A stretch of 64,000 nt of DNA from Chloroflexota bacterium (GTDB lineage: Bacteria; Chloroflexota; Anaerolineae; UBA4142): assembly GCA_016219275.1 (NCBI GenBank), contig JACRBM010000071.1:1-64000 (forward strand), read 5' to 3'. The notes under the pieces are model-generated. The model was not told where the DNA came from. It saw only the letters and a list, made by a program, of their open reading frames with translations, and searched no databases. Numbering within the stretch: position 1 is the first letter of the stretch; each line of letters starts with the position of its first letter. Below are positions 1 to 64,000 of the stretch, in pieces. A program made the position numbers and the translations under genes.

Positions 1-102
1 CGAGTCCTAAAAATGCGGCTTCCCGTTGTGGGCGTGATTGCTGACGAGACATTGCTTGACTCCTGGCGCAAGATTCACACGCACCTGCAGTTTATTCAAT
101 AG
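1..102 (+). CDS. Possible C-terminal end of a gene entering from the left
   Basis: Frame 1 is open from the window edge to a TAG at 100-102 and encodes 33 residues ending in HTHLQFIQ. An ATG at 13 could also start a 29-residue peptide. The stretch is too short to assign to a family and may be chance. From 103 to 157 I see no gene or regulatory site. Confidence 0.3.
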   Translation, partial: RVLKMRLPVVGVIADETLLDSWRKIHTHLQFIQ

Positions 103-157
103 ATGGTTCTACGCAAGCCCCGACACTTTTGCGGTATACTCGATTTGAAATTCGCGC

Positions 158-205
158 TTGACAAACCCCTGCGCTTGGTGTAGAATAATACTGAATGTGT
201 ATTCA
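158..205 (+). promoter_or_regulatory. Promoter and likely TetR operator of the efflux operon
   Basis: TTGACA (158-163) and TAGAAT (181-186) are separated by exactly 17 bp, giving a strong sigma-70-like promoter. A palindrome with arms TGAAT and ATTCA around a 4-base centre (192-205) sits where transcription should start. An operator at this place would let the TetR-type product of the first gene block its own operon. Operator function is inferred from position. Confidence 0.75.
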
Positions 206-239
206 TTCAAAGTGAGCAGATATTCATGGAAAACCAACC

Positions 240-899
240 ATGTCTCGTTTAACTCCAAACGCGCGCCGCGCGCTCGTGGAAGAGCGCAAGGCGCAAATCC
301 TCGCCGCCGCCGTCAAGGTGTTCTCCGCCAAGGGTTTTGAGCGCGCCCGGATTGCCGACATCGCGCGCCAAGCCGGCGTCGCCGAGGGATCGATCTACAA
401 CTATTTCAAAAACAAGGGCGACCTGCTCGTCAGCATTCCGCGCCACGCGATCGAGCCGGCGGTGACGACCGTGCGCGCCCAAGCCGCTCCGCAACTCGAC
501 ACTGACGCGTCGCCAGAGCAAATCCTCACCGACGGCGCGCAGACCTTGGTCGCGACGATTCGCCAAAACGCGCACATCTTTCGCATTCTCGTTACGGCAT
601 TGCCGAGCATGAACCAGGCAACCCGGCAGAGCTATCTCGAGCAAGTGGTCTTGTATGGCACCAGCTTGATCGAAGGTATTTTCCGGGAACAGATCAAGCA
701 AGGAAGGTTTCGGCGCGACCTGGACCCGGCGGTGGCGGCGCGCGGGTTCATCGGCATGTTTTTTCCCTTTGTGATGTTGCGCGATATTTTGCAAGTGGAT
801 GTTGATCCAGCATGGGATTATGACCAGGTGATTCCCGAACTCGTCACCTTGTTCTTGCGCGGCGCGCTGGCCGACCCGCGCGAAAGGAAAGCGCGATGA
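240..899 (+). CDS. TetR/AcrR-family transcriptional regulator (CecR-like position)
   Basis: The product has 219 residues. Its N-terminal helix-turn-helix spans about residues 10-57, with the typical run GVAEGSIYNYFKNKGDLL, followed by an all-helical ligand-binding and dimerisation domain. TetR proteins repress neighbouring genes until a small ligand binds. The gene heads an ABC exporter operon and overlaps the permease gene by four bases (ATGA), so it probably represses the whole unit, including itself, through the palindrome at 192-205. E. coli CecR (YbiH) holds the same place before ybhGFSR. The ligand cannot be predicted. Confidence 0.93.
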   Translation: MSRLTPNARRALVEERKAQILAAAVKVFSAKGFERARIADIARQAGVAEGSIYNYFKNKGDLLVSIPRHAIEPAVTTVRAQAAPQLDTDASPEQILTDGAQTLVATIRQNAHIFRILVTALPSMNQATRQSYLEQVVLYGTSLIEGIFREQIKQGRFRRDLDPAVAARGFIGMFFPFVMLRDILQVDVDPAWDYDQVIPELVTLFLRGALADPRERKAR

Positions 900-2017
900 A
901 TAGCCGTCTCCTCTCGATCATGCGTAAAGAGGTCATCCACATCTTGCGCGACCGGCGCACGCTCGCAATCATGTTCATCATTCCGATCATCCAACTCGTT
1001 TTGCTGGGGTACGCCGCGACGACCGACATTCGCCGCTTGAACACCGTCGTCCTGGACGCGGATCGCACTCAGCAAAGTCGTCAATTGATCGAAGCGTATC
1101 GCGCCTCCGATTATTTTCTCATCACGCAGTACGCGCAAAACGAGTCACAGATCGCCGAATGGCTGGATAACGGTCAGGCGCGCGCCGGCATCATCATTCC
1201 CGCCGGGTACGGCGACAAGTTGGCGAAAGGGCAACTTGCCGAAGTCGCGTTTCTGATTGACGGTTCGGATCCGAGCGTCGCCTCCACCGCATTTGCGGCG
1301 TCGCAATCGGTCGGGCAAGCGCAAAGCGTCAAGGTGATGCAACAACGGTTGGGCATTGACGTGACGCGGCTTGGCGGCATCGAGGTGCGCCCGCGCGTGT
1401 GGTACAATCCGGAATTAAAATCCGCAAACTATATGATTCCCGCGGTGATGGGCATGATTTTGCAATTCCTCACCATGCTGTTCACCGCGCTGGCGATTGT
1501 GCGCGAACGCGAGCAAGGCACAATTGAGCAACTCGTCGTCACGCCGATCAAATCCTGGGAACTAGTCATCGGCAAAGTCATTCCGTACGTCGGCATCGCG
1601 TTTTTCGATCTGCTCGAAGTGTTGGTGCTGGGAGTCATTTTGTTCGGCGTGCCGATTCGCGGAAGTATTCCGCTGCTCCTCGGCTTGTCGTTGTTGTTTC
1701 TGCTCACGACGCTCGGCATGGGCTTGTTCGTATCGTCCGTCGCGCGCAGTCAACAGGAGGCGATGTTCCTCGCGTTCCTCACGATGTTGCCAAGCATCTT
1801 TCTTGCCGGCTTTTTCTTTCCACTCGAGGCGATGCCTGGTTGGTTGCAAGCCATCAGTTATGCCGTGCCGCTCCGCTACATGCTCGTGATTCTCCGCAGC
1901 ATCATCTTGAAAGGCGCCGGCATCGGTTCGTTTGAAGAGCCAGTCATCGCGCTCGTGATTCTTGGTCCTCTGATTCTGATCGGCGCGTCATTGCGTTTTC
2001 GCAAGTCGCTTGAATAA
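896..2017 (+). CDS. ABC-2 type transporter permease (YbhS/YbhR-like)
   Basis: This 373-residue protein has one membrane segment near residues 24-42, then a large extracytoplasmic domain to about 180, then five clustered membrane segments. That is the standard topology of ABC-2 export permeases. The cytoplasmic run REREQGTIEQLVVTPIKSWE, after the second membrane segment, is characteristic of the family. It should form the membrane channel driven by the ATPases encoded downstream. E. coli YbhGFSR has two permeases, YbhS and YbhR; only one is present here, so a homodimer is the simplest model. The gene overlaps the regulator by four bases and the next ATPase starts three bases after its end. Confidence 0.93.
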   Translation: MNSRLLSIMRKEVIHILRDRRTLAIMFIIPIIQLVLLGYAATTDIRRLNTVVLDADRTQQSRQLIEAYRASDYFLITQYAQNESQIAEWLDNGQARAGIIIPAGYGDKLAKGQLAEVAFLIDGSDPSVASTAFAASQSVGQAQSVKVMQQRLGIDVTRLGGIEVRPRVWYNPELKSANYMIPAVMGMILQFLTMLFTALAIVREREQGTIEQLVVTPIKSWELVIGKVIPYVGIAFFDLLEVLVLGVILFGVPIRGSIPLLLGLSLLFLLTTLGMGLFVSSVARSQQEAMFLAFLTMLPSIFLAGFFFPLEAMPGWLQAISYAVPLRYMLVILRSIILKGAGIGSFEEPVIALVILGPLILIGASLRFRKSLE

Positions 2018-2019
2018 AC

Positions 2020-2952
2020 ATGATTTCACTTAACCACCTCACCAAGCAATTCGCCGAAACTGTCGCGGTCAAAAATCTTTCGTTCGACGTGAACGCCGGC
2101 GAAATTTTCGGCTTGATCGGTCCCGATGGCGCGGGCAAGACGACGACACTGCGCGTCATCGCGACCGCGATGAATCCCACGTCCGGCGCGGTCACCGTGG
2201 ATGGACGCGACACGGTGCGCGACGCCGAAGCCGCGAAGCAGGTGATCGGTTACATGCCGCAGCGGTTCGCGCTCTATCCCGATTTAACCGTCCTCGAGAA
2301 TTTGAATTTCTTTGCCGATTTATTCGGCGCGTCGCGCGACGAACGTCTCGCGCTCATCGCCCGCTTGTTGGGTTTCGCGCGGCTCACCGAATTTCAGACG
2401 CGCCTCGCGCGCAACTTGTCCGGCGGGATGCAGAAAAAACTCGCGCTCGCCGCGTCGCTGATGCATCGTCCGCGCGTCTTGTTGCTCGACGAGCCGACAA
2501 CCGGTGTAGACCCGATCAGTCGCCGCGAGTTTTGGGATTTGTTGAGCGAGGTGCATTTGCAAGGTGTGACGATCATCATCGCGACGCCGTACTTGGACGA
2601 AGCGGAACGGTGCACGCGCGTCGGCTTGATGTATCGCGGCGAAATGATCGCGTGCGATACCCCAAGCGCGATTCGCGAACATCTCGGCGCGGTCGCCCTC
2701 GAAGCGCAATCGTCCCAGGCGAAACTCGCGCGGCGCGCCATCGAAACCGGCGCAGGTGTGTTGAGCGTTTCGACGCACGGCGATTCGCTGCGCGTGCTGG
2801 TTGATCGCGCGGAACGTGAAGCGGAACTGCGCGAGGTTTGGAACACGCATGGCATCGCGATAGATCATGTGCGCGTCGTCAAGCCGCGTCTCGAAGATGC
2901 GTTCGTGTTGATGACGACCCAGCGCGAACGCAAACCCGAGGGGGCGCCGTGA
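2020..2952 (+). CDS. ABC transporter ATP-binding protein, N-half-of-YbhF type
   Basis: The 310-residue product has a single nucleotide-binding domain: Walker A GPDGAGKT (about 34-41), Q-loop YMPQRF, signature LSGGMQ (about 134), and Walker B LLLDEP followed by a D-loop. The H-loop histidine is replaced by proline in IIIATPYLDEAE (about 189). The variant Walker A (DGAGKT) also fits the first of the two ATPase domains of YbhF-like proteins. The loss of the switch histidine suggests a weak or non-hydrolysing site that pairs with the complete ATPase encoded at 3463. The stop overlaps the GTG start of the next gene. Confidence 0.92.
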   Translation: MISLNHLTKQFAETVAVKNLSFDVNAGEIFGLIGPDGAGKTTTLRVIATAMNPTSGAVTVDGRDTVRDAEAAKQVIGYMPQRFALYPDLTVLENLNFFADLFGASRDERLALIARLLGFARLTEFQTRLARNLSGGMQKKLALAASLMHRPRVLLLDEPTTGVDPISRREFWDLLSEVHLQGVTIIIATPYLDEAERCTRVGLMYRGEMIACDTPSAIREHLGAVALEAQSSQAKLARRAIETGAGVLSVSTHGDSLRVLVDRAEREAELREVWNTHGIAIDHVRVVKPRLEDAFVLMTTQRERKPEGAP

Positions 2953-3470
2953 CAATCGCGCGGCATGTGTTCGCGATCCTGATGTTGCCGTTTATCGTGA
3001 CCGTCGTCATTCCATCGCTCGTCATTTGCTCGAATGGCGCGGTCAATATCGGTTGGTCGTTGACGCCGCCGCTGAATTTCGCGCCGCCGTTGCTCGGAAT
3101 CGGTTTGATCGGCGCGGGCTTGACTTTAATCGTCAAAACGATTTCGTTGTTCGCGAACGTTGGGCGGGGCACGCTCGCGCCGTGGGACCCGCCGCAAAAA
3201 CTGGTGGTGCGCGGCATCTATCGGCAGACGCGCAACCCGATGATCACCGGGGTCTTGGGCGTTTTGCTCGGCGAAGCGATGTGCTTGGGTGTCCTGGGTT
3301 TGTTCGTCTGGTTCGCGGTTTTTCTGCTGATGAATCTCGTTTACATTGCACTGATTGAAGAACCTGGGTTGCAACAGCGTTTCGGCGACGCGTATGCGGA
3401 GTATCAACGCAACGTGCCGCGGTGGATTCCGCGCCGCGAACCCTGGGAACCAAGGTCTGACGATGAATGA
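2949..3470 (+). CDS. Isoprenylcysteine methyltransferase/NnrU-like membrane protein
   Basis: The product has 173 residues with about four membrane segments. The C-terminal half carries the ICMT/PEMT pattern: RGIYRQTRNPMITGVL, then an EEPGLQQRFGDAYAEYQRNV region that in relatives helps bind S-adenosylmethionine. I chose the GTG at 2949 because it overlaps the previous stop (GTGA) and yields a normal family length. The gene ends by overlapping the next ATPase start (ATGAATGA). Family members methylate lipids or thiol groups, but many bacterial ones have no known substrate. Its position between two ATPase genes of one exporter is unusual. Confidence 0.85.
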   Translation: MTIARHVFAILMLPFIVTVVIPSLVICSNGAVNIGWSLTPPLNFAPPLLGIGLIGAGLTLIVKTISLFANVGRGTLAPWDPPQKLVVRGIYRQTRNPMITGVLGVLLGEAMCLGVLGLFVWFAVFLLMNLVYIALIEEPGLQQRFGDAYAEYQRNVPRWIPRREPWEPRSDDE

Positions 3471-4413
3471 CGTTTCACTCTTTGTCGAAAACCTGCGTAA
3501 GCATTTCGACAGTTTCAAAGCCGTAGACGGCATTTCGTTCGCCGTGCACCGTGGCGAGATTTTCGGCTTGCTCGGTCCGAACGGCGCGGGCAAGACGACG
3601 ACGATTCGCATGTTGCTTGGTTTGCTCGCGCCAACCTCGGGCAAAGGCGCGGTGCTGGGATTCGACATCGTGCGCCAAGCCGAAGAGGTGCGCCAGCGCG
3701 TCGGCTACGTCTCGCAGAAATTCGCGCTCTATGCCGACCTCACCGTCGCGGAGAATTTCGATTTCTACGCGGGCGTCTACGGACTCAAGCGCGAGTTGAT
3801 CGCCGCGCGACGCCGCGAGGTGCTGCCGCTCGTCGGCTTGGAGAACGAACCCCACACGCGCGTTACCGCGCTCGCCGGCGGCTCGCGCCAACGGCTCGCG
3901 CTCGCGTGCGCGCTCGCGCATCAACCGGAATTCTTGTTTCTCGATGAGCCGACCGCCGGCGTGGATCCGGTCTCGCGGCGCACGCTGTGGGATTTGGTGT
4001 ACGATCTCGCCGAACGCGGCACGACCATTCTCGTGACGACGCATTACATGGACGAAGCGGAAAACTGCAATCGGCTCGCGTTTATTTATCAGGGCAAACT
4101 CGTCGCGGAAGGCACGCCGTACGAAATGAAATCGGCGCAAATGATCGGCGAGGTACTCGAAATCGAATGCGACCGGCTCGACGTGGCGCTGACGACGTTG
4201 CGCGACGCGAATTTGTTCGACGAGGTTGCGCTCTACGGATCGTTGATCCACGCGATTGGCGCGGACGCGCGCGCGAAAATTTCAACCGTGCGCGATTTGT
4301 TAATGACGCAAAGCATCGCAGTAAAAAATATCGAGTTCATTTTGCCGTCACTCGAAGACGTGTTCATCGCGCGTCTGCGTCACGCGAGCAACCATCTCAA
4401 ACGCGACGCGTGA
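3463..4413 (+). CDS. ABC transporter ATP-binding protein, C-half-of-YbhF type
   Basis: The 316-residue product is a complete nucleotide-binding domain: Walker A GPNGAGKTT (about 39-47), a Q-loop in GYVSQKFALY, signature LAGGSRQRLA (alanine replaces serine), Walker B FLFLDEP, and a normal switch histidine in VTTHYMDEAE (about 193). The ATG at 3463 was preferred over an upstream in-frame codon because it overlaps the preceding stop. It resembles the second ATPase domain of YbhF. The two separate ATPases of this operon probably form an asymmetric heterodimer under the permease encoded at 896. Confidence 0.93.
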   Translation: MNDVSLFVENLRKHFDSFKAVDGISFAVHRGEIFGLLGPNGAGKTTTIRMLLGLLAPTSGKGAVLGFDIVRQAEEVRQRVGYVSQKFALYADLTVAENFDFYAGVYGLKRELIAARRREVLPLVGLENEPHTRVTALAGGSRQRLALACALAHQPEFLFLDEPTAGVDPVSRRTLWDLVYDLAERGTTILVTTHYMDEAENCNRLAFIYQGKLVAEGTPYEMKSAQMIGEVLEIECDRLDVALTTLRDANLFDEVALYGSLIHAIGADARAKISTVRDLLMTQSIAVKNIEFILPSLEDVFIARLRHASNHLKRDA

Positions 4414-4450
4414 CCACGGTCTCACTGTCCCACTTTATCCGGAGGTTAGC

Positions 4451-5692
4451 ATGGAACATCGCAAACGAATTATTCCGATTATCGTCCTCCTCGCGTTGCT
4501 GGCGGGTGGATACTATTTGTATTCGAACACCATCGGCAAAGCGAGCGTGAATGCGAGCACCGCATCTGGTTTTATCGAAGGCGAAGAAGTGATCATCTCG
4601 GCGGAGATCGGCGGGCGCGTACACGCGATGCTCGTCGAAGAAGGCGACGCGGTCACTGCCGGCAACGAACTGGTGCGTCTGGATCGCGCGTTGCTCGACG
4701 CGCAAATCGCGCAAGCGCAAGCCGCGGTAGACACCGCGCGCGCGCAACTCGCGCAGGTGCAAGCCGGCGCGCGCACCGAAGATGTTCGCCAAGCCGATGC
4801 CGCGCTTGCGCAAGCGGTTGCCGCGCGTGAAGGTGCGAAACGCGCGTGGAGTAACACGCAAGCCGTGCGCGCGAATCCGCAAGAACTCGATGTGCGAATC
4901 GCGGCAGCGGAAGCGCAGTTAAAAGCGACAAAGGCGCAACTCGAAGCCGCGACGGCAAACGCGATTTCGGCGCGGACGCGCGTGGACGGCGCGGGCGGGG
5001 TTGACCAGGTCCGCATCGAAGGCAAGGTGTTGGTGAATAATTGGTGGGCGGCGGAGGCGACCGTGCTCGCCGCGCAAGCGAATGTTGAAGGCGCGGAAAA
5101 AGGATTGCAGATTTTGCAAGACATGCGCGCGCATCCGTTGACGCTCGATACACAAGTGGATGCGGCAAAGGCGCAGTACGATACGGCGGCGGCGGCGGTG
5201 GATGTTGCGCAAGCGCGGCTCGACGCGGTCAAAGCCGGCGCGACGAAAGAACAAATCGCGGTGGCGGAAGCCGGCGTCAAGCAGGCGCAAGCCGCGCTGA
5301 ATCTGCTCCAAGTGCAAGCCGGCAAGATGATACTGACAAGTCCGGTCAATGGCATCGTCGCGCGGCGCGTGGCGCATCTCGGCGAAACGGTGACGCCGAA
5401 CGCGACCTTGCTCACCGTGACAAATCTCGAATCGGTCAAACTGACGATCTACGTGCCGGAGACGCAAATCGGCAATGTTAAAATCGGCGATCAAGTCGCG
5501 GTCAAGGTGGATTCGTTCCCGAATAAAACCTTCACTGGCAAAGTGGTGTTCATCGCGACGCAAGCCGAGTTCACGCCGCGCAACGTGCAGAGTCAGACCG
5601 AACGCGTGAACACGGTGTTCGCCGTGCGCGTGCAAATTCCGAACCCCAATCAGGAACTCAAGCCGGGCATGCCCGCAGACGCAGTGCGCTGA
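4451..5692 (+). CDS. HlyD-family periplasmic adaptor (YbhG-like)
   Basis: This 413-residue membrane-fusion protein has an N-terminal membrane anchor (about 8-25) and a split biotinyl-lipoyl domain: first half ISAEIGGRVHAMLVEEGDAV, second half TSPVNGIVARRVAHLGETV. Between them lies a long alanine/glutamine-rich coiled-coil hairpin (about 90-280). A beta-barrel with the YbhG-like run AEFTPRNVQ follows. It should extend the ABC exporter across the cell envelope. A ribosome-binding site GGAGG lies just upstream of the ATG. It is the last gene of the operon; a long hairpin follows at 5718-5759. Confidence 0.93.
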   Translation: MEHRKRIIPIIVLLALLAGGYYLYSNTIGKASVNASTASGFIEGEEVIISAEIGGRVHAMLVEEGDAVTAGNELVRLDRALLDAQIAQAQAAVDTARAQLAQVQAGARTEDVRQADAALAQAVAAREGAKRAWSNTQAVRANPQELDVRIAAAEAQLKATKAQLEAATANAISARTRVDGAGGVDQVRIEGKVLVNNWWAAEATVLAAQANVEGAEKGLQILQDMRAHPLTLDTQVDAAKAQYDTAAAAVDVAQARLDAVKAGATKEQIAVAEAGVKQAQAALNLLQVQAGKMILTSPVNGIVARRVAHLGETVTPNATLLTVTNLESVKLTIYVPETQIGNVKIGDQVAVKVDSFPNKTFTGKVVFIATQAEFTPRNVQSQTERVNTVFAVRVQIPNPNQELKPGMPADAVR

Positions 5693-5717
5693 AAACAAAA
5701 ACCTTGCGGAGGCGTGA

Positions 5718-5759
5718 CAGAAACCAGGTTTCCGCCTTCGGCGAGAAACCTGGTTTCTG
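5718..5759. repeat. Perfect 15-bp hairpin repeat
   Basis: Arms CAGAAACCAGGTTTC (5718-5732) and GAAACCTGGTTTCTG (5745-5759) pair perfectly, with a smaller CGCC/GGCG stem inside. There is no T-run, so it is not a classical terminator. A related hairpin lies at 22772-22810. Confidence 0.85.
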
Positions 5760-5778
5760 GTTTGCCGGCAAATCATAA

Positions 5779-5807
5779 TTTACAATCTGCGTGGCACAGT
5801 GTATAAT
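5779..5807 (+). promoter_or_regulatory. Promoter for the PP2C/NHL gene, predicting a leaderless transcript
   Basis: TTTACA (5779-5784) and a consensus TATAAT (5802-5807) are 17 bp apart. The expected start point, 6-8 bases downstream, coincides with the in-frame GTG at 5815. The ATG at 5806 overlaps the -10 box and would lie upstream of the transcript. Confidence 0.75.
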
Positions 5808-5814
5808 GTCGCGC

Positions 5815-8184
5815 GTGACAGAAGACATTGCAATCGCGCAACTCGCCATCGCGGATGGCGGATGGCAAGAATCGCCGGATCAAATCGCCCAGTTCGATGA
5901 AGTGGCGCTGTTCGGCACGCGCACGGGGCGCGGACGCATGTTCGCCGTCGCGCAAGTCGAAGGCGAGACCGAGGGGCGCGACGAAATCGCACGCGAGTTG
6001 ATCGAAGCCGCGCGACGCGAATATGGTGCGAGTCGCGGCAGTATCATGCTCGCGTTGCGGCAAGCGGTGCGCGTGGCGAACGACACGCTCTACAATCTCA
6101 ACGCGAATCTAGCGCCCGACGCGCGGCGCATCGCCGGGATGACCATCGCGATCTTGCGCGAGCATGAAATTTTTATCGCGCAAGCCGGTCCGGGATTGGC
6201 GTGCGTCCAACGCGTCCGGCAATTTCGCCGTTACCCGGACGGATCGCCCTGGTTCGAAGCGGATGATGCCAAGTTGGGCGAGTGGCTCGCCGCGCGCAAT
6301 TTTCCGACGCCGGGTTCCGCGCCGCTCGGCTTTCGTCGCGAGTATATGGCAGACACGTTTCGCGTCGCGTTGCAACCCGGGGACGGCATCATCCTCTCGA
6401 CGCGCACGCTCGCCTATTTGCTCTCGAACGACGAAGTGCTCGACACACTCGCCGAGCATCATCCGGACGAAATCGTTTCGAGTCTCGAAGACCTTGCCGG
6501 CGCGGCAGACTTGGCGGTGATCGTCATTCGTCTGCCCGGCGAAAATCTCAATCCGCTGCCGTTGCATCCGCCGACCGACGAAGAGCCGAGCGAGACTGAA
6601 GCGCCGGAACCGGAATTGGCGATCCCGGCATTGGATTCGTTGGATATACCCACCGCGCTCGAAGCCTCAACTTTGTCCGAACTTGAACCGGTGCCGGAAC
6701 CGGCGCCGGCGCCGGAACCCGTTCCACCGCCTCGCGAAGAAACTCCCGCGCGCGAACCGATCGCGCGTCCGCCGCGTCCGCCGCTCGATCTTGCGCCCGC
6801 GCGCAACGCAATGTTGCGCGGCGGCGCCACCTTCACTGCTGTGCTCGCCGCGATTTTCACGCGCGTGAATTGGCAAGGCATTGGCGCGGGAATTGATCGC
6901 GCGATCACAATCTTCTTGCGCGGCATCGTGCAATTCCTGATTTTGTTTTTTGGGCGCGTCTCGCCGGGCGAACCCAAACCCGGCGCGGGACGCGGCGCGG
7001 CAACCGGCGCGTCGCCGCAACCGGCGTGGCAAGTCGCCGCGCTCGTGCTGCCGCTCCTCGTGATCGGATTCGGCGGTTGGACGTGGGCATCGTATCGCGC
7101 GACTCAGGTTCGTTTGCAGAACGAGCAAATCGCATCCTGGGTCAAAGACGCGGCGAAGGCGTTCGAAAATGGGCGCGTGCTGACCCGCACGGATCGCGTC
7201 GCCGCGCGCGAGCAATTCCTCGGCGCGCTCAAACTCACCGATCAAGTCAAGGCGCTCAACGCGAGCCATCCGGAGGCGCGCAAAATCGCGAACGATACGC
7301 AAGACGAACTCGATAAATTGAACGGCGTCCAGGTCTTGTTTCCGGTTTCGTTCGCGACGTTCGCCGAACCGAAAGCGAATGTGACGCGCGTGCTCACACG
7401 CTCACCCGATGTGTTCATTTTGGATCGCGGCTTGCAGCGCGTTTATCGGTACACGTTCAACGACACCGGCGTTACGCTCACGCCCGTCGCGCCGGATGGC
7501 ATCATCCTCAAAGCCGGCGATAAGGTGGATAGTCGCACAATTGGCGAGATGGTGGACATGACATTGATTGACGCGGGGCGATTGGTGGTGATTGATCGCG
7601 GCGGCGCGTTCTTGCAGTACGATCCCGCGCGTTCGCAGTGGAGTTCGCGCACGGCGACGGACGCGACGCAATGGAAGAACGTGACCCTGGTCGGTAGTTT
7701 CAGCGGCAACTTGTATTTGGCGGACGCGGGGCGCAATCAAATTATGAAGTACACCGCGGCGACGGAAGGTGTGTGGACTGCCGCGACGACGTACTTTGCC
7801 ACGGATGTGCGCGCGGATTTGACGAATGTCGCCGATATGGTGCTCGACGAAAATGTTTATCTGTTGCGCGGGAACGGCGAAATTTTTCGGTACACCTCCG
7901 GCAAGCCGAACGATTTGCGCTTGCGCGAGTTGGAAGTGCCGTTCAAAAATCCGGTCGCGATTGTCACCGGCGCGAGCATGAATGGATTGTACATCGCGGA
8001 TGCGGGCAATCAACGCATCGTGCAGATTGATAAAGGCAACGGTCGGTTCGTGCGTCAGTTCAAACCGAGCAATCAGGTACGCGAGACATTTGCGTCGCTC
8101 AGAACGTTGACGGCGGACGAAGCGAATCGGCGTTTCATTTTCATCAACGGCAATCAAGCGTACTTTGCCGCCATTCCCCAGTGA
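5815..8184 (+). CDS. Degenerate PP2C-like domain, membrane segments and NHL-type propeller
   Basis: From the GTG at 5815 the product has 789 residues. Residues 1 to about 245 resemble a PP2C-type phosphatase fold (GMTIAILREHEIFIAQAGP, then a PGDGIILSTRTLAYLLS strand), but the aspartates that bind metal in active PP2C enzymes are not visible. A Pro/Glu-rich linker (about 250-330) leads to hydrophobic segments near 340-380 and a clear membrane span at about 405-425. The C-terminal part has NHL-like blades, for example LYLADAGRNQIMKY and LYIADAGNQRIVQI. A cytoplasmic pseudo-phosphatase coupled to an outside propeller is plausible. Catalytic activity is doubtful and the biological role is unknown. 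Confidence 0.75.
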   Translation: MTEDIAIAQLAIADGGWQESPDQIAQFDEVALFGTRTGRGRMFAVAQVEGETEGRDEIARELIEAARREYGASRGSIMLALRQAVRVANDTLYNLNANLAPDARRIAGMTIAILREHEIFIAQAGPGLACVQRVRQFRRYPDGSPWFEADDAKLGEWLAARNFPTPGSAPLGFRREYMADTFRVALQPGDGIILSTRTLAYLLSNDEVLDTLAEHHPDEIVSSLEDLAGAADLAVIVIRLPGENLNPLPLHPPTDEEPSETEAPEPELAIPALDSLDIPTALEASTLSELEPVPEPAPAPEPVPPPREETPAREPIARPPRPPLDLAPARNAMLRGGATFTAVLAAIFTRVNWQGIGAGIDRAITIFLRGIVQFLILFFGRVSPGEPKPGAGRGAATGASPQPAWQVAALVLPLLVIGFGGWTWASYRATQVRLQNEQIASWVKDAAKAFENGRVLTRTDRVAAREQFLGALKLTDQVKALNASHPEARKIANDTQDELDKLNGVQVLFPVSFATFAEPKANVTRVLTRSPDVFILDRGLQRVYRYTFNDTGVTLTPVAPDGIILKAGDKVDSRTIGEMVDMTLIDAGRLVVIDRGGAFLQYDPARSQWSSRTATDATQWKNVTLVGSFSGNLYLADAGRNQIMKYTAATEGVWTAATTYFATDVRADLTNVADMVLDENVYLLRGNGEIFRYTSGKPNDLRLRELEVPFKNPVAIVTGASMNGLYIADAGNQRIVQIDKGNGRFVRQFKPSNQVRETFASLRTLTADEANRRFIFINGNQAYFAAIPQ

Positions 8185-8291
8185 GTTTGGAATTTTGGAA
8201 TTTTGGATTTTCGATTTTCGATTTTCGATTTGGATTTGGCGTATAGATGCTCGGAAATTGAAAATCGAAAATTAGAAATCGAAAATCGAAA
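8185..8291. repeat. Heptamer tandem repeat forming an inverted repeat
   Basis: Direct TTTTCGA heptamers (8207-8230 region) are followed by their complement (GAAAATC units) up to the ATG of tsaD. The AT-rich tract contrasts with the GC-rich surroundings and resembles short tandemly repeated repetitive DNA known from cyanobacteria. Confidence 0.85.
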
Positions 8292-9296
8292 ATGACTCTG
8301 ATCCTCGGTATCGAAACCTCCTGCGATGAAACCGCTGCGGCGGTCGTGCGAGATGGACACGCGATTTTGTCGAACGTCGTCGCGTCGCAGATTGATCTGC
8401 ACGCGCAGTACGGCGGCGTGTTTCCGGAAATCGCCTCGCGCGAGCACGTGCTCAAAATAATCCCGGTCATCGAAGAAGCGGTCAAGACCGCCAACGTCAC
8501 GTTCGCCGATCTCGCCGCGATTGCGGTGACGCACGGACCTGGGTTGGCTGGGTCGCTGCTCGTCGGTGTGAACGCGGCAAAGGCAATCGCGTTCGCGAAC
8601 GATCTGCCACTCATCGGCGTCAATCACCTCGAAGGACACATCTACGCGAGCTGGCTCGACGGCGTGACGCACATGCCTTTGGAAAATCCGTTTCCGCTCG
8701 TCGCGTTGCTCGTGTCGGGCGGGCACACAGAGTTGACGCTAATGCGCGGGCACGGCGAGTATCAACAACTAGGTTGCACGCTCGACGACGCGGCAGGCGA
8801 AGCGTTCGATAAGGTCGCGCGCTTGCTGGGTCTCACATACCCTGGCGGTCCCGCGATTCAACACGCCGCGCAGCAAGGCGACGCGAGCGCGTTCAAACTG
8901 CCGCGCGCATGGTTGCGCGGCACGTACGATTTTTCGTTCAGCGGACTCAAGACCGCGGCGCTGCATCTCGTCCAGAAATTCGAGGGCACGCGCGTGCCGG
9001 TCGCTGACATCGCCGCGAGTTTCCAGGTCGCGGTGGCGGATGTGCTCGTCGCCAAGACAGTGCGCGCGGCGGATGAATTTGGCGCGGCGCAGATCGTGCT
9101 GGCGGGCGGCGTCGCCGCGAACGCGTGTTTACGCAAGACAATGCTCGAACGCGCGGAGGTGCCGGTCGTGATTCCACCGATCAAGTTGTGCATGGACAAT
9201 GGCGCGATGATCGCGGCAGCGGCGTGGCGGCATTGGGAACGCGGCGAGCGCAGTGGGTGGGAGTTGGATGTGGTGCCGGCGCTCAGATTGTCGTGA
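8292..9296 (+). CDS. tsaD: tRNA N6-threonylcarbamoyladenosine transferase TsaD
   Basis: TsaD transfers the threonylcarbamoyl group from its AMP ester to A37 of tRNAs reading ANN codons, working with TsaB and TsaE. The 334-residue protein starts with the family signature [15 protein letters not shown] and has the metal-binding histidines in [11 protein letters not shown]. It also has the SGGHT loop, the tract [20 protein letters not shown] and the late block [11 protein letters not shown]. Length and motif order are normal. The ATG immediately follows the heptamer repeat. The other t6A genes are not in this window. Confidence 0.97.
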
Positions 9297-9301
9297 AGAG
9301 A

Positions 9302-9332
9302 ATTGTAGTTGGTAATTGGTAATTGGTAATTG
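9302..9332. repeat. Short heptamer tract (TTGGTAA units)
   Basis: About four TTGGTAA/TAATTGG heptamers lie between tsaD and the MNT-HEPN gene. It is one of several heptamer tracts in the window. Confidence 0.8.
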
Positions 9333-9346
9333 GCGGACGACGGAAA

Positions 9347-10174
9347 ATGGTTATCAAATCGGTTGCGATTTCAGAAAACGAAACGACGCCGGAGTGGTAC
9401 ACGCCGGTGACGAAAGAGTTGCTCAAAGAAATCACGCGGCGAATCGTGAAAGAGTGTGCGCCGGAGCGCGTGATTCTTTTCGGCTCGTATGCGTACGGCG
9501 AGCCGACGATTCACAGCGACGTGGATTTGTTGGTGGTCTCGAACAAGATGCGAAATAAAAGTGTGTTTGTGCGCGACCGGCGTGTTAGCGATATTGCTCG
9601 CGCGGCAATTCCTTCCGGACAGATTCGCGGAATGGACATCCTTGTACGCTCGCCGGCAGAATTACGTTATCGTCTAAAAATTGGCGATCCCTTTTTCCGT
9701 GAAGTAACTCTGAAAGGAACGGTGCTATATCGGCGGCGTGGTTCGCGCTATCGCTTTGATGCCAGAGAATGGAGGAATCGTATGCCGGAACCGGTATTGG
9801 TTGCCGAGTGGATTCAGAAAGGCGAAGACGATTATGACGCGGCACAGACCCTTTTGCGGCAACGCAAGCGCCCCATGCCGGCAATGGTTTGCTATCATTG
9901 CCAGCAATCCGCCGAAAAATATTTGAAAGCGTTCTTGTTACAACACAATGTCCACTTTGAGCGGACACACGAACTTGGCGAATTGAACGATTTGTGTGTT
10001 GCGGTGGACGGCACATTTCAATTCATCACCGATTGGCTAAAGTTGCTCAACCCCTACGCGGTTGAAACACGTTATCCCGGTCGTGTCATTGAAATCACCG
10101 AAGCGCGTGAGGCAGTTGCAACGGCAAAGCAAATTCGCAAGTTTGTGCGTGCGAAACTGGGAGTGGGAAAGTAG
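9347..10174 (+). CDS. Nucleotidyltransferase (MNT) fused to HEPN domain
   Basis: The 275-residue product joins two domains that are usually separate genes. Residues 30 to about 130 form a minimal nucleotidyltransferase with the catalytic pattern LFGSYAYGEPTIHSDVDLLV (Gly-Ser, then two aspartates). The C-terminal HEPN domain starts at about residue 146 and contains ADP-ribosylglycohydrolase-unrelated HEPN helices, EWIQKGEDDYDAAQTL and YHCQQSAEKYLKAFLL. MNT-HEPN pairs commonly act as toxin-antitoxin modules in which MNT modifies the HEPN RNase. An in-frame ATG at 9782, at the domain boundary and 6 bases after GGAGG, could allow separate production of HEPN alone. The start at 9347 was chosen as the first ATG after the repeat. 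Confidence 0.88.
   Translation: MVIKSVAISENETTPEWYTPVTKELLKEITRRIVKECAPERVILFGSYAYGEPTIHSDVDLLVVSNKMRNKSVFVRDRRVSDIARAAIPSGQIRGMDILVRSPAELRYRLKIGDPFFREVTLKGTVLYRRRGSRYRFDAREWRNRMPEPVLVAEWIQKGEDDYDAAQTLLRQRKRPMPAMVCYHCQQSAEKYLKAFLLQHNVHFERTHELGELNDLCVAVDGTFQFITDWLKLLNPYAVETRYPGRVIEITEAREAVATAKQIRKFVRAKLGVGK
9771..9784 (+). promoter_or_regulatory. Internal ribosome-binding site and start for the HEPN domain
   Basis: GGAGG at 9771-9775 lies 6 bases before an in-frame ATG (9782) exactly at the MNT/HEPN junction. It could direct a 130-residue HEPN-only product, or be a relic of the former gene boundary. Confidence 0.55.
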
Positions 10175-10225
10175 TCAGAATTCAGAATCCAGAATTCAGT
10201 ATTCAGTATTCTTGCTCCTGAATTC
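10175..10225. repeat. Heptamer repeat (TCAGAAT/TCAGTAT) with inverted copy
   Basis: Five direct heptamers (two TCAGAAT, one CCAGAAT, two TCAGTAT) begin at 10175 and are followed by an inverted GAATTCTGGATTC segment. The tract abuts the beginning of the CopG-antitoxin remnant. Confidence 0.85.
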
Positions 10226-10492
10226 TGGATTCCACAACGCGATCCCACTCCCGAAGAATTTACTAGCATCGAACAAGCCGCCGAATTCTGGGAAACGCAT
10301 GATTTGACCGATTACGAAGATGTCTGGCACGAAGTAGATTTCAAAGTCAATTTGAAACACAAACCAGGACTCAAGGTAGCGCTGGATCCTCAAATTGCCA
10401 ACGAGTTTACCAAGCGCGCACGCGCAAAAAGAGTACGTGTTGACACGCTCGTAAATCGTGCACCCAAGGATTACCTTAGCCGCGCGGCATGA
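10214..10492 (+). pseudogene. CopG-type antitoxin gene lacking its 5' end
   Basis: The frame reads through an antitoxin-like sequence, including PTPEEFTSIEQAAEFWETHD and LTDYEDVWHEVDFKVNLK, with a C-terminal ribbon-helix-helix-like part (LDPQIANEFTKRARAKRV). This matches the CopG_antitoxin family found next to BrnT-like toxins. No ATG or GTG is available upstream in frame: the coding frame runs directly into the heptamer repeat at 10175-10225. The only in-frame start is a TTG at 10304, which would drop the conserved segment before it. No toxin gene is adjacent. I read it as a truncated remnant, although use of the TTG cannot be excluded. Confidence 0.7.
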
Positions 10493-10836
10493 TGAATGGA
10501 AAAATAATCCGCGTTCCTCCGCGTTCCTCCGCGTCCCAAACTTTCTTCACCCGCGTCTACGCCCTCGTCCGCAAAATTCCACGCGGCAAGGTCGCGACGT
10601 ACGGGCAAATCGCGCGCGCGCTAGGCGCGCCGGGCGCGGCGCGCACCGTTGGCTGGGCGATGCGCGCGTGCCCCGAACAAGTACCCTGGCATCGTGTCAT
10701 CAACGCGCGCGGCGAAATCAGTTTGCGCCCGACGACCGGCTATCACGAACAACGCGCGCGCTTGAAAGCGGAAGGCGTGCGCTTTAATCGCGATGGCAAA
10801 GTGAACCTCGACCGCTACGGCTGGAAACGCGTTTAA
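10489..10836 (+). CDS. Alkyltransferase-like protein (ATL, MGMT family)
   Basis: This 115-residue protein is the C-terminal, DNA-binding part of the O6-alkylguanine alkyltransferase family (ALVRKIPRGKVATYGQIARA, then GWAMRAC). The active-site PCHRV cysteine is replaced by tryptophan, here VPWHRVI, which defines ATLs. ATLs flip out and flag alkylated guanine for nucleotide excision repair without removing the alkyl group. The first about 17 residues are unlike the family and are encoded by a copy of a dispersed repeat (10506-10540). The ATG overlaps the preceding remnant by four bases. The gene converges with the next one, their stops overlapping. Confidence 0.9.
   Translation: MMNGKIIRVPPRSSASQTFFTRVYALVRKIPRGKVATYGQIARALGAPGAARTVGWAMRACPEQVPWHRVINARGEISLRPTTGYHEQRARLKAEGVRFNRDGKVNLDRYGWKRV
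10506..10540 (-). repeat. GGGACGCGGA dispersed repeat inside a coding region
   Basis: Read on the minus strand, this is TTTGGGACGCGGA followed by two GGAACGCGGA units. It matches the repeats at 17027-17086 and 52719-52790. It encodes the divergent N-terminus of the ATL protein. Confidence 0.75.
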
Positions 10837-11411
10837 CGCACTTGCAGCACCGCCTCCGGTGAAACGAAATAATTGCGTCCGTCCACCTCGACCAAGAAAA
10901 ACGCGGCGTCCTGTGCGGTAATGCGCGCGATGAGTGTCGCGCTCGTCAGTCCCGTCGGCGACTGGCACACACTCAACGGCGGCGCGGCATCGTCTTTGTG
11001 CAAACACGCCATCCCTCGCGCGCGATCCAAGCGCGCGGTCTTTCCTCGATCGGTAAAATCGTACTGCGCGGCAATCGGCGGTGTGTAAACGACATTCTCG
11101 CGCGCGGTCCAAAAGGTCATGCTCGCATCGAGTGTTTGCAAATGCGCGAACGCGTCGCGCCGTCCGATCAACTGAAACACGTCGGTGCCATTTTCGTACA
11201 TCAAGACCTGGGTCGTCGTCAACGGTTCGCTCGCGCCGATTGCGAACACTTGGCGAAACGGCGTCAGATAAACGCGCGCCAACGCGGTGGGTTGCGCGCG
11301 TTGCGGAACCGCGTCATTTGTCAACGAACCCAGAAGCGGCAAGGCGAGCGCGGCAAGCGCGACCAATGCCATCACTGCAATCAAATCGTGCCAAGCGCGT
11401 GAATTCGGCAT
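10833..11411 (-). CDS. Uncharacterised membrane-anchored exported protein
   Basis: The 192-residue product has one hydrophobic segment at about residues 9-29 (LIAVMALVALAALALPLLGS), with a positively charged start, so the remainder should lie outside the membrane. I recognise no domain; two cysteines at about 135 and 149 could form a disulphide. The gene lies downstream of the type IV secretion-like ATPase gene, separated by about 100 bases holding an inverted repeat, and could be a last member of that operon. Its stop overlaps that of the convergent ATL gene. Confidence 0.6.
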   Translation of the reverse strand: MPNSRAWHDLIAVMALVALAALALPLLGSLTNDAVPQRAQPTALARVYLTPFRQVFAIGASEPLTTTQVLMYENGTDVFQLIGRRDAFAHLQTLDASMTFWTARENVVYTPPIAAQYDFTDRGKTARLDRARGMACLHKDDAAPPLSVCQSPTGLTSATLIARITAQDAAFFLVEVDGRNYFVSPEAVLQVR

Positions 11412-11424
11412 AACAAGTCTCGGT

Positions 11425-11502
11425 AGTCAGCTCCCTCATCTCCCTCAGTTCCCTGAGTTCGCTTGCAAAAGGAAATGAGGGAACTGAGGGAAATAAGGGA
11501 AA
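11425..11502. repeat. 9-bp-period inverted repeat
   Basis: CTCCCTCAT, CTCCCTCAG and TTCCCTGAG units are followed, after a short loop, by complementary GAGGGAA-type units. The structure can fold into a long hairpin between the VirB4-like gene and the gene at 10833. Confidence 0.75.
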
Positions 11503-11514
11503 CGGTTCTGGGAA

Positions 11515-13965
11515 TCACCTGAACGATAGTTGCGGCGTCGTGTCCGAAGTCTCTTCAACGTCGAGCCGTTGAATGATCGTGCGTTCGTCCTCGGTCACGA
11601 GTATTTTAACCGTCGTGTAAAATCCATCCGGCATCACAAGCACGCAATACCCTCGCGCGCGTCGTCGTCCGCCGATAATCAAATCTATCAACGCCGGCTC
11701 GTACCCTTTTTCGATCAACATCTCGCGGTCTTCGGGACCAACCTGGAAGTACGCGACCGTGCGAAATTTTTGCAGCGCGATACCCAGGTTGCTGCCCATC
11801 AAATCGCGCAATGTTTGCGTCGCCGCGGCGATGACGAGCTTACGCTCCGCCCAATCCTTGAACGCCTCGGCGACGAGCGTCGCGACCTGGGACGCGTTTT
11901 CGGAAAGCGGCGCGTCCTTGGGCATCAAGCGGTGAATCTCGTCAATCACGAGCGCGGCGGGCGTGTCGCGATTCGCGAGCCACTCTTCGTAGAAAATCTG
12001 CATGAACACGCGCAAACACGGATCGTCCGCAATCGGCATCGGGCGCGTGCCCTTGACCGGCTGATAGATCACCGCGCCATCTGAGAACAGCGCGGCGCGT
12101 GTCTCATCCGCGAATTTGTTCAGGTCGTCGTGCGGATGCAGAACGATGCCCCCGATTTTTTCGACGGCGGCTTGCATGCGCGCCGAGTATTTCAAATTGA
12201 TCGCGACGATCTTGTAATTGAGTAGTTGCAAACGCAGAATGAACCACACGATCAGCGTTGAAGTCTTGCCGCCGCCTTGATCGCTCACGAGCAGAACCGG
12301 TCCGGTATCCGAACGAAAGTCCGCGTAGCGCAAACCCTCTTTGCCGAGCATTACGCTGCGACCGAGCAAAATCCGGTCGCGCGCGTCGGCGAGAAAAATA
12401 TCGCTGCCTTCTTCATTCGCGAGTGTCGTGATCGCTTGCGCGCTGAGCAGGCGTTGGCGCGGCGCGCGCGGCGGCTCGGTTAGCCAGTTCATCAGCCGCG
12501 TGAAACCACTCGTCGAGCGCGGCAGACACAACACTGGCAACCAATCGTCGAACGCGTCTTCGAGCGCGCGATGCGCGAGCGGTGTTAGCGACAGTGCGGT
12601 CAGGTACGATTCGGCAAGCGACTGATTCGTCTGCGCGGTCTTCTCATCGCGCCCCCACGTGATCAAATGCGTGTGCGTATCGAACAGGTACTCCAAGCCG
12701 CGCCGGTCTTCGAGCTTGCGGAGAATCTCGCGTAGAGATTGCGCTTCATCCTCGCGCCCCAGCCCGGGCACGCGCGCGGCGAGCATCTGCCCGCGCAGTT
12801 CGGTCGCGATCGTGTCGCGCGGCAGAGGCGTGATCGAAATGACGACGAGCGCGTCTACCGCGTGCAATGCGCGCATCAACGCGTCGCGCGCATCGGGAAA
12901 CGGCGTGTTGACGCGCGAGACGGTGAGCACGTTGCGGTTCGTGCGAAGACGATGATCGAAACGCAATTGCTCCGGCACGTAACCGCGCTGCGCGGTCGTG
13001 GGCAGTTTACCATCATTTGCCAGGATCGCTTCCTGGGTTTGCGCGAGGAAACTCTCGCCGCCGAACAACATTCGCAAGAGCGACTCGGCAGCAAATGCGC
13101 CAAGTGGCGAGATATTGAAATCGAGTTGTGCGAGCCACTCGCGCACGCGCGTTTCGATGTGCGCCGGGTAGACGATGCCGGTCAATACTACGCGCGCGCG
13201 CCGCGCGCCGGATTCGGCGAGCGCGCGTAGTTCGCGCAAGTACTCGTCGGCGGTGCGGTCGCTCGCTTCGAGATCGAGTTGACCCAGGTGGTAGTCGGCG
13301 AGCCAAAAAATTTTGACCGGCAAGCCGCCGTCTTCATGTTGCGCGAGGTACGCGAGAAATTTCGTGAGCATGTCCGCGATGTCGGCGGCGTTGAGCGCGG
13401 GCTTGTAGCCGGTGCGCCCGAGCGTGATGATCGAAACACGCGCGCGCGTTGCATCGCGGCTAAGCAGTTCCCCATCCTTGAGAATCTCGCGCACCGGCAC
13501 ACGCGCGGCGACCGTGTCGAGTTTGTGCAACCCGCCCTGGGTCGCGCGGTCATGCATCGCCCAGAGCAGAACCGCGCCGCTCGCCATCGCGATGACGAAT
13601 ACGAGCGCGATGCGTGGTTCGATAAACCACAATGCAATCGCGACAATCAATGCGGCGAGGAACAAGAACAGCAAAATCAGTTTCTGCGCCGACACGAGTC
13701 TGACATCCAGCGGCTTGAACAGCCAGTCGTGCAGTCCGCGCAACCAGCCGACCGGGATGTGCCACTCGCGATAAAAACCGAGCGCAAGCTGGTAGAGCGC
13801 GAGCGGGATAATGATTGTCGCGCCGCTCCACTCGCGCAGACCGATCCACGCGACGAGCAAGCCGACACCGCTCGCGGTCAGCAGCTCGAGCCAGGTCAAG
13901 CCGACGCGCGTGCGATAGTTCAGGAACGACCAGAGACGGGTCAGGAAGATGGAGCGGAGGGTCAT
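11515..13965 (-). CDS. VirB4/TraG-like P-loop ATPase with N-terminal membrane segments
   Basis: The 816-residue protein begins with several membrane segments (about 25-60 and 95-145, PrgI-like placement) and a middle domain with no obvious family. A HerA/VirB4-type ATPase follows: Walker A SDQGGGKTS (about 559) and Walker B ALVIDEIHRL (about 672), then a QTLRDLM stretch like the sensor glutamine of this superfamily. Such ATPases power DNA or protein movement in type IV secretion, conjugation and related machines. The ATG overlaps the stop of the restriction gene by four bases (ATGA), so the two are translationally coupled. No relaxase or pilin gene is visible, so a full conjugation system is not supported. 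Confidence 0.8.
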   Translation of the reverse strand: MTLRSIFLTRLWSFLNYRTRVGLTWLELLTASGVGLLVAWIGLREWSGATIIIPLALYQLALGFYREWHIPVGWLRGLHDWLFKPLDVRLVSAQKLILLFLFLAALIVAIALWFIEPRIALVFVIAMASGAVLLWAMHDRATQGGLHKLDTVAARVPVREILKDGELLSRDATRARVSIITLGRTGYKPALNAADIADMLTKFLAYLAQHEDGGLPVKIFWLADYHLGQLDLEASDRTADEYLRELRALAESGARRARVVLTGIVYPAHIETRVREWLAQLDFNISPLGAFAAESLLRMLFGGESFLAQTQEAILANDGKLPTTAQRGYVPEQLRFDHRLRTNRNVLTVSRVNTPFPDARDALMRALHAVDALVVISITPLPRDTIATELRGQMLAARVPGLGREDEAQSLREILRKLEDRRGLEYLFDTHTHLITWGRDEKTAQTNQSLAESYLTALSLTPLAHRALEDAFDDWLPVLCLPRSTSGFTRLMNWLTEPPRAPRQRLLSAQAITTLANEEGSDIFLADARDRILLGRSVMLGKEGLRYADFRSDTGPVLLVSDQGGGKTSTLIVWFILRLQLLNYKIVAINLKYSARMQAAVEKIGGIVLHPHDDLNKFADETRAALFSDGAVIYQPVKGTRPMPIADDPCLRVFMQIFYEEWLANRDTPAALVIDEIHRLMPKDAPLSENASQVATLVAEAFKDWAERKLVIAAATQTLRDLMGSNLGIALQKFRTVAYFQVGPEDREMLIEKGYEPALIDLIIGGRRRARGYCVLVMPDGFYTTVKILVTEDERTIIQRLDVEETSDTTPQLSFR

Positions 13966-15089
13966 GGCGTAGAAAATTCCTTCGCGTCATCTTCGTAGTT
14001 AAATTCGACTTTGCTTTGGAGAACAATTTCATCAAGAATATTTCTGAGATATCCTTGCTGCGCCGCTTGCTTGAATCGCTGGCGTAACACAGCAAGGTTT
14101 ATGATTTCTTCGATGCAAGCCATATACCTTTCAACGATAGCCACGATGGAATAACGTTTTTCCGCTCCATCTCTTAGCATCTGTTCTAGCTGTTCGACGC
14201 TGTCTTCTGATTTAATCACGAATGAGACAGGATAATGCTCCAGTTTGTCTATGTCTAGCAGATATTTGCGCGCGTCCAGTGTTTCCGTTACTTGGAAAAA
14301 TCTCCCCAGTGGACGCATCACAAAATCAATTCCACCATCATTGGCATTAGTGCGTCCCGTCTTGAAAAGCTTCAAATTCTCCTCTTGGAGATTATCCAGA
14401 TCGGACCCGAAATAAACGGTTTGGTCGTGGTAAAAATATTTGAGAATGGCAAAGCTAACGATCTCGAAAATCCGCGCATCAACATTCGGCGCTAGTAATC
14501 CAGTGATGAACGATTCTACTTGTTGGTCGTCTTGCCCGGCAATCTCCTTCAGACGTTCACACGTTTCGATGAATCGTTCAAAGGCATCTCGCTTGGTCTC
14601 AACATAACGATCAACAACGGCAACGACTGCTCGCGCGATGTTGTAGGCCTTTTTGCCAACCGTTACCTTCAACAAATTTTCATTGATCCAATAACGGTTA
14701 GTTTCCAAGTTGCGCAAAATCGGCACGTATTCGACTTGCGGAAAGTACTTTTTAAATTCTTCGTTCATCCGACTGTTGAGCGCGTGATTCTGTAGCTTGC
14801 TTCCAAACGGCAGTTCTCTTTGGCGTTGGAATAGATCGGAGAATTTTGCTCCCGCATACTCGCGATAGTTTTTCCGCTGATCGAATTTGTGTTTCAAGTA
14901 ATCTTCGGCTAGCACGTAAATTGCATAAAGGTTGGCGAAACTCCCGCGCGCTTTTGATCCAAGTGCAGCCGATTTGGTTTTGATGTTCAAGTACTGCAAC
15001 AAGGAACTCGCCGCGTAAACGGCGTCGGCAGATTTGCCGAATTGCGCGACAAGGATTTGCTTGATCTGTGTGGTAAACTCGTGTTCCAT
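13962..15089 (-). CDS. Putative type II restriction endonuclease
   Basis: The gene encodes 375 residues and directly follows a DNA methyltransferase gene (TAA then ATG, no gap). A plausible PD-(D/E)XK-like core is E209 in FEIVSFAIL, D255 in NDGGIDF and QVT at 266-268, with glutamine in place of the usual acidic residue. Paired placement with the methyltransferase is the main support; I did not recognise a named enzyme. If it shares specificity with its YhdJ-like partner, the site would be ATGCAT. The gene is visibly less GC-rich than the surrounding secretion-like genes, consistent with acquisition as a cassette. Confidence 0.75.
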   Translation of the reverse strand: MEHEFTTQIKQILVAQFGKSADAVYAASSLLQYLNIKTKSAALGSKARGSFANLYAIYVLAEDYLKHKFDQRKNYREYAGAKFSDLFQRQRELPFGSKLQNHALNSRMNEEFKKYFPQVEYVPILRNLETNRYWINENLLKVTVGKKAYNIARAVVAVVDRYVETKRDAFERFIETCERLKEIAGQDDQQVESFITGLLAPNVDARIFEIVSFAILKYFYHDQTVYFGSDLDNLQEENLKLFKTGRTNANDGGIDFVMRPLGRFFQVTETLDARKYLLDIDKLEHYPVSFVIKSEDSVEQLEQMLRDGAEKRYSIVAIVERYMACIEEIINLAVLRQRFKQAAQQGYLRNILDEIVLQSKVEFNYEDDAKEFSTP

Positions 15090-15956
15090 TTATTTCCTCT
15101 CAAACAACACGCGTTGATGAGGCGAAGATTTTTCATAGACGCGCGGCTCGCGGCGCAACTCTTCGCCTTTGTAGTGACTCTGGATTTGCAGTCGCCGCAG
15201 TCCGATTTTGACGTACTCTTCTTCGATCTCGATACCGATAGACGCGCGTCCTAGTTTTTTGGCGACAAATGATGTCGTGAAGGTGCCGGAAAACGGATCC
15301 AGGACTAGGTCTCCCACATTGGAACTCGCGAGAACAATGCGTTCGAGCAAAGCGACAGGTTTTTGCGTCGGGTGCTCCTCGTATTCATTCATGCGGTATC
15401 GTACACGCGGAATTTCCCATACATTCCCAGGAATCTTTTGAGTGTTGTACACCGTGGGAACACTTTTGCGATAATCTATGAGTTTGCGTTGTGCCCCTGT
15501 TTTTGCCTCAACGAGAATATCGCTGGTATTGAAGGTATAGTGATCCTTGTCCTTGACGCCGAACAGAATCGGTTCATACAACGAGCCATAATAACGTTTT
15601 GCTTGTACGCCAGAACTATCGTAGTACCAAACGATTCTCGATTGAATGTTCAGTTTGCTACGCAAATGGATATCGAAATACGGCATGTTTTGTGTAGCCG
15701 CCATTACATACAAACTGCCGGTCGCTTTGAGTTTGCTCACGCATAAATCGAGCCAACGGTAGCACCATTCGAGGTACTCGGCGTCAGATTTCCATTTGTC
15801 TTTTCTGCCGTTGAAATCTTTACCGATGTTGTATGGAGGATCAGCAAATATCAAGTCAATCGAGTTGTCCTCAATTTCGCGCGCGAGTACTTCGAGGGCA
15901 TCACCCCAAAATATCTTGTGTTCGCTTTTCTCAAAGATTTGTATCTTCGGCTTCAT
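15090..15956 (-). CDS. YhdJ-like beta-class adenine DNA methyltransferase
   Basis: The 288-residue protein has the catalytic motif DPPY (39-42) before the SAM-binding motif DPFSGT (220-225), the beta-class order. Long stretches match my memory of E. coli YhdJ, for example IVWYYDSSGVQAKRYYGSLY, AKTGAQRKLIDYRK, NVWEIPRVRY and EHPTQKP. YhdJ methylates adenine in ATGCAT, so the same target is likely. The gene starts one base after the stop of the membrane-protein gene and abuts the restriction gene. It probably protects the chromosome from that enzyme. Confidence 0.93.
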   Translation of the reverse strand: MKPKIQIFEKSEHKIFWGDALEVLAREIEDNSIDLIFADPPYNIGKDFNGRKDKWKSDAEYLEWCYRWLDLCVSKLKATGSLYVMAATQNMPYFDIHLRSKLNIQSRIVWYYDSSGVQAKRYYGSLYEPILFGVKDKDHYTFNTSDILVEAKTGAQRKLIDYRKSVPTVYNTQKIPGNVWEIPRVRYRMNEYEEHPTQKPVALLERIVLASSNVGDLVLDPFSGTFTTSFVAKKLGRASIGIEIEEEYVKIGLRRLQIQSHYKGEELRREPRVYEKSSPHQRVLFERK

Positions 15957-15957
15957 G

Positions 15958-17010
15958 CTACTCCTTCATCATCCTTCGCCGTTCTTCGTCAATCTCTTTC
16001 GTGCGCGCGGCTTCGGCGGACGCGGGCAACGTGTCAGAAGGCGAAATCGCCGCGGGCGCGACGTTGCTCCACGCGCGCGTAACACCATCGCGAATCATCG
16101 CAAACAAGATGCCGAAAAATTTCCACGACACGATCACGACGAGCAATCCCGCGGGCAGAATGAACGCGACGTAATTCGCCATCGCGTCGGATGTGGCGAG
16201 TGACAACGTGATGAGCAACAAGGTGATCTTGCCAACCATATCGAGCCACGCCTCGAAAAATCCAGAGACAATCTTGCCCGCCGTTTTCGGATTGACGCCC
16301 TCGAACAACACCGAGAGCGGAATGAAAAGCACGCCAAACAATCGCCACACTGCCATCGAAATGCCGCGATACGCGAGTTGCACGAGAATGATCGCCATCT
16401 CGCCGAGTGCGACGATCAGCACGAACGGCGCGAGTCCGCCGGCATTTTTTTGCAAGACAAGCAGGACGCGCAAGAGCGTGTCAAGCAGGGTCGCGCGCGG
16501 AAACATCGCCGTGCCCGCGCCGCCGAGCGCCATCGCGACAAAGCGACCCAACTCGCTGACGCCTTGCGTGATGACCGAGAATGCCGCGAGAAAAATCATC
16601 ACGCCGATCACGAGCGCACCGTACAAAATCGGGTTCGGGATCGGACGTTCTTTCCACACGTTGAGCGCGAGGATCCCGAAGTACCCCAGCGCGTAGAGCG
16701 GCGTAAGCAACAGCAACGTCCCCGCGAGTTGCGCGGCGAATTGGTTGAGCGGCAAGGCGGGATTGCCGAAATCGAGAAAGAACAATTCGGCGGCAGGCAG
16801 ATTGAGCCACTGTGCGGCGGACGTTTTCGATTGCTCGATCAACGCGTTCGCATTCACGGTTGGCGTGCCTTGCAGCGTGTCGAGCAGGACGCGCACGAGC
16901 GCGGTCAGTTTGCTCGTGTTGTCCCCGCTCGGTCCTTGCGCGTGCGCGACCGGCGCGAAGGGGAACGGAAGCACAAGCATCGCGACCACAACCCCCAAAT
17001 GTGTTTTCAT
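15958..17010 (-). CDS. VirB6/TrbL-like polytopic membrane protein
   Basis: The product has 350 residues: a cleavable signal peptide ending near AHA-Q (about residue 24), then about seven membrane segments and a charged tail ending in DEERRRMMKE. Size, topology and the companion VirB4-like ATPase gene suggest the VirB6/TrbL channel component of type IV secretion systems, but sequence signatures for that family are weak. It is the second gene of the leftward operon, and its stop is one base from the methyltransferase start. Confidence 0.62.
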   Translation of the reverse strand: MKTHLGVVVAMLVLPFPFAPVAHAQGPSGDNTSKLTALVRVLLDTLQGTPTVNANALIEQSKTSAAQWLNLPAAELFFLDFGNPALPLNQFAAQLAGTLLLLTPLYALGYFGILALNVWKERPIPNPILYGALVIGVMIFLAAFSVITQGVSELGRFVAMALGGAGTAMFPRATLLDTLLRVLLVLQKNAGGLAPFVLIVALGEMAIILVQLAYRGISMAVWRLFGVLFIPLSVLFEGVNPKTAGKIVSGFFEAWLDMVGKITLLLITLSLATSDAMANYVAFILPAGLLVVIVSWKFFGILFAMIRDGVTRAWSNVAPAAISPSDTLPASAEAARTKEIDEERRRMMKE

Positions 17011-17026
17011 CGTTACAGATATTTTG

Positions 17027-17086
17027 GGACGCGGATTTGCGCGGATGAACGCGGATATATTTTTTCATCTGCGTTCATCCGCATTC
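17027..17086. repeat. GGGACGCGGAT dispersed repeat
   Basis: GGGACGCGGAT is followed by GCGGATGAAC and GCGGAT units and then a partial inverted copy (GCGTTCATCCGC). Related copies occur at 10506-10540 and 52719-52790. Confidence 0.8.
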
Positions 17087-17089
17087 GAT

Positions 17090-17407
17090 TTACTTGCCCA
17101 ACAACCAGTTAAAGAACCCTTGCGCCGCGCCGGGCGCGCTGGATTGTGCGACGTCGCGTCCCGCGCGCAGAAACTCGAACACGAAACCGGTGAAGAACGC
17201 GATGAACACACTCACCGCGAGCAAACGCACGAGACTTTTGATCTGGCGTTTGCCCTCGACGCTCTCCGTTACTTGTTCGCCCTGCGCGAAAAACAACCAG
17301 CCGAGCCGAAACAAAAAATAGAATGCGAGCAAGGTGAACAAAACGAACACGAGCGTGAGCGGCGAGGAGAAGTTTCCTTCGAGAATTTTTCCGATTAGTC
17401 CGGGCAT
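17090..17407 (-). CDS. Small two-span membrane protein, first gene of the secretion-like operon
   Basis: This 105-residue protein has two hydrophobic segments (about 16-37 and 62-83) separated by a charged cytoplasmic or periplasmic loop. Small membrane proteins such as VirB2, VirB3 or pilin-like TrbC often head type IV secretion operons. The topology fits loosely, but no family is recognisable. A promoter (TTGACC, 17 bp, TAAACT) and an AAGGAG ribosome-binding site precede it. Confidence 0.6.
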   Translation of the reverse strand: MPGLIGKILEGNFSSPLTLVFVLFTLLAFYFLFRLGWLFFAQGEQVTESVEGKRQIKSLVRLLAVSVFIAFFTGFVFEFLRAGRDVAQSSAPGAAQGFFNWLLGK

Positions 17408-17435
17408 GGGTGGCTCCTTTCGATTGTGCCGCGCA

Positions 17436-17464
17436 AGTTTATCACGCTAGTACGTTTCGGTCAA
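17436..17464 (-). promoter_or_regulatory. Promoter of the secretion-like/restriction operon
   Basis: On the minus strand, TTGACC (17464-17459) and TAAACT (17441-17436) are 17 bp apart. It lies back-to-back with the comEC promoter in a 141-bp intergenic region. Confidence 0.65.
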
Positions 17465-17483
17465 CCACACGTGAGGCGTCCGC

Positions 17484-17512
17484 TTGCGCGCGTCGAGAAA
17501 CTGGGTTAGAAT
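17484..17512 (+). promoter_or_regulatory. Promoter of comEC
   Basis: TTGCGC (17484-17489) and TAGAAT (17507-17512) are separated by 17 bp. The comEC ATG lies 37 bases downstream of the -10 box. Confidence 0.7.
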
Positions 17513-17548
17513 CGGCAGCGAAAATCCGCGCGCCTTCACGAGGTCACG

Positions 17549-19837
17549 ATGCTCCTCATCTATCTCGCGCTTGCGTTCGTGGTCGGCATTACTCTCTCAT
17601 CACTCATCGCGCTCCCCGCGCTGATCTGGGCGTGGTGGCTTTTCTTTCCGCTCGGTTTGCTCCTCATCTGGCGACGCGATCCTTGCCTCACCCGCGCGCA
17701 TCTTTGCCTGCTTTTGTTTCTCCTCGGCGCGCTGCGCCTGGCGCTCGCGCGACCCACGTTCGATGAAAACGCGCTCGTCGCGTGGAACGACAAAGGCGCG
17801 CGCGCGATGATCGGCGACGTAATTGACCCGCCCGAAATACGCGATTACTCGACCCAGGTTCGTATCGCGATCACGCGCGTGCGCATCGGCAACGATTGGT
17901 GCGCGGTGAATGGACTCGCACTCGTCAACGCGCCGCGCGAGTCCGACGTGCGGTACGGCGACCGCATCCAGATTTACGGCGAGCCGACCACACCGCCAGA
18001 ATTTGAAGACTGGTCGTACAAAGAGTACCTCGCGCGACAAGGCATTCATTCGCTCGTCCGCATCTACAGCGGCGTGAAAACGCTCGAACGCGACCAGGGC
18101 AATCCGTTCTTCGCCGCGCTCTACGCGGTGCGCGACCGCGCACACGATACGATTCTCGCGATTTTCCCGGAACCGTCGGCATCGCTCCTCGCCGGGATTT
18201 TGCTCGGCGTCGAGTCCGGCATTCCGCGCGAGTTGAACAACGCGTTTAGCGCGACCAACACCGCGCACATTATCGCGATTTCCGGGTTTAATATCGCGAT
18301 CATCGCCGGGATTCTGACGCAACTTGCCGGACGCGTGACGAAACGCGGCGCGACGTTCATCGTGATTGCGGGACTCGTCGCGTACACGCTCTTCGTCGGC
18401 GCAAGCGCGTCGGTCGTGCGCGCGGCGGTGATGGGTTCGCTCTCCGTGCTCGCGCGCGCGTTGCATCGCCCGAACGACGCACTCAACGCGCTCGCCGCGT
18501 CCGCCATCGCGATGACCGCGTGGGATCCGTTCACACTGTACGACATGGGGTTTCAACTCAGTTTCCTCGCGACCCTGGGTTTGATTTTGTACGTCACACC
18601 GCTCACGCGCGCGTTTGAAAACATGTTCACACGATTCACGTCGAGCGCCCGCGCGAAACAAATCGTCGGCGCGTTGAGCGATTCACTCATCGTCACGCTC
18701 GCCGCACAAATCACAACGACGCCGCTCATCGTCTTTGCGTTCCACCGTTTTTCCCCGGTCGGCTTGCTCGCGAATTTTCTCGTGCTCTGGGTGCAGCCCG
18801 CGGTGATGCTCTTGGGCGGCACCGCCACGCTCGTCGCGCTGATCGTGCAACCGGTCGGTCAGGTGCTCGCGTGGCTCGCATTGCCGTTCCTCGAATGGAC
18901 GATTCGGGTCGTGCAAACGATTGCCGCGTTGCCCGTTCCCGCGATGGAAATCGGGCGCTTGGATGTACTCGCGCTGTTTTTGTGTTACGCGATTATTTTT
19001 GGCGCGACGCTCGTGGATTGGCGCGCACTGCGCGAACGCATCGGATTGCAACCAGCCATCGCGTTGAGTGCGATGCTCGTGCTCGGCATCTGGGTGTGGA
19101 ATCTCGCGGTCACCGCGCCCGATGGCAAGACGCACGTGGTCTTTCTCGACGGCGGCGGCGCGGCGACGTTCATTCGCACGCCGAGCGGCGCGAAAATCTT
19201 GATTGACGGCGGCGAGTCGCCGAGTGCGACTGTCGCCGCGCTTGGTTCGCGTTTGCCATTCTGGGATCGCACGCTCGATTTGGTTGTGTTGACGAATGCG
19301 GACGACGCGCATCTCGCCGGTCTCGTCACCACATTAGAACGGTACGACGCACCGCGCGTCGTTCAAGTTGATTTGCCCGCCAAACCAAATGACGCGCAGA
19401 AAAAGTGGAACGATTTGCTCGCACAAAAACGCGTCGCGATTTTGTCCGCGCGCGATGGTGTACAGATCGCGCTTGACCGCGAGGTGACACTTGAAGTCGC
19501 CGGACTGGCAAACAACATTGCGTCCGCGCGTCTGCGCGCGGGTGGGAGTACGTTTTTGATCGCGGACAACGCGACGACGAACGACCAAGCAACATTCGTG
19601 CGTGAGATGACGGACGCGAGCACTGTGCTCGTCGCGCCAAAGAAAATCGCGCCGGAATTTTTCGGCGCGGTCAATCCGCAATTCGCGCTCGTGTTTGCCG
19701 GACGCACCGCACGCGACAAACCCTCACCCGATCTCCTCGCCACGCTCGCGCCCGCAACGATTCTCCGCACCGATGAACGCGGCGCGATTGAGTTCATCGT
19801 GGACGCGCAATCGCTCGCGGTCAAGACGGCGCGGTGA
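17549..19837 (+). CDS. comEC: ComEC/Rec2-family DNA uptake channel protein
   Basis: ComEC conducts single-stranded DNA across the cytoplasmic membrane during natural transformation. The 762-residue protein has N-terminal membrane segments and a DUF4131-like region. The Competence domain follows, with SLLAGILLGVESGIPRE and IIAISGFNIAIIAGILTQL, and then a C-terminal metallo-beta-lactamase-like domain (about 525 to the end). In that last domain the usual DVGQGDA is FLDGGGAATFI and the metal-binding THxDxDH motif has become TNADDAHLAGL. Metal-dependent nuclease activity is therefore doubtful. It is transcribed divergently from the secretion-like operon. Confidence 0.92.
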   Translation: MLLIYLALAFVVGITLSSLIALPALIWAWWLFFPLGLLLIWRRDPCLTRAHLCLLLFLLGALRLALARPTFDENALVAWNDKGARAMIGDVIDPPEIRDYSTQVRIAITRVRIGNDWCAVNGLALVNAPRESDVRYGDRIQIYGEPTTPPEFEDWSYKEYLARQGIHSLVRIYSGVKTLERDQGNPFFAALYAVRDRAHDTILAIFPEPSASLLAGILLGVESGIPRELNNAFSATNTAHIIAISGFNIAIIAGILTQLAGRVTKRGATFIVIAGLVAYTLFVGASASVVRAAVMGSLSVLARALHRPNDALNALAASAIAMTAWDPFTLYDMGFQLSFLATLGLILYVTPLTRAFENMFTRFTSSARAKQIVGALSDSLIVTLAAQITTTPLIVFAFHRFSPVGLLANFLVLWVQPAVMLLGGTATLVALIVQPVGQVLAWLALPFLEWTIRVVQTIAALPVPAMEIGRLDVLALFLCYAIIFGATLVDWRALRERIGLQPAIALSAMLVLGIWVWNLAVTAPDGKTHVVFLDGGGAATFIRTPSGAKILIDGGESPSATVAALGSRLPFWDRTLDLVVLTNADDAHLAGLVTTLERYDAPRVVQVDLPAKPNDAQKKWNDLLAQKRVAILSARDGVQIALDREVTLEVAGLANNIASARLRAGGSTFLIADNATTNDQATFVREMTDASTVLVAPKKIAPEFFGAVNPQFALVFAGRTARDKPSPDLLATLAPATILRTDERGAIEFIVDAQSLAVKTAR

Positions 19838-19850
19838 TTTTTGCCCCCCT

Positions 19851-19879
19851 TTGACACACTCGCCGCGCCGTGCTATCAT
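19851..19879 (+). promoter_or_regulatory. Promoter of pepF
   Basis: TTGACA (19851-19856), a 17-bp spacer and TATCAT (19874-19879) form a near-consensus promoter. An AAGGAG ribosome-binding site follows at 19902, before the ATG at 19915. Confidence 0.8.
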
Positions 19880-19914
19880 CGTGCGCGTTTCCAAATTTCC
19901 CAAGGAGTGGACAA

Positions 19915-21711
19915 ATGTCTTCTGCACCATTCAAGCCAGGTCGCTGGAATCTAAACGATATTCTGCCCGCGACAAGCGGTCCCGAGTTTGATGCCATTGT
20001 TGACGACCTCAAAGCGCGTGTCACCAACTTTGAAACGCATCGCGCGAAATTGTCCGACGAAATGGACGCACCCGAGTTTCTCGCGATTCTGCGCGAGTAC
20101 GAATCGCTCAACACGGTCGCGCGGCGACTCGGCGCGTACAGTGGACTGTGGTTTTCCGAAGACACGCAATCGAGCGCGGCGCTGACGTTTCAACTGAGCA
20201 CGCGCCAAATGCTCACCGAGTTGGGCAATCGCACGCTGTTCTTTTCGCTGTGGTGGAAAACACTGCGCGACGATGCGGCGGCGCGCTTGATGCAAAATTC
20301 CGGCGACCTACGCTACTATCTCGAAAGCGAGCGACTGTTCAAGCCGCACACGCTCACCGAACCAGAAGAAAAAGTGATCAACCTAAAAGACGTGAACGGC
20401 ATGGATGGTTTGATCACGCTGTACTCGATGCTGACGAACGCGTACGAGTTCAACTTGAAAGTCAATGGCAAAACGAAAAAACTGACGCGTGAAGCGTTGA
20501 TGATGTACGTGCGCGATCCAGACCCAGCGATTCGCGCGGCGGCGTACCGCGAATTGTATCGCGTGTTCAGCGCGCACGGCAAACCGCTCGCGCAAATCTA
20601 CGCGTATCGCGCGCAGGATTGGCGCACCGAGCAAGTGCAACTCCGCAAATTCGCGTCGCCCATGGCGGTACGCAACATCTCGAACGATATTCCCGACGCG
20701 GCGGTGGACACGATGCTCGATGTGATTCGCGCGAACGCGCCGGTGTTCCAACGTTATTTCAAACAAAAAGCCAAATGGTTGGGCGTGCGTAAATTGCGCC
20801 GCTACGACATCTACGCGCCGCTCGCGTCGTCCGACAAAAAATATCCGTATAACAAGTCCGTGGAGATGGTGCTCGATAGTTTCAACGCATTCTCGCCGGT
20901 GATCGCGAACCACGCGCGCCGCGTGTTCGAGGAACAACACGTGGACTCGGAAATCCGCAAGGGCAAAGCGAGCGGCGCGTTCTGCGCGAGCGTTCTGCCA
21001 GGCATGGCGCCGTTCGTGTTGCTCAACTATACCGGCAAGGCGCGCGATGTCGCGACGATGGCGCACGAGTTCGGTCACGCGATTCACGCGTTGCTCGCCA
21101 GCGAACATTCCGTGCTGACCTTTCACTCGGCATTGCCGCTCGCCGAGACCGCGTCCGTGTTCGGTGAAATGTTGCTCACGGAAAAATTGCTCGCGCACGA
21201 AAAGAACGCAGACGTGCGCCGCGATATTCTCGCGACGAAATTGGATGACACGTACGCAACCGTGCTGCGGCAGGCGTTCTTTGTGCTGTTCGAGCGCGAC
21301 GCGCACGAATTGATCGCGCAGGGCAAATCGGTCGAAGAACTGAACGCGCGCTATCTCGAAAATCTGCACGCGCAATTCGGCGATGCGGTGGATGTGAGCC
21401 AGGAATTTCAATGGGAGTGGGTCAGTATCCCGCATTTCTATCACACCCCATTCTACGTGTACGCGTACAGTTTTGGAAATCTGTTGACGCTCGCGCTGTA
21501 CAAACAGTACCGCAAAGAAGGCGACGCGTTCAAGCCGCGCTATTTGAAACTCTTGACGTACGGTGGTTCGGCGAGTCCGGCGCATATGCTCGCCGAAGCC
21601 GGGATTGATATGACCTCCAAGTCATTCTGGCAAGGCGGATTTGACGTGATCGCCGAGTGGATGAACGAACTCGAAGCCCTGCCGACGAAGAAGCACGCGC
21701 GGAAGACCTAA
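19915..21711 (+). CDS. pepF: M3-family oligoendopeptidase F
   Basis: The 598-residue zinc metallopeptidase carries the HExxH zinc motif in MAHEFGHAIHALL (about 384-388) and the downstream glutamate in a SVFGEMLLTEKLL helix, as in M3B oligoendopeptidases. The long helical N-terminal lobe encloses the active site so that only short peptides enter. The ATG at 19915 is preferred to an earlier in-frame codon because it follows the promoter and a good ribosome-binding site. It should act in the cytoplasm in peptide turnover. A strong hairpin follows the stop at 21719-21759. Confidence 0.95.
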   Translation: MSSAPFKPGRWNLNDILPATSGPEFDAIVDDLKARVTNFETHRAKLSDEMDAPEFLAILREYESLNTVARRLGAYSGLWFSEDTQSSAALTFQLSTRQMLTELGNRTLFFSLWWKTLRDDAAARLMQNSGDLRYYLESERLFKPHTLTEPEEKVINLKDVNGMDGLITLYSMLTNAYEFNLKVNGKTKKLTREALMMYVRDPDPAIRAAAYRELYRVFSAHGKPLAQIYAYRAQDWRTEQVQLRKFASPMAVRNISNDIPDAAVDTMLDVIRANAPVFQRYFKQKAKWLGVRKLRRYDIYAPLASSDKKYPYNKSVEMVLDSFNAFSPVIANHARRVFEEQHVDSEIRKGKASGAFCASVLPGMAPFVLLNYTGKARDVATMAHEFGHAIHALLASEHSVLTFHSALPLAETASVFGEMLLTEKLLAHEKNADVRRDILATKLDDTYATVLRQAFFVLFERDAHELIAQGKSVEELNARYLENLHAQFGDAVDVSQEFQWEWVSIPHFYHTPFYVYAYSFGNLLTLALYKQYRKEGDAFKPRYLKLLTYGGSASPAHMLAEAGIDMTSKSFWQGGFDVIAEWMNELEALPTKKHARKT

Positions 21712-21718
21712 TATGCAA

Positions 21719-21759
21719 CACGCCCTACGCAATTCGTGTTATGGATTGCGTAGGGCGTG
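21719..21759. repeat. 15-bp perfect hairpin after pepF
   Basis: CACGCCCTACGCAAT (21719-21733) pairs with ATTGCGTAGGGCGTG (21745-21759) across an 11-base loop. A CTTTG follows rather than a T-run. It could stop transcription or stabilise the pepF mRNA end, but its GTAGGGCG type is also common as a dispersed repeat. Confidence 0.75.
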
Positions 21760-21761
21760 CT

Positions 21762-21790
21762 TTGCGCCGCGTTCCAAGTTGGTGTAAAAT
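21762..21790 (+). promoter_or_regulatory. Promoter of the FAH-family gene
   Basis: TTGCGC (21762-21767), a 17-bp spacer and TAAAAT (21785-21790) precede a GGAGG ribosome-binding site and the ATG at 21824. Confidence 0.65.
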
Positions 21791-21823
21791 CGGCACGCGA
21801 TACACGACACGGCTGGAGGCAGA

Positions 21824-22741
21824 ATGAAACTCGTGACCTTTCAAGTCGCCGGCGAAACACATTGGGGCGCTCTGCGCGGCGAAAATGTGATTGACCTCAA
21901 TCTCGCGCGCGCGATGTTTCTCGCGGCGCATGGACAAGAGATTCAGTACCTCGCGCACGACGCGCTCGCGTTCATCGGCAAGGGCGAGGACGCGTGGGAC
22001 GCGGCGAATGAGACGCTCGAATTTCTCGGCAGCCGCGCGGTGGATGGGATTGTGTTTCCGCTGCACGCGGTAAAATTGCTCGCGCCGATTCTGACCGCGC
22101 CGAAAATCATCGCGATCGGTTTGAACTATGGTTCGCATCGGCAAGAGCAAGATATTCTGGAGCAAGAAGAATTCCTGCCGATTCTGTTCCCCAAGTTTCC
22201 AAACTCGATCACCGGACCCGACGCGCCGGTAACCTGGGACGCGACGCTGACAAAAAAAGTGGATTACGAAGCCGAGCTGGGCGTCATCATCGGCAAACGC
22301 GCGCATCGCGTTTCCGAGGTCGAGGCGCTCGAATTCGTGTTCGGATATTGCAATCTCAATGACATCAGTTCGCGCGATTTGCAGTTTCATCCGAAAAGCG
22401 GCGGACAATGGGGCTGGGGTAAATCGCTCGACACGTTCTGCCCGATCGGTCCGTTCATCGCGACGCGCGATGAAATCGCCGATCCGCAAAATCTCGCGAT
22501 CAAATGCTGGGTCAACGGCGAGGCGCGTCAGGATTCGCACACGAGCAACATGATCAACGGCGTCGCCAAGTTGATTTCGTTCATCTCCCAGGGCATCACC
22601 TTGATGCCCGGCGATCTTATCGCGAGCGGCACACCGTCCGGCGTCGGACACTTTGCGTTGCCGCCAGTGTACTTGAAACCGGGCGATGTGGTCACTGTCG
22701 AGGTCGAAGGACTGGGACGACTGACGAATACGATTGTGTAG
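21824..22741 (+). CDS. Fumarylacetoacetate hydrolase-family protein
   Basis: The 305-residue product has the FAH fold with the metal-binding acids in VDYEAELGVIIG and the following YCNLNDISSRDLQF segment. The C-terminal loop DLIASGTPSGVGHF is typical of the family. Members hydrolyse or decarboxylate 2,4-dioxo or acylpyruvate compounds, including oxaloacetate and ring-cleavage products of aromatics; the real substrate cannot be told from sequence. It has its own promoter and is followed by two stem-loops at 22737-22763 and 22772-22810. Confidence 0.92.
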   Translation: MKLVTFQVAGETHWGALRGENVIDLNLARAMFLAAHGQEIQYLAHDALAFIGKGEDAWDAANETLEFLGSRAVDGIVFPLHAVKLLAPILTAPKIIAIGLNYGSHRQEQDILEQEEFLPILFPKFPNSITGPDAPVTWDATLTKKVDYEAELGVIIGKRAHRVSEVEALEFVFGYCNLNDISSRDLQFHPKSGGQWGWGKSLDTFCPIGPFIATRDEIADPQNLAIKCWVNGEARQDSHTSNMINGVAKLISFISQGITLMPGDLIASGTPSGVGHFALPPVYLKPGDVVTVEVEGLGRLTNTIV

Positions 22742-22810
22742 GGAACGGACGCTGTTCCGTTCCGGCAAGAGAGAATCCAGGTTTCCCCGAAGGGGAGCAA
22801 CCTGGATTCT
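22737..22810. repeat. Two tandem hairpins between FAH and amidotransferase genes
   Basis: The first hairpin pairs GGAACGGA (22742) with TCCGTTCC (22756). The second pairs AGAATCCAGGTT (22772-22783) with AACCTGGATTCT (22799-22810), with an inner CCCC/GGGG stem. The second belongs to the same family as the hairpin at 5718-5759. Confidence 0.8.
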
Positions 22811-22839
22811 GGCGAATGTATTAACGGAAAGGATTTGCA

Positions 22840-23577
22840 TTGAAACCCCTGATTGGCATTCCCACGCGCACGCTTAAAGCGAGCGATTGCATAGACGGCA
22901 TTCCGCGTTTTGGCATGAACGAGACGTACACGCGCGCCATCGCCCGTGCCGGCGGCGCGCCGGTGTTGATTCCGCTCAATCTGAGCGACGACACATTGCG
23001 CGCGATTTTCGCGCGGCTCGACGGCGTACTCTTTCCCGGCGGCGTAGATGTGCACCCCAACGTGTACGGCGAATCGGTCGAACCGTTCTGCGGTGAGATT
23101 GATCCCGCGCGCGATACGGTCGAACTGAATCTCGCGCAATGGGCGCTCGCCGAACAAAAACCGATTCTGGGAATTTGTCGCGGCATCCAATTGATCAACA
23201 TCGCGGCGGGCGGTTCACTGCACCAAGACATTGACGCCCAGGTCGCGAATCCGCTGCGCCATCCACATCAAAAAGGTAATCCGTACAACTACCTCGCGCA
23301 CGCGGTCGAGATTGATCCGCGCTCGACGCTCGGACGCGCGCTCGGCGCGACCCAGGTTCAGGTGAATAGTCTGCACCATCAAGCGTTGAAACAAGTCGCG
23401 CCCGGTTTCCACATCGTCGCGCGCGCGCCCGATGGCATCGTCGAAGGCATCGAGGCGGACAACGGCAATTTTGCGGTCGCCGTACAGTTTCACCCGGAAT
23501 GGTTGCAGGACGACGACGCGCGGATGCTCGAACTTTTTCGCGCGTTCGTCACAGCAAGTAATGGGAGCACTGGATGA
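22840..23577 (+). CDS. Class I glutamine amidotransferase, PuuD-like (peptidase C26)
   Basis: The 245-residue protein has the nucleophile elbow ILGICRGIQLINIAAGG (cysteine about 113), a late VQFHPEW giving the catalytic His and Glu, and the oxyanion region LFPGGVDVHP. These are features of gamma-glutamyl-GABA hydrolases and related stand-alone amidotransferases that cleave gamma-glutamyl amides. The start is a TTG preceded by GGAAAGGA. The gene overlaps the TPR-protein gene by four bases (ATGA), so the two are co-translated. Substrate identity is not fixed by sequence. Confidence 0.9.
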   Translation: MKPLIGIPTRTLKASDCIDGIPRFGMNETYTRAIARAGGAPVLIPLNLSDDTLRAIFARLDGVLFPGGVDVHPNVYGESVEPFCGEIDPARDTVELNLAQWALAEQKPILGICRGIQLINIAAGGSLHQDIDAQVANPLRHPHQKGNPYNYLAHAVEIDPRSTLGRALGATQVQVNSLHHQALKQVAPGFHIVARAPDGIVEGIEADNGNFAVAVQFHPEWLQDDDARMLELFRAFVTASNGSTG

Positions 23578-25082
23578 ACGTGCAGGAAATGGAGCGTCGG
23601 TTTTTCGAACTGAAAGGCAAGTTCGATGTCGGCGCGATGAGCGAAGACGATTTCAAATCCGAGATCGCGACACTGCGATTTCAAGACAAACAAAATCGCT
23701 GGTGGATGATTGGCGCGCAAAGCGGCAAGTGGTACATGAACGACGGCGCGCGCTGGCTCCCCGGCACGCCGCCGGTAGATGAACCGCCGCAGCCCGAAAC
23801 GCCGAAGGAATCCATCGAGTCTGTCGCCATATCGCCGCGCATGGACGCGCCCGCCAGTCCCGAACATCTTACGACCGGACTGGTCACGCGCACGCCGGCG
23901 CCGCTCGTCACACCACCATCCGCCCGCGCCGCCCATCTCCCGCGCGCGTTGCCCTCGCTTGCGTTGACCGGACCTCTGCTCATCATCGTCGCCGCGCTTG
24001 CCGCGCTCATCGTCGTGTTGATCGCGTGGCTCGTGATTGATCTCGCCGTGCCGACCAAACCGATCAGCAGTTTTTTCGCGCAGGTGACCAATCGCACGCC
24101 CGCGGCGGTCGTCCCGACCTCTGCGACCCCGCCCGCCGCGACAAGCAACATTGGCATGTTCCTCGCGCAAGGCGATAAACTGCTCGCCGAAAGTCGCGTG
24201 GATGCCGCGATCACCCAGTATCAAACCGCGTCACAACTCGCGCCGACGAATCCCGCGCCGTTGACGCGCTGGTCACGCGCGTTGGCAATGCGCGGTCAAT
24301 TGCGCGAGGCGCTTGCCAAAGCGCAAGAAGCGATCGCGCGCGGCGCGGAAGACGCCGAAGCGAACGCGCAACTGTGTCGCGCGCAATTGTGGAACAATCA
24401 AGTCGAGGACGCGTTGCGGTCGTGCGAAAAAGCGATCAAGCTCGATGCGAAAAGCGCGAACGCGCACGCGTATCTCGCCGAAGCGTACTTGCACGCGGGA
24501 CGCAAGAACGACGCGACCGCGCAAGCGCAACTCGCGCTCCAACTTGCGCCGACGAGCGCCGAAGCGCAACGCGCGCAAGCCTGGGTCTTGACTCTGCAAG
24601 GGCAAAAAGAAAACGCGTTCGCCGCGTGGAAACAGACGACCGTCTTGGAGCCGGACTCGTACTTTCGCTTTTTCGAGTACGGCGAAGCATTGCGCGTCTA
24701 TCTCGGCAATCCGCTCGAAGCGATTCCCGCGTACGAAAAAGCGGTGGGCTTGTACGGCGCGTACATTCCGGCGATTCAACAATTGGGCTTAGCGCTGATC
24801 GAGGCGGACAAACCGTTGCAAGCCGTGCCGCATCTCCGCCGCGCGATCACGCTCGATCCGAACGACGCCGATTCGTACACGTACCTGGGTCTGGCGTTCG
24901 GCAAAGCGAATCAATGCGCGCAGGGCATTCCCTATTTTGATCTCGCGCTGAAACTCAACCCCAACAGTTCGCTCGCGCAACGCGGTTTGGCAGATTGCCG
25001 CGCCGGCAAAACGCCGGCGTTGCCGCCCGCAACACCGCCGGCAATCCCCGCGCTCGTGCCGACGCTCGGCGCGCCCAAGTAA
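23574..25082 (+). CDS. Membrane-anchored TPR-repeat protein
   Basis: The product has 502 residues. An N-terminal module (about 1-65, KFDVGAMSEDDFKSEIATLR then WWMIGAQSGKWYMNDGARW) looks like a short cytoplasmic domain common in Chloroflexi-type proteins. A Pro-rich linker and a membrane span at about 127-157 follow, and then at least six tetratricopeptide repeats to the end. TPRs bind partner proteins, so it is probably a scaffold. It is co-translated with the amidotransferase gene, but a joint function is unknown. Confidence 0.85.
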   Translation: MNVQEMERRFFELKGKFDVGAMSEDDFKSEIATLRFQDKQNRWWMIGAQSGKWYMNDGARWLPGTPPVDEPPQPETPKESIESVAISPRMDAPASPEHLTTGLVTRTPAPLVTPPSARAAHLPRALPSLALTGPLLIIVAALAALIVVLIAWLVIDLAVPTKPISSFFAQVTNRTPAAVVPTSATPPAATSNIGMFLAQGDKLLAESRVDAAITQYQTASQLAPTNPAPLTRWSRALAMRGQLREALAKAQEAIARGAEDAEANAQLCRAQLWNNQVEDALRSCEKAIKLDAKSANAHAYLAEAYLHAGRKNDATAQAQLALQLAPTSAEAQRAQAWVLTLQGQKENAFAAWKQTTVLEPDSYFRFFEYGEALRVYLGNPLEAIPAYEKAVGLYGAYIPAIQQLGLALIEADKPLQAVPHLRRAITLDPNDADSYTYLGLAFGKANQCAQGIPYFDLALKLNPNSSLAQRGLADCRAGKTPALPPATPPAIPALVPTLGAPK

Positions 25083-25108
25083 ACTCACCCTACTCGAAGG
25101 AGCAATGA

Positions 25109-26194
25109 ATGAATCAACGTCTCGCGCGTCTGCGCGAAAAAATCGCGCAGAATCAACTCGACGCGCTGTTGATTACGCGACCTGAAAATCTATACTATCT
25201 GTCCGGTTTTGGCGGCGGCGAATATCTCGACGCGACGATGATCGTGTCCGCCGAGCACGCGTGGATTTCGACCGACTCGCGTTACTACGAGGAAGTGAAA
25301 CTCCACGCGCCCGATTTCAAATTGTTTGAAGCCGGGTACGACCGCAACAAAGCGCTCGGTGAATTTGGCGCGCACACCAAACCGAAAGCCGTCGGGTTTG
25401 AAATGGCGCATCTCACCGTTGCGACGTTCAAGGATTGGAGCAAAGCCGCGCGTAAAGCCGGCTTTAAGCTCAAGCCCGTGGATGGTATCGTCGAAGAATT
25501 GCGTATCGTCAAAGACGCGGACGAACTTGCCAAGATCAAACGCGCGGTGGATTTGACCGACGAGGCATTCGCGCATTTTTGCCGCGAGCTCAAACCGGGC
25601 ATGACCGAAAAGCAAGGCGCGTGGATCATCGAACGCTACATGCGCGAACACGGCGCGGATAAGGTCGCGTTCGAGTTGATCGTTGCCGCGGGATCGAACG
25701 GCGCATTGCCGCACGCGCGCCCAACCGATTACGTGATTCAACGCGGCGAGCCGATTGTCGTAGACATCGGTTGCCGGATTGATCATTATCACTCGGACAT
25801 GACGCGCACGGTCGTGCTCGGCGAGGCGAACGGGCAATTCAAAAAAGTGTACGACACCGTGTTGAAAGCGCAGCTAACCGCCGAAAAGAAAATTCGCGAG
25901 GGCGTCAAAGGCAAACGCGCCGACGCCTTCGCGCGCCACGTCATCGGCAAGACCGAATGGGCGGAAACGTTTGGACACGGTTTGGGACACGGCGTTGGAC
26001 TCGCCGTGCACGAAGGTCCGCGCGCGAGCAAATTGAGCAAAGACGTGTATCGCGAAAATATGACGCTGACTATCGAGCCGGGCATTTACATCGCCGGTTG
26101 GGGCGGCATCCGCATCGAAGATTTGGTCGTCATCAAAGAGGACGGCGTGGAGATTTTGAGCCGCGCGCCCAAAGACCCGGTGATTCGCGTGTGA
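25109..26194 (+). CDS. M24-family Xaa-Pro aminopeptidase/dipeptidase
   Basis: The 361-residue protein has a creatinase N-terminal domain and the pita-bread metallopeptidase domain. The five metal ligands are visible: two Asp in VDIGCRIDHYHSDMTRT, His in FGHGLGHGVGL, Glu in TIEPGIY and Glu in GIRIEDLVV. These enzymes cleave X-Pro bonds at peptide N-termini or in dipeptides, in the cytoplasm. It follows the TPR gene by 26 bases with a GGAG ribosome-binding site and may be cotranscribed. A palindromic repeat follows the stop. Confidence 0.94.
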   Translation: MNQRLARLREKIAQNQLDALLITRPENLYYLSGFGGGEYLDATMIVSAEHAWISTDSRYYEEVKLHAPDFKLFEAGYDRNKALGEFGAHTKPKAVGFEMAHLTVATFKDWSKAARKAGFKLKPVDGIVEELRIVKDADELAKIKRAVDLTDEAFAHFCRELKPGMTEKQGAWIIERYMREHGADKVAFELIVAAGSNGALPHARPTDYVIQRGEPIVVDIGCRIDHYHSDMTRTVVLGEANGQFKKVYDTVLKAQLTAEKKIREGVKGKRADAFARHVIGKTEWAETFGHGLGHGVGLAVHEGPRASKLSKDVYRENMTLTIEPGIYIAGWGGIRIEDLVVIKEDGVEILSRAPKDPVIRV

Positions 26195-26201
26195 TCAATC
26201 G

Positions 26202-26230
26202 GTAGAGACGTTGCAATGCAACGTCTCTAC
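26202..26230. repeat. GTAGAGACGTTGCA palindrome
   Basis: This is a perfect palindrome with arms of 14 bases around a single central A. This motif type is widespread in several bacterial phyla as an intergenic repeat. No T-run follows, so terminator activity is uncertain. Confidence 0.85.
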
Positions 26231-26236
26231 GTGTAT

Positions 26237-26265
26237 TTGACCAAAACACCCTTTCCCCGTATAAT
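26237..26265 (+). promoter_or_regulatory. Promoter of the ribosomal protein L25 gene
   Basis: TTGACC (26237-26242), a 17-bp spacer and TATAAT (26260-26265) form a near-consensus promoter about 36 bases before the ATG. Confidence 0.8.
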
Positions 26266-26300
26266 AGCCCAGCAATTTTTCAGAGAAAGGTCTATTGAAA

Positions 26301-26990
26301 ATGGCTGACGATATTTTGTTGAGCGCGCAAACGCGCGATGTGATTGGCAAGCAGGTGAATGCCATGCGCCGCGCCGGGACGATCCCGGGCATTTTGTACG
26401 GCACCCACCTCGAAAAGCCGATCGTGATCAAACTCGATGAAAAGATGTTGAAACAGGTGGTTGCCACCGCCGGACGCAATCGCCTGATTAAACTGACGAT
26501 TGATAGCGGCGCACCCCGTCTTGTTTTGGCGCGCGAAGTGCAACGCAATTCGCTGACGCAACGCATCATTCACGTGGACTTGCAAGAAGTTTCGCTCACC
26601 GAAAAGATCACGACCGAAGTGCCACTCGTGCTCGTCGGCACCTCGTCTGCCGTCACGCGTGGCGAAGGTCTGTTGATTCACGGGATTGATACGGTGCAGA
26701 TTCGCGTGCTTCCCACCGATCTCATTCCGAATATCGAAGTGGACGTGACCGCGCTCGTGAGTCTGAACCAGAGTCTGTTCGTGCGCGATCTCAAGACCAC
26801 CGACAAGATTCAAATCCTCACCCCCGGCGACGAAATGGTTGCCAAGATCGTCGCGGTGAAGGAAGAAGTGGTCGCGACCGAAGCGCCGGTGGCTGCCGCC
26901 GAAGTCGAAGTGGTTGGCAAGAAGAAGGAAGAAGAAGTCGCCGAAGGCGAAGCTCCGGCTGGCGAAGCCAAAAAGGAAGAAAAGAAATAA
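26301..26990 (+). CDS. rplY: 50S ribosomal protein L25, long Ctc form
   Basis: L25/Ctc binds 5S rRNA in the central protuberance of the large subunit. The 229-residue product has the N-terminal L25 domain (RDVIGKQVNAMRRAGTIPGI, LVLAREVQRNSLTQRIIHVDLQ) and the C-terminal CTC beta domain. A Glu/Lys/Ala-rich tail ends in KKEEKK. The ATG at 26301 was chosen over the TTG two codons earlier. A classical terminator follows. Confidence 0.95.
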   Translation: MADDILLSAQTRDVIGKQVNAMRRAGTIPGILYGTHLEKPIVIKLDEKMLKQVVATAGRNRLIKLTIDSGAPRLVLAREVQRNSLTQRIIHVDLQEVSLTEKITTEVPLVLVGTSSAVTRGEGLLIHGIDTVQIRVLPTDLIPNIEVDVTALVSLNQSLFVRDLKTTDKIQILTPGDEMVAKIVAVKEEVVATEAPVAAAEVEVVGKKKEEEVAEGEAPAGEAKKEEKK

Positions 26991-27009
26991 CCGTTTGGAT
27001 ACGGAGAAA

Positions 27010-27039
27010 GAGTGGGGTGTTCTTTACCCCACTCTTTTT
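27010..27039 (+). terminator. Intrinsic terminator of rplY
   Basis: GAGTGGGGT (27010-27018) pairs with ACCCCACTC (27026-27034) across a 7-base loop and is followed by five T residues. It lies 20 bases after the rplY stop. Confidence 0.92.
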
Positions 27040-27058
27040 GTGTTTATGCGGTTTGTGG

Positions 27059-27064
27059 TATAAT
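27059..27064 (+). promoter_or_regulatory. -10 box of the mreBC promoter
   Basis: A consensus TATAAT is present; the -35 region (TTTTGT near 27036) is weak. It predicts a leader of about 130 bases before the mreB start, containing the palindrome at 27096-27126. Confidence 0.55.
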
Positions 27065-27095
27065 GCCGACCAGTCCGCTCGTCAACAAGTTGCGT

Positions 27096-27126
27096 CGTAG
27101 GGGGCGTTCAATTGAACGCCCCTACG
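27096..27126. repeat. CGTAGGGGCGTTCAA palindrome in the mreB leader
   Basis: CGTAGGGGGCGTTCAA is followed by its near-perfect complement TTGAACGCCCCTACG, with one extra G in the left arm. If the TATAAT at 27059 is used, the hairpin is in the mreB 5' untranslated region. Confidence 0.8.
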
Positions 27127-27199
27127 GACTCTGTAAACTGATTCGGAATTCGCACTAGTTTGACAATGTGACTATTCGACTAAAAATCTGGAGTTCTCG

Positions 27200-28258
27200 T
27201 TGTTTAGCCCCATCAATTGGCTCCTGGGATTATTCTCGCGCGATATTGGGATTGACCTCGGCACGGCGAACACGCTCGTGCTCGTGCGCGGCGTCGGTAT
27301 TGTCATCAACGAACCCTCCGTCGTCGCGATCGAGCGACGCACCAAGCGTGTGCTCGCGATTGGCTCCGAAGCGAAGCAAATGGTCGGACGCACACCCGCC
27401 GACATTGTCGCGATTCGTCCTCTGCGCGATGGCGTCATTTCCGATTTTGACGTCACCGAAAAAATGCTCGAGTACTTTATCGGCAAGGTGCACGATCATT
27501 CTCTACTGCCCTTGCCGCATCGTCCGCGCATCGTCATCGGCATTCCGAGCGGCGTGACCGAAGTAGAAAAACGCGCGGTGCACGACGCGGCGATCAACGC
27601 CGGCGCGCGCGAAGTCTTTCTCGTCGAAGAGCCGATGGCGGCGGCGATTGGCGCGGGCTTGCCGATTACCGAAGCGGTCGGTAGCATGATCGTAGACATC
27701 GGCGGCGGCACGACCGAGATGGCGGTGTTCTCGCTCGGCGGCATCGTCGTCAGTCGTTCGATTCGCGTCGCGGGCGACGAGATGGACGAAGAGATCGTGC
27801 GGTACGCGCGTGAAAAGTACAACATCCTCGTCGGCGACCGTATGGCGGAAGACATCAAGGTGAGCGTCGGCTCCGCGTTCCCCATGCCCGAAGAACGCAC
27901 CGTGGTGTTGCGCGGACGCAATCTCATCACTGGGTTGCCCGAAGGGATCGAAGTATCGTCGGTCGAAATTCGCGAGGCGCTCGCCAATCCGGTCAATCAA
28001 ATCGTGGACGCACTCAAAACGACGATTGACGAAACCCCGCCCGAACTCGTGTCCGACTTGATGCAGTACGGCATCGCGCTCGCCGGCGGCGGCGCGTTGC
28101 TCGGCTGTATCGCCGACCGTTTGTCGCAAGAAACCAAGATGCACTGTTACGTCGCGGAAGATCCGCTCACGTGCGTCGTGCGCGGCGCAGGTCAAATCCT
28201 CGAAGAACTCGACGTTCTCCACAAAGTTGTGATGCCGACCCGTTCCACGCGACGCTAG
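27200..28258 (+). CDS. mreB: Rod shape-determining protein MreB
   Basis: MreB is the bacterial actin that guides elongation-phase cell-wall synthesis. The 352-residue protein has the actin-family ATP-binding motifs: phosphate 1 DIGIDLGTANTLV, phosphate 2 IVDIGGGTTEMAV, and a late adenosine motif IALAGGGALLGCI. The amphipathic N-terminus MFSPINWLLGLFSRD fits membrane attachment. The start is a TTG at 27200 with CTGGAG upstream. It is followed by mreC, so an elongasome operon is present, although mreD is not in its usual place. Confidence 0.97.
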   Translation: MFSPINWLLGLFSRDIGIDLGTANTLVLVRGVGIVINEPSVVAIERRTKRVLAIGSEAKQMVGRTPADIVAIRPLRDGVISDFDVTEKMLEYFIGKVHDHSLLPLPHRPRIVIGIPSGVTEVEKRAVHDAAINAGAREVFLVEEPMAAAIGAGLPITEAVGSMIVDIGGGTTEMAVFSLGGIVVSRSIRVAGDEMDEEIVRYAREKYNILVGDRMAEDIKVSVGSAFPMPEERTVVLRGRNLITGLPEGIEVSSVEIREALANPVNQIVDALKTTIDETPPELVSDLMQYGIALAGGGALLGCIADRLSQETKMHCYVAEDPLTCVVRGAGQILEELDVLHKVVMPTRSTRR

Positions 28259-28352
28259 TGGAATTTATAATTTATAATTTCTGATTTCTGATTTGGAAAA
28301 TATTTCCGCACAGCCGTAAATCCTAAATCATAAATCTGCAATCTGAAATTCC
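28259..28352. repeat. Heptamer repeat between mreB and mreC
   Basis: TTTATAA, TTTATAA, TTTCTGA and TTTCTGA heptamers are followed by inverted-type units (AAATCATAAATC, ATCTGAAATT). It is the longest AT-rich spacer inside an apparent operon in this window. Confidence 0.85.
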
Positions 28353-28355
28353 CCC

Positions 28356-29279
28356 ATGTTTTCCTCGAATCGTAATCGCGCAACCGTGCTCGTCCTCTTC
28401 GTCGTGATTGCCTTTCTCGCCTTGCTACTCTACCAGACGGGGCAACTCGCGCCTGCGCAAGACCTCGCACTTGGATGGATTCAACCATTACTGCGCGGCG
28501 CGCTCGGCATCACCCAGAGCGCGGAGAATGTGACGGGCACACTCGCGGATGTCGCAACGTTGCAAGCCGAAGTCAAACGCTTGCAAGGGTTGGTCAACGC
28601 ATCCGAGATTCAACGCGTCCGCGTGCGCGAACTCGAAAACGAAAATACACAATTGCGCCAACAGTTGCGCTACAAACAAAGCAATCCCGATTTCGATTTG
28701 CTGGGCGCGGCAGTGCTCGAACGCGAGATTGATCTTGCGCGCGTGATCGGGCGCGATCCGTCGAACCTCGCGCGGTTCATCATCATAGACCAGGGCAGCG
28801 CCGAAGGCGTCAAGGTCGGTATGCCGGTCGTCACGCCCGAAGGACTCGTCGGTCGCGTCACCGCGACTGGCGCCCATTGGGCGAAAGCGTTGCTCATCAC
28901 CGATCCCTCAAGTTCGGTGAATGCAGTCGTGCAATCCACCCGCGCGACCGGCATCACGCAAGGCGACGTAAACGGCAACGTCATCATCAAGTACGTGCCG
29001 CAAGGCGAGGCGATCAAACCCGGCGATTTGATCCTGACCTCCGGGATGGGCGGCAATTTCCCCAAGCGTCTTGTGATCGGACAAGTGACCGAAGTGCACA
29101 AACGCGATATTGAATTGTTTCAAGAAGCCGCGATCAAACCGACCGTAGATTTTACGCGCCTCGAATTCGTGTTGATTCTGAAAAAGTTTACCCCGTCTGA
29201 CATCACGCAAGAACCGACCCCGACTCCGACTGCCGCGCCGCGCCCCACACGCACCGTGACGCCAACGCCGAGTCCTTGA
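28356..29279 (+). CDS. mreC: Rod shape-determining protein MreC
   Basis: MreC is a bitopic scaffold of the elongasome that links MreB to the penicillin-binding and glycosyltransferase machinery. The 307-residue product has an N-terminal membrane span (about 10-28) and a coiled coil (about 65-112). Two beta-barrel domains follow, with the typical stretches GMPVVTPEGLVGRVTATG and GDLILTSGMGGNFPKRLVIG. The tail is a Pro/Thr-rich low-complexity run. It follows mreB after a 97-base heptamer-repeat spacer. No mreD follows. Confidence 0.95.
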   Translation: MFSSNRNRATVLVLFVVIAFLALLLYQTGQLAPAQDLALGWIQPLLRGALGITQSAENVTGTLADVATLQAEVKRLQGLVNASEIQRVRVRELENENTQLRQQLRYKQSNPDFDLLGAAVLEREIDLARVIGRDPSNLARFIIIDQGSAEGVKVGMPVVTPEGLVGRVTATGAHWAKALLITDPSSSVNAVVQSTRATGITQGDVNGNVIIKYVPQGEAIKPGDLILTSGMGGNFPKRLVIGQVTEVHKRDIELFQEAAIKPTVDFTRLEFVLILKKFTPSDITQEPTPTPTAAPRPTRTVTPTPSP

Positions 29280-29299
29280 GTTTCCGTTCGATTGTTCGA

Positions 29300-29412
29300 C
29301 AGTCCGGTGGGAGTGCACGCGCCCAAATTCATTTTCGCCGCGCGAGTTCATTCGCGTACCGCGCGCCGAGTGTCGCCGCGTGTGTGCGCCCAAAAGGGAA
29401 ACCATCCTGACG
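29300..29412 (-). pseudogene. Duplicated C-terminal fragment of the epimerase gene
   Basis: Directly after the stop of the epimerase gene, the minus strand encodes FGRTHAATLGARYANELARR followed by K and a TGA. This parallels the true C-terminus WARVNSATLGVKYASELARR. It is the tail of a second, diverged copy of the same gene without the rest, probably left by recombination between paralogues. Confidence 0.75.
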
Positions 29413-29413
29413 A

Positions 29414-30358
29414 CTAGAGATTTTCGTAAGCGGTCTTGCGGTTCTGCCGCCGAGCGAGTTCACTGGCATACTTTACGCCAAGCGTTGCCGAGTTGACTCG
29501 CGCCCAATCGGTGAGCCGTGTCTCACCAGCAGGCGGCGAGTTTGTGCAGAGCAAGCCGTGCATCAAGCCGTCAATCTCTTCGCGCGTGATAAACACATCG
29601 CCTTGCAAACGACTAATCGCGGATCCGACCACGTAGCCGAACCAAGGCGGCACCGAGATGATTAGGCGACGCACACCGATAATCTCACCGATCTGACTCA
29701 CGAGTTCACGATAGGCGAATGTCTCAGGACCAATCGCGTCGATGATGAGATTCTCGCGGTTCGCGCCTTGCGCTACGGCAAGTGCGGCGAGGTCATCCAC
29801 ATAGATCGGTTGCAACTTGTATTGCCCATCACCGAAGACGCCAAAGACCGGCAGGTGTCTGAGGATCCAGGCAACATTATTTATGAGTACATCTTCCCTT
29901 CCAAAGACAACCGTCGGGCGCAGAATCGCGTATGACAGACCCGACTCAATCAATGCACGCTCGAGTTTCGCCTTTCCGCTAAAATACTCCAGCCGCGAGT
30001 CCGCGGATGGATTTGTGATGCTGACATGCACAAAGCGTTGGATGCCGGCTTGCTTTGCCGCCTGAATCAGCTTCAGCGTGTTCTCAACTGCCATCGAGTG
30101 TTTGAAATCTGTCTTGTAGTTAAAACGTACCCAGTATGTGTTGTAAAGTACTGTCGCACCCCGTAGCGACTCAACCAATTTGTCAGGCGCATCAAAGTTG
30201 AAAGGATTCGCTTCGACCATGCCGCCAAACGGATTCGCGCGATGTACCGAATTCGTCAACGTGCGAACGAGGTGTTCTCCCTTTAGCAATCGCGTTGTGA
30301 TATATTTGCCGATATATCCAAACGCGCCAGTAACTATGTGCAATTCTTGAGAAGACAT
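29414..30358 (-). CDS. NAD(P)-binding epimerase/atypical SDR-family protein
   Basis: This 314-residue Rossmann protein has a nucleotide-binding GAFGYIGKYITTRLL near the N-terminus, a VHVSITNP strand, and YFSGKAKLE in the place of the SDR YxxxK pair. The fold and VPPWFGYVVGSAISRL-type C-terminal segment resemble NDUFA9-like or NAD-dependent epimerase/dehydratase family proteins. Substrate unknown. A GAGGAAAT ribosome-binding site precedes the ATG. A fragment of a second copy follows its stop. It converges with mreC. Confidence 0.85.
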   Translation of the reverse strand: MSSQELHIVTGAFGYIGKYITTRLLKGEHLVRTLTNSVHRANPFGGMVEANPFNFDAPDKLVESLRGATVLYNTYWVRFNYKTDFKHSMAVENTLKLIQAAKQAGIQRFVHVSITNPSADSRLEYFSGKAKLERALIESGLSYAILRPTVVFGREDVLINNVAWILRHLPVFGVFGDGQYKLQPIYVDDLAALAVAQGANRENLIIDAIGPETFAYRELVSQIGEIIGVRRLIISVPPWFGYVVGSAISRLQGDVFITREEIDGLMHGLLCTNSPPAGETRLTDWARVNSATLGVKYASELARRQNRKTAYENL

Positions 30359-30553
30359 CTATTTCCTCAATTCGACAGCATCGGATGAAATCCGATTCCT
30401 TCTTTTTATTTTTACTACGTCGCGGATCAACGGAGTGTCCAGCTGTGGGGTATGTGATGGCGCGCGATGTTGACTGTCGCGTGGTATAGTCGTGCGAACT
30501 TGCAACATTTTAGCATAGACCCCACACGACAACAAGCTGAATTTTGCGCCTGG

Positions 30554-30670
30554 GTGTCTGTCAAAATTTTGGAACACTCAACCTTGCGAAGGTTGAACGG
30601 CAATCAAATTTGATTTGTCGTCAATACCTTCGCAAGGTTTTTTCACCACCCAAGAACATGACCCACACCC
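30554..30670 (+). repeat. Dispersed palindromic repeat, copy A (core orientation 1)
   Basis: Arms AACCTTGCGAAGGTT (30580-30594) and TACCTTCGCAAGGTT (30625-30639) enclose a 30-base core. Outer flanks read GTGTCTGTCAAAATTTTGG on the left and CACCCAAGAACATG on the right. The same flanks and arms occur at 60123-60240, but there the core is inverted. Confidence 0.9.
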
Positions 30671-30758
30671 CTTGCGCCTCTTCGCGGCGACTCGCCTTGA
30701 ACACTACCTTGGAAACTGGGAAGTGTAGTGATTGGCTGACACTATCTAGTCCCGCATA

Positions 30759-30795
30759 AAAACGTGCGGCAGGTTTGTAACCTGCTGCACGTTTT
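30759..30795. repeat. 17-bp hairpin
   Basis: AAAACGTGCGGCAGGTT pairs with AACCTGCTGCACGTTTT (one mismatch) across a 3-base loop, with outer CCCGC/GCGGG bases nearby. It could end transcripts in either direction because both sides carry T or A tracts. Confidence 0.7.
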
Positions 30796-30864
30796 GTTAT
30801 CGCGGGTTCGACGGGCGTAATTCACGGCACGTCCTATGTTTGCTTTTTAGAGTAGCAATTGGGG

Positions 30865-32151
30865 TTATTTATTTGTTCCGGCGACTTGGAACGCTCCCAT
30901 AATATCTGCGCCGTGGGTCACGACGCCGATCCGCGCCTGGTCGCCGTGACGCGCGCGGGCTATCGCGAGCGCGGCGCGCAAATCCTGGGTCGCGGTCGCT
31001 CCGATCTTTTGCGCCTCGACATCGGTAATGCCATCGGTGACAAGCATCACCTTCACGCGGTTGCGCGTTTGATCGAATGCCAGGTACGTCGCCGCCGCCA
31101 CGCCGTCTGAAATTTTTCCCTGCTCGACCAATTGGAGTACCTTGTCGCCGGGCGTCGTCCCGAGTTCGATTAGTTGCGGGTGGTCTGGCGCGATTCCTTC
31201 TGGCGCGGGAATCACCAGAATCAACGTGCCGCCATCTTTGACGAACATGCCGCAGTTATTGATTGGCTTGAAACCTTGCCACAAATCTCGATCCGCCGGA
31301 TGCGAACTCGCGACGACGATCTCTGGTTTTTCGTTCACCGCGACGGTGTAAATCGGGCGCGCGATTTCCACACCCGCGCGATGCGCTTTGATGGCATCGC
31401 CGGCGACCACCGCTACAACATCACCATCGCGATTGAGCACCACGTTGACGATGAACTTTAGTCCCGATTTGACCGCGATCTCTTCCATCTCGCGACGCAC
31501 CGGATTGTCCACGTTTCCCAGAATTTCGTAGACACGCGGTCCCGCCATCAAGTGTGTCTTCGCGGTGGTGAGCGGACTCGTCATGCCGGGCTGCACCATC
31601 TTTGCGCCGCCCGCCCAGCCCGCGTACATGTGCGGGATAATGTTGCCGACCGCGATACTGATTTGGCTTTCCAAATAGCGACGACTGATAAAGATCGGGA
31701 CACCCAGCGGCGTCACACCGAGATCGCAAAAATCCGCCGGGTCAGATGAAAGATTCTCGACGCGAATGCGCGCGCAAATGGTCCCGCCATAACGCGCGAT
31801 GCGTTCTGCTTCGTTCATCGCGCGGTGCGTGCCGAGCGCGATCAAGGCAATGATGTCGCGGTCGGGCACACCGGCGGCGTTCAATTCGTCGAGCAGAATT
31901 GGGAGAATCGCTTGTTGCGGCGTCGAACGTGTCCCATCATCAACTAGAATTACGGTCTTGGTACCGTACCGCGCGACAAGTTCCGGCAACGCCGGCGATC
32001 CAATGGGCGAATGAATCGCGGAACGAACGGCGGCTGCCAAATCCAGAACCGCCGCCGCGTTTTCTGGCGCGACGACCCAGGCAAGATTTTCTTCGGGAAC
32101 ACAAAGCGTTTTTGTGTCGTGCCCGTACGGCAGGGTGATTTCTTTGTCCAT
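30865..32151 (-). CDS. LarA-family nickel-pincer racemase/epimerase
   Basis: LarA enzymes interconvert stereoisomers of 2-hydroxy acids with a nickel-pincer nucleotide. The 428-residue product keeps the key residues at nearly the same numbers as Lactiplantibacillus LarA: D72 and R75 in DDGTRSTP, H109 in ALGTHRA, H174 and the cofactor-linked K184 in PHMYAGWAGGAKMVQPG. Lactate need not be the substrate, since family members act on malate, gluconate and others. Genes for cofactor synthesis (larB, larC, larE) are absent from the window. It is the last gene of the leftward catabolic cluster, six bases after the transketolase subunit. Confidence 0.92.
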   Translation of the reverse strand: MDKEITLPYGHDTKTLCVPEENLAWVVAPENAAAVLDLAAAVRSAIHSPIGSPALPELVARYGTKTVILVDDGTRSTPQQAILPILLDELNAAGVPDRDIIALIALGTHRAMNEAERIARYGGTICARIRVENLSSDPADFCDLGVTPLGVPIFISRRYLESQISIAVGNIIPHMYAGWAGGAKMVQPGMTSPLTTAKTHLMAGPRVYEILGNVDNPVRREMEEIAVKSGLKFIVNVVLNRDGDVVAVVAGDAIKAHRAGVEIARPIYTVAVNEKPEIVVASSHPADRDLWQGFKPINNCGMFVKDGGTLILVIPAPEGIAPDHPQLIELGTTPGDKVLQLVEQGKISDGVAAATYLAFDQTRNRVKVMLVTDGITDVEAQKIGATATQDLRAALAIARARHGDQARIGVVTHGADIMGAFQVAGTNK

Positions 32152-32157
32152 ATTTCC

Positions 32158-33126
32158 TCATTTGCATTTGCGCGCAACCGCGCGGTGCGCCGCATTCACA
32201 ATGTCATTCACGCTCAAGCCGTACTTGTCCATCAATTCGGAATAAGGTCCGCTCTCGGCAAACGTATCGGCAACGCCGATGCGTTCCATCGGCACGGGTT
32301 CATTTTCGACGAGGACTTCGGCGACCGCGCCGCCCAGTCCGCCGATGATGCTGTGTTCTTCGACGGTCACGAGTGCGCCGGTTTCTTTCGCACACGCGAT
32401 CACCAGACCGCGATCGAGTGGTTTGATCGTGTGCACTTCGACGACGCGCGCGCTGATGCCTTGTTCCGCAAGACATTTCGCCGCGAGCAACGAACGCGCG
32501 ACCAACACGCCACAAGAGAGGATTGATACATCCGCGCCTTGTCGTAGCACGATGCCCTTGCCGATTTCGGGCGTGTACTCGTCGGTGAAAATTTCCGGCA
32601 CTTCGTTGCGACACAGGCGGAAGAACACCGGACCTTGCCAATCCGCGACGAGCGGCAATAGCTTTTTCACCGCGAGCGGATCCGCCGGGACGACCACAGT
32701 CATGTTCGGCAGCGCGCGCATGATCGCAATGTCGGTGATTGCGTGATGCGTCGGACCATCGAACGAATCGGACAAGCCGCTGTATGCGCCGGCAAGTTTC
32801 ACGTTCGCTTCACCGTAGCAAAGATGCGTGCGGACTTGTTCGAGTGCGCGGGTCGCAAACAAAAACGAAAACGTGTTGGCAATCGGCACGCGCCCGCCGT
32901 TCGCCAAGCCGACCGCCACATCCACCAGCGCCGGTTCCGCGATGCCGACATTGAAGAAACGATCGGGATACACCGCTTCGAACATGCCGCTGTGATCCGA
33001 ATTGGAAACGTCCGCGCTCAACACGACGACGTTGGGATGCGTTTTGCCCAGTTCGATCAACGCTTCGCCGTATGCCTTGCGCATCGAAACTAACGCGCCA
33101 AATGGTTCGCGAATTAGTTCTGCCAT
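32158..33126 (-). CDS. Transketolase, C-terminal subunit
   Basis: The 322-residue protein contains the pyrimidine-binding domain (from RKAYGEALIELGKTHPNVVV, with DVSNSDHSGMF and FRLCRNEVPEIF) and the C-terminal transketolase domain. Together with the adjacent N-terminal subunit it forms one transketolase, which uses thiamine diphosphate to move two-carbon ketol units between sugars. Split transketolases often serve special sugar pathways rather than the housekeeping pentose phosphate route. It overlaps the N-terminal subunit gene by 13 bases. Confidence 0.93.
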   Translation of the reverse strand: MAELIREPFGALVSMRKAYGEALIELGKTHPNVVVLSADVSNSDHSGMFEAVYPDRFFNVGIAEPALVDVAVGLANGGRVPIANTFSFLFATRALEQVRTHLCYGEANVKLAGAYSGLSDSFDGPTHHAITDIAIMRALPNMTVVVPADPLAVKKLLPLVADWQGPVFFRLCRNEVPEIFTDEYTPEIGKGIVLRQGADVSILSCGVLVARSLLAAKCLAEQGISARVVEVHTIKPLDRGLVIACAKETGALVTVEEHSIIGGLGGAVAEVLVENEPVPMERIGVADTFAESGPYSELMDKYGLSVNDIVNAAHRAVARKCK

Positions 33127-33989
33127 CGCGCGACTCCTTCGTTCAACTCGGCGAGCGCGGCTTGAAATTGTTTTTCGTTCGGCGGACTGCCGTGCCAGTA
33201 GGAATCGTTCTCCATGAAACTCACGCCCTTGCCCTTCGTCGTGCGCGCGATGATGACGACCGGCTTGCCGTGAATTTCGTCCGCTTGATCGAGCGCGTCG
33301 AGAACCTGGGTCTGGTTGTGACCGTGAATCTCAATCGTGTGCCAGCCGAACGCGCGCCATTTGTCCACGATGGGTTCGGTAGGCAAGACCTTGGTGGTCG
33401 TCCCAGTTTGTTGAACCCCGTTGTAGTCGAGAATCACTTTCAAATTGTCGAGTTGATATTTCGCCGCGACGAGCGCGCCTTCCCAGATGACGCCGGCGTT
33501 GATTTCGCCGTCACCCAGGATCGCGTAGACGCGTCGTTTCGATTTGTCCATCCGCGCGCAGAGCGCCATGCCTGCCCCAATCGCCACACCATGACCGAGC
33601 GGACCCGCCGGCACTTCGATGCCAGGTGTCTTTTGTCTCTCTGGATGTCCTTGCAAACGGCTGTTGAGCGCGCGAAACGTCATCAGATCTTCGACCGGAA
33701 AAAAGCCGCGATGCGCGAGCGCGGTGTACAGCATCGCGCACGCGTGCCCTTTCGAAAACACCAACCGATCCCGGTCGTCCCAGTTCGGATTGGATGGATT
33801 GATTCGCAAGTGATGAAAGTACAACGCGGTCAGCACTTCGGCGATCGAAAACGCGCCGCCGATGTGTCCAGTCTGACGCGCGTACACCATCTGCAAAACC
33901 TGGATTCGAAATTCATACGCGCGACGCGAGAGATCGGCAATCATTTCCTGGGTATGGTTTGTGCCGTACGGATAGACAGTTATGATCAT
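33114..33989 (-). CDS. Transketolase, N-terminal subunit
   Basis: This 291-residue subunit has the thiamine diphosphate-binding motif GDGEINAGVIWEGALVAA ending in the ILDYNGVQ loop, plus the early GHIGGAFSIAEVLTALYF and FSKGHACAMLY motifs. I chose the ATG at 33989, which follows a GGGAG ribosome-binding site, instead of the TTG four codons upstream. It is the usual partner of the gene at 32158. Confidence 0.93.
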   Translation of the reverse strand: MIITVYPYGTNHTQEMIADLSRRAYEFRIQVLQMVYARQTGHIGGAFSIAEVLTALYFHHLRINPSNPNWDDRDRLVFSKGHACAMLYTALAHRGFFPVEDLMTFRALNSRLQGHPERQKTPGIEVPAGPLGHGVAIGAGMALCARMDKSKRRVYAILGDGEINAGVIWEGALVAAKYQLDNLKVILDYNGVQQTGTTTKVLPTEPIVDKWRAFGWHTIEIHGHNQTQVLDALDQADEIHGKPVVIIARTTKGKGVSFMENDSYWHGSPPNEKQFQAALAELNEGVARWQN

Positions 33990-34050
33990 CGAGACTCCCA
34001 AATCAAATAACCCAAACTTGCCAAAGGTCGCTGTGATACCAACTTGTGCT

Positions 34051-34086
34051 TTGGCAGATTTGGCAGCTTTGGCATGTTTGGCACGT
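34051..34086. repeat. 9-bp tandem repeat around TTTGGCA
   Basis: Four units of CTTTGGCAG type occur in a row between the racemase-family gene and the transketolase subunit gene. No function is evident. Confidence 0.75.
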
Positions 34087-34770
34087 TTAATTCATCGCCA
34101 ACAGCATTTCACGCACGCGCGCAAAACCGGTATCGCCACTGTTGTACACTGGGATGCGGGTGTTCTCTAACAACGGCGCCAACGCCGACATAGAGAGTTG
34201 CGCCATGACGATACACTCGACCGATGCAGACAACTTTTCGACTTGTTCCAACAGCAGTTCGTTGTGTTTCGCGACATCGCCTTTGGAGATGAATTCAAAC
34301 GCCTCGCTGCACAAGAGCGTCTGCACTTCGATCTCTTTGCCCTGCTCTTGCGCCACGATTTTAAGCAACCGTTCCGAAGATGGCACGGTCGTGCTCAATG
34401 TCGCCAACAAGCCAATCTTTCGAAATTGCCTGACTGCCAGTTCCATCATTGGGCGGTCAATCTGCTGAATCGGCACGCTGACCATGGGGCGTCCCAGTTC
34501 TGCCGCGAAGTTGAACGTCGAACAGGCAAGCAGAATCATATCTACCTGCGCTTCTTCGAGGTTGTGCGCGTACTGAGCGAACTTGAAATAGTTGACCTTG
34601 GGAATGACTCCGACGCCCGCTACAATATTATCCCTTTGGATGGTATCGTCACACAAGTGCATGACGCTGACTTCGGGGATGTGCTTGTCAATGTAGGGCT
34701 GCATCGCGCGGATGGTCAGGTTCACGGCGTGGATGATTCCCAGGGTTCTCTGGTTCAATGGCTTTGACAC
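34087..34770 (-). CDS. Asp/Glu/hydantoin racemase-family protein
   Basis: The 227-residue product follows the two-domain aspartate/glutamate racemase fold. The first catalytic cysteine is at 83 in LLACSTFN. The second, expected in the C-terminal half in a ECIVMAQLSMSAL stretch, is replaced by Ala-Gln (190-191). Single-cysteine members exist among decarboxylases and isomerases of this superfamily, so racemisation of an amino acid is not assured. The start is a GTG with AGGAG upstream. It lies between the glycosidase and transketolase genes of the catabolic cluster. Confidence 0.8.
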   Translation of the reverse strand: MSKPLNQRTLGIIHAVNLTIRAMQPYIDKHIPEVSVMHLCDDTIQRDNIVAGVGVIPKVNYFKFAQYAHNLEEAQVDMILLACSTFNFAAELGRPMVSVPIQQIDRPMMELAVRQFRKIGLLATLSTTVPSSERLLKIVAQEQGKEIEVQTLLCSEAFEFISKGDVAKHNELLLEQVEKLSASVECIVMAQLSMSALAPLLENTRIPVYNSGDTGFARVREMLLAMN

Positions 34771-34813
34771 TTTGGTCTCCTGAGAGTTTGTCTTAAAAGG
34801 AGCACTGGATTCT

Positions 34814-34866
34814 CACGCCAAGGCGCAAATAGAATAAAAAATTGCGCTCTTTGCGGCTTGGCGAGA
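34814..34866. repeat. Short inverted repeat (CGCCAAGGCGCAA type)
   Basis: CGCCAAGGCGCAA is followed after an AT-rich loop by TTGCGCTCTTTGCGGCTTGGCG. It lies between the racemase-family and GH39 genes. Confidence 0.65.
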
Positions 34867-34928
34867 GTCTTTAAGACAACCCAAGTAATAGAATGAGGTC
34901 GCACGGCTGATGGACTTTCGACAGCCAC

Positions 34929-36590
34929 TCACGCGGCTGTCGAAAAGCGCAACAACGATATGCCGTGCACCGGCAAGTTGAAACTCAATTTGATATTTCC
35001 GTCGTACAGCGCGATCCTCTGGGGCGGCTCCAGCAACTCCAAGCCGTCGCGTGATTTGATCGCGGCTCTCTGCCCTGGCGCGGGATACATCGGCTTGCCT
35101 TGGCGCACCCATTCGGCGTACGCGTTGCTGTGAGACTGATCAACCCGGTAGTGCTCCATGACCAGATTGTTCCCGGCGAACGGCAGGTTGGCGATTTCTA
35201 GTTCGATCTCGTACTCGCCGCTCTCATCCCAGTCGTCGTGGTGATTGTAGATCAGCACGTCCAACTGCTTGCCGCCGGAAAGAGTCGCCAAGCCGGAGAT
35301 ATCCGGCGATTCGCCTCGACCGCAAAGATCGGCGTAGGTCATTGGGTCTTTCGTGCCGGTGCTCTCGAAAAGAACTTGTTGCGCGCCCAGCTTGGCGTAC
35401 ATCCGAAACAGATTCAGGATCGCCTTGTCAATTCCCTGGGTCGAGAATGTTCGCGTACCTTCAAAGCAGCGCTCGCCCACGAACATGAATGCCCAAGTCA
35501 ATAGTTTCAAATCCCAGTTGTTCTGCTTGGCGAACTGGCTGACTTTATCGAAGGCGGTCGCGACAAAACTCGCGTAATATTCGGTATTACGAAAGTTCAA
35601 GTTGATGTTGTCCCACGCGCCGCCAGCCGCCCATCCGTCGGGATCAATCTCCGACAAAATACATTCGAGGTCTTTGAACCCTGGGTATTTGCTGACGATC
35701 TCATAGCCCGTCCGCGTGTTGCTAAGAATCTGCTTGACGGATGGCGGTGTTTGCTTTCGATGCTTGGGGTCCGCGCGGTATCCGCCGCCTTTCACATGAA
35801 AGGTGACGAAATCCACCGTGGTACTTTTTTTGCCGGTGCAGGCGTTGACGCCGTTGGCGCAGTGATCGAGGAATGTGTCCAGGAATTCAGCCGCTCTAAC
35901 TCCACGGGCTGGATTGGTCGTAGCAGGTCCGCCGACGCGCGCCTCCGGGCAAGCCGCTTTAACGGCGGCGACGGTGTAATCGTACAGTTTGTTGAACTCT
36001 TCAACGGAACCCTTCCAATAGTAATCCAAGTCCGGCTCGTTCCACAATTCCCAGTACCAGGTCTTGACCTGTGCGACGCCGTGTCGTTCGACGCAATGGC
36101 GAACCAGGTTGAAAACGAGATCGTACCACTTTTGATAATCCTTGGGCGGGCAAGCCCACCCGACGGTGCGATAGAGCCGATGGTTCCACTCATCTTTGGT
36201 GACGTCGTACCGCGCGGTGTCGGCTAAATCTTGCGGCATGAAACCGAGTTCGACAAACGGCTTGCATTTGTACTTCAAGATCGTGTCCAGGGTCAGATCA
36301 ACAAAGGTCCAATCATAGACCGGGTTGCCCTCATCATCTTCGAGGTAGACGTTGGTGGAGCCCCACTTGTAGACGCCGTGACAATTACCCGTGCAGAGCA
36401 AGTGATGCGCCCGGACATAGTACGGTTTCTCCTGCAACTCCATAAACTTGGCGAGCAGTTCCTGCCCTTCGGGGGTGTAGGTGTAGTTGACCTCATCGTA
36501 ACCAATATAGTTCCAATTGTGCGCGAGTTCCCCCTGCCACTTGCCGGCATCCACTCGGACTTGGACTTGCTTCGACGAATTTGCGCTCAT
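34929..36590 (-). CDS. Glycoside hydrolase family 39-like enzyme
   Basis: GH39 enzymes are retaining beta-xylosidases or alpha-L-iduronidases. The 553-residue protein has a TIM-barrel with the acid/base glutamate at 185 in WYWELWNEPDL and a probable nucleophile at E314 in ILSEIDPDGW, followed by a beta-sandwich tail. There is no signal peptide, so it should act in the cytoplasm on an imported glycoside. That fits the Opp/Dpp-type transporter genes immediately upstream. Exact linkage and sugar are unknown. Confidence 0.85.
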   Translation of the reverse strand: MSANSSKQVQVRVDAGKWQGELAHNWNYIGYDEVNYTYTPEGQELLAKFMELQEKPYYVRAHHLLCTGNCHGVYKWGSTNVYLEDDEGNPVYDWTFVDLTLDTILKYKCKPFVELGFMPQDLADTARYDVTKDEWNHRLYRTVGWACPPKDYQKWYDLVFNLVRHCVERHGVAQVKTWYWELWNEPDLDYYWKGSVEEFNKLYDYTVAAVKAACPEARVGGPATTNPARGVRAAEFLDTFLDHCANGVNACTGKKSTTVDFVTFHVKGGGYRADPKHRKQTPPSVKQILSNTRTGYEIVSKYPGFKDLECILSEIDPDGWAAGGAWDNINLNFRNTEYYASFVATAFDKVSQFAKQNNWDLKLLTWAFMFVGERCFEGTRTFSTQGIDKAILNLFRMYAKLGAQQVLFESTGTKDPMTYADLCGRGESPDISGLATLSGGKQLDVLIYNHHDDWDESGEYEIELEIANLPFAGNNLVMEHYRVDQSHSNAYAEWVRQGKPMYPAPGQRAAIKSRDGLELLEPPQRIALYDGNIKLSFNLPVHGISLLRFSTAA

Positions 36591-36627
36591 GCTTTTCCTC
36601 CAGATTTTTTTTGCGATCTCGCGTGAA

Positions 36628-36677
36628 CCACAGAGAACACAGAGAACACAGAGAAATTTTCTCTGTGCGCTCCGTGG
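36628..36677. repeat. CACAGAGAA tandem and inverted repeat
   Basis: Three CACAGAGAA-type units are followed by an inverted AATTTTCTCTGTG segment. A related CATAGAGA-type element occurs at 41167-41242. Confidence 0.75.
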
Positions 36678-37712
36678 CTAATCCAAAAGCGGCACGCCCA
36701 CCAATTCAAGTTCTTTGGCGCGGTGGCAAGCCACAAAATGACCGGGCGAAAGTTCCTCCCACACCGGCGCTTGCTGTTTGCAAATATCTTTGGCATAGCG
36801 ACAGCGCGGATGAAAGTAGCACCCGCTTGGCGGGTTTGCCGGATTTGCCACTTCACCTTGCAGGATGATGCGTTTCATCCGCAGATCCGGATCGGGCTTG
36901 GGGATCGCCGATAGCAGAGACTCGGTGTACGGATGACGCGGATTCGTGAACAACTCGACGACATCCGCCATCTCCACGATCTTGCCCACGTACATCACGG
37001 CAACTCGGTGCGAGACGTGCCGGATCACGTTCAAACTGTGCGCGATGAACAGGAAGGATAAATTCAGTTCGCTCCGAATATCCTGAAGGAGATTTAGAAT
37101 TTGGGCTTGGATGGATACGTCCAGCGCCGATACCGGCTCATCCGCGATAATCAATTCCGGGTTGAGCGCCAGCGCGCGCGCCACGCCGATGCGCTGGCGT
37201 TGTCCGCCGCTGAACGCGTGCGGATAACGATTCATGTACTGCACTTCCAAGCCCACCAGATTCATCAGTTGCTTTACCCGCTCGACCAACTCGTCCCCTT
37301 TGGCAACGTTGTGCAAAATTAGCGGCTCGCCCACGATCTGCAGAATGGTCTTGCGCGGATCAAGGGATGAGTAGGGATTCTGAAAAACGATTTGCGCTTT
37401 GCGGCGCATCGCTTTGAGACCTGGTTTGTCCAATGCCACCACATCAATCGGCGCGCTGTCTTCGGGGTAGAACATGATTTGTCCGGCGGTCGGTTCGATC
37501 GCGCGCAAGAGGCAACGCCCCAGCGTGGTCTTGCCGCTACCCGACTCACCGACTAGTCCGAGTGTTTCGTTCCGGCGGATGTACAGAGAAACATCGTCCA
37601 CGGCTTTGACATGCCCGACGACTTTTCTCAGGAAACCTTTTTCGATTGGAAAATATTTTTTCAAGTTCTGGACTTGCAATAGGACAGGCGTCGGTTGAGC
37701 GGAATCCATCAC
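36678..37712 (-). CDS. Oligopeptide/glycoside ABC transporter ATPase, OppF/DppF type
   Basis: The 344-residue ATPase has Walker [11 protein letters not shown], signature [15 protein letters not shown], Walker B ELIIADEP and the C-terminal oligo-HPY region with cysteines ([14 protein letters not shown]) typical of OppD/F proteins. It pairs with the ATPase encoded upstream, overlapping it by four bases. Although called peptide transporters, this family also imports oligosaccharides, and the GH39 gene next to it favours a sugar here. Confidence 0.93.
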
Positions 37713-38722
37713 ATGCCTCCCTTGCTATTCGACACCTCGAAACACCGAACCCAGTGTCCTGGCTCCACTTCCTCCAAAGGCGGGACTGACCGATTGCAGA
37801 GTCCCTCCCGGGCGATCAAACACCGAGAATAAAAGCCACACTCTTGCGGAGGATTCAGCGGTACCGGCACGGTGCCCTTGATGTTTTCGAGATAGGTGCT
37901 CGCCCGCCGCGTGAGCGTGGGAATCGCCTTAAGCAGTCGTTGCGTATAAGGATGCAAGGGATGTTTGAAGATAGTCCGGGCATCGGCAAACTCCACGATC
38001 CGACCCAGGTACATCACCGCGACCGTGTCCGCGATTTCGGCGATGACACCCAGGTCGTGCGTAATGTAGAGAACCGACATACCGAATTCCGCCTGCAACT
38101 GGCGAATCAATTCGATGATCTGGGCTTGCACCGTCACGTCCAACGCCGTCGTCGGCTCGTCGGCGATAAACAAGGATGGATTGCACGACAGCGCCTGCGC
38201 GATCATGCAACGCTGGCACATGCCTCCCGACAACTGATGCGGATACTCGGAAAATCGTTGCGTTGGATTTGGCAAGCCGACCTTGTTCAACATATCCAGG
38301 ACGATCTCTTTGGCTTCCTTGCGGTTCTTCGTCCGGTGCAGCTGCACCATCTCCATCATTTGATCGCCGATGGTGTGGACCGGGGAGAGACTGGTAATTG
38401 GCTCTTGAAAGACCATCGCGATTTCTTTACCGCGAATCGAACGAATCGTTTGTCCAAACGGATCCAATTTCGCCAGATCAATCACCTCGCCGTTCGCGGG
38501 TCGGAACTCGAGCGTGCCATCCACGATTTTTCCCGGCGGCAGAACCGTCCGCATGATCGAGAAAGCCGTCACGCTTTTACCGCAACCACTTTCCCCGATC
38601 ATGCCGAGGGTTTTCTTTTTCTGGATGTCGAAATCCACACCGTCTATGGCTTTGAGTGTCCCTTCGTCCAGCTTGAAATGGGTCCGCAGATTTCGCACGC
38701 GCAGGATCAAAGCATTGTCCAA
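37709..38722 (-). CDS. ABC transporter ATPase, OppD/DppD type
   Basis: This 337-residue ATPase has Walker [10 protein letters not shown], signature [15 protein letters not shown] (cysteine replaces the usual arginine), Walker B SLFIADEP and the oligo-HPY tail with [15 protein letters not shown]. It is the partner of the gene at 36678. Its gene lies 30 bases after the OppC-type permease gene in the same leftward operon. Confidence 0.93.
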
Positions 38723-38752
38723 GGGGGAGTCTCCTTCGCAAGGTTTGGGGAA

Positions 38753-39868
38753 TTACTTGTACGGATCAGCCGCGTCCCTCAGCCCGTCGCCCATAAAGTT
38801 AAAAGCCAGGACGACGACGAAGATAAAGATGCCCGGAACCATCAGCCAGGGGTGCAGCGCGATGGTTCTGACATTTTGCGCCTGTTGCAGTAAGACACCC
38901 AGACTGATCGCCGGTGGTCGCAGCCCGACGCCCAAAAAACTCAGCGAGGTCTCCGCCAAGATCATGGCTGGAATGGACAAGGTGATATTGACGATCAAAT
39001 AACTAATAAAGCCGGGTAGCATGTGATCGAAGATGATCCACGCGTCCGATGCGCCCGCCAGTTTGGAGGCGGCGATGTAATCCTCCTCGCGCATTTCCAG
39101 CATCTTGCCGCGCACGACGCGCGCCAAACCGCACCAACCGATCAGCGATAGGATGATGGAAATGGCAAAGTAGATCTCGGTCGGCGCCCATTCCTTCGGC
39201 AGCGCGGCGGAGAGAGTCATCCAGAGTGGGATGGCTGGCATGGAGAGGATGAACTCGATGATGCGCTGAATCACAAAGTCTACCACTCCGCCATAATATC
39301 CCGAAATTGCGCCGAGCACACTGCCGAGGATGAACGTGAACATCACGCCGACCAGACCGATGGACATCGAAATGCGAATGCCGTACACGACGCGGGAAAA
39401 AACATCTCGACCCGAGTCGTCTGTGCCGAGCAGAAAGAATTGCCCTTGCTGCGTTCCGAACAAGTGGATGTCCGATTCAATCAAGCCCCACATACTATAC
39501 TTGTCGCCTTTGACGAAGAAGGTTAGCGGGTTTTCGAGCGACGGATCCTCTTTATAGGTTTTGCGCCAGGTCACCGGGTCTTCTTCCTGCTTCAAGCCGT
39601 ACACAAATGGACCCACGCCGCGCGAACCGATCAGGTGAATTCCCTGCGGAGGGACATAGATATAATCGGTGGTGCGCTTGAGCGGATCCTGGGGCGCGAT
39701 GAACTCGCAAAAGATCGCGACGAGGTAGAACAGCGCGACGACCGCGGTGCCGAGCATGGCGAGTTTGTGCTTGCGGAACTTGCGCCACATCAAGGTCCAC
39801 TGGGTCGCGATGAAAATATCTTCCTGGCGATTCCGGAGACGTGTTTTTCCAAGAGTTATGGCTGCCAT
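38753..39868 (-). CDS. ABC transporter permease, OppC/DppC type
   Basis: The 371-residue protein has an N-terminal membrane span after RKFRKHKLAMLG, a long insertion (about 60-170, longer than in usual OppC), then five membrane spans. The EAA-like loop is EEDYIAASKLAGASDAWIIF. It forms the import channel with the OppB-type permease. The insertion lies on the outer face and may contact the binding protein. Confidence 0.92.
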   Translation of the reverse strand: MAAITLGKTRLRNRQEDIFIATQWTLMWRKFRKHKLAMLGTAVVALFYLVAIFCEFIAPQDPLKRTTDYIYVPPQGIHLIGSRGVGPFVYGLKQEEDPVTWRKTYKEDPSLENPLTFFVKGDKYSMWGLIESDIHLFGTQQGQFFLLGTDDSGRDVFSRVVYGIRISMSIGLVGVMFTFILGSVLGAISGYYGGVVDFVIQRIIEFILSMPAIPLWMTLSAALPKEWAPTEIYFAISIILSLIGWCGLARVVRGKMLEMREEDYIAASKLAGASDAWIIFDHMLPGFISYLIVNITLSIPAMILAETSLSFLGVGLRPPAISLGVLLQQAQNVRTIALHPWLMVPGIFIFVVVLAFNFMGDGLRDAADPYK

Positions 39869-39926
39869 TGATCCCTCTATCTGAATGACCCGACCAGGTC
39901 GGAAAAAGCCAACTCAGCTTGTGGCA

Positions 39927-40913
39927 TCAGTTCAAACGAATGCGTGGATCCACCACGACCAGCAACACATCAGAGATAAACATACCGATGACCGTCATGA
40001 AAGATAACAGCATGATGGATGCCGCGGCGACATACGTATCCTGCGCCAGCAGCGCTTCGTACAACAACGCGCCAATCGTTGGGATGTTCATCACAATGGC
40101 AGTCACGGTCGCGCCGGATACAATGTTGGGTAGGATCCAGCCAATCGTCGAGATGATCGGGTTCAATGCCAACCGCACCGGATACTTGAGGAGCAATTGA
40201 CCTTCGTTCAAGCCCTTGGAGCGCGCCGCGATCACATACTGCTTCTTCAACTCGTCGAGCACACCGCTACGCATAATGCGAATCACACTCGCGGTGCCCG
40301 CCATGCCCACCGCAATAATCAGAACCGGCAAGTGCATGAGCATATCCACGAACTTGTCCCAGCTCATCGGTTGGTTCATGAATTGCGGGGAATACAGTCC
40401 TCCCACGCTGAACCCGGTGTATTGGTTGATGTAGTACATCAACACCAGCGCCAGAAAAAAGGTGGGCATCGCCAAGCCGATGAATCCTAGACCCGTAAAG
40501 AAATAATCGCCGATCGAGTACTGGTGCGTCGCCGAATAGATGCCAATTGGTATGGCAATGAGGTAGGTAAAAACTAGCGTCAGAAACGCGGTAAAGATCG
40601 TGATCCCCAATCGCTCGCGAATCATGTCGGACACATCCATGTTCCACGCAAACGAGCGACCAAAATTCCCTTGCAACATATTCGTGATCCATTTGACATA
40701 CCGCTCTTGCAGAGGAAGGTCGAGACCATATTGGCGCTTCAGAGATTCGATTTCTGATTCGTCTACGTCGGTCCCGCGGGTGTCGCGCAGGCGGGAGATG
40801 TACGCCGTCAGATAATCGCCGGGGGGTAGTTGGATCAAAAAGAATGAGAATACCGATACGCCCACGAGGAGTATCGCCATATACTGAAAACGGCGAAGCA
40901 GGTAGTATCGCAT
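39927..40913 (-). CDS. ABC transporter permease, OppB/DppB type
   Basis: This 328-residue permease has the typical start RYYLLRRFQYMAILLVGVSV, six membrane spans and the EAA-like loop ELKKQYVIAARSKGLNEGQ. It is the first permease gene downstream of the binding-protein gene, separated from it by a repeat-rich gap of 362 bases. Confidence 0.93.
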   Translation of the reverse strand: MRYYLLRRFQYMAILLVGVSVFSFFLIQLPPGDYLTAYISRLRDTRGTDVDESEIESLKRQYGLDLPLQERYVKWITNMLQGNFGRSFAWNMDVSDMIRERLGITIFTAFLTLVFTYLIAIPIGIYSATHQYSIGDYFFTGLGFIGLAMPTFFLALVLMYYINQYTGFSVGGLYSPQFMNQPMSWDKFVDMLMHLPVLIIAVGMAGTASVIRIMRSGVLDELKKQYVIAARSKGLNEGQLLLKYPVRLALNPIISTIGWILPNIVSGATVTAIVMNIPTIGALLYEALLAQDTYVAAASIMLLSFMTVIGMFISDVLLVVVDPRIRLN

Positions 40914-41075
40914 GGTTATCTTTCTGTACGCGGCAGATGGTCGGACGGGATGGAGGTGTCACTCATCCGCATCTATACGAGTGTGAAAAAGGAACTCTCT
41001 GGCTCAGGCGAGTCTCTTGGCGGCATCGTTCACCGCCAAGAGACTGACAGCGGTTCGTTTTGCAGAGTGGTACAC

Positions 41076-41131
41076 AACCTTGCGAAGATTGCGAGAGAAT
41101 TCGAAGACGACTGCCGAACCTTCGCAAGGTT
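41076..41131. repeat. AACCTTGCGAAG palindromic repeat, third relative
   Basis: Arms AACCTTGCGAAGATT (41076-41090) and AACCTTCGCAAGGTT (41117-41131) match those of the repeats at 30554 and 60123, but the 26-base core and the flanks differ. Confidence 0.8.
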
Positions 41132-41166
41132 CGCGGGTAATTTGTCAATGTCACATTTCTTCATTG

Positions 41167-41242
41167 CCATAGAGCGCATAGAGAGCATAGAGAAATTTTT
41201 CTTGTTTTCTCTATGGTCTCCATGTTCCCTATGTTCTCTATG
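41167..41242. repeat. CATAGAGA inverted repeat
   Basis: CATAGAGCG, CATAGAGAG and CATAGAGAA units are followed by complementary TTCTCTATGG, TCCCTATG and TTCTCTATGG units. The whole can form a long imperfect hairpin downstream of the binding-protein gene. Confidence 0.8.
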
Positions 41243-41275
41243 GCTAATCTGACATTGGCAAAGTAATTACACGCG

Positions 41276-43297
41276 TTACTTGAAGTACCACTGATCGCCG
41301 CGATAAGGATCCCAAAAGCCGTAATCGTTGGCAAAGGTTCCCTCGGTCGGCACGTTGCCTAACTTGTTGGAGAAGATGATCACGCGTGGACCAAGATAGA
41401 TGCCGAACGTGGTAAGACTCCGAGTGTAGATGGTGGCGATCTCCTTGCCCAGCTTCATGTATTCGTCCGAGCCGGGTTTGGCGACGGCGAATTTGTCGCA
41501 CAAGGCGCGCAGGTCCTTGTACTCCTGCGGTGGGTCTTCGCCTTGCTTGCCGCCGCTGTCGAACCAAGTTTTCCACAACGGCATCTGGGTGTATCCACCG
41601 GGACGCAGCTTGGTCATGCCGCTCGCGCGCAGGGCTGGCTCGGCGATGAAATCATAGGGGTTCGCCATCGCGTCCAGTTCGTTCGACGGCATGCGCTGAT
41701 CCCACAGACTGCGTTCTTCCTGCTTCATGGTGGTCTTGACGCCAACCTGGGTCCAGTATTCTGCAACCATCTCGGCAAACGGGGCAAACTCTTCCCAGGT
41801 CTCGATCACGAGCTCAAGCGGCTTGCCGTCTGGGCGCTGGCGCACCTTCTTGGCGGCATCCCACTTTAACCCCATCTCATCCAGCAAGGCATTGGCTTTA
41901 TCGGGGCTGTACTCGATAAAGTAGTTGCCCATCCACTCCTCATAGAAGGAGACCGATGGCGGAATGGTGGCTTGGCGGATCAGCCCCTTGCCAAAGGCGC
42001 GCACATCGTTTACCTGCTTGCGGTTGATCGCCATGGACATGGCTTGGCGGAAGCGGAGGTCGTTAAAGATCTTGCGCAGGACGGGGTCCTTGTGCGTCAA
42101 ATTGAGCGAGATGCCAACGTCGCCGCCGCGAGTATTGTTGAACAGAAAGACCTTGTAGTTGCCCTTGGTTTCGTTCTCTTTGTACAGAGTAAAGTCGCTG
42201 AGCGGCAGTGGATTCTCGCCGGCGTTGTCGAGTTCTTGGGCGATCAACTTCAAGTTACGAACGTCCTTGTCCTTGACCATGAGGGCAATCTGCTGGTTGA
42301 TGTACGGGAGTTGGTTCCCGGCGGTGTCTACCGCCCAGTAGTACGGGTTGCGGTCAAAGTATTTGTTGCCCAGGTCATCAATTTTGCTCAGGACCCACGG
42401 GGCGATATCCGGCAGTTTGGTATCCTGCTGAGACTGAAAGCGGTCAACGTGATAGAGGAATGCTTGCGCCCAGGTATCGAACTTTTCAGACTTGGCTACG
42501 TCGTTCGCCTTGTCGTTGTACTTGATGTGCCACTGCTTCAGATAATGTTTGGGGGCAAACATGGAGTTGTTTTCATAACTGATGACCATGGTCAGGTCGA
42601 AGTTCGGATTGGGGTCCGTGAATTCAACTCTGAGGGTGACGTCATCCACTTTGGTCATCTTCATCAGCTTGCCGCCGGGTGCAAACGTGACCGGCAGACT
42701 CGGAATGAGGTCCTTGTTTTGCAGGATATCCTCGTACCAGAACATAAAGTCATCGGCGGTGAAGGGTGCGCCATCCGAGTACTTCATGCCTTTGCGTAGG
42801 GTGAGGGTCCAGGTCTTGTAGTCGTCCGATGCCTTGTAATCTTTGAGGATGTTCGGGCTGATGGTCTTCAAATCGGTCTCCCACGACAGTAGGGGTTGAC
42901 GGCGCAGGGCGCTCGTATCGAGCTGACCGATTTTGGGACCGTACGCGGGTCCGCGCTGGGTGCCGCCGTACTTGCCAACTTCCTTGAGTGGCTTGACCAC
43001 TTTTGGTTCCGCGGGCAAGCGTTGATCAATCGGGGGCAACTTGCCTTGCTTGACCAATTCGGCAAGCTGGGGCGCTTCATTGTACTTGCCAGCCGCCGGT
43101 GCGGGTGGCTGGGTCGAAGCAGCCGCGGGTGCTTTGGTGGGGTCCGCTGCAGCCGGCGCCTTGGTGGGTGCCGCTACAACGGGAGCTTTGGTGGGTTGTT
43201 GTGGTGCTGCCGTGGGGCTAGTCGCCGTCGGTCCGCAGCCCATCACGACAAACGTAAGCGACACCACAATCACCAGGTACAACACTGTCCTTTTCAT
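41276..43297 (-). CDS. Family 5 extracellular solute-binding lipoprotein
   Basis: From the ATG at 43297, which follows AGGAGGAGG, the product has 673 residues. It begins with a lipoprotein signal (MKRTVLYLVIVVSLTF, then VVMGC with the lipidated cysteine at 21) and a Thr/Pro/Ala-rich linker. The family 5 binding domain follows, with the KDYKASDDYKTWTLTLRKG and FTADDFMFWYEDIL stretches. It should capture the substrate for the permeases encoded downstream. At this length and with this operon context an oligosaccharide is as likely as a peptide. Confidence 0.94.
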   Translation of the reverse strand: MKRTVLYLVIVVSLTFVVMGCGPTATSPTAAPQQPTKAPVVAAPTKAPAAADPTKAPAAASTQPPAPAAGKYNEAPQLAELVKQGKLPPIDQRLPAEPKVVKPLKEVGKYGGTQRGPAYGPKIGQLDTSALRRQPLLSWETDLKTISPNILKDYKASDDYKTWTLTLRKGMKYSDGAPFTADDFMFWYEDILQNKDLIPSLPVTFAPGGKLMKMTKVDDVTLRVEFTDPNPNFDLTMVISYENNSMFAPKHYLKQWHIKYNDKANDVAKSEKFDTWAQAFLYHVDRFQSQQDTKLPDIAPWVLSKIDDLGNKYFDRNPYYWAVDTAGNQLPYINQQIALMVKDKDVRNLKLIAQELDNAGENPLPLSDFTLYKENETKGNYKVFLFNNTRGGDVGISLNLTHKDPVLRKIFNDLRFRQAMSMAINRKQVNDVRAFGKGLIRQATIPPSVSFYEEWMGNYFIEYSPDKANALLDEMGLKWDAAKKVRQRPDGKPLELVIETWEEFAPFAEMVAEYWTQVGVKTTMKQEERSLWDQRMPSNELDAMANPYDFIAEPALRASGMTKLRPGGYTQMPLWKTWFDSGGKQGEDPPQEYKDLRALCDKFAVAKPGSDEYMKLGKEIATIYTRSLTTFGIYLGPRVIIFSNKLGNVPTEGTFANDYGFWDPYRGDQWYFK

Positions 43298-43468
43298 CGC
43301 TCTCCTCCTCCTTGGAGTTTTCTGCACGCCAGGGTGGCTCATTGCATCCTTGCACAATGATCGTCAGAAAAGTCAGTTCAGTGCGATCGCTATATTCGTT
43401 TCTCCTCCTTTCTCTTTGCGAGAACCGGGCTGACACGACCAAGCCGGTGATGTCCTGAAATCGCTCGT

Positions 43469-44005
43469 CTATTCAACGAACACGTCCAGGTAGACTGCGC
43501 AATCGGTGACTGGCACGAACCCGTGTTCTTCCACGGAGTGGAAGTAAATGCTCTCGCCTTCTTTGAGGTGATACTCGGTGCCCCCGATGTGGGCTTTCAC
43601 TTCACCTTGCAAGACCAAGATGAATTCCTCGCCGGCATGGGTAACCGAGTGTGGTTTCACTTTGCCTTTGCGACCGTAAACCAGAACCGGCTGCATCTTC
43701 TTATCCAGAAAGTGTGGGGCAACTGCATGGATGGTGTAACCCTTGTCTGTCGCGACAAAGGCAGCGGGGCGATCAATCAGATTGGGAGTAAGCGCGGGAC
43801 CTATATTTTTGCCGTCCTCCAGCAAAACAGACACACGGACACCCAGGGCATTCGCGATCTTGGACAGCGTGGCTAAAGCAGGAACGACTTTACCTGTCTC
43901 GATCTTGGAGAGTAGACTCTTGGAACAGTCACAGGCATGAGCTAGATCGTCAAGCGTTCGTCCCTGCTGGGTTCGGATACTGCGAATGTGGATTCCTATA
44001 TCCAC
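43469..44005 (-). CDS. XRE-family regulator with C-terminal cupin domain
   Basis: The 178-residue protein has an N-terminal helix-turn-helix (about 5-60, RTLDDLAHACDCSKSLLSKI) and a C-terminal cupin (about 100-178, GKVKPHSVTHAGEEFILVLQ). The cupin probably senses a small metabolite. The start is a GTG with GGGAG upstream. It is the first gene before the transporter cluster in the same direction, so it is the likely local regulator. A palindrome at 44052-44068 lies in its promoter region. Confidence 0.92.
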   Translation of the reverse strand: MDIGIHIRSIRTQQGRTLDDLAHACDCSKSLLSKIETGKVVPALATLSKIANALGVRVSVLLEDGKNIGPALTPNLIDRPAAFVATDKGYTIHAVAPHFLDKKMQPVLVYGRKGKVKPHSVTHAGEEFILVLQGEVKAHIGGTEYHLKEGESIYFHSVEEHGFVPVTDCAVYLDVFVE

Positions 44006-44051
44006 TTTGGACTCCCATTATCAACAACAGCGCGCAACCTAGTTTCATATC

Positions 44052-44068
44052 ATTCAACTTTGTTGAAT
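44052..44068. promoter_or_regulatory. Candidate operator for the XRE-cupin regulator
   Basis: ATTCAAC and GTTGAAT form perfect 7-base arms around TTT, 47 bases upstream of the regulator start. Autoregulation is inferred; I found no second copy in front of the binding-protein gene. Confidence 0.5.
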
Positions 44069-44215
44069 CATACACGATAATGGTGGGGGCGTCAAGGGGG
44101 TCTGCAAGTTGAGCTTTTTCAAGGCAGCTTCAATGTTGGGTAGTGTCTCTGTCGTCGTGAGATCGAAACAATCATTGTCAAGCACCCAGGTGCAGATCAA
44201 AGCGCAATTGAGTAA

Positions 44216-44243
44216 TTGATTGTAACGCGATTTGTGGTAGAAT
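44216..44243 (+). promoter_or_regulatory. Promoter of the giant membrane-protein gene
   Basis: TTGATT (44216-44221) and TAGAAT (44238-44243) are 16 bp apart, about 48 bases before the ATG at 44291. Confidence 0.65.
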
Positions 44244-44290
44244 AGTTGTGGTTCTACGTGCGGCGCGTAATCAAATCATTCGAGGATGCG

Positions 44291-47200
44291 ATGCGTTGCG
44301 TTAAATGTGATGAACCGATTTCCCGCGTTGACCAACCTTGTCCCCATTGCCAATTTGTTGGCGATCCCGACCTCGTTCAAGAACTCTCCCACGTTCAGTG
44401 GTTGTTGAGCCAGATTGATGTACTGAATCACAACGGTGTGCGTACCGTGCGCCTCGCCGAGTACTACACTACGCGTCGTCGCGCGCTCGAAACGCAACTC
44501 GGCTTGCGCGCGCCATCGCTCACACTCGACCAATTGCGCGCGATGAACGTATCCCTGGTTCACGCTCGAACGTTGCTCCAAAGAATTCTGGAAACGTGGT
44601 CGGCGGCAAATTGGATTCATCGCGACAACGCGCAACCGATCATCGCCGAACTGCGCCAGCAAATCCGCGATCTAACGCGGCAACTCGACGGCTATCAGAC
44701 GCCCACGTACCCGCTCACAAATTCGGAACGGCTCGTGATCGTCGAGTTTCTACTGAACGCGATGGACTCGCTCGCTGAACGTAACGCGTTTGTTTCGAGT
44801 ACGGCGACCGAGCACGTTCGCACTGCCCTCGCGGTCGAAAAAGAAAACCTCGAGACGAAACTGGGTCGGCGGAAACCACAGCCGATGCCTGCGCCTAAGC
44901 CGCTCGAACAACCTGCCGCACCGCGTGTTGCTGAACTAGTACCAGCCACACCAACACCGCCTGCGCCGCGCGTGCCACCCGCGCCACTGCGCGATCGTTT
45001 TTGGCGCACATTGTTGTCCGAGCGCACGTTGCAGGCGATGCTTTTCCTGGGAATCTTTTTGCTCTTCTCCGCCGCAATCTCATTCGTCTTCTGGGGCTGG
45101 GAAGGTTTTTCCGCGCCACTGCGCGTCGCGATTCCGACCGCGTTTACGTTGCTCTTTCTCGGACTGGGTTGGTACGTTCGGATGCAAACGCGGATGTATC
45201 GTTCCGGCATCGCGCTCACCGCGATCGGCGCGTTGCTCATCCCGATTGATTTCTACACGCTCTATGTCAACTTTCACATTCCGCCCGAACACACGCCGGC
45301 ATTTTGGTTCATTACCTCGCTCGCGTGTCTCGCCGCGTACATCGCGATTACTTTCTCCACCGGCAGCGCGTTCATTGGTTATCTCGTCGGAACGGCGGCG
45401 GGCAGCACGGTCAGCGCACTCGTCGAGATCGCGCATCAGCATTTCGCGCTCGCGCGCGATTGGAACGCCGCGGCGCTTGCGGCATTAGCGGTTGTGTTGA
45501 TGTTGCTCGCGACCGCGTGGACGCGCGCCAAGCCGAATCGGTGGCGCATCCTGGCGGAGCCGTTTCGCAATCTCGCGTTGATTGCCGCCGGTGCGATCAT
45601 GCTGCTGAGTTTTGGTTGGCGCTACATTGATCGTCACACGTTCGACGCGTTGCACGCTTCGATGACGACGAGTTGGTGGCTCGGCGGTTTCTTGTTTGGT
45701 TGGGGCGCGATTCATTATCGCAGTCGGACACTCGGCATTCTCGCCGCGCTCACGTTGCCGGTCGCGACGTTCTTCGCGCAAGCCGCGCTGTTCGATCAAA
45801 CGCGGACGAGTCCGGCGTGGCACGCGTTCGGTTTGGCATGGCTCACGCCGATTTATTTCACGGCGGGCAACCAACTGCTCGCGCGCGCCGACGACACGGT
45901 TTTGCGCGGGCATGGACGCACCGCGACCGGGTGGGGCATCGCGCTCACGGTCGTCGCCGCGCTGTGGTCGCTGACGAATTTGACGAGCAGCGCCGCCGCC
46001 GCGGCAAGCCATGCCGTGTTGTGCGCCGCGATGTTTCTCGCGTTGATGTTGTGGCGACGCACGCGGATTTTGTACGCGGCGTCGTTCTTTGCGCTCACGA
46101 CAAGCGCGTTTGCGATGACCGAGTTGAATTTGTCGCCGCATCAATTCGCGATTGGTTGGTCATCGCTCGCGATTGTCTACCTCGTGGGCGCGGTCGTGAT
46201 CGGTTCGCGCGCGCGCGGCGAATTCAGTTCGCGCGTGACGACAACGTTGGTCAATGCCGGTTTTGTCATCGCCGCGCTCGCGCTCGTCCCACCGTTTCTC
46301 CCGTACGATGGAAACACGCTCGCGTATGCGCTCGGCAATTGGCTGGGTCTCGCGGCATGGTCGGCGCGCTTGGCGCACACCGGGCAACCTGGGTTTGGAC
46401 GCACGCGCTTTCATTGGATGACCGCGTTGCCCTTGCCGGTGTGGATTCTGATTCTGTTTGCGAATCGCGGACCGCTCGGTTACGATGCGCCGCTCGCGTT
46501 GAGCGCGTTGGCGTGGGGCATGGTCGCGCTGAGTTACCGTGTGGCGGCGGGCGGCTCGCCCGCCCGTACGAGCGAGCCGCTCGCACCACTCAAAATTCTT
46601 GTGGCGCGCGGCGACCTGCCCTGGTATCTCGCCGGTCTGTTCGTCAGCGTTCTCGCGCCGATGCTCGCGTTCGTCGTCGCGCGCGGAGGATACACGCCGG
46701 CGTTGTGCATCCTTGCGGCTGGCGCGCTTTATCTCGCCGACGCGATTTCCAAACGGCAACGCTGGGAATTGTTGCCGGGCGCGCTCGTCGCGGCGTGGGG
46801 CTGGGTGTGGTTGCTCGACCACGCGCGTGTGAGTTTCGACGCGGTCACGTTCGCCGTGACGCTGCTCATCGCGCTGTACGTGGGTGCGGGGTTGTGGTAC
46901 GAGCATCGTCGGTCGCGCGTGTTTACACGCGAATTTCTCACGCCGTTGTATTGGGCGAGTCACGCGCTCGCGCTCGTCGTGCTTCTACGCGCGACCAATT
47001 CGCCGCTCGCGCAACTGATTTATCGCGCGGCATGGACGGACGAGATGCGTTTGTGGCAAGCCGCGAGTTTTGTTTTACTCGGCATCGTCTACGCGCTCTA
47101 CGCGTGGAACACATTCCAGGAATACTGGGCGCACGCGGCGGCGTGGTTGTTCATCGCGGGCGGCGGTCTTGTCGCGATCAGTTACAGCACCGGCTCCGGG

Positions 47201-50137
47201 TCGCTTGCCGCGCGCGCGGCGTTGGGCGCGTTGGCATACGTGTTCACCGAGCGCGCGCTGTTTTCGGCACGGCGACGCGCAAACCTGGGTTCGCCCGTGC
47301 GCGCGTACGTTTGGCTCGCGTGGCGATTGTATCGGCGTCCATTGTTGGTCGCGGGCTGGCTCACCTCGGTCGCGGTGATCGGCGTCGCGCTCGGTCGCAA
47401 TTTGATTTTGCTCGGCGGCGGACGCACGCAACAAATCTGGGCAGTCGTCGGACTGACGATGATCGTCGCGCTGTACGCGCTCTCGGCGCGGATGTTTCGG
47501 TTGGCGCGGTTCGTGTGGTTCGCCGCGTTCCTCGCGTTCGTGCCCTGGACGATTCTGACGAACCTGGGTTGGCTCGTCGCCGAGCGACCCAGGACGGCGG
47601 CGTTCGCGATCAGTTGGATGGCGCTTGCGTGGTTGGCGTACCTCATCGGTCTCGTCGTGCGGCGATTCGCGCCGGTCAAAACGATGAATCAAGCAACCCC
47701 TCCCAACCCTCCCCTTAACAAGGGGAGGGCTAGGGTGGGGTACGCGTTGCCGCTGCGCGTGTTCGCACACATCGTCATGCCGTTCGCGTTGTTGTGGGGC
47801 ATCGCGGACGCAAGCACAAGCCGCGTGACATTCATGCTCGCGATTGTGTTGTACGCGCTCGAAGCGATTCGCGAGTTGCGCCAATCGCAACGCACTGCAT
47901 TCTTGTATCCCGCGCTCGGACTCGTGCCGGTGTGGTGTGTGTACTTGTTGAACCTGCTTCCCGGCGCGCGGCATGAACATTTCGGATTGATGCTGTTGAC
48001 ATTTGGCGCACTCGGGTTGCTCGCTGGACAATCGCTCGAACGTGTTGCGTCCCATGTCGAAATTGCGCGACGGTACGGATTGCCGGCGTACCTCACCGGC
48101 TTTGTCGCGGCGATGGTCGGCACGTTGCTCGTCGCGCATGACCCGGTGTTGATGTCGCTCGCGATTTTATACGACGCGTTGTTGATGCTCGTCGCGGCAC
48201 GCTTGTTCAAAAATCCATTGTGGGTGTTTGTCGCGTCCGCACTCGCGCCGTTTTCGTTCTGGCTCGCGTTGAATCAAGCGAACGTGCCAGGCAATCGGCA
48301 TGGCTGGTGGCTCATTGGTCTCGCCGCGATTTATTTGTTGAGCGCGTGGACGTTGCGCCGCGCGCGACTCGCGCCGTACAGTACCGCGCCGCTCATGCTC
48401 GCGTTCGCGTTGCTCGCGTTCGCGTTGCCGCCGTCGAGCCAGGATCGCGTCGGCGCGTTCTGGGGTTATGCGAGCACCGCGATTCTGTACGCGTTGAGTG
48501 CATTATGGTTGCGCCAGCCGTTGTTGTTGACGCCAGCGTGCGCGCTCATCGTCGTGCCGTACGCGGTCGGCTTGCTCGAATCGGCGTTGACGCCAGAGTA
48601 TTACGGTTTGGCGTTCTTCCCCGGCGCGCTCATCACGTTGGCAGTCGGCTGGGTGGTGGATACGCGGCTCGGTACGTGGCGCGATTTCCCCTGGCGCGAG
48701 CCGATACGTTGGGGCGTCGCACTCGCGGAGCGAATATTGAATTGGTGGGCGCTCCCGTTGTACGCGCTCGGCTTTGGATTGATCGCGGCGAGTCCATTCT
48801 TTACTCAGGGCAAGCCAGGTCTCGCCGCGTTGAACTGTTTGCTCGCGATGCCGTTCGGCGCGTGGGCGATTTATCGTTTTCGCTTGCGTGTGTGGTTGAT
48901 CGCGACCGTACTCGCCGGACATTTCGCGGTATTGCTCTATCTCAACGACCTGGGTTGGTCGCGTTACCCGGCAGACCTCGCCGCGCGATTTTTGCCGGTC
49001 ACGGTGCTCACCGCGTTGCTCGCGCTCGTCATCGAACGTCGGCGGAACGAGTCGCCGCCGACGCGCTTTGATGTTTCTGGCGCGGCGTGGTCGCGTCCGT
49101 TGTATTTCATCGCGTTGGTGGATATTTTCGCCGGGCAAACGTTTAGTTCGTACGATGCCAACGCAGGCGCGGTCATCTCGCTCGCGCACGCGATTTTGAT
49201 TGCAATACTCGCATCGTTCTGGGCGTCGCGCAATTTGCCGCACGCCAGCGCGGCGTTGGGCGTGATCGCACTCGTGCAATACATGACGACGCAACCTGGG
49301 ACGATCATCAACGCGCCGACGCCGCTCGCGCAGTTGGCATTGGCGTATGGGTTGCTCGGTTATGGCTTGGCGTTCACGCGCACACGACGCGAAATTCCGG
49401 CGTGGCTTACCATTTGGGAAACGTCATTGCAGTGGTCGGGCATTTTGGTTTCGTACGGCGTCCTCGCGTTCGCCGGAATCCTGGGTATCAATCTCGCACA
49501 GTGGACCGTGCGTGCGATGCTGGGTCTGCCGTTCCGTCAAATCGTGGATGTGCGCGTCGCGCAGATGGCGGTCAACGTGTTGGCGTTGCTGGGCTTGCTC
49601 TACGTAACCGCGGCGTTCAATCATCGGCGATTGCGCGTCGGCTATTTCGCCGTCGCGATGTTGTTGTGCGCGTGGATGCTCCACGCGTTCTACGTGCAAA
49701 TCTGGGATGGGACATCGAACGTGCAGTGGTACGCGCTGCCGGCCGGGATGTATCTGCTCGGCATCGCGTTTCTCGAATGGCAACGCGGCAACCGAAATTT
49801 CGCGCGCTGGTTGGATTACGCGGCGGTCGTGTTGATGATGGGTTCATTGTTTTGGCAGACGTTGTTGTACGGGTGGACGTTTGCGTTGATGCTGGGTGCG
49901 GAAGGATTCGCCGCGTTTTGGTGGGGGAGCGCGCGTCGTCTGCGCCGATTTCTCTACGCGGGCTTGATGGGCATCGTGCTCGCGACCGTCGCGCAGTTGA
50001 TCAACTCGTTGCAATCCGTGAATCAGTGGCTTGTGTTTGGCGGCATTGGATTGGTCGTCGTCATCCTCGCAATTGTGATCGAGCGCAAGATGGAAGACAT
50101 CAAGGCGTGGCGGCAAGTGTTGGAGACGTGGGAGTGA
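44291..50137 (+). CDS. Giant zinc-ribbon polytopic membrane protein (1948 residues)
   Basis: The start at 44291 makes the protein begin MRCVKCDEP, a four-cysteine zinc ribbon (C3, C6, C17, C20). A helical cytoplasmic region (about 30-215) and a Pro/Ala linker (about 220-255) follow. From about residue 265 onward nearly the whole sequence is hydrophobic, with several dozen predicted membrane spans in repeating pairs to the end. The layout resembles DUF2157/DUF2339-type membrane proteins, but I cannot assign it firmly, and the size is exceptional. A palindromic repeat is inserted in frame at 47697-47740. Function unknown. Confidence 0.85.
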   Translation: MRCVKCDEPISRVDQPCPHCQFVGDPDLVQELSHVQWLLSQIDVLNHNGVRTVRLAEYYTTRRRALETQLGLRAPSLTLDQLRAMNVSLVHARTLLQRILETWSAANWIHRDNAQPIIAELRQQIRDLTRQLDGYQTPTYPLTNSERLVIVEFLLNAMDSLAERNAFVSSTATEHVRTALAVEKENLETKLGRRKPQPMPAPKPLEQPAAPRVAELVPATPTPPAPRVPPAPLRDRFWRTLLSERTLQAMLFLGIFLLFSAAISFVFWGWEGFSAPLRVAIPTAFTLLFLGLGWYVRMQTRMYRSGIALTAIGALLIPIDFYTLYVNFHIPPEHTPAFWFITSLACLAAYIAITFSTGSAFIGYLVGTAAGSTVSALVEIAHQHFALARDWNAAALAALAVVLMLLATAWTRAKPNRWRILAEPFRNLALIAAGAIMLLSFGWRYIDRHTFDALHASMTTSWWLGGFLFGWGAIHYRSRTLGILAALTLPVATFFAQAALFDQTRTSPAWHAFGLAWLTPIYFTAGNQLLARADDTVLRGHGRTATGWGIALTVVAALWSLTNLTSSAAAAASHAVLCAAMFLALMLWRRTRILYAASFFALTTSAFAMTELNLSPHQFAIGWSSLAIVYLVGAVVIGSRARGEFSSRVTTTLVNAGFVIAALALVPPFLPYDGNTLAYALGNWLGLAAWSARLAHTGQPGFGRTRFHWMTALPLPVWILILFANRGPLGYDAPLALSALAWGMVALSYRVAAGGSPARTSEPLAPLKILVARGDLPWYLAGLFVSVLAPMLAFVVARGGYTPALCILAAGALYLADAISKRQRWELLPGALVAAWGWVWLLDHARVSFDAVTFAVTLLIALYVGAGLWYEHRRSRVFTREFLTPLYWASHALALVVLLRATNSPLAQLIYRAAWTDEMRLWQAASFVLLGIVYALYAWNTFQEYWAHAAAWLFIAGGGLVAISYSTGSGSLAARAALGALAYVFTERALFSARRRANLGSPVRAYVWLAWRLYRRPLLVAGWLTSVAVIGVALGRNLILLGGGRTQQIWAVVGLTMIVALYALSARMFRLARFVWFAAFLAFVPWTILTNLGWLVAERPRTAAFAISWMALAWLAYLIGLVVRRFAPVKTMNQATPPNPPLNKGRARVGYALPLRVFAHIVMPFALLWGIADASTSRVTFMLAIVLYALEAIRELRQSQRTAFLYPALGLVPVWCVYLLNLLPGARHEHFGLMLLTFGALGLLAGQSLERVASHVEIARRYGLPAYLTGFVAAMVGTLLVAHDPVLMSLAILYDALLMLVAARLFKNPLWVFVASALAPFSFWLALNQANVPGNRHGWWLIGLAAIYLLSAWTLRRARLAPYSTAPLMLAFALLAFALPPSSQDRVGAFWGYASTAILYALSALWLRQPLLLTPACALIVVPYAVGLLESALTPEYYGLAFFPGALITLAVGWVVDTRLGTWRDFPWREPIRWGVALAERILNWWALPLYALGFGLIAASPFFTQGKPGLAALNCLLAMPFGAWAIYRFRLRVWLIATVLAGHFAVLLYLNDLGWSRYPADLAARFLPVTVLTALLALVIERRRNESPPTRFDVSGAAWSRPLYFIALVDIFAGQTFSSYDANAGAVISLAHAILIAILASFWASRNLPHASAALGVIALVQYMTTQPGTIINAPTPLAQLALAYGLLGYGLAFTRTRREIPAWLTIWETSLQWSGILVSYGVLAFAGILGINLAQWTVRAMLGLPFRQIVDVRVAQMAVNVLALLGLLYVTAAFNHRRLRVGYFAVAMLLCAWMLHAFYVQIWDGTSNVQWYALPAGMYLLGIAFLEWQRGNRNFARWLDYAAVVLMMGSLFWQTLLYGWTFALMLGAEGFAAFWWGSARRLRRFLYAGLMGIVLATVAQLINSLQSVNQWLVFGGIGLVVVILAIVIERKMEDIKAWRQVLETWE
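47697..47740. repeat. CCCTCCCC/GGGGAGGG palindrome inside a coding sequence
   Basis: CCTCCCAACCCTCCCCTT and AAGGGGAGGGCTAGGGTGGG face each other around AAC. It is translated in frame as NPPLNKGRARVG within a hydrophilic loop of the giant membrane protein. Confidence 0.8.
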
Positions 50138-50167
50138 AGCGTGAAACATGACGCGTGATGCGTGAGG

Positions 50168-50604
50168 ATGACGATGAAAATCGTGGCTTTCATTTTTGCG
50201 ATATTGCTGATCCATCCCTGTTGTATGTGCGGCTATCTTTCAAGTGGCGCTTGGGAGGATGATCCCGGCAATTAGGAACGCGCGTTTCAGTCCAAGAAAC
50301 CACCGGATGTTCGAGTAGTGCATTCCAAGTACTGGCGTTCACCGCATTGGTCATAGGAGTTCGCCTACTTCTTTGAGGTCAAAGTCAGTGAGCAAATGAA
50401 ACAGGAACTGCTCACACACAACAAAATGATTCGACTTGAAGGCAAAGATACCGCGACAGTGAAAAACAAGATTTACAGTCCGCCTCAATGGTTCCTACCC
50501 AAGCCCATTGAGACTTATGAAGTCTGGGATGACCCCAAAAGTAGTTTTTTGTTTTTGTAGACACAGAAACTGGCAATCTGTTTATGACGGATTATTCCTA
50601 CTGA
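50168..50604 (+). pseudogene. Broken gene for a small exported protein
   Basis: The frame starts MTMKIVAFIFAILLIHPCCMCG, a signal peptide with a possible lipidation cysteine. It meets TAG at 50273, continues open to another TAG near 50360, and then reads EFAYFFEVKVSEQMKQELL to about 50550. There a run of T residues shifts the frame by one, after which VDTETGNLFMTDYSY ends at TGA 50602. Two nonsense changes and one frameshift make it a pseudogene. No family is recognised. Confidence 0.75.
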
Positions 50605-50620
50605 ACCGTGGTGAGTAGCG

Positions 50621-51910
50621 ATGAGATACTTGACTGAGCCAATGCCCAAAAGTTGGAAGACCGCGATTCTCATCGCGGGTCTCGTGTTGTTCGTGCCGGG
50701 CATAATCATCGCGATGCCATACGCGTGCCTGGTGCCCTTGACGATTCTGAGTTCGCGGCATGATGCGCTCACCATCGGTATGACAAGTTTTGCGTTGCTT
50801 GTTCTGACTTTTGGCGCGGGTGGCGTGGTCGTGTTGCACGCGTTGCAATGCTTGCAGGGCAAAGCGTCGCGCCCGTTGCGCTTGCCGCCAGCGTGGATGA
50901 TGGCTGGCATCTTTGGATTGTGCATCTTCGCGGGCATCGTCACGCGAACCAACGAAACGCTCGCCGCGTTTTTCTTTCCGCCGATTCTGTTCATCGCCGC
51001 GGCGATGTCACCGTTGCTGGCGATGGCATGGTTCGCGTACCCGCGCGCGGAGGGACTGACGTTTCGCCGCGCGCTCGTCGCATTCGCTGGCGGCGCAACC
51101 GTGAGTGTGCTCATCGCGCTCGCGCTCGAAATTGTGTTGCCACTCACCGTACTCGCGTTGATCGGGAACCTGAGCAACATCGTGGTCAAGAGCGTGGAGA
51201 ATTTGCTCGCCGATTTAGCCGGGCGACAAATCGCGCGCGCACTCACGACCCCAGGATTTGTGTACGCGTTCATCCAGGTCGCGGTCATCGCGCCGCTTGC
51301 CGAAGAGATCGCCAAGCCCCTCGTGACGTTGCCAATCCTGGGTCGTTTGTCGCGGCGCGATGCGTTTCTCGTCGCGGCGATGGCGGGCGCGGGATTCGCC
51401 ACGTTGGAGAATGTGTTGTACACGAGTTTCGGTGCATATCTCTGGTCGGGCGTGCTCGTCTTGCGCGCGATTGGCGGCGCGCTACATCCGCTCGGCGCGG
51501 GGCTGGTCGGTTTGAGTTGGCGCGATATTCTGAATGGCGAACGCGACGCGTGGCGATATGGTTTCGCGCGGTTCGGCATCGCGGTGGGGATACATGCGTT
51601 GTGGAACGGCGGCACGTTGATCGTCCTCACACTCGCGGGCGCGCAATTCTTTGGCGCGACGCCGCCCAAGCTCGACGTGCTGGGTCTGTCGGCGGCGGGG
51701 ACGACGCTCGCCTTAGTGATCGTGCTGGGACTCGCCGCGTTGTGGATGGGACGCACGGTCGTGCGAGGCACGCGGCTCGCGTTTGAAATCGAATCGGAAG
51801 GCGAAGCGCAATTCGTCGTGTCGGATCGCGCGGTGACGATTTGGGCGTTCGTGTGCCTGGTCGCGATTGTGCCGGTTGGCGTGACCGCGTTGCGCGCGTT
51901 GTTGCGGTGA
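50621..51910 (+). CDS. PrsW-like intramembrane protease family protein
   Basis: The 429-residue protein has about ten membrane spans. Conserved blocks of the PrsW/CPBP-like superfamily are visible: LAEEIAKPL (glutamates about 229-230), GFATLENVLYTS, ALHPLGAGLVG, and VGIHALWNGG. In PrsW the paired glutamates and histidines form a membrane metalloprotease site that cuts an anti-sigma factor. The target here is unknown and no anti-sigma gene is adjacent. Confidence 0.88.
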   Translation: MRYLTEPMPKSWKTAILIAGLVLFVPGIIIAMPYACLVPLTILSSRHDALTIGMTSFALLVLTFGAGGVVVLHALQCLQGKASRPLRLPPAWMMAGIFGLCIFAGIVTRTNETLAAFFFPPILFIAAAMSPLLAMAWFAYPRAEGLTFRRALVAFAGGATVSVLIALALEIVLPLTVLALIGNLSNIVVKSVENLLADLAGRQIARALTTPGFVYAFIQVAVIAPLAEEIAKPLVTLPILGRLSRRDAFLVAAMAGAGFATLENVLYTSFGAYLWSGVLVLRAIGGALHPLGAGLVGLSWRDILNGERDAWRYGFARFGIAVGIHALWNGGTLIVLTLAGAQFFGATPPKLDVLGLSAAGTTLALVIVLGLAALWMGRTVVRGTRLAFEIESEGEAQFVVSDRAVTIWAFVCLVAIVPVGVTALRALLR

Positions 51911-51916
51911 CACGAA

Positions 51917-52072
51917 GGAGAACGCTACGGCGAGCGTTCCCTACATTTCTCTCACGAAGAACACGAATTTTTTGATGCTGTAGCACGCTGACCGATAGTC
52001 AACCACAGATTTCACAGATTGCACAGATTTTGTTTTTTTCATCAGTGAAATCAGTGTAATCTGTGCTTGATG
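51917..52072. repeat. Two intergenic inverted repeats
   Basis: GGAACGCT-type bases around 51920-51945 form a short hairpin (GAACGCTACGGCGAGCGTTC). At 51999-52070, CACAGATTT, CACAGATTG and CACAGATTT units are followed by an inverted ATCAGTG and AATCTGTG segment. Confidence 0.7.
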
Positions 52073-52117
52073 AATTCGATGTGACCTTGGTGTCCTTCGT
52101 GGGCAAAAAATTGGGTT

Positions 52118-52678
52118 ATGAAAAATAGATTGATGAGAATTTTTTTCAATCGCTTGAATGTTTGGATCGCGACAATTCTCATTGTCGCGAATGCGTACGC
52201 GTGGGCGAACGTACTGCTCGCGACGGCTGCGCCGTACGTCGTCGCGCCGATTCGCGATCCTGAAGTCGTCGCGTTGCTCGAGTACATCCAAGCGGGCACT
52301 CATTCCGGCGAAACCTGGCAAATTACATTGACCGAGTTGGAAGCGGAACAAACGATTACCTGGTATCTGCAACGCTATCCACAAATTCCGTTCGCGCATC
52401 CACGCGTCAAGCTCACGCCCGATTACGTCAGCGGCGAAGGCGACGCGACGATTGCCGGGTTGCGCGTGCATGTCGGCGGCAAAGCGCGCATCACGCTCGC
52501 GAACGGCTTGCCGGTTGTGCAGATTGTGGATTTGAGTTTGCCACTCCCCGCGCCGATTCGCCGCGCGCTCGATGATGAAATTCAATCGCAGTTGCGTCGC
52601 GCAGACGCGTTGCCAGTGCGCTTCACATCCGCAGAGTGGGGCAACGGCATCGTCGTCGTGCGCGGGGTGATTCGATAG
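52118..52678 (+). CDS. Uncharacterised exported or membrane-anchored protein
   Basis: The product has 186 residues, with one N-terminal hydrophobic segment (about 15-35, VWIATILIVANAYAWANVLL) and then a soluble domain of alternating beta strands. These include a VKLTPDYVSGEGDATIAGLRV hairpin and a final FTSAEWGNGIVVVRG. The pattern loosely recalls lipid-binding DUF2993-type proteins, but I do not claim the family. An alternative start is the ATG at 52133. Confidence 0.6.
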   Translation: MKNRLMRIFFNRLNVWIATILIVANAYAWANVLLATAAPYVVAPIRDPEVVALLEYIQAGTHSGETWQITLTELEAEQTITWYLQRYPQIPFAHPRVKLTPDYVSGEGDATIAGLRVHVGGKARITLANGLPVVQIVDLSLPLPAPIRRALDDEIQSQLRRADALPVRFTSAEWGNGIVVVRGVIR

Positions 52679-52718
52679 TGCGTGTCCAACGAAATTGTCG
52701 CGCAAAAAGCATAAACCA

Positions 52719-52790
52719 TTGGGACGCGGATAAACGCGGATGAACGCGGATAATTATCTTATCCGCAAGAATCCGCGAAAACCCGCGTTC
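52719..52790. repeat. GGGACGCGGAT dispersed repeat
   Basis: GGGACGCGGATAAAC, GCGGATGAAC and GCGGATAAT units are followed by inverted ATCCGC and CCCGCGTT segments. Copies also lie at 10506-10540 and 17027-17086. The rest of 52679-53105 shows no convincing gene. Confidence 0.8.
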
Positions 52791-53105
52791 TAAACGACAG
52801 TGTAACATGGCGACCGACCAGCCAACGGCTCACGCGGGGCAATTTCAATTGCCATTTTACCGGCGGGCATGCTACAGTCTCTTCTAAACTGTCTTTTTTG
52901 CTCAACTTGTTAGAGTATGCGCGGTGCGTTGGATTGGAAACACATGCATCTTTTTTGTCTCGCTCTCCGGAATGCTAGTCGTATTGCCTCATCCTTGGTC
53001 CTCTCAAGTTTTCTTCATAAAACCGGAAGCCAATTTCAAAAAAAAAGATGTTCTCTTCAACACCACGCGGTTATTCTACCTGCGAAAGCTGAAGACGGCT
53101 TTCGG

Positions 53106-53306
53106 ATGGAGTACTCCCAGAAACAAGTTTCGTGGTTCGCTGAACTAAAACCAAGCGAATCACCACAACAAAAGAGGAGAAAACAATTGAAGACCCTAGT
53201 CGTGTGTCTAGTCGTCGCGTTGTTGCTCGTCGGCGTCATGGCGACCGTGCTCCCTTCGTTGACGACATCGAGCAACGCGAGTGATCACGCCGCGCCGGCG
53301 TTTTAG
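53106..53306 (+). CDS. Possible small single-span membrane protein
   Basis: The frame starting at the ATG at 53106 encodes 66 residues with a charged N-terminal half (LKPSESPQQKRRKQLK) and a membrane span (VVCLVVALLLVGVMATVL). The same frame stays open upstream to 52917, but that part looks random. No clear ribosome-binding site is present. It lies at the edge of an insertion-sequence remnant and may be a fragment. Confidence 0.35.
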   Translation: MEYSQKQVSWFAELKPSESPQQKRRKQLKTLVVCLVVALLLVGVMATVLPSLTTSSNASDHAAPAF

Positions 53307-53314
53307 ATCAGTGA

Positions 53315-54220
53315 CTCAGTTTCGCCATTGCGCGTGGCGTGCACCGAAGCGCCGTGCGATTGTCCTGGCGGAGGCTGCTTGTGCCAGCCGCAAAGCGTTG
53401 GCGGCGTCGTTGCGGTCTGCCTGATGCCATGCAAACTGCCGCGTTGCCCAAAGGTGCGCTCCGTATTGCCGACTTAGGTTATTTCTCAATTCCGGTGTTG
53501 GCGGCTTATGATCACCAAGGGGTATTTTGGCTAACCCGCTACCAAGCCACTCTCCTGCTGTTTGATGCAGCAGGCCAACCACTTGACCTATTGCGCTGAT
53601 TGCCCGCCTCGGAACAAACGCAACTGGATCGCAGGGTGCAAGTGACGGCCCAGCGCCTGACGGGTCGGTTAGTGGCGGTGCGTGTCCCCTCCCAGGTCGC
53701 GGAAGAACGTCGGCGCAAATTACGTGCCGAGGCGAAAGACGATGGACGCACGCCGAGTGCGCGCCAATTGGCGTTGTGCGATTGGGTGATCTTCTTGACC
53801 AATGTGCCATCCGAACGCTTGAGTGTTGCGGAAGTGCTCGTCCTCGCACGCGCCCGTGGGCAAATTGAACTCTTGTTCAAACTTTGGAAATCCTATGGGC
53901 GCGTCGATGAATCGCGCAGTGCCAAGCCGTATCGCATTCTGTGCGAAGTGTATGCCAAGTTGTTGATCATGCTGATGCAGCACTGGGTCGCCATCACCTG
54001 TGGCTGACAACATCCAAATCGCAGTTGGTTGAAAACCGCGCAAGCGATTCGGCAATACGTCATCACGTTAGCCAGTGCCCTGGGTTCCGAAGAACAGATG
54101 ACCAAAGTATTGCACACGATTCAAACCTGTCTGGCGAAAGGTGCACGCCTAAACACTCGCAAAACTAAACCGAATTTGTATCAACTCCTGCTCGCCTGTG
54201 GTGAGAAGGTATTAGCTTGA
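53315..54220 (+). mobile_element. IS4-family insertion sequence remnant with broken transposase gene
   Basis: A single frame runs from 53315 to 54220 and encodes about 300 residues of a DDE transposase. ADLGYFSIPVL carries a catalytic aspartate, and RGQIELLFKLWKSYGRVDES carries the glutamate of the IS4 motif. The part with the first catalytic aspartate is missing at the left. Two in-frame TGA codons (53597-53599 and 54005-54007) interrupt it, in LLR-stop-LPAS and CG-stop-QHPNRS, both consistent with former tryptophan codons. No terminal inverted repeats were recognised. It is an inactive remnant. Confidence 0.85.
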
Positions 54221-54563
54221 TGCGTATGGGGATTGATATCGTATCCCCTGACACCGTCGTCGTTGTGCCATCAGGAGAGGTATGCGTTCCCCCATATATT
54301 CTCGCTGTGTCAGCCAATGCCTGCACATCAGGCGGGACGGAGGTATCACCACTGCTAGCGTTGTCAGTTTCATCATGATCCTGCCCATCACAAGACTGGC
54401 AAGGGTCATCTCCTCCGTCGCCACCACCACCCGTGTCCCATTCACCCATACACGGACGCGAGTCGGGGGGGCAGGCAAACGTATGGTTTATCGTTCCCAG
54501 AATCAAACTGAAGCCAAAGACCGAAACGATAAGCACCAGAAAACCAAGAAGGACTTTTCTCAT
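54165..54563 (-). pseudogene. Exported protein gene truncated by the IS4 remnant
   Basis: The frame encodes 132 residues with a good signal peptide (MRKVLLGFLVLIVSVFGFSL) ending near a cysteine (about 31), then a Gly/Asp/Cys-rich secreted region (GGGGDGGDDPCQSCDGQDHD). The last about 25 codons, after SGDTISIPIR, run into the end of the IS4-family element, so the native C-terminus has been replaced. No family is recognised. Confidence 0.6.
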
Positions 54564-54611
54564 CTCTATCCAATATAGAAGATTTGTTGGAGAAAAATCA
54601 AGGGAGGGAAA

Positions 54612-56063
54612 TTATTTTCCCCAACTCACCTTGTTGGATAATACTCCATTCACGTGCGCCCCGCCAGCCACACGCAACCCCTCGGCAGTCTGGATACAAA
54701 TTGGCTGATTCTGTCCAGATTGCAGATAGCTTTTAGATCCTTGACTGAAACCGTTGAGTGCTGTATTTCTGCCCTGAAAAGCACCAGAGAAGTTAATAAG
54801 AAGCGGGTCGAGGTTTCCAGGCTGGTTAGTTTCATTGTCATGAACAGCTTTATCTAACCTAGAAAAATAGTTATATTCGGAGTATTGGATGGGAGTGGTA
54901 ATCACACGCGGAATTTTTTCAAAGCTACACACATCTGGGCCAGGGGTAACAGCCAAAAGAGTTGCTTCGTCAGCACTAAGGAGGACTATGCCCGAAAGCA
55001 TCGCTGGCCAATACCTAGTCGTTAATCCATCGGGGAATCCTCCATAACCAGTCATGGTTACTGGCTTATAACCAAATTTCTCCACAAAAGTCTTTGGGGG
55101 AAACGGGATGACGAGTTCGCCGACGCCGTCGGCGGCGATCTGGGAGTACGGGGCAGGGGTGTCGCTGGGAGAGACGAACCGCACTCGTCCGACAAAGTTG
55201 ACCAGGTTTTCTACTGCCGAGCGAGTGACCATCGGGTCAATCTGATCAACCACATTTTTTGGCAAGCCCATTTCTGGGGTGATCGGTCTGGGACCAGAAA
55301 CGAACGGACCATAGCGGTTTAGCCCGTACGAAGTCACAGCCCACGCCTCAACCACTGTTTTTTCTTTAACCATCTGGGGATTTGTATAACTTCCTTCTCG
55401 TTCCAACTTCATATCCCCACCAACTACTTTTACCCGCGCCATCCACTCTTTCAAGGCACCAAACTCTTTGCCTGGTTCGAGACGAACATATTCCTTGCGA
55501 TTGATTTGCGCCCAGCGACCGTCGGGATATTTTTGTGGATCTGCCAGTTCTGGATACCAAAAAACTCTTGTTCCCTCGGCGGTGAATGCCACTATTTTGC
55601 CATTTTCAACCGCGAAGCGGTCGAGTTTGACGTTGTTGTCAATGCCTGCAGATGTAGGAACCTGGGTCAACTCTTTCGCGCCGGGCAAAAGCATCCACAC
55701 GTTGGGTAATGTTTTTGATTGAATGACAACGACCACGCGTTTATCCGCGAGCCAGTCCGCGCGGACGGAAAAATCTTGCTCGTTGAAACCCTTGATCTGT
55801 GCGCGGGCTAATGCGAGCGCGGCGGTTGTATCAGGCGCGGGAGTCGGCGTGATCGTCGGTGTAAATGTCGGAGTAGGAATTGCAGAGAGTGTAGGAGTGG
55901 CGGTGGGAGCGAACGTTGCGGTTGCACTCGGCGCGCGTGTGGGAGCAAGTGTTGGCGCGATTGGTGCGGTCGGTGTGGGGGCGGAGGCGCAGGCAGAGAG
56001 GAGGAAAATAACGCACCCAAAAATCGAGGATCGCAGAAAAACTGCTCGGTGCGAGTGTGGCAT
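54612..56063 (-). CDS. Lipoprotein with Pro/Thr linker, function unknown
   Basis: The ATG at 56063 follows GGAGG and gives a 483-residue lipoprotein (CVIFLLSAC lipobox, cysteine about 25). A low-complexity Pro/Thr/Ala linker (about 28-75) precedes a soluble domain of about 400 residues that I do not recognise. The domain begins with beta-rich segments such as VRADWLADKRVVVVIQ. It should sit on the outer face of the membrane. Lower GC than the flanking housekeeping genes suggests an accessory gene. Confidence 0.75.
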   Translation of the reverse strand: MPHSHRAVFLRSSIFGCVIFLLSACASAPTPTAPIAPTLAPTRAPSATATFAPTATPTLSAIPTPTFTPTITPTPAPDTTAALALARAQIKGFNEQDFSVRADWLADKRVVVVIQSKTLPNVWMLLPGAKELTQVPTSAGIDNNVKLDRFAVENGKIVAFTAEGTRVFWYPELADPQKYPDGRWAQINRKEYVRLEPGKEFGALKEWMARVKVVGGDMKLEREGSYTNPQMVKEKTVVEAWAVTSYGLNRYGPFVSGPRPITPEMGLPKNVVDQIDPMVTRSAVENLVNFVGRVRFVSPSDTPAPYSQIAADGVGELVIPFPPKTFVEKFGYKPVTMTGYGGFPDGLTTRYWPAMLSGIVLLSADEATLLAVTPGPDVCSFEKIPRVITTPIQYSEYNYFSRLDKAVHDNETNQPGNLDPLLINFSGAFQGRNTALNGFSQGSKSYLQSGQNQPICIQTAEGLRVAGGAHVNGVLSNKVSWGK

Positions 56064-56083
56064 TTTCCACCTCCGTAATGCAA

Positions 56084-56440
56084 TCAAGATCTGTTGTGTC
56101 TGACGCGGACAGTACCGGCCGTGATCACAGTAAAGGTGTTGGCTAGTTCGTTTTCGTGTCGGCGAATAGCCGTCATCGTAATCTCAGCTTTGCGATCGGG
56201 CGGGAGTCCGGCAAAGCGAACCAAAATGACGCCGCGCGCAATTCGTTTTTGGCGATAGACCAATTCACCAAAATCCTTGTCCGCCGTTAGCAATACAGCT
56301 TGCGCTTGATTGGCGCGGTCGAGTACGATGTCATCAGAAATACCGGATTCCATCTCCGCGACAAAAGGTACGCTGAACCCGGCTTGCCTGAGACGGTCTA
56401 CAATTTGACGGTCAACGCTTTCGTCGGCGAACAAATTCAC
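56084..56440 (-). CDS. DUF5615-family PIN-like protein (probable toxin)
   Basis: This 118-residue protein has the PIN-like core of DUF5615: an N-terminal DESVDRQIVDRLRQAG with acidic residues, then LLTADKDFGELVY and an IARGVILVRF strand. Such proteins are encoded next to DUF433 proteins and are considered toxin-antitoxin-like pairs with a putative RNase. The GTG start overlaps the stop of the DUF433 gene (GTGA), so translation is coupled. Confidence 0.88.
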   Translation of the reverse strand: MNLFADESVDRQIVDRLRQAGFSVPFVAEMESGISDDIVLDRANQAQAVLLTADKDFGELVYRQKRIARGVILVRFAGLPPDRKAEITMTAIRRHENELANTFTVITAGTVRVRHNRS

Positions 56441-56682
56441 GCGGCGACCTCAAGCGGATAGATCACATCGGCGCGTAGCGCTTCTGCGGCAAAGGCGAGG
56501 GCGGCGCGAATACCTTCGCTGGTTAGTCGCGGATGCTCGGACAGAATCTGCTCCCAGGTTTCACCCGCCGCCAATTTTTCCAAAATCAATTCGACGGTGA
56601 TTCGCGTGCCGGTGATGACCGGTTTGCCCATCATTATCCTGGGATCAGAATGAATCCATTTGCGTGTTTCTGGTTGTGGCAT
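56437..56682 (-). CDS. DUF433-family protein (probable antitoxin)
   Basis: The 81-residue protein has the DUF433 pattern HSDPRIMMGKPVITGTRITV, followed by LAAGETWEQILSEHPRLT and a short helix-turn-helix-like end. DUF433 proteins are the usual partners of DUF5615 PIN-like proteins and probably neutralise them and bind the promoter. The pair is transcribed leftward, 15 bases downstream of the response-regulator gene. Confidence 0.88.
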   Translation of the reverse strand: MPQPETRKWIHSDPRIMMGKPVITGTRITVELILEKLAAGETWEQILSEHPRLTSEGIRAALAFAAEALRADVIYPLEVAA

Positions 56683-56697
56683 TATTCGTTCTCCGTG

Positions 56698-57399
56698 TTA
56701 CGTCTCATCCGGTCGCTTGAACAAGTAACCGACGCCGTGCTCGGTGAGAATGTACTTGGGGTGCGCCGCGTTTTCCTCGACCTTGTTGCGAAGGTAACTG
56801 ATGTACACGCGCAAGTACTCGGTCTCGCCGCCGTACTCGGGTCCCCACACTTTGCGGAGCAAGTCCGCGTGCAACATTACGCGTCCCGCGTTCTGCACGA
56901 GTTGCGACAAAAGTTTGTACTCGGTCGGACCGACTTTGATTTCCTTGCCGCGCACGGTGATGCGGCGGCGCTGAAAATCCATTTCGAAATCATCACACTT
57001 GAACGGCGGACGCGCTTGCACGTCGTCGCTGGGCGCGGCGCGGCGCAGCACCGCTTCGACGCGCGCGAGCAGTTCGTGCACGCTGAACGGCTTGCGCACG
57101 TAATCGTCCGCGCCGAGATGCAAACCCTTGACCACGTCCACGTCTTGATCTTTCGCGGTCAGCATAATCACTGGTACGGTCGAGAATTCGCGAATCTTTT
57201 GCAAAACGTCGAACCCGTCCATCCCCGGCATCATAATGTCGAGCACGACGAGATCGGGTCCTTCTTTCTCAACCATCGAAAGACCGGTCGGTCCGTCCAT
57301 CGCGGTGACCACTTTGTAATGCTGCGCTTCCAGGTTCGAGCGTACCAGTTTGACGAGATGCGGTTCATCGTCCACCACTAAAATTTTTGCGGGTCGCAT
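56698..57399 (-). CDS. OmpR/PhoB-family response regulator
   Basis: The 233-residue protein has a receiver domain with acidic pocket D10-D11, phosphoryl site D54 in VVLDIMMPGMDG and the conserved lysine in MLTAKDQD. A winged-helix DNA-binding domain follows (EYKLLSQLVQNAGRVMLHAD, ending TEHGVGYLF). No histidine kinase gene is next to it, so it is an orphan in this window. A GAGGAACC ribosome-binding site precedes the ATG. Confidence 0.95.
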   Translation of the reverse strand: MRPAKILVVDDEPHLVKLVRSNLEAQHYKVVTAMDGPTGLSMVEKEGPDLVVLDIMMPGMDGFDVLQKIREFSTVPVIMLTAKDQDVDVVKGLHLGADDYVRKPFSVHELLARVEAVLRRAAPSDDVQARPPFKCDDFEMDFQRRRITVRGKEIKVGPTEYKLLSQLVQNAGRVMLHADLLRKVWGPEYGGETEYLRVYISYLRNKVEENAAHPKYILTEHGVGYLFKRPDET

Positions 57400-57414
57400 G
57401 GTTCCTCTCTAAAT

Positions 57415-57482
57415 TAAGGATGAAGGCGGAAGGATGAAGGATGAAATTTTGTCAATTGTAAATTGTCATCCTTCATCCTTTG
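57415..57482. repeat. Heptamer repeat (AAGGATG units) with inverted copy
   Basis: AAGGATG, AAGGCGG, AAGGATG, AAGGATG heptamers are followed, after AATTTTGTCAATTG, by the inverted CATCCTTCATCCTT. The element fills the space between recR and the response-regulator gene and touches the recR stop. Confidence 0.85.
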
Positions 57483-58085
57483 CTACACTTCGCGTCGTCC
57501 TTCGAGCGCGCGCGTCAACGTGATTTCGTCTGCGTACTCCAAATCGCCGCCAACGGGCAAGCCGCGCGCGAGGCGCGTCATGCGAATGTTGAGCGGCTTG
57601 ATGAGGCGTTCGAGATACATCGCGGTTGCTTCGCCTTCGAGATTCGGATTCGTCGCGAGCACGATTTCGGTGATGCCGGAATCGCGTTGCAATCGGCGCA
57701 ACAGTTCCTGGATTTTCAAATCCTCGGGATTGATGCCTTCGACCGGCGAGATCGCGCCGTGCAAGACGTGATACAAACCGCGATACTCGCGCGTGCGTTC
57801 GATCGCGAGCACGTCGAGCGGTTCTTCGACGACGCAAATGAGCGAGCGGTCGCGCGATTCATCGCGACAAATCGCGCACGGATTTTCTTCCGCGATATTC
57901 GCGCAGATCGCGCACGTCGTCACACGTTCTTTTAATTGGGTCAACGCTTGCGCGAGCGCCTCGGCTTGGTCTTTCGGCGCGCGCAAAAGATAGAACGTCA
58001 AACGTTGCGCGGTTTTCGGTCCGATGCCCGGCAAGCGATGAAATTCTTCGATGAGGCGCAACACCGTGCGCGGGGTTGTATCCAT
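57483..58085 (-). CDS. recR: Recombination protein RecR
   Basis: RecR helps RecF/RecO load RecA at single-strand gaps. The 200-residue product has the helix-hairpin-helix [20 protein letters not shown], the four-cysteine zinc finger [16 protein letters not shown], and the Toprim domain ([18 protein letters not shown]). Its ATG directly abuts the ybaB stop, completing the conserved dnaX-ybaB-recR operon. Confidence 0.97.
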
Positions 58086-58448
58086 CTAGCCGAGCAGTCC
58101 CGCCAGGTTGCCCAAGCCACCGGTCAGCGCGCTCACTTTGCTCGCGGCGAGTTCCTGGGATTTCTCGATCGCTTCGTTGACCGCCGCGACGATCAAATCT
58201 TGCAGCATTTCGATATCGCCTGCCGCCACCGCGTCCGGCGAAATTTTCACCGCTTGAATCTTTTGCTGCCCCGTAACGACGACCGTAACCGCGCCGCCGC
58301 CCACCGTGATTTCCAGCGTCTCGTTCGCAAGCGCGGCTTGCGTCTCTTCCATTTTTTGCTGGAACGATTGCAACATGCCTTGCGCGTTTTGCGGCGACAT
58401 GCGCGGCATCGGCGCTCCGCCGCCGCGCATTCCTTTACCTTTGCTCAT
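58086..58448 (-). CDS. ybaB: YbaB/EbfC nucleoid-associated protein
   Basis: The 120-residue protein has the family core FQQKMEETQAALANETLEIT, then a VTVVVTGQQKIQAVKISPD strand pair and a helical C-terminus, with a Gly/Met-rich start. YbaB/EbfC dimers bind DNA like tweezers. Its position between dnaX and recR is the standard one. The ATG abuts the dnaX stop. Confidence 0.95.
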   Translation of the reverse strand: MSKGKGMRGGGAPMPRMSPQNAQGMLQSFQQKMEETQAALANETLEITVGGGAVTVVVTGQQKIQAVKISPDAVAAGDIEMLQDLIVAAVNEAIEKSQELAASKVSALTGGLGNLAGLLG

Positions 58449-60020
58449 TTATGGTGCTCCTTCCGAATGAATTTTCGTAATTTCCGCGCCCCATTGATTC
58501 ACCGCCGAACGAATCAGCGGATCATCTTGCACCGCTTTCAACTGCGCTTTTTTCGGCGAGAGGACGCACTTGACGCGGCATTTTTGTTTGAACACACTCT
58601 CGAATGCTTTCTCGATGATCGGTTTGCCTTTAGCTTGATTCTCGAATCGTTCGGCGTGCTGATCGTAGCGAAAACCCAGGGTCACGACCGTGTCTTCGAC
58701 TTTGATCGGTTCGGCATCGCGCAAGAGCGCTTCGGCGACTTTATTGTACTGGCGAACGTATTGCAGGATGCGCGTCCAATTCTGTTGCAATGTTTCCATG
58801 CTCAACGCGATGGGTGTGCTCGTTGCGGACGAAACGTCCGGTGCGCTTTCGGTTGCGGCAGGTTTGGCGCGCGGCTTGGGCGGCGGCGGCGTCACGCGCG
58901 GCGGTGTAACCGGTACGGGCGCGGCAATCGCGGCAACGCGCTCTTCGTGCGTCGCCTCGACGAACGCCATTTCGAGCGGCAACGTGGGATGCGCGCTCGA
59001 ACGCAATTCGACGCCGGCTTGGTTAAACAAACGAATCGCGCGCAAGACTTGTTCGGGCGTGAATTGCTTGGAACGCTCGGTCATTTCGTTGAGCGTTTCG
59101 GCGGAGAGTGTCAACGCGTCCGCGCTGCCGACTTGAATCAGCAGGACGCCGCGCAAATAATCCACGATCTCGCGCCCGAGTTGGCGCGGGTCCGCGCCGC
59201 TATCCACCGCGTTGGCAAGATGGGCGAGTCCGCGCGCAATATCTTTTTCCGCGAGCCGCGCGACAATCTCGCCGACGATTTGATACGACGCCGCGCCGAG
59301 CAAGCCCTCGACCTGGACGAGCGTAATTTCGTCATTGCCGTACGCGGTTAGCTGATCGAGCAAACTGATCGCGTCGCGCATCGCGCCGGTCGCTTGCCGC
59401 GCGATGAGATCAATCGCGGCGGGTTCGACGCGCAGATTTTCGGCGTGCGCGATTTCGGTGAGACGCGCGATGATTTCAGGAAGCGTCAGCCGGCGAAAAT
59501 CGAAACGTTGCGTGCGCGAGATGACGGTCGCCGGAATTTTCTGCGGGTCGGTTGTCGCGAGGACGAAAATGACGTGCGGCGGCGGTTCTTCGAGCGTTTT
59601 GAGTAACGCGTTGAACGCGGAGGTCGAGAGCATGTGGCACTCATCGACAATGTAGAATTTGTATTTCGCTTCGCCGGGACGAAAATCCACCTTGTCGCGC
59701 AGATCGCGAATGTCTTCGACGCTCGTGTTCGACGCCGCGTCAATCTCGATCAGATCGAGCATGCGACCTTCGTTGATTGCGACGCACACCGCGCATTGAT
59801 TGCATGGTTTGTTCGTATTGTCGGAAAGACAATTGACTGCTTTGGCGAGGACGCGCGCGGTGGTCGTTTTGCCGGTGCCGCGCGGACCAGTGAACAGGTA
59901 CGCGTGCGCGATGCGGTTGAGCACCAGCGCGCTCTTGAGCGTGGTCTTGATGTGCGCTTGACCTTCGATTTCGTCGAAGGTGCGCGGACGATATTTTGAA
60001 TACAGGGCTTGCGCGGGCAT
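58449..60020 (-). CDS. dnaX: DNA polymerase III subunit gamma/tau
   Basis: DnaX is the ATPase core of the clamp loader. The chosen ATG at 60020 follows GGAGG and gives MPAQALYSKYRPRTFDEIEG, the conserved start; an earlier in-frame start would add 42 unrelated residues. The 523-residue protein has Walker A GPRGTGKTTTARVLAK, the zinc-binding cysteines in NKPCNQCAVC, Walker B YIVDECHML, and the SRTQRFDFRRL sensor. The C-terminal part is shorter than E. coli tau. It heads the leftward dnaX-ybaB-recR operon. Confidence 0.96.
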   Translation of the reverse strand: MPAQALYSKYRPRTFDEIEGQAHIKTTLKSALVLNRIAHAYLFTGPRGTGKTTTARVLAKAVNCLSDNTNKPCNQCAVCVAINEGRMLDLIEIDAASNTSVEDIRDLRDKVDFRPGEAKYKFYIVDECHMLSTSAFNALLKTLEEPPPHVIFVLATTDPQKIPATVISRTQRFDFRRLTLPEIIARLTEIAHAENLRVEPAAIDLIARQATGAMRDAISLLDQLTAYGNDEITLVQVEGLLGAASYQIVGEIVARLAEKDIARGLAHLANAVDSGADPRQLGREIVDYLRGVLLIQVGSADALTLSAETLNEMTERSKQFTPEQVLRAIRLFNQAGVELRSSAHPTLPLEMAFVEATHEERVAAIAAPVPVTPPRVTPPPPKPRAKPAATESAPDVSSATSTPIALSMETLQQNWTRILQYVRQYNKVAEALLRDAEPIKVEDTVVTLGFRYDQHAERFENQAKGKPIIEKAFESVFKQKCRVKCVLSPKKAQLKAVQDDPLIRSAVNQWGAEITKIHSEGAP

Positions 60021-60070
60021 GACGCCTCCAACGAGCATCCGAATCAGTTCGTGCGTTTCGATTCGCGCCA

Positions 60071-60099
60071 AGTTTATCATCAAAGCAACTTTTAGGCAA
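60071..60099 (-). promoter_or_regulatory. Promoter of dnaX-ybaB-recR
   Basis: On the minus strand, TTGCCT (60099-60094), a 17-bp spacer and TAAACT (60076-60071) lie about 50 bases upstream of the dnaX ATG. Confidence 0.6.
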
Positions 60100-60122
60100 G
60101 AGCGCGCGAAAATGTTTAGCGC

Positions 60123-60240
60123 GTGTCCATCAAAATTTTGGAACACTCAACCTTGCGAAGGTTTTGACGACAAATCAAATATGATTGCCGTTCAACCTTC
60201 GCAAGGTTTTTTTCGCCACCCAAAAACTTGACGCACACCC
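60123..60240 (+). repeat. Dispersed palindromic repeat, copy B (core orientation 2)
   Basis: Arms AACCTTGCGAAGGTT (60149-60163) and AACCTTCGCAAGGTT (60194-60208) are perfect. Flanks match copy A at 30554 in the same direction, whereas the 30-base core matches copy A only as its reverse complement (29 of 30 bases). Confidence 0.9.
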
Positions 60241-60256
60241 AAGTTTAGCTGGGGGA

Positions 60257-60285
60257 TTGACGACCAAGGCAAATCGGGCTAGAAT
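60257..60285 (+). promoter_or_regulatory. Promoter of the thioredoxin-like gene
   Basis: TTGACG (60257-60262), a 17-bp spacer and TAGAAT (60280-60285) are followed by AAAGGAGGAG and the ATG at 60316. Confidence 0.8.
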
Positions 60286-60315
60286 CGCGCGCACCAACAC
60301 TCGAAAGGAGGAGTG

Positions 60316-60696
60316 ATGCAACCAGTAATGGTCGAAATTATCGCGTATGCGCCGACTCAATATTTTCATTGCAAACATTGCGAGTTCGTGTGGAGCCAAG
60401 CCCAAAGCGAAGGCGTCAAAAAATTCCATGCGGACGCACTCGAAACTTCGATGCCGCCGGAGATGATGACCGAGTATCGCGCCCTGTCCGATTGGGTGCT
60501 CAACGCGGTCGAGCGATATGGCGGGCGCGTCGTCTTCAAAGTGATTGACGCGACTTCGTTCGAGGGCTTGATCAAATCGGTGCGCTACGGCGTTCGCAAA
60601 TATCCCGCGGTCGTCATCAGCGGTAAAGACAAACACATCGGCGCGGATTTTGCCGGCGCGGAAGCGATGATCAACCGCGCGCTCCAACCCGCGTAA
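60316..60696 (+). CDS. Thioredoxin-like protein with CxxC
   Basis: The 126-residue product starts with a beta strand leading into APTQYFHCKHCEFVW (C20, C23), resembling the redox motif of thioredoxin-fold proteins. It ends with the typical GVRKYPAVVISGKDKHIGAD, which corresponds to the cis-proline strand. The family could be a thiol-disulphide or metal-binding protein. It has its own strong promoter and terminator, and the polyferredoxin gene follows. Confidence 0.7.
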   Translation: MQPVMVEIIAYAPTQYFHCKHCEFVWSQAQSEGVKKFHADALETSMPPEMMTEYRALSDWVLNAVERYGGRVVFKVIDATSFEGLIKSVRYGVRKYPAVVISGKDKHIGADFAGAEAMINRALQPA

Positions 60697-60715
60697 CCGC
60701 CAAGGCGCATCGCCT

Positions 60716-60746
60716 AAACGCTCACTCCGTCGAGTGAGCGTTTTTT
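60716..60746 (+). terminator. Intrinsic terminator of the thioredoxin-like gene
   Basis: AAACGCTCACTC (60716-60727) pairs with GAGTGAGCGTTT (60732-60743) across a 4-base loop and runs into six T residues. Confidence 0.92.
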
Positions 60747-60808
60747 CGTCAGCTCAATTCGGACGGATTTCAGACCGAATTGCGACAAACGCGGCGTATG
60801 GTGAGGGT

Positions 60809-61981
60809 GTGTTGAATTTCGAAACGCTCGAAAAATTGCTCGGCGCGTACGAACAAGCGCCGATTCGCGTGGAGTCAACGCGCTGTTTGAATTTGCGACA
60901 CAAGGCGCGCGCGTGCGACGCGTGTCACGCGTGTCCGGCGGACGCGATTCGCTTTGACGATCGCGCACCGGTCGCGCTAGACGAGACGAAATGTGTCGCG
61001 TGCGGTTTGTGCGTGTCCGTGTGCCCCAGCAGCGCGTTTAGCGCGACGCCGAACGATAGCGCGATTCTCGATACACTCGCCGCGTACCCGCACGTCGAAT
61101 TCGCGTGCAAGCGCGCGAAGCAGACGCGCGCGCCGCAGATTGAACGCGTGATGACGCTCACTTGCCTCGCGCGTCTCTCGGGTGATCTGTTGTTCGCGCT
61201 CGGCGCGGAGCACTCGCGCGTATGGCTCAACGACGCGCCGTGTGTCGAGTGTCCCATCGGCGCGCGAACGCATCCGCACATCGTCGCGCTCGCGCAAGCC
61301 GCACGACGCACGCTTGCCGCGTGGCAACGCGACGCGCGAATCATGCGGTACGCCGAAGCGGACGCGGAACTGGGTGCGCCGCGCGAACTCGCGGCATCGC
61401 ACACGCAGCCGCTTTCGCGTCGCGAACTGTTTTCGTTTTTACGCGGCAACTTGGGTCGCGCCGCGGGCATCGCCGTCGCGGCATCGTTGAACGTGACGCC
61501 CAGCCACGCCGACGCGACGCCCGCGCTCGACCGCGCGCTTGCCAAGCTAGGCGCGCCTGCCAACGATTGTGTGGCGAGCGAATGTTTCGCGACGGTTCGG
61601 GTCAGCGCGGCGTGTACCGCGTGCGGCTTGTGCGCCAAGCAATGTCCTACGCGCGCCATCGAATTTCGGAACGACGGCGGCTATTTCGTCCTGGGATTTC
61701 AGGCGCATCGTTGTTTTGGCATCGAGTGCCGGATTTGCCAATTGATTTGTCCGGCAAACGCCGTGACGCTTGAACCGGGCATCGCGTCGGTCGCGCTCCA
61801 ATCGCGCGAACAAATCGTATTGCGTGCGGGTCAACTTGCCTTGTGCGTCAAATGTCAAACGCCGTTCGCCCAGGTCGAAAACGAAACGCAATGCTCGGTG
61901 TGCCGTAACGCCAAACCCAGGTATTCCGATCTCGTGCGCGATTTGTTCAAACCCAAGCATGACTCTCCCGAATCGTCTTGA
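60809..61981 (+). CDS. Polyferredoxin-like 4Fe-4S protein
   Basis: From a GTG at 60809 the protein has 390 residues; the frame is open further upstream, so the start is uncertain. Cysteine motifs for iron-sulphur clusters are CDACHACP, CVACGLCVSVCP, CTACGLCAKQCP, CFGIECRICQLICP and a terminal pair CVKC...CSVC. A central SRRELFSFLRGNLGRA segment resembles a twin-arginine motif but lies inside the sequence. Several extra cysteines lie between (ECP, TCL). It is probably an electron carrier or a subunit of a redox complex. No partner enzyme is adjacent. Confidence 0.85.
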   Translation: MLNFETLEKLLGAYEQAPIRVESTRCLNLRHKARACDACHACPADAIRFDDRAPVALDETKCVACGLCVSVCPSSAFSATPNDSAILDTLAAYPHVEFACKRAKQTRAPQIERVMTLTCLARLSGDLLFALGAEHSRVWLNDAPCVECPIGARTHPHIVALAQAARRTLAAWQRDARIMRYAEADAELGAPRELAASHTQPLSRRELFSFLRGNLGRAAGIAVAASLNVTPSHADATPALDRALAKLGAPANDCVASECFATVRVSAACTACGLCAKQCPTRAIEFRNDGGYFVLGFQAHRCFGIECRICQLICPANAVTLEPGIASVALQSREQIVLRAGQLALCVKCQTPFAQVENETQCSVCRNAKPRYSDLVRDLFKPKHDSPESS

Positions 61982-62024
61982 CGTATCACACGATAGCGCG
62001 ATGGCAGAAATTGGCAGATGAGCG

Positions 62025-62030
62025 TATAAT
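62025..62030 (+). promoter_or_regulatory. -10 box of the NarL-type regulator gene
   Basis: A consensus TATAAT is present, with only a weak ATGGCA upstream (62001). The hairpin at 62033-62054 follows immediately and then the ATG at 62061. Confidence 0.5.
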
Positions 62031-62032
62031 CG

Positions 62033-62060
62033 AACCCGAAGTTTTCTTCGGGTTTTGTTT
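62033..62060 (+). terminator. Terminator-like hairpin just before the regulator start
   Basis: AACCCGAAG (62033-62041), a TTTT loop, CTTCGGGTT (62046-62054) and then TTGTTT form an intrinsic-terminator shape. It may end the polyferredoxin transcript or attenuate the regulator mRNA, because it lies between a TATAAT and the ATG. Confidence 0.75.
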
Positions 62061-62657
62061 ATGCAGCGAATCTTGATTATCGCGGACGATCCGCTCGCGC
62101 GGGCGGGCATTGCGGCGTTACTGGCAAAGCAACCGAATTGTCAAGTCGTCGGACAAAGTGCGCGCGAAGAAATTATCGCCGATGTCATCGCGGTGTATCG
62201 TCCTGATGTGATCGTGGTGGACTGGCGCGTGTCCAGCGACGCGCGCGAGTTTGGCGCGCCCGTGCTCGCGCTCGTGTCCGATGCGAACTCTGCGCGCGAA
62301 GCGTGGCTCGCCGGCGCGCGCGGTGTTTTGCTTCGCCAAGCATCGGGCGAACAAATCGCGGCGGCGCTCGGCGCGGTCGTCGAGGGATTGACGGTGTTCG
62401 AGCCGTCACTCGCGGCGAGTGTTTTCCCCGCGCGCGAATCGTCGCGCGACGCGCTCCGCGAAGAATTGACGCCGCGCGAATCCCAGGTCTTGCGTCTGCT
62501 CGCGGAAGGAAAATCGAACAAGACGATTGCGCGCGAGCTCGACATCAGCGAGCACACAGTCAAATTCCACGTTAATGCCATCCTCGGCAAACTGAACGCG
62601 CAGAGCCGCACCGAAGCGGTCGTCATCGCGACGCGGCTGGGACTGGTGATGTTGTAA
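62061..62657 (+). CDS. NarL/FixJ-family response regulator
   Basis: The 198-residue product has a receiver domain (acidic pair D9-D10, phosphoryl site D54 in VIVVDWRV) and a LuxR-type helix-turn-helix at the end (LTPRESQVLRLLAEGKSNKT, then ISEHTVKFHVNAILGKL). The ATG at 62061 was chosen over a TTG two codons upstream. In the receiver the usual late lysine appears as arginine (GVLLRQAS). No partner kinase gene is in the window. Confidence 0.93.
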   Translation: MQRILIIADDPLARAGIAALLAKQPNCQVVGQSAREEIIADVIAVYRPDVIVVDWRVSSDAREFGAPVLALVSDANSAREAWLAGARGVLLRQASGEQIAAALGAVVEGLTVFEPSLAASVFPARESSRDALREELTPRESQVLRLLAEGKSNKTIARELDISEHTVKFHVNAILGKLNAQSRTEAVVIATRLGLVML

Positions 62658-62782
62658 CCACCAAGACCCGCAGGTTTTTTTGAAACCCTGAAGGTCTTGG
62701 TCGCCCATCCTTTTTGCCGGGCTGCTTTACCAATCTTGGATCGTCCAGACTCAGTTTAGCGAAAGGCGCCCAAGGTGAACCA

Positions 62783-63853
62783 GTGAGCAACTCACAACAA
62801 CCTCTTTTCATCATCAACAGTATGGCTCCCATCCGCATTTGCGACAATGGCGGGTGGACCGACACCTGGTTTGCGCGTTATGGCAAGATCTTCAACATCG
62901 CGGTCTCGCCCTATGCGCAAGTCCAAGTGGCTGTTTACCCATCAGGTTCACGGGAACACATCGTCGTGCATGCCGAAAACTATGACGAACGCTACGTTGT
63001 GCAGCCAGACCATCACTGGGGCAGGCATCCCCTCATCGAGGCGACTATCGAGTACATGCGAGTTCCATCGGACATGTGTATCGAGGTAACGATTTTTTCG
63101 AAAGCGCCCAGCGGGGCTTCCACCGGCACGTCGGCGGCGATGACCGTCGCGTTGATCGCGGCGCTGGATCAACTCGCGCCCGGCTACATGTCGCCACATG
63201 AAATGGCAACAGCTGCTCACCGGATCGAGACCGAACTGCTCCATCAGCAATCCGGCATCCAGGATCAACTTGGTGCCGCGTACGGCGGTATCAATTTGAT
63301 TGAGATGGTCGAGTATCCGCAGGCGTCGGTCTCCGCCATCCAGGTTCCGCCTGCGATTGCACGCGAATTGGAACGACGCTTGGTCCTGATTTATCTTGGC
63401 AAGTCACACCATTCCTCTCAAATCCATGAAACCGTCATCCAGTCGCTTACCGATGCGGGACCAGACTGCAAACCCTTGAACGATTTGCGGCGTACCGCTG
63501 AACGGTCGCGCGACGCGCTGTACGCCGGCGACTTCGCCGCATTCGGTTCGGCGATGATTGACAACACGGACGCGCAAGGACGGTTACACCCTTCTCTGAT
63601 CAGCGCCGATGCTCAACGGGTGATTGACATTGCGCAGGCGCACGGTGCGGTGGGTTGGAAAGTGAATGGGGCGGGCGGCGAGGGTGGATCAATCACGCTA
63701 CTCGGCAATGAGGTTGCACATGCCAAGCGCGAGATGGTCCGTCAGATTGAGCAGGCACACCGACTCTATAAGAACATTCCGATCAACTTGAGTAGCACCG
63801 GGGTGTGTGTCTGGCGGGTCAGAGATAATATGGTGATAGACGGTGGCGCATGA
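62783..63853 (+). CDS. GHMP-family sugar kinase, HddA-like
   Basis: The 356-residue product starts at a GTG with AAGGTGA upstream. It has the N-terminal SMAPIRICDNGGWTDTWFA loop (substrate-binding arm of heptose and galacto-type kinases), the glycine-serine ATP loop APSGASTGTSAAM, a QSGIQDQLGAAYGGINLIE segment, and the late motif GWKVNGAGGEGGSITLLG. It resembles D-glycero-alpha-D-manno-heptose 7-phosphate kinase and related sugar kinases. Cell-surface sugar synthesis is plausible. The next gene begins 20 bases later. Confidence 0.9.
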   Translation: MSNSQQPLFIINSMAPIRICDNGGWTDTWFARYGKIFNIAVSPYAQVQVAVYPSGSREHIVVHAENYDERYVVQPDHHWGRHPLIEATIEYMRVPSDMCIEVTIFSKAPSGASTGTSAAMTVALIAALDQLAPGYMSPHEMATAAHRIETELLHQQSGIQDQLGAAYGGINLIEMVEYPQASVSAIQVPPAIARELERRLVLIYLGKSHHSSQIHETVIQSLTDAGPDCKPLNDLRRTAERSRDALYAGDFAAFGSAMIDNTDAQGRLHPSLISADAQRVIDIAQAHGAVGWKVNGAGGEGGSITLLGNEVAHAKREMVRQIEQAHRLYKNIPINLSSTGVCVWRVRDNMVIDGGA

Positions 63854-63872
63854 CTTGGAGTAGGCAATCGTG

Positions 63873-64000
63873 ATGGAGCGACGACCTCATCTGTCAATTC
63901 GCTCTATTACAGAGGCGAGAATATCAGCGGAGGAATTGCGATGCGTCTTTCAACAATTCTATAGCAGCGATAAATTACGTCCATCGGAGAAACGCGGCAT
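63873..64000 (+). CDS. Partial gene cut by the window end
   Basis: An open frame starts at the ATG at 63873, 20 bases after the sugar kinase stop, and stays open for 42 codons to the edge (MERRPHLSIRSITEARISAE and on). It is probably in the same operon as the kinase gene. No family is recognisable from this fragment. Confidence 0.5.
   Translation, partial: MERRPHLSIRSITEARISAEELRCVFQQFYSSDKLRPSEKRG

Follow-up and report, generated by a model that had tools for sequence, protein, structure and literature searches.

A fused MNT-HEPN gene of a Chloroflexota bacterium with a candidate internal start at the domain boundary

In this study we describe a bacterial gene in which the MNT and HEPN domains share one reading frame and in which a possible second translation start lies between them. 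The gene is found in a 64,000-nucleotide stretch of a Chloroflexota genome (GCA_016219275.1, contig JACRBM010000071.1, positions 1 to 64,000), hereafter called the window. A single open frame of 275 aa runs on the + strand from an ATG at 9347 to a TAG stop at 10174, without any stop between the two domains, and its first ATG stands where the proteins of the syntenic orthologues L018 and L019 have their first Met. The N-terminal half matches the Pfam family PF01909 (NTP_transf_2, MNT) at residues 27-82 (9425-9592, + strand; 40.8 bits, cut-off 21) and the C-terminal half matches the HEPN family PF05168 at residues 153-268 (78 bits, cut-off 22), which confirms the original prediction, made from the letters alone, of both domains in one frame. 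That prediction had also placed a GGAGG and an ATG at the junction (9771-9784), and both are there on the + strand: the Shine-Dalgarno sequence GGAGG at 9771-9775, a spacer of 6 nt (AATCGT) and an in-frame ATG at 9782-9784, 435 nt or 145 codons past the first ATG. They stand where stand-alone HEPN proteins begin. The HEPN frame (9782-10174, + strand) would give a protein of 130 aa if begun at this ATG. Immediately before it lies a linker of 17 codons (9731-9781, + strand) that is absent from split relatives at the same locus, as seen from locus comparison and alignment.

Upstream of the fused gene lies tsaD (PF00814), and downstream a small CopG-type remnant is followed by a gene with a methylguanine methyltransferase DNA-binding domain (PF01035). 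The CopG frame (10175-10492; CopG_antitoxin, PF12441, 34.6 bits) has no ATG at its head, and its N-terminal stretch runs into a palindromic repeat that follows the fusion; it is probably a broken orphan antitoxin. The repeat itself, at 10176-10232 directly after the fused gene, is AT-rich and consists of CAGAATTCAGAATCCAGAATTCAG and an inverted copy. A 20-mer of it is also present between tsaD and the MNT gene in L019 (1961-1980), and it looks like a dispersed intergenic element. We found no sign of a phage origin in viral contigs, no plasmid record that P0001 covers to 80%, and among known defence systems only weak PADLOC matches to the candidates PDC-S09/PDC-M05A on the MNT half. A promoter scan directly upstream of 9347 gave nothing convincing.

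HEPN/MNT modules have been divided into classes. In Class I the MNT protein adds AMP to a tyrosine of HEPN and thereby silences it, and Class II retains the MNT motif and the tyrosine without the RX4HXY motif; in the available text of that 2020 study, it was yet to be demonstrated that Class II HEPNs form a toxin-antitoxin system, and the authors call for validation (PMC7641770). The window gene resembles Class II in pairing a PF01909 MNT (40.8 bits) with a PF05168 HEPN (78 bits), in its GSX10DXD motif, and in a tyrosine without RX4HXY. The MNT half keeps G46 S47, D58 and D60, all invariant alignment columns, and a third Asp, D97, beyond the PF01909 match. In the HEPN half the tyrosine stands in RYPG (242-245) and is found in 47/47 split HEPNs, and there is no His five residues after R242. 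The Class II pairs described in the available text (PMC7641770) are two genes, whereas here we find one gene with a start signal inside; with a single frame and no stop between the domains, it is a fused variant rather than a plain Class II member. The Type VII pair HepT/MntA (SO_3166/SO_3165) is alike in the upstream position of MNT, the overlap in split form and GSX10DXD, but in the parts of PMC4621449 and PMC7641770 that we draw on it consists of separate genes with a HEPN of another family that carries RX4HXY. Membership of this Class I type was rejected, as RX4HXY is absent from the window gene and NF047752 gave 25.4 bits against a cut-off of 60.

Both domains are intact by sequence. Among 25 columns conserved in at least 75% of 47 split HEPNs (the first of which, set by script, is uninformative) the window HEPN departs only at A159 (G) and D209 (E), and it keeps Q187, E190, K191, K194, H208, R242, Y243 and P244. 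A structure model of the fusion (mean pLDDT 90.7, pTM 0.62, domain packing unsure) drops in confidence to ~60 at residues 141-150, that is at the linker and the internal Met; as modelled, the protein is two firm domains loosely joined at the internal start. It might be argued that the HEPN half is no toxin at all but the substrate-binding or regulatory part of a domesticated nucleotidyltransferase, as in kanamycin nucleotidyltransferase. Over its whole length the model matches ANT(4')-IIb (4ebk; Z 10.9, 6.4 A, 218 residues) and 1kny (Z 10.4, 7.6 A, 224 residues), with Z values of ~10 and an rmsd of 6-8 A for a model of pTM 0.62, and fused HEPNs have been viewed as mostly inactive in the available text of a published survey (PMC3710099). 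However, the single domains match stand-alone proteins at far lower rmsd, the HEPN alone 1ufb (Z 18.6, 1.7 A, 118 residues; 2hsb with Z 18.2) and the MNT alone the MNT antitoxin 8xeo (Z 10.7, 2.6 A). The conserved residues of split HEPNs are retained save for the two noted above, and aminoglycoside families all remain below cut-off: only ANT_9 matched, with 13.5 bits against 340, which speaks against membership of a curated aminoglycoside nucleotidyltransferase (KNTase/ANT) family. We consider a domesticated enzyme improbable.

The relatives were sampled from 20 genomes of the order, 18 of which had a match, and from 15 loci in named genomes. In these the module is mostly two genes. Across the loci examined, 60 of 66 first junctions are split and 6 are fused, six second pieces of broken HEPNs having been set aside from this count, which agrees with the earlier statement that toxin and antitoxin domains are usually separate genes. 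HEPN lies in the +1 frame at 55 of the 60 split junctions. Its start ATG could be placed for 53 of these 55, and in 53/53 it is inside the MNT gene, with an overlap of 8-143 nt (median 17). Overlapping MNT and HEPN genes are also found in the Shewanella pair (PMC4621449) and in the Legionella pair (PMC11586414), according to the portions of these papers available to us.

The same locus can be compared directly in other genomes. L018 and L019 adjoin tsaD on its downstream side just like the window gene, and in L018 the same methyltransferase-type gene follows. Identity to the window proteins is 61-63% for their MNTs and 77-82% for their TsaDs. Both have kept MNT; the L018 HEPN begins in the +1 frame and lacks its central part, and in L019 nearly all of HEPN is gone. 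In L018, L019 and L024 the HEPN ATG lies across Tyr-Glu codons, and the matching bases of the window, aligned by eye (9729-9731, + strand), read ATC. The window HEPN start is found 53 nt downstream of this old start position, in an inserted or swapped stretch, and is therefore in the MNT frame. The same comparison can be made at a second locus, flanked by two peptidase genes which we take from their sequence to be M42-type, where the module is split in L106 and fused in L097; by eye, L097 still has the old ATG, and a new start stands 41 nt further downstream, also in the MNT frame. Hence at two loci extra sequence in the overlap region sets the fused form apart from a split relative. The fused gene has very probably been derived from a split pair. 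The idea of a recent gene fusion is thus well supported for the tsaD locus, where the nearest MNTs lie behind the same tsaD with HEPN remnants in another frame. That the gene 'keeps' an internal start calls for correction: a start signal is present at the junction, but the old start has become ATC and the present one lies 53 nt downstream, and a start retained in place from the split gene was accordingly rejected for this locus. We judged an assembly slip joining two genes to be unlikely, because a linker of 17 codons lies at the join and because L097 and L106 provide a second comparison of fused with split. The linker is not covered by any repeat that would indicate a local duplication, and in 14 family genomes it matched only itself.

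Fused genes are rare. The matches in 9/396 class genomes (E<=1e-40) contain 6 open fusions, and in a phylum sample of 400 genomes (E<=1e-45) the window gene was the only match; four fused genes of another family were found in 392 genomes and two of a third family in 298. These two further MNT-HEPN fusion families (L081, L087, L072, L080, L082, L084) are ~28-35% like the window MNT half. A single clade of the six closest fused genes was rejected on MNT (p-AU 2.7e-6, 59 of 73 rows kept) and on the joined domains (p-AU 6e-50, 27 rows), while HEPN alone is compatible with it (p 0.097, 53 of 55 rows). One fusion shared by L097 and L098 gave p 0.21 on the joined domains.

In the MNT tree the window gene groups at 100/100 with L018, L019 and L024, all of split or split-derived layout. 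Its HEPN does not readily join L024 (p-AU 0.073) or L024 with L037 (p-AU 0.028), a hint that this half may have been swapped in from elsewhere. The fused gene might accordingly be a chimera, formed when the HEPN of another pair, with its upstream stretch and RBS, came to lie in frame behind the resident MNT, the resident HEPN having already been lost. The large deletions of HEPN in the syntenic L018 and L019 would fit such an origin. On the other hand the rejection is only borderline, on ~130 columns, and no donor appeared: the linker search gave nothing but itself, and the closest HEPN from 396 class genomes (E<=1e-37) reaches 54% identity. We regard this origin as falling just short of even odds. 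It concerns where the gene came from and can be compatible with either reading of the internal start discussed below.

How unusual is the internal start? The 46 window ORFs, chosen greedily and mechanically for length and not curated as genes, hold 287 internal in-frame ATGs. Exactly one of these, ATG 9782, has a 5-base Shine-Dalgarno match (GGAGG, AGGAG or GAGGT, 4-10 nt upstream of the ATG), and 7/287 have a 4-base match. Near their own starts, 12/46 of these ORFs have a 5-base and 27/46 a 4-base match, so that such signals are used in the window but are not universal. Since there is no 16S gene in this genome assembly, the 16S tail was assumed for the pairing scores; on that basis the internal site reaches -9.3 kcal/mol compared to -4.8 for the gene's own ATG, and 0/205 other stretches of the fused gene match its score. 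Shuffling of synonymous codons reaches it in 3.4% of cases (p 0.034), which makes the site moderately unusual. There was no signal of mRNA structure hiding either of the two starts (z -0.39 and -0.24).

Other fused genes have similar signals in part. The close relatives L015, L016, L097 and L098 have an ATG at the HEPN start. L014 carries AAG at this position, with a GTG behind AAGGAG five codons further downstream. Two genes of family B, L082 (AAGGAGG) and L084 (GGAG), retain both an ATG and a Shine-Dalgarno sequence; in the same family the position reads GTG in L072 and TTC in L080. In L081 (524-1396) the HEPN boundary has a GTG in frame behind AGGAGGTG, an eight-base Shine-Dalgarno match. 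The ATGs of L098 and L087 follow weak Shine-Dalgarno matches. Loss of the site in relatives, named beforehand as what would speak against the original prediction, is therefore mixed: ATG is present in 7/11 other fused genes, including the two with weak signals, and is replaced by GTG (L081, L072), AAG (L014) or TTC (L080) in the others.

We compared a boundary zone, the 12 codons that precede the conserved Trp of HEPN, with the expectation from zones elsewhere in these genes. A start codon scoring -6 or better was found in this zone in 8/12 fused genes against 0.70 expected, in all but L098, L072, L080 and L087; at a cut of -8 it was 5/12 against 0.00, and for ATG alone 6/12 against 0.29. Leaving out the window gene, which had prompted the test, gives 7/11, and both the zone and the cut-offs were chosen when some fused genes had already been seen. 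As the 12 genes belong to five groups of related genes, with one success or more in each, they do not amount to 12 independent trials. Fisher's combination of the shuffle p values gives 1.6e-4 for the six close fusions, a figure overstated by relatedness, and 8e-4 with one gene per group if L016 is chosen, which would weaken with L015 instead.

Whether such sites are in use is a different matter. One possibility is that they are relics of the start once used by the separate HEPN gene and are now decaying, so that essentially one fused product is made. ATG has been lost in L014, L080 and L072 and the signals of L098 and L087 are weak, as described above. Moreover, the fused sites look inherited, given that 44 ATG starts of split HEPNs have a median score of -6.2, and the synonymous-shuffle p values are modest (21% of shuffles reach the score in L097, 42% in L098). 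Against decay, L082 and L084 (65% identical) have kept GGA and ATG in an otherwise diverged linker and L097 and L098 their ATG at ~54% identity. The internal site also outscores the gene's own start in the window gene and in L014-L016, and in the window it does not stand at the old start position. We see a relic as the chief alternative to a start in use, a serious possibility somewhat on the doubtful side. For the internal start being in use the balance, judged from sequence, seems about even. Dual products, the fusion and free HEPN, appear plausible because most other fused genes carry similar start signals at the boundary. That repeated MNT-HEPN fusions in the order and class keep or regain an RBS at the HEPN start, giving a self-neutralising fusion along with free toxin, and hence a gene-within-a-gene toxin-antitoxin arrangement with the toxin as the internal product, is a more tentative proposal.

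Which half might be harmful? In 20 genomes (G000-G019) we counted 73 places. Both halves are intact at 38; an intact MNT is accompanied by a broken or partial HEPN at 17 and by no HEPN at 12; at three there is too little room; HEPN without MNT occurs at one, and a partial MNT with intact HEPN at two, one of which (L022) is at a contig end. Damage to HEPN with intact MNT thus stands at 29 against 2 for the reverse. The 29 include distant or fused forms that the search covered in part, and frame errors of draft genomes may add to the bias. With only MNTs at least 55% like a query it is 18 (11 broken or partial and 7 absent) against 2. HEPN being lost far more often than MNT fits a costly HEPN, and we think it fairly probable that HEPN is the harmful partner. 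The bias might be a natural record of toxin loss with the antitoxin kept in Class II modules. A further five HEPN/MNT loci of this class are found in the window's own genome (G000), on C50, C59, C74, C77 and C61, and the HEPNs on C77 and C61 are frame-broken.

Our main reading, to which we give a probability of about 0.5, is that a Class II HEPN/MNT module has become fused and is predicted to make the fusion together with some free HEPN. Ribosomes starting at 9347 would make the MNT-HEPN chain, in which MNT may hold HEPN in check in cis by binding, perhaps also by AMP added to the conserved Tyr243. Initiation at 9782 would yield some free HEPN of 130 aa, the likely toxic partner, and the fusion might neutralise it in trans. 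The relative use of the two starts would then take the place of the ratio formerly set by two overlapping genes.

MNT-HEPN fusion as an architecture is already known: Table 1 of Anantharaman et al. 2013 lists MNT-HEPN(-T) fusions, with the same PF05168 HEPN and MNT as in the window gene (PMC3710099). In this survey HEPNs fused to MNTs typically lack the predicted RNase residues, whereas the window HEPN keeps the residues of its split relatives; the available text of the survey does not mention an internal start in these fusions. EzeT likewise joins an N-terminal antitoxin to a C-terminal toxin, is thought to come from a two-gene operon and is a cis-antitoxin fusion, but its toxin is an unrelated zeta-type kinase and no internal start is mentioned in the part of the paper available to us (PMC4826407). 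RpnL/RpnS provide a parallel for the start, with a full-length product and a C-terminal product from an internal start; in the available account the short product is the antitoxin, while here it would be the toxin if made, and the proteins are unrelated (PMC10327210). The putative internal RBS and ATG of such an arrangement are present in the window gene and appear unusual. Rpn homology was rejected, as Pfam gives only nucleotidyltransferase families and HEPN. Within the literature searched, we found no internal start described in MNT-HEPN fusions. As far as our searches go, three things are new: the internal start, the finding that it recurs in independent fusions, and the comparison of fused with split forms at the same loci.

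In conclusion, the tsaD locus and the M42-peptidase locus each offer a fused and a split module in the same genomic position. Should free HEPN be produced, the dose of toxin would be set by two start strengths on one message, and the antitoxin would be tied to part of the toxin, the opposite of what Rpn genes do. Free HEPN would also offer a handle on Class II HEPN/MNT modules as candidate toxin-antitoxin systems.
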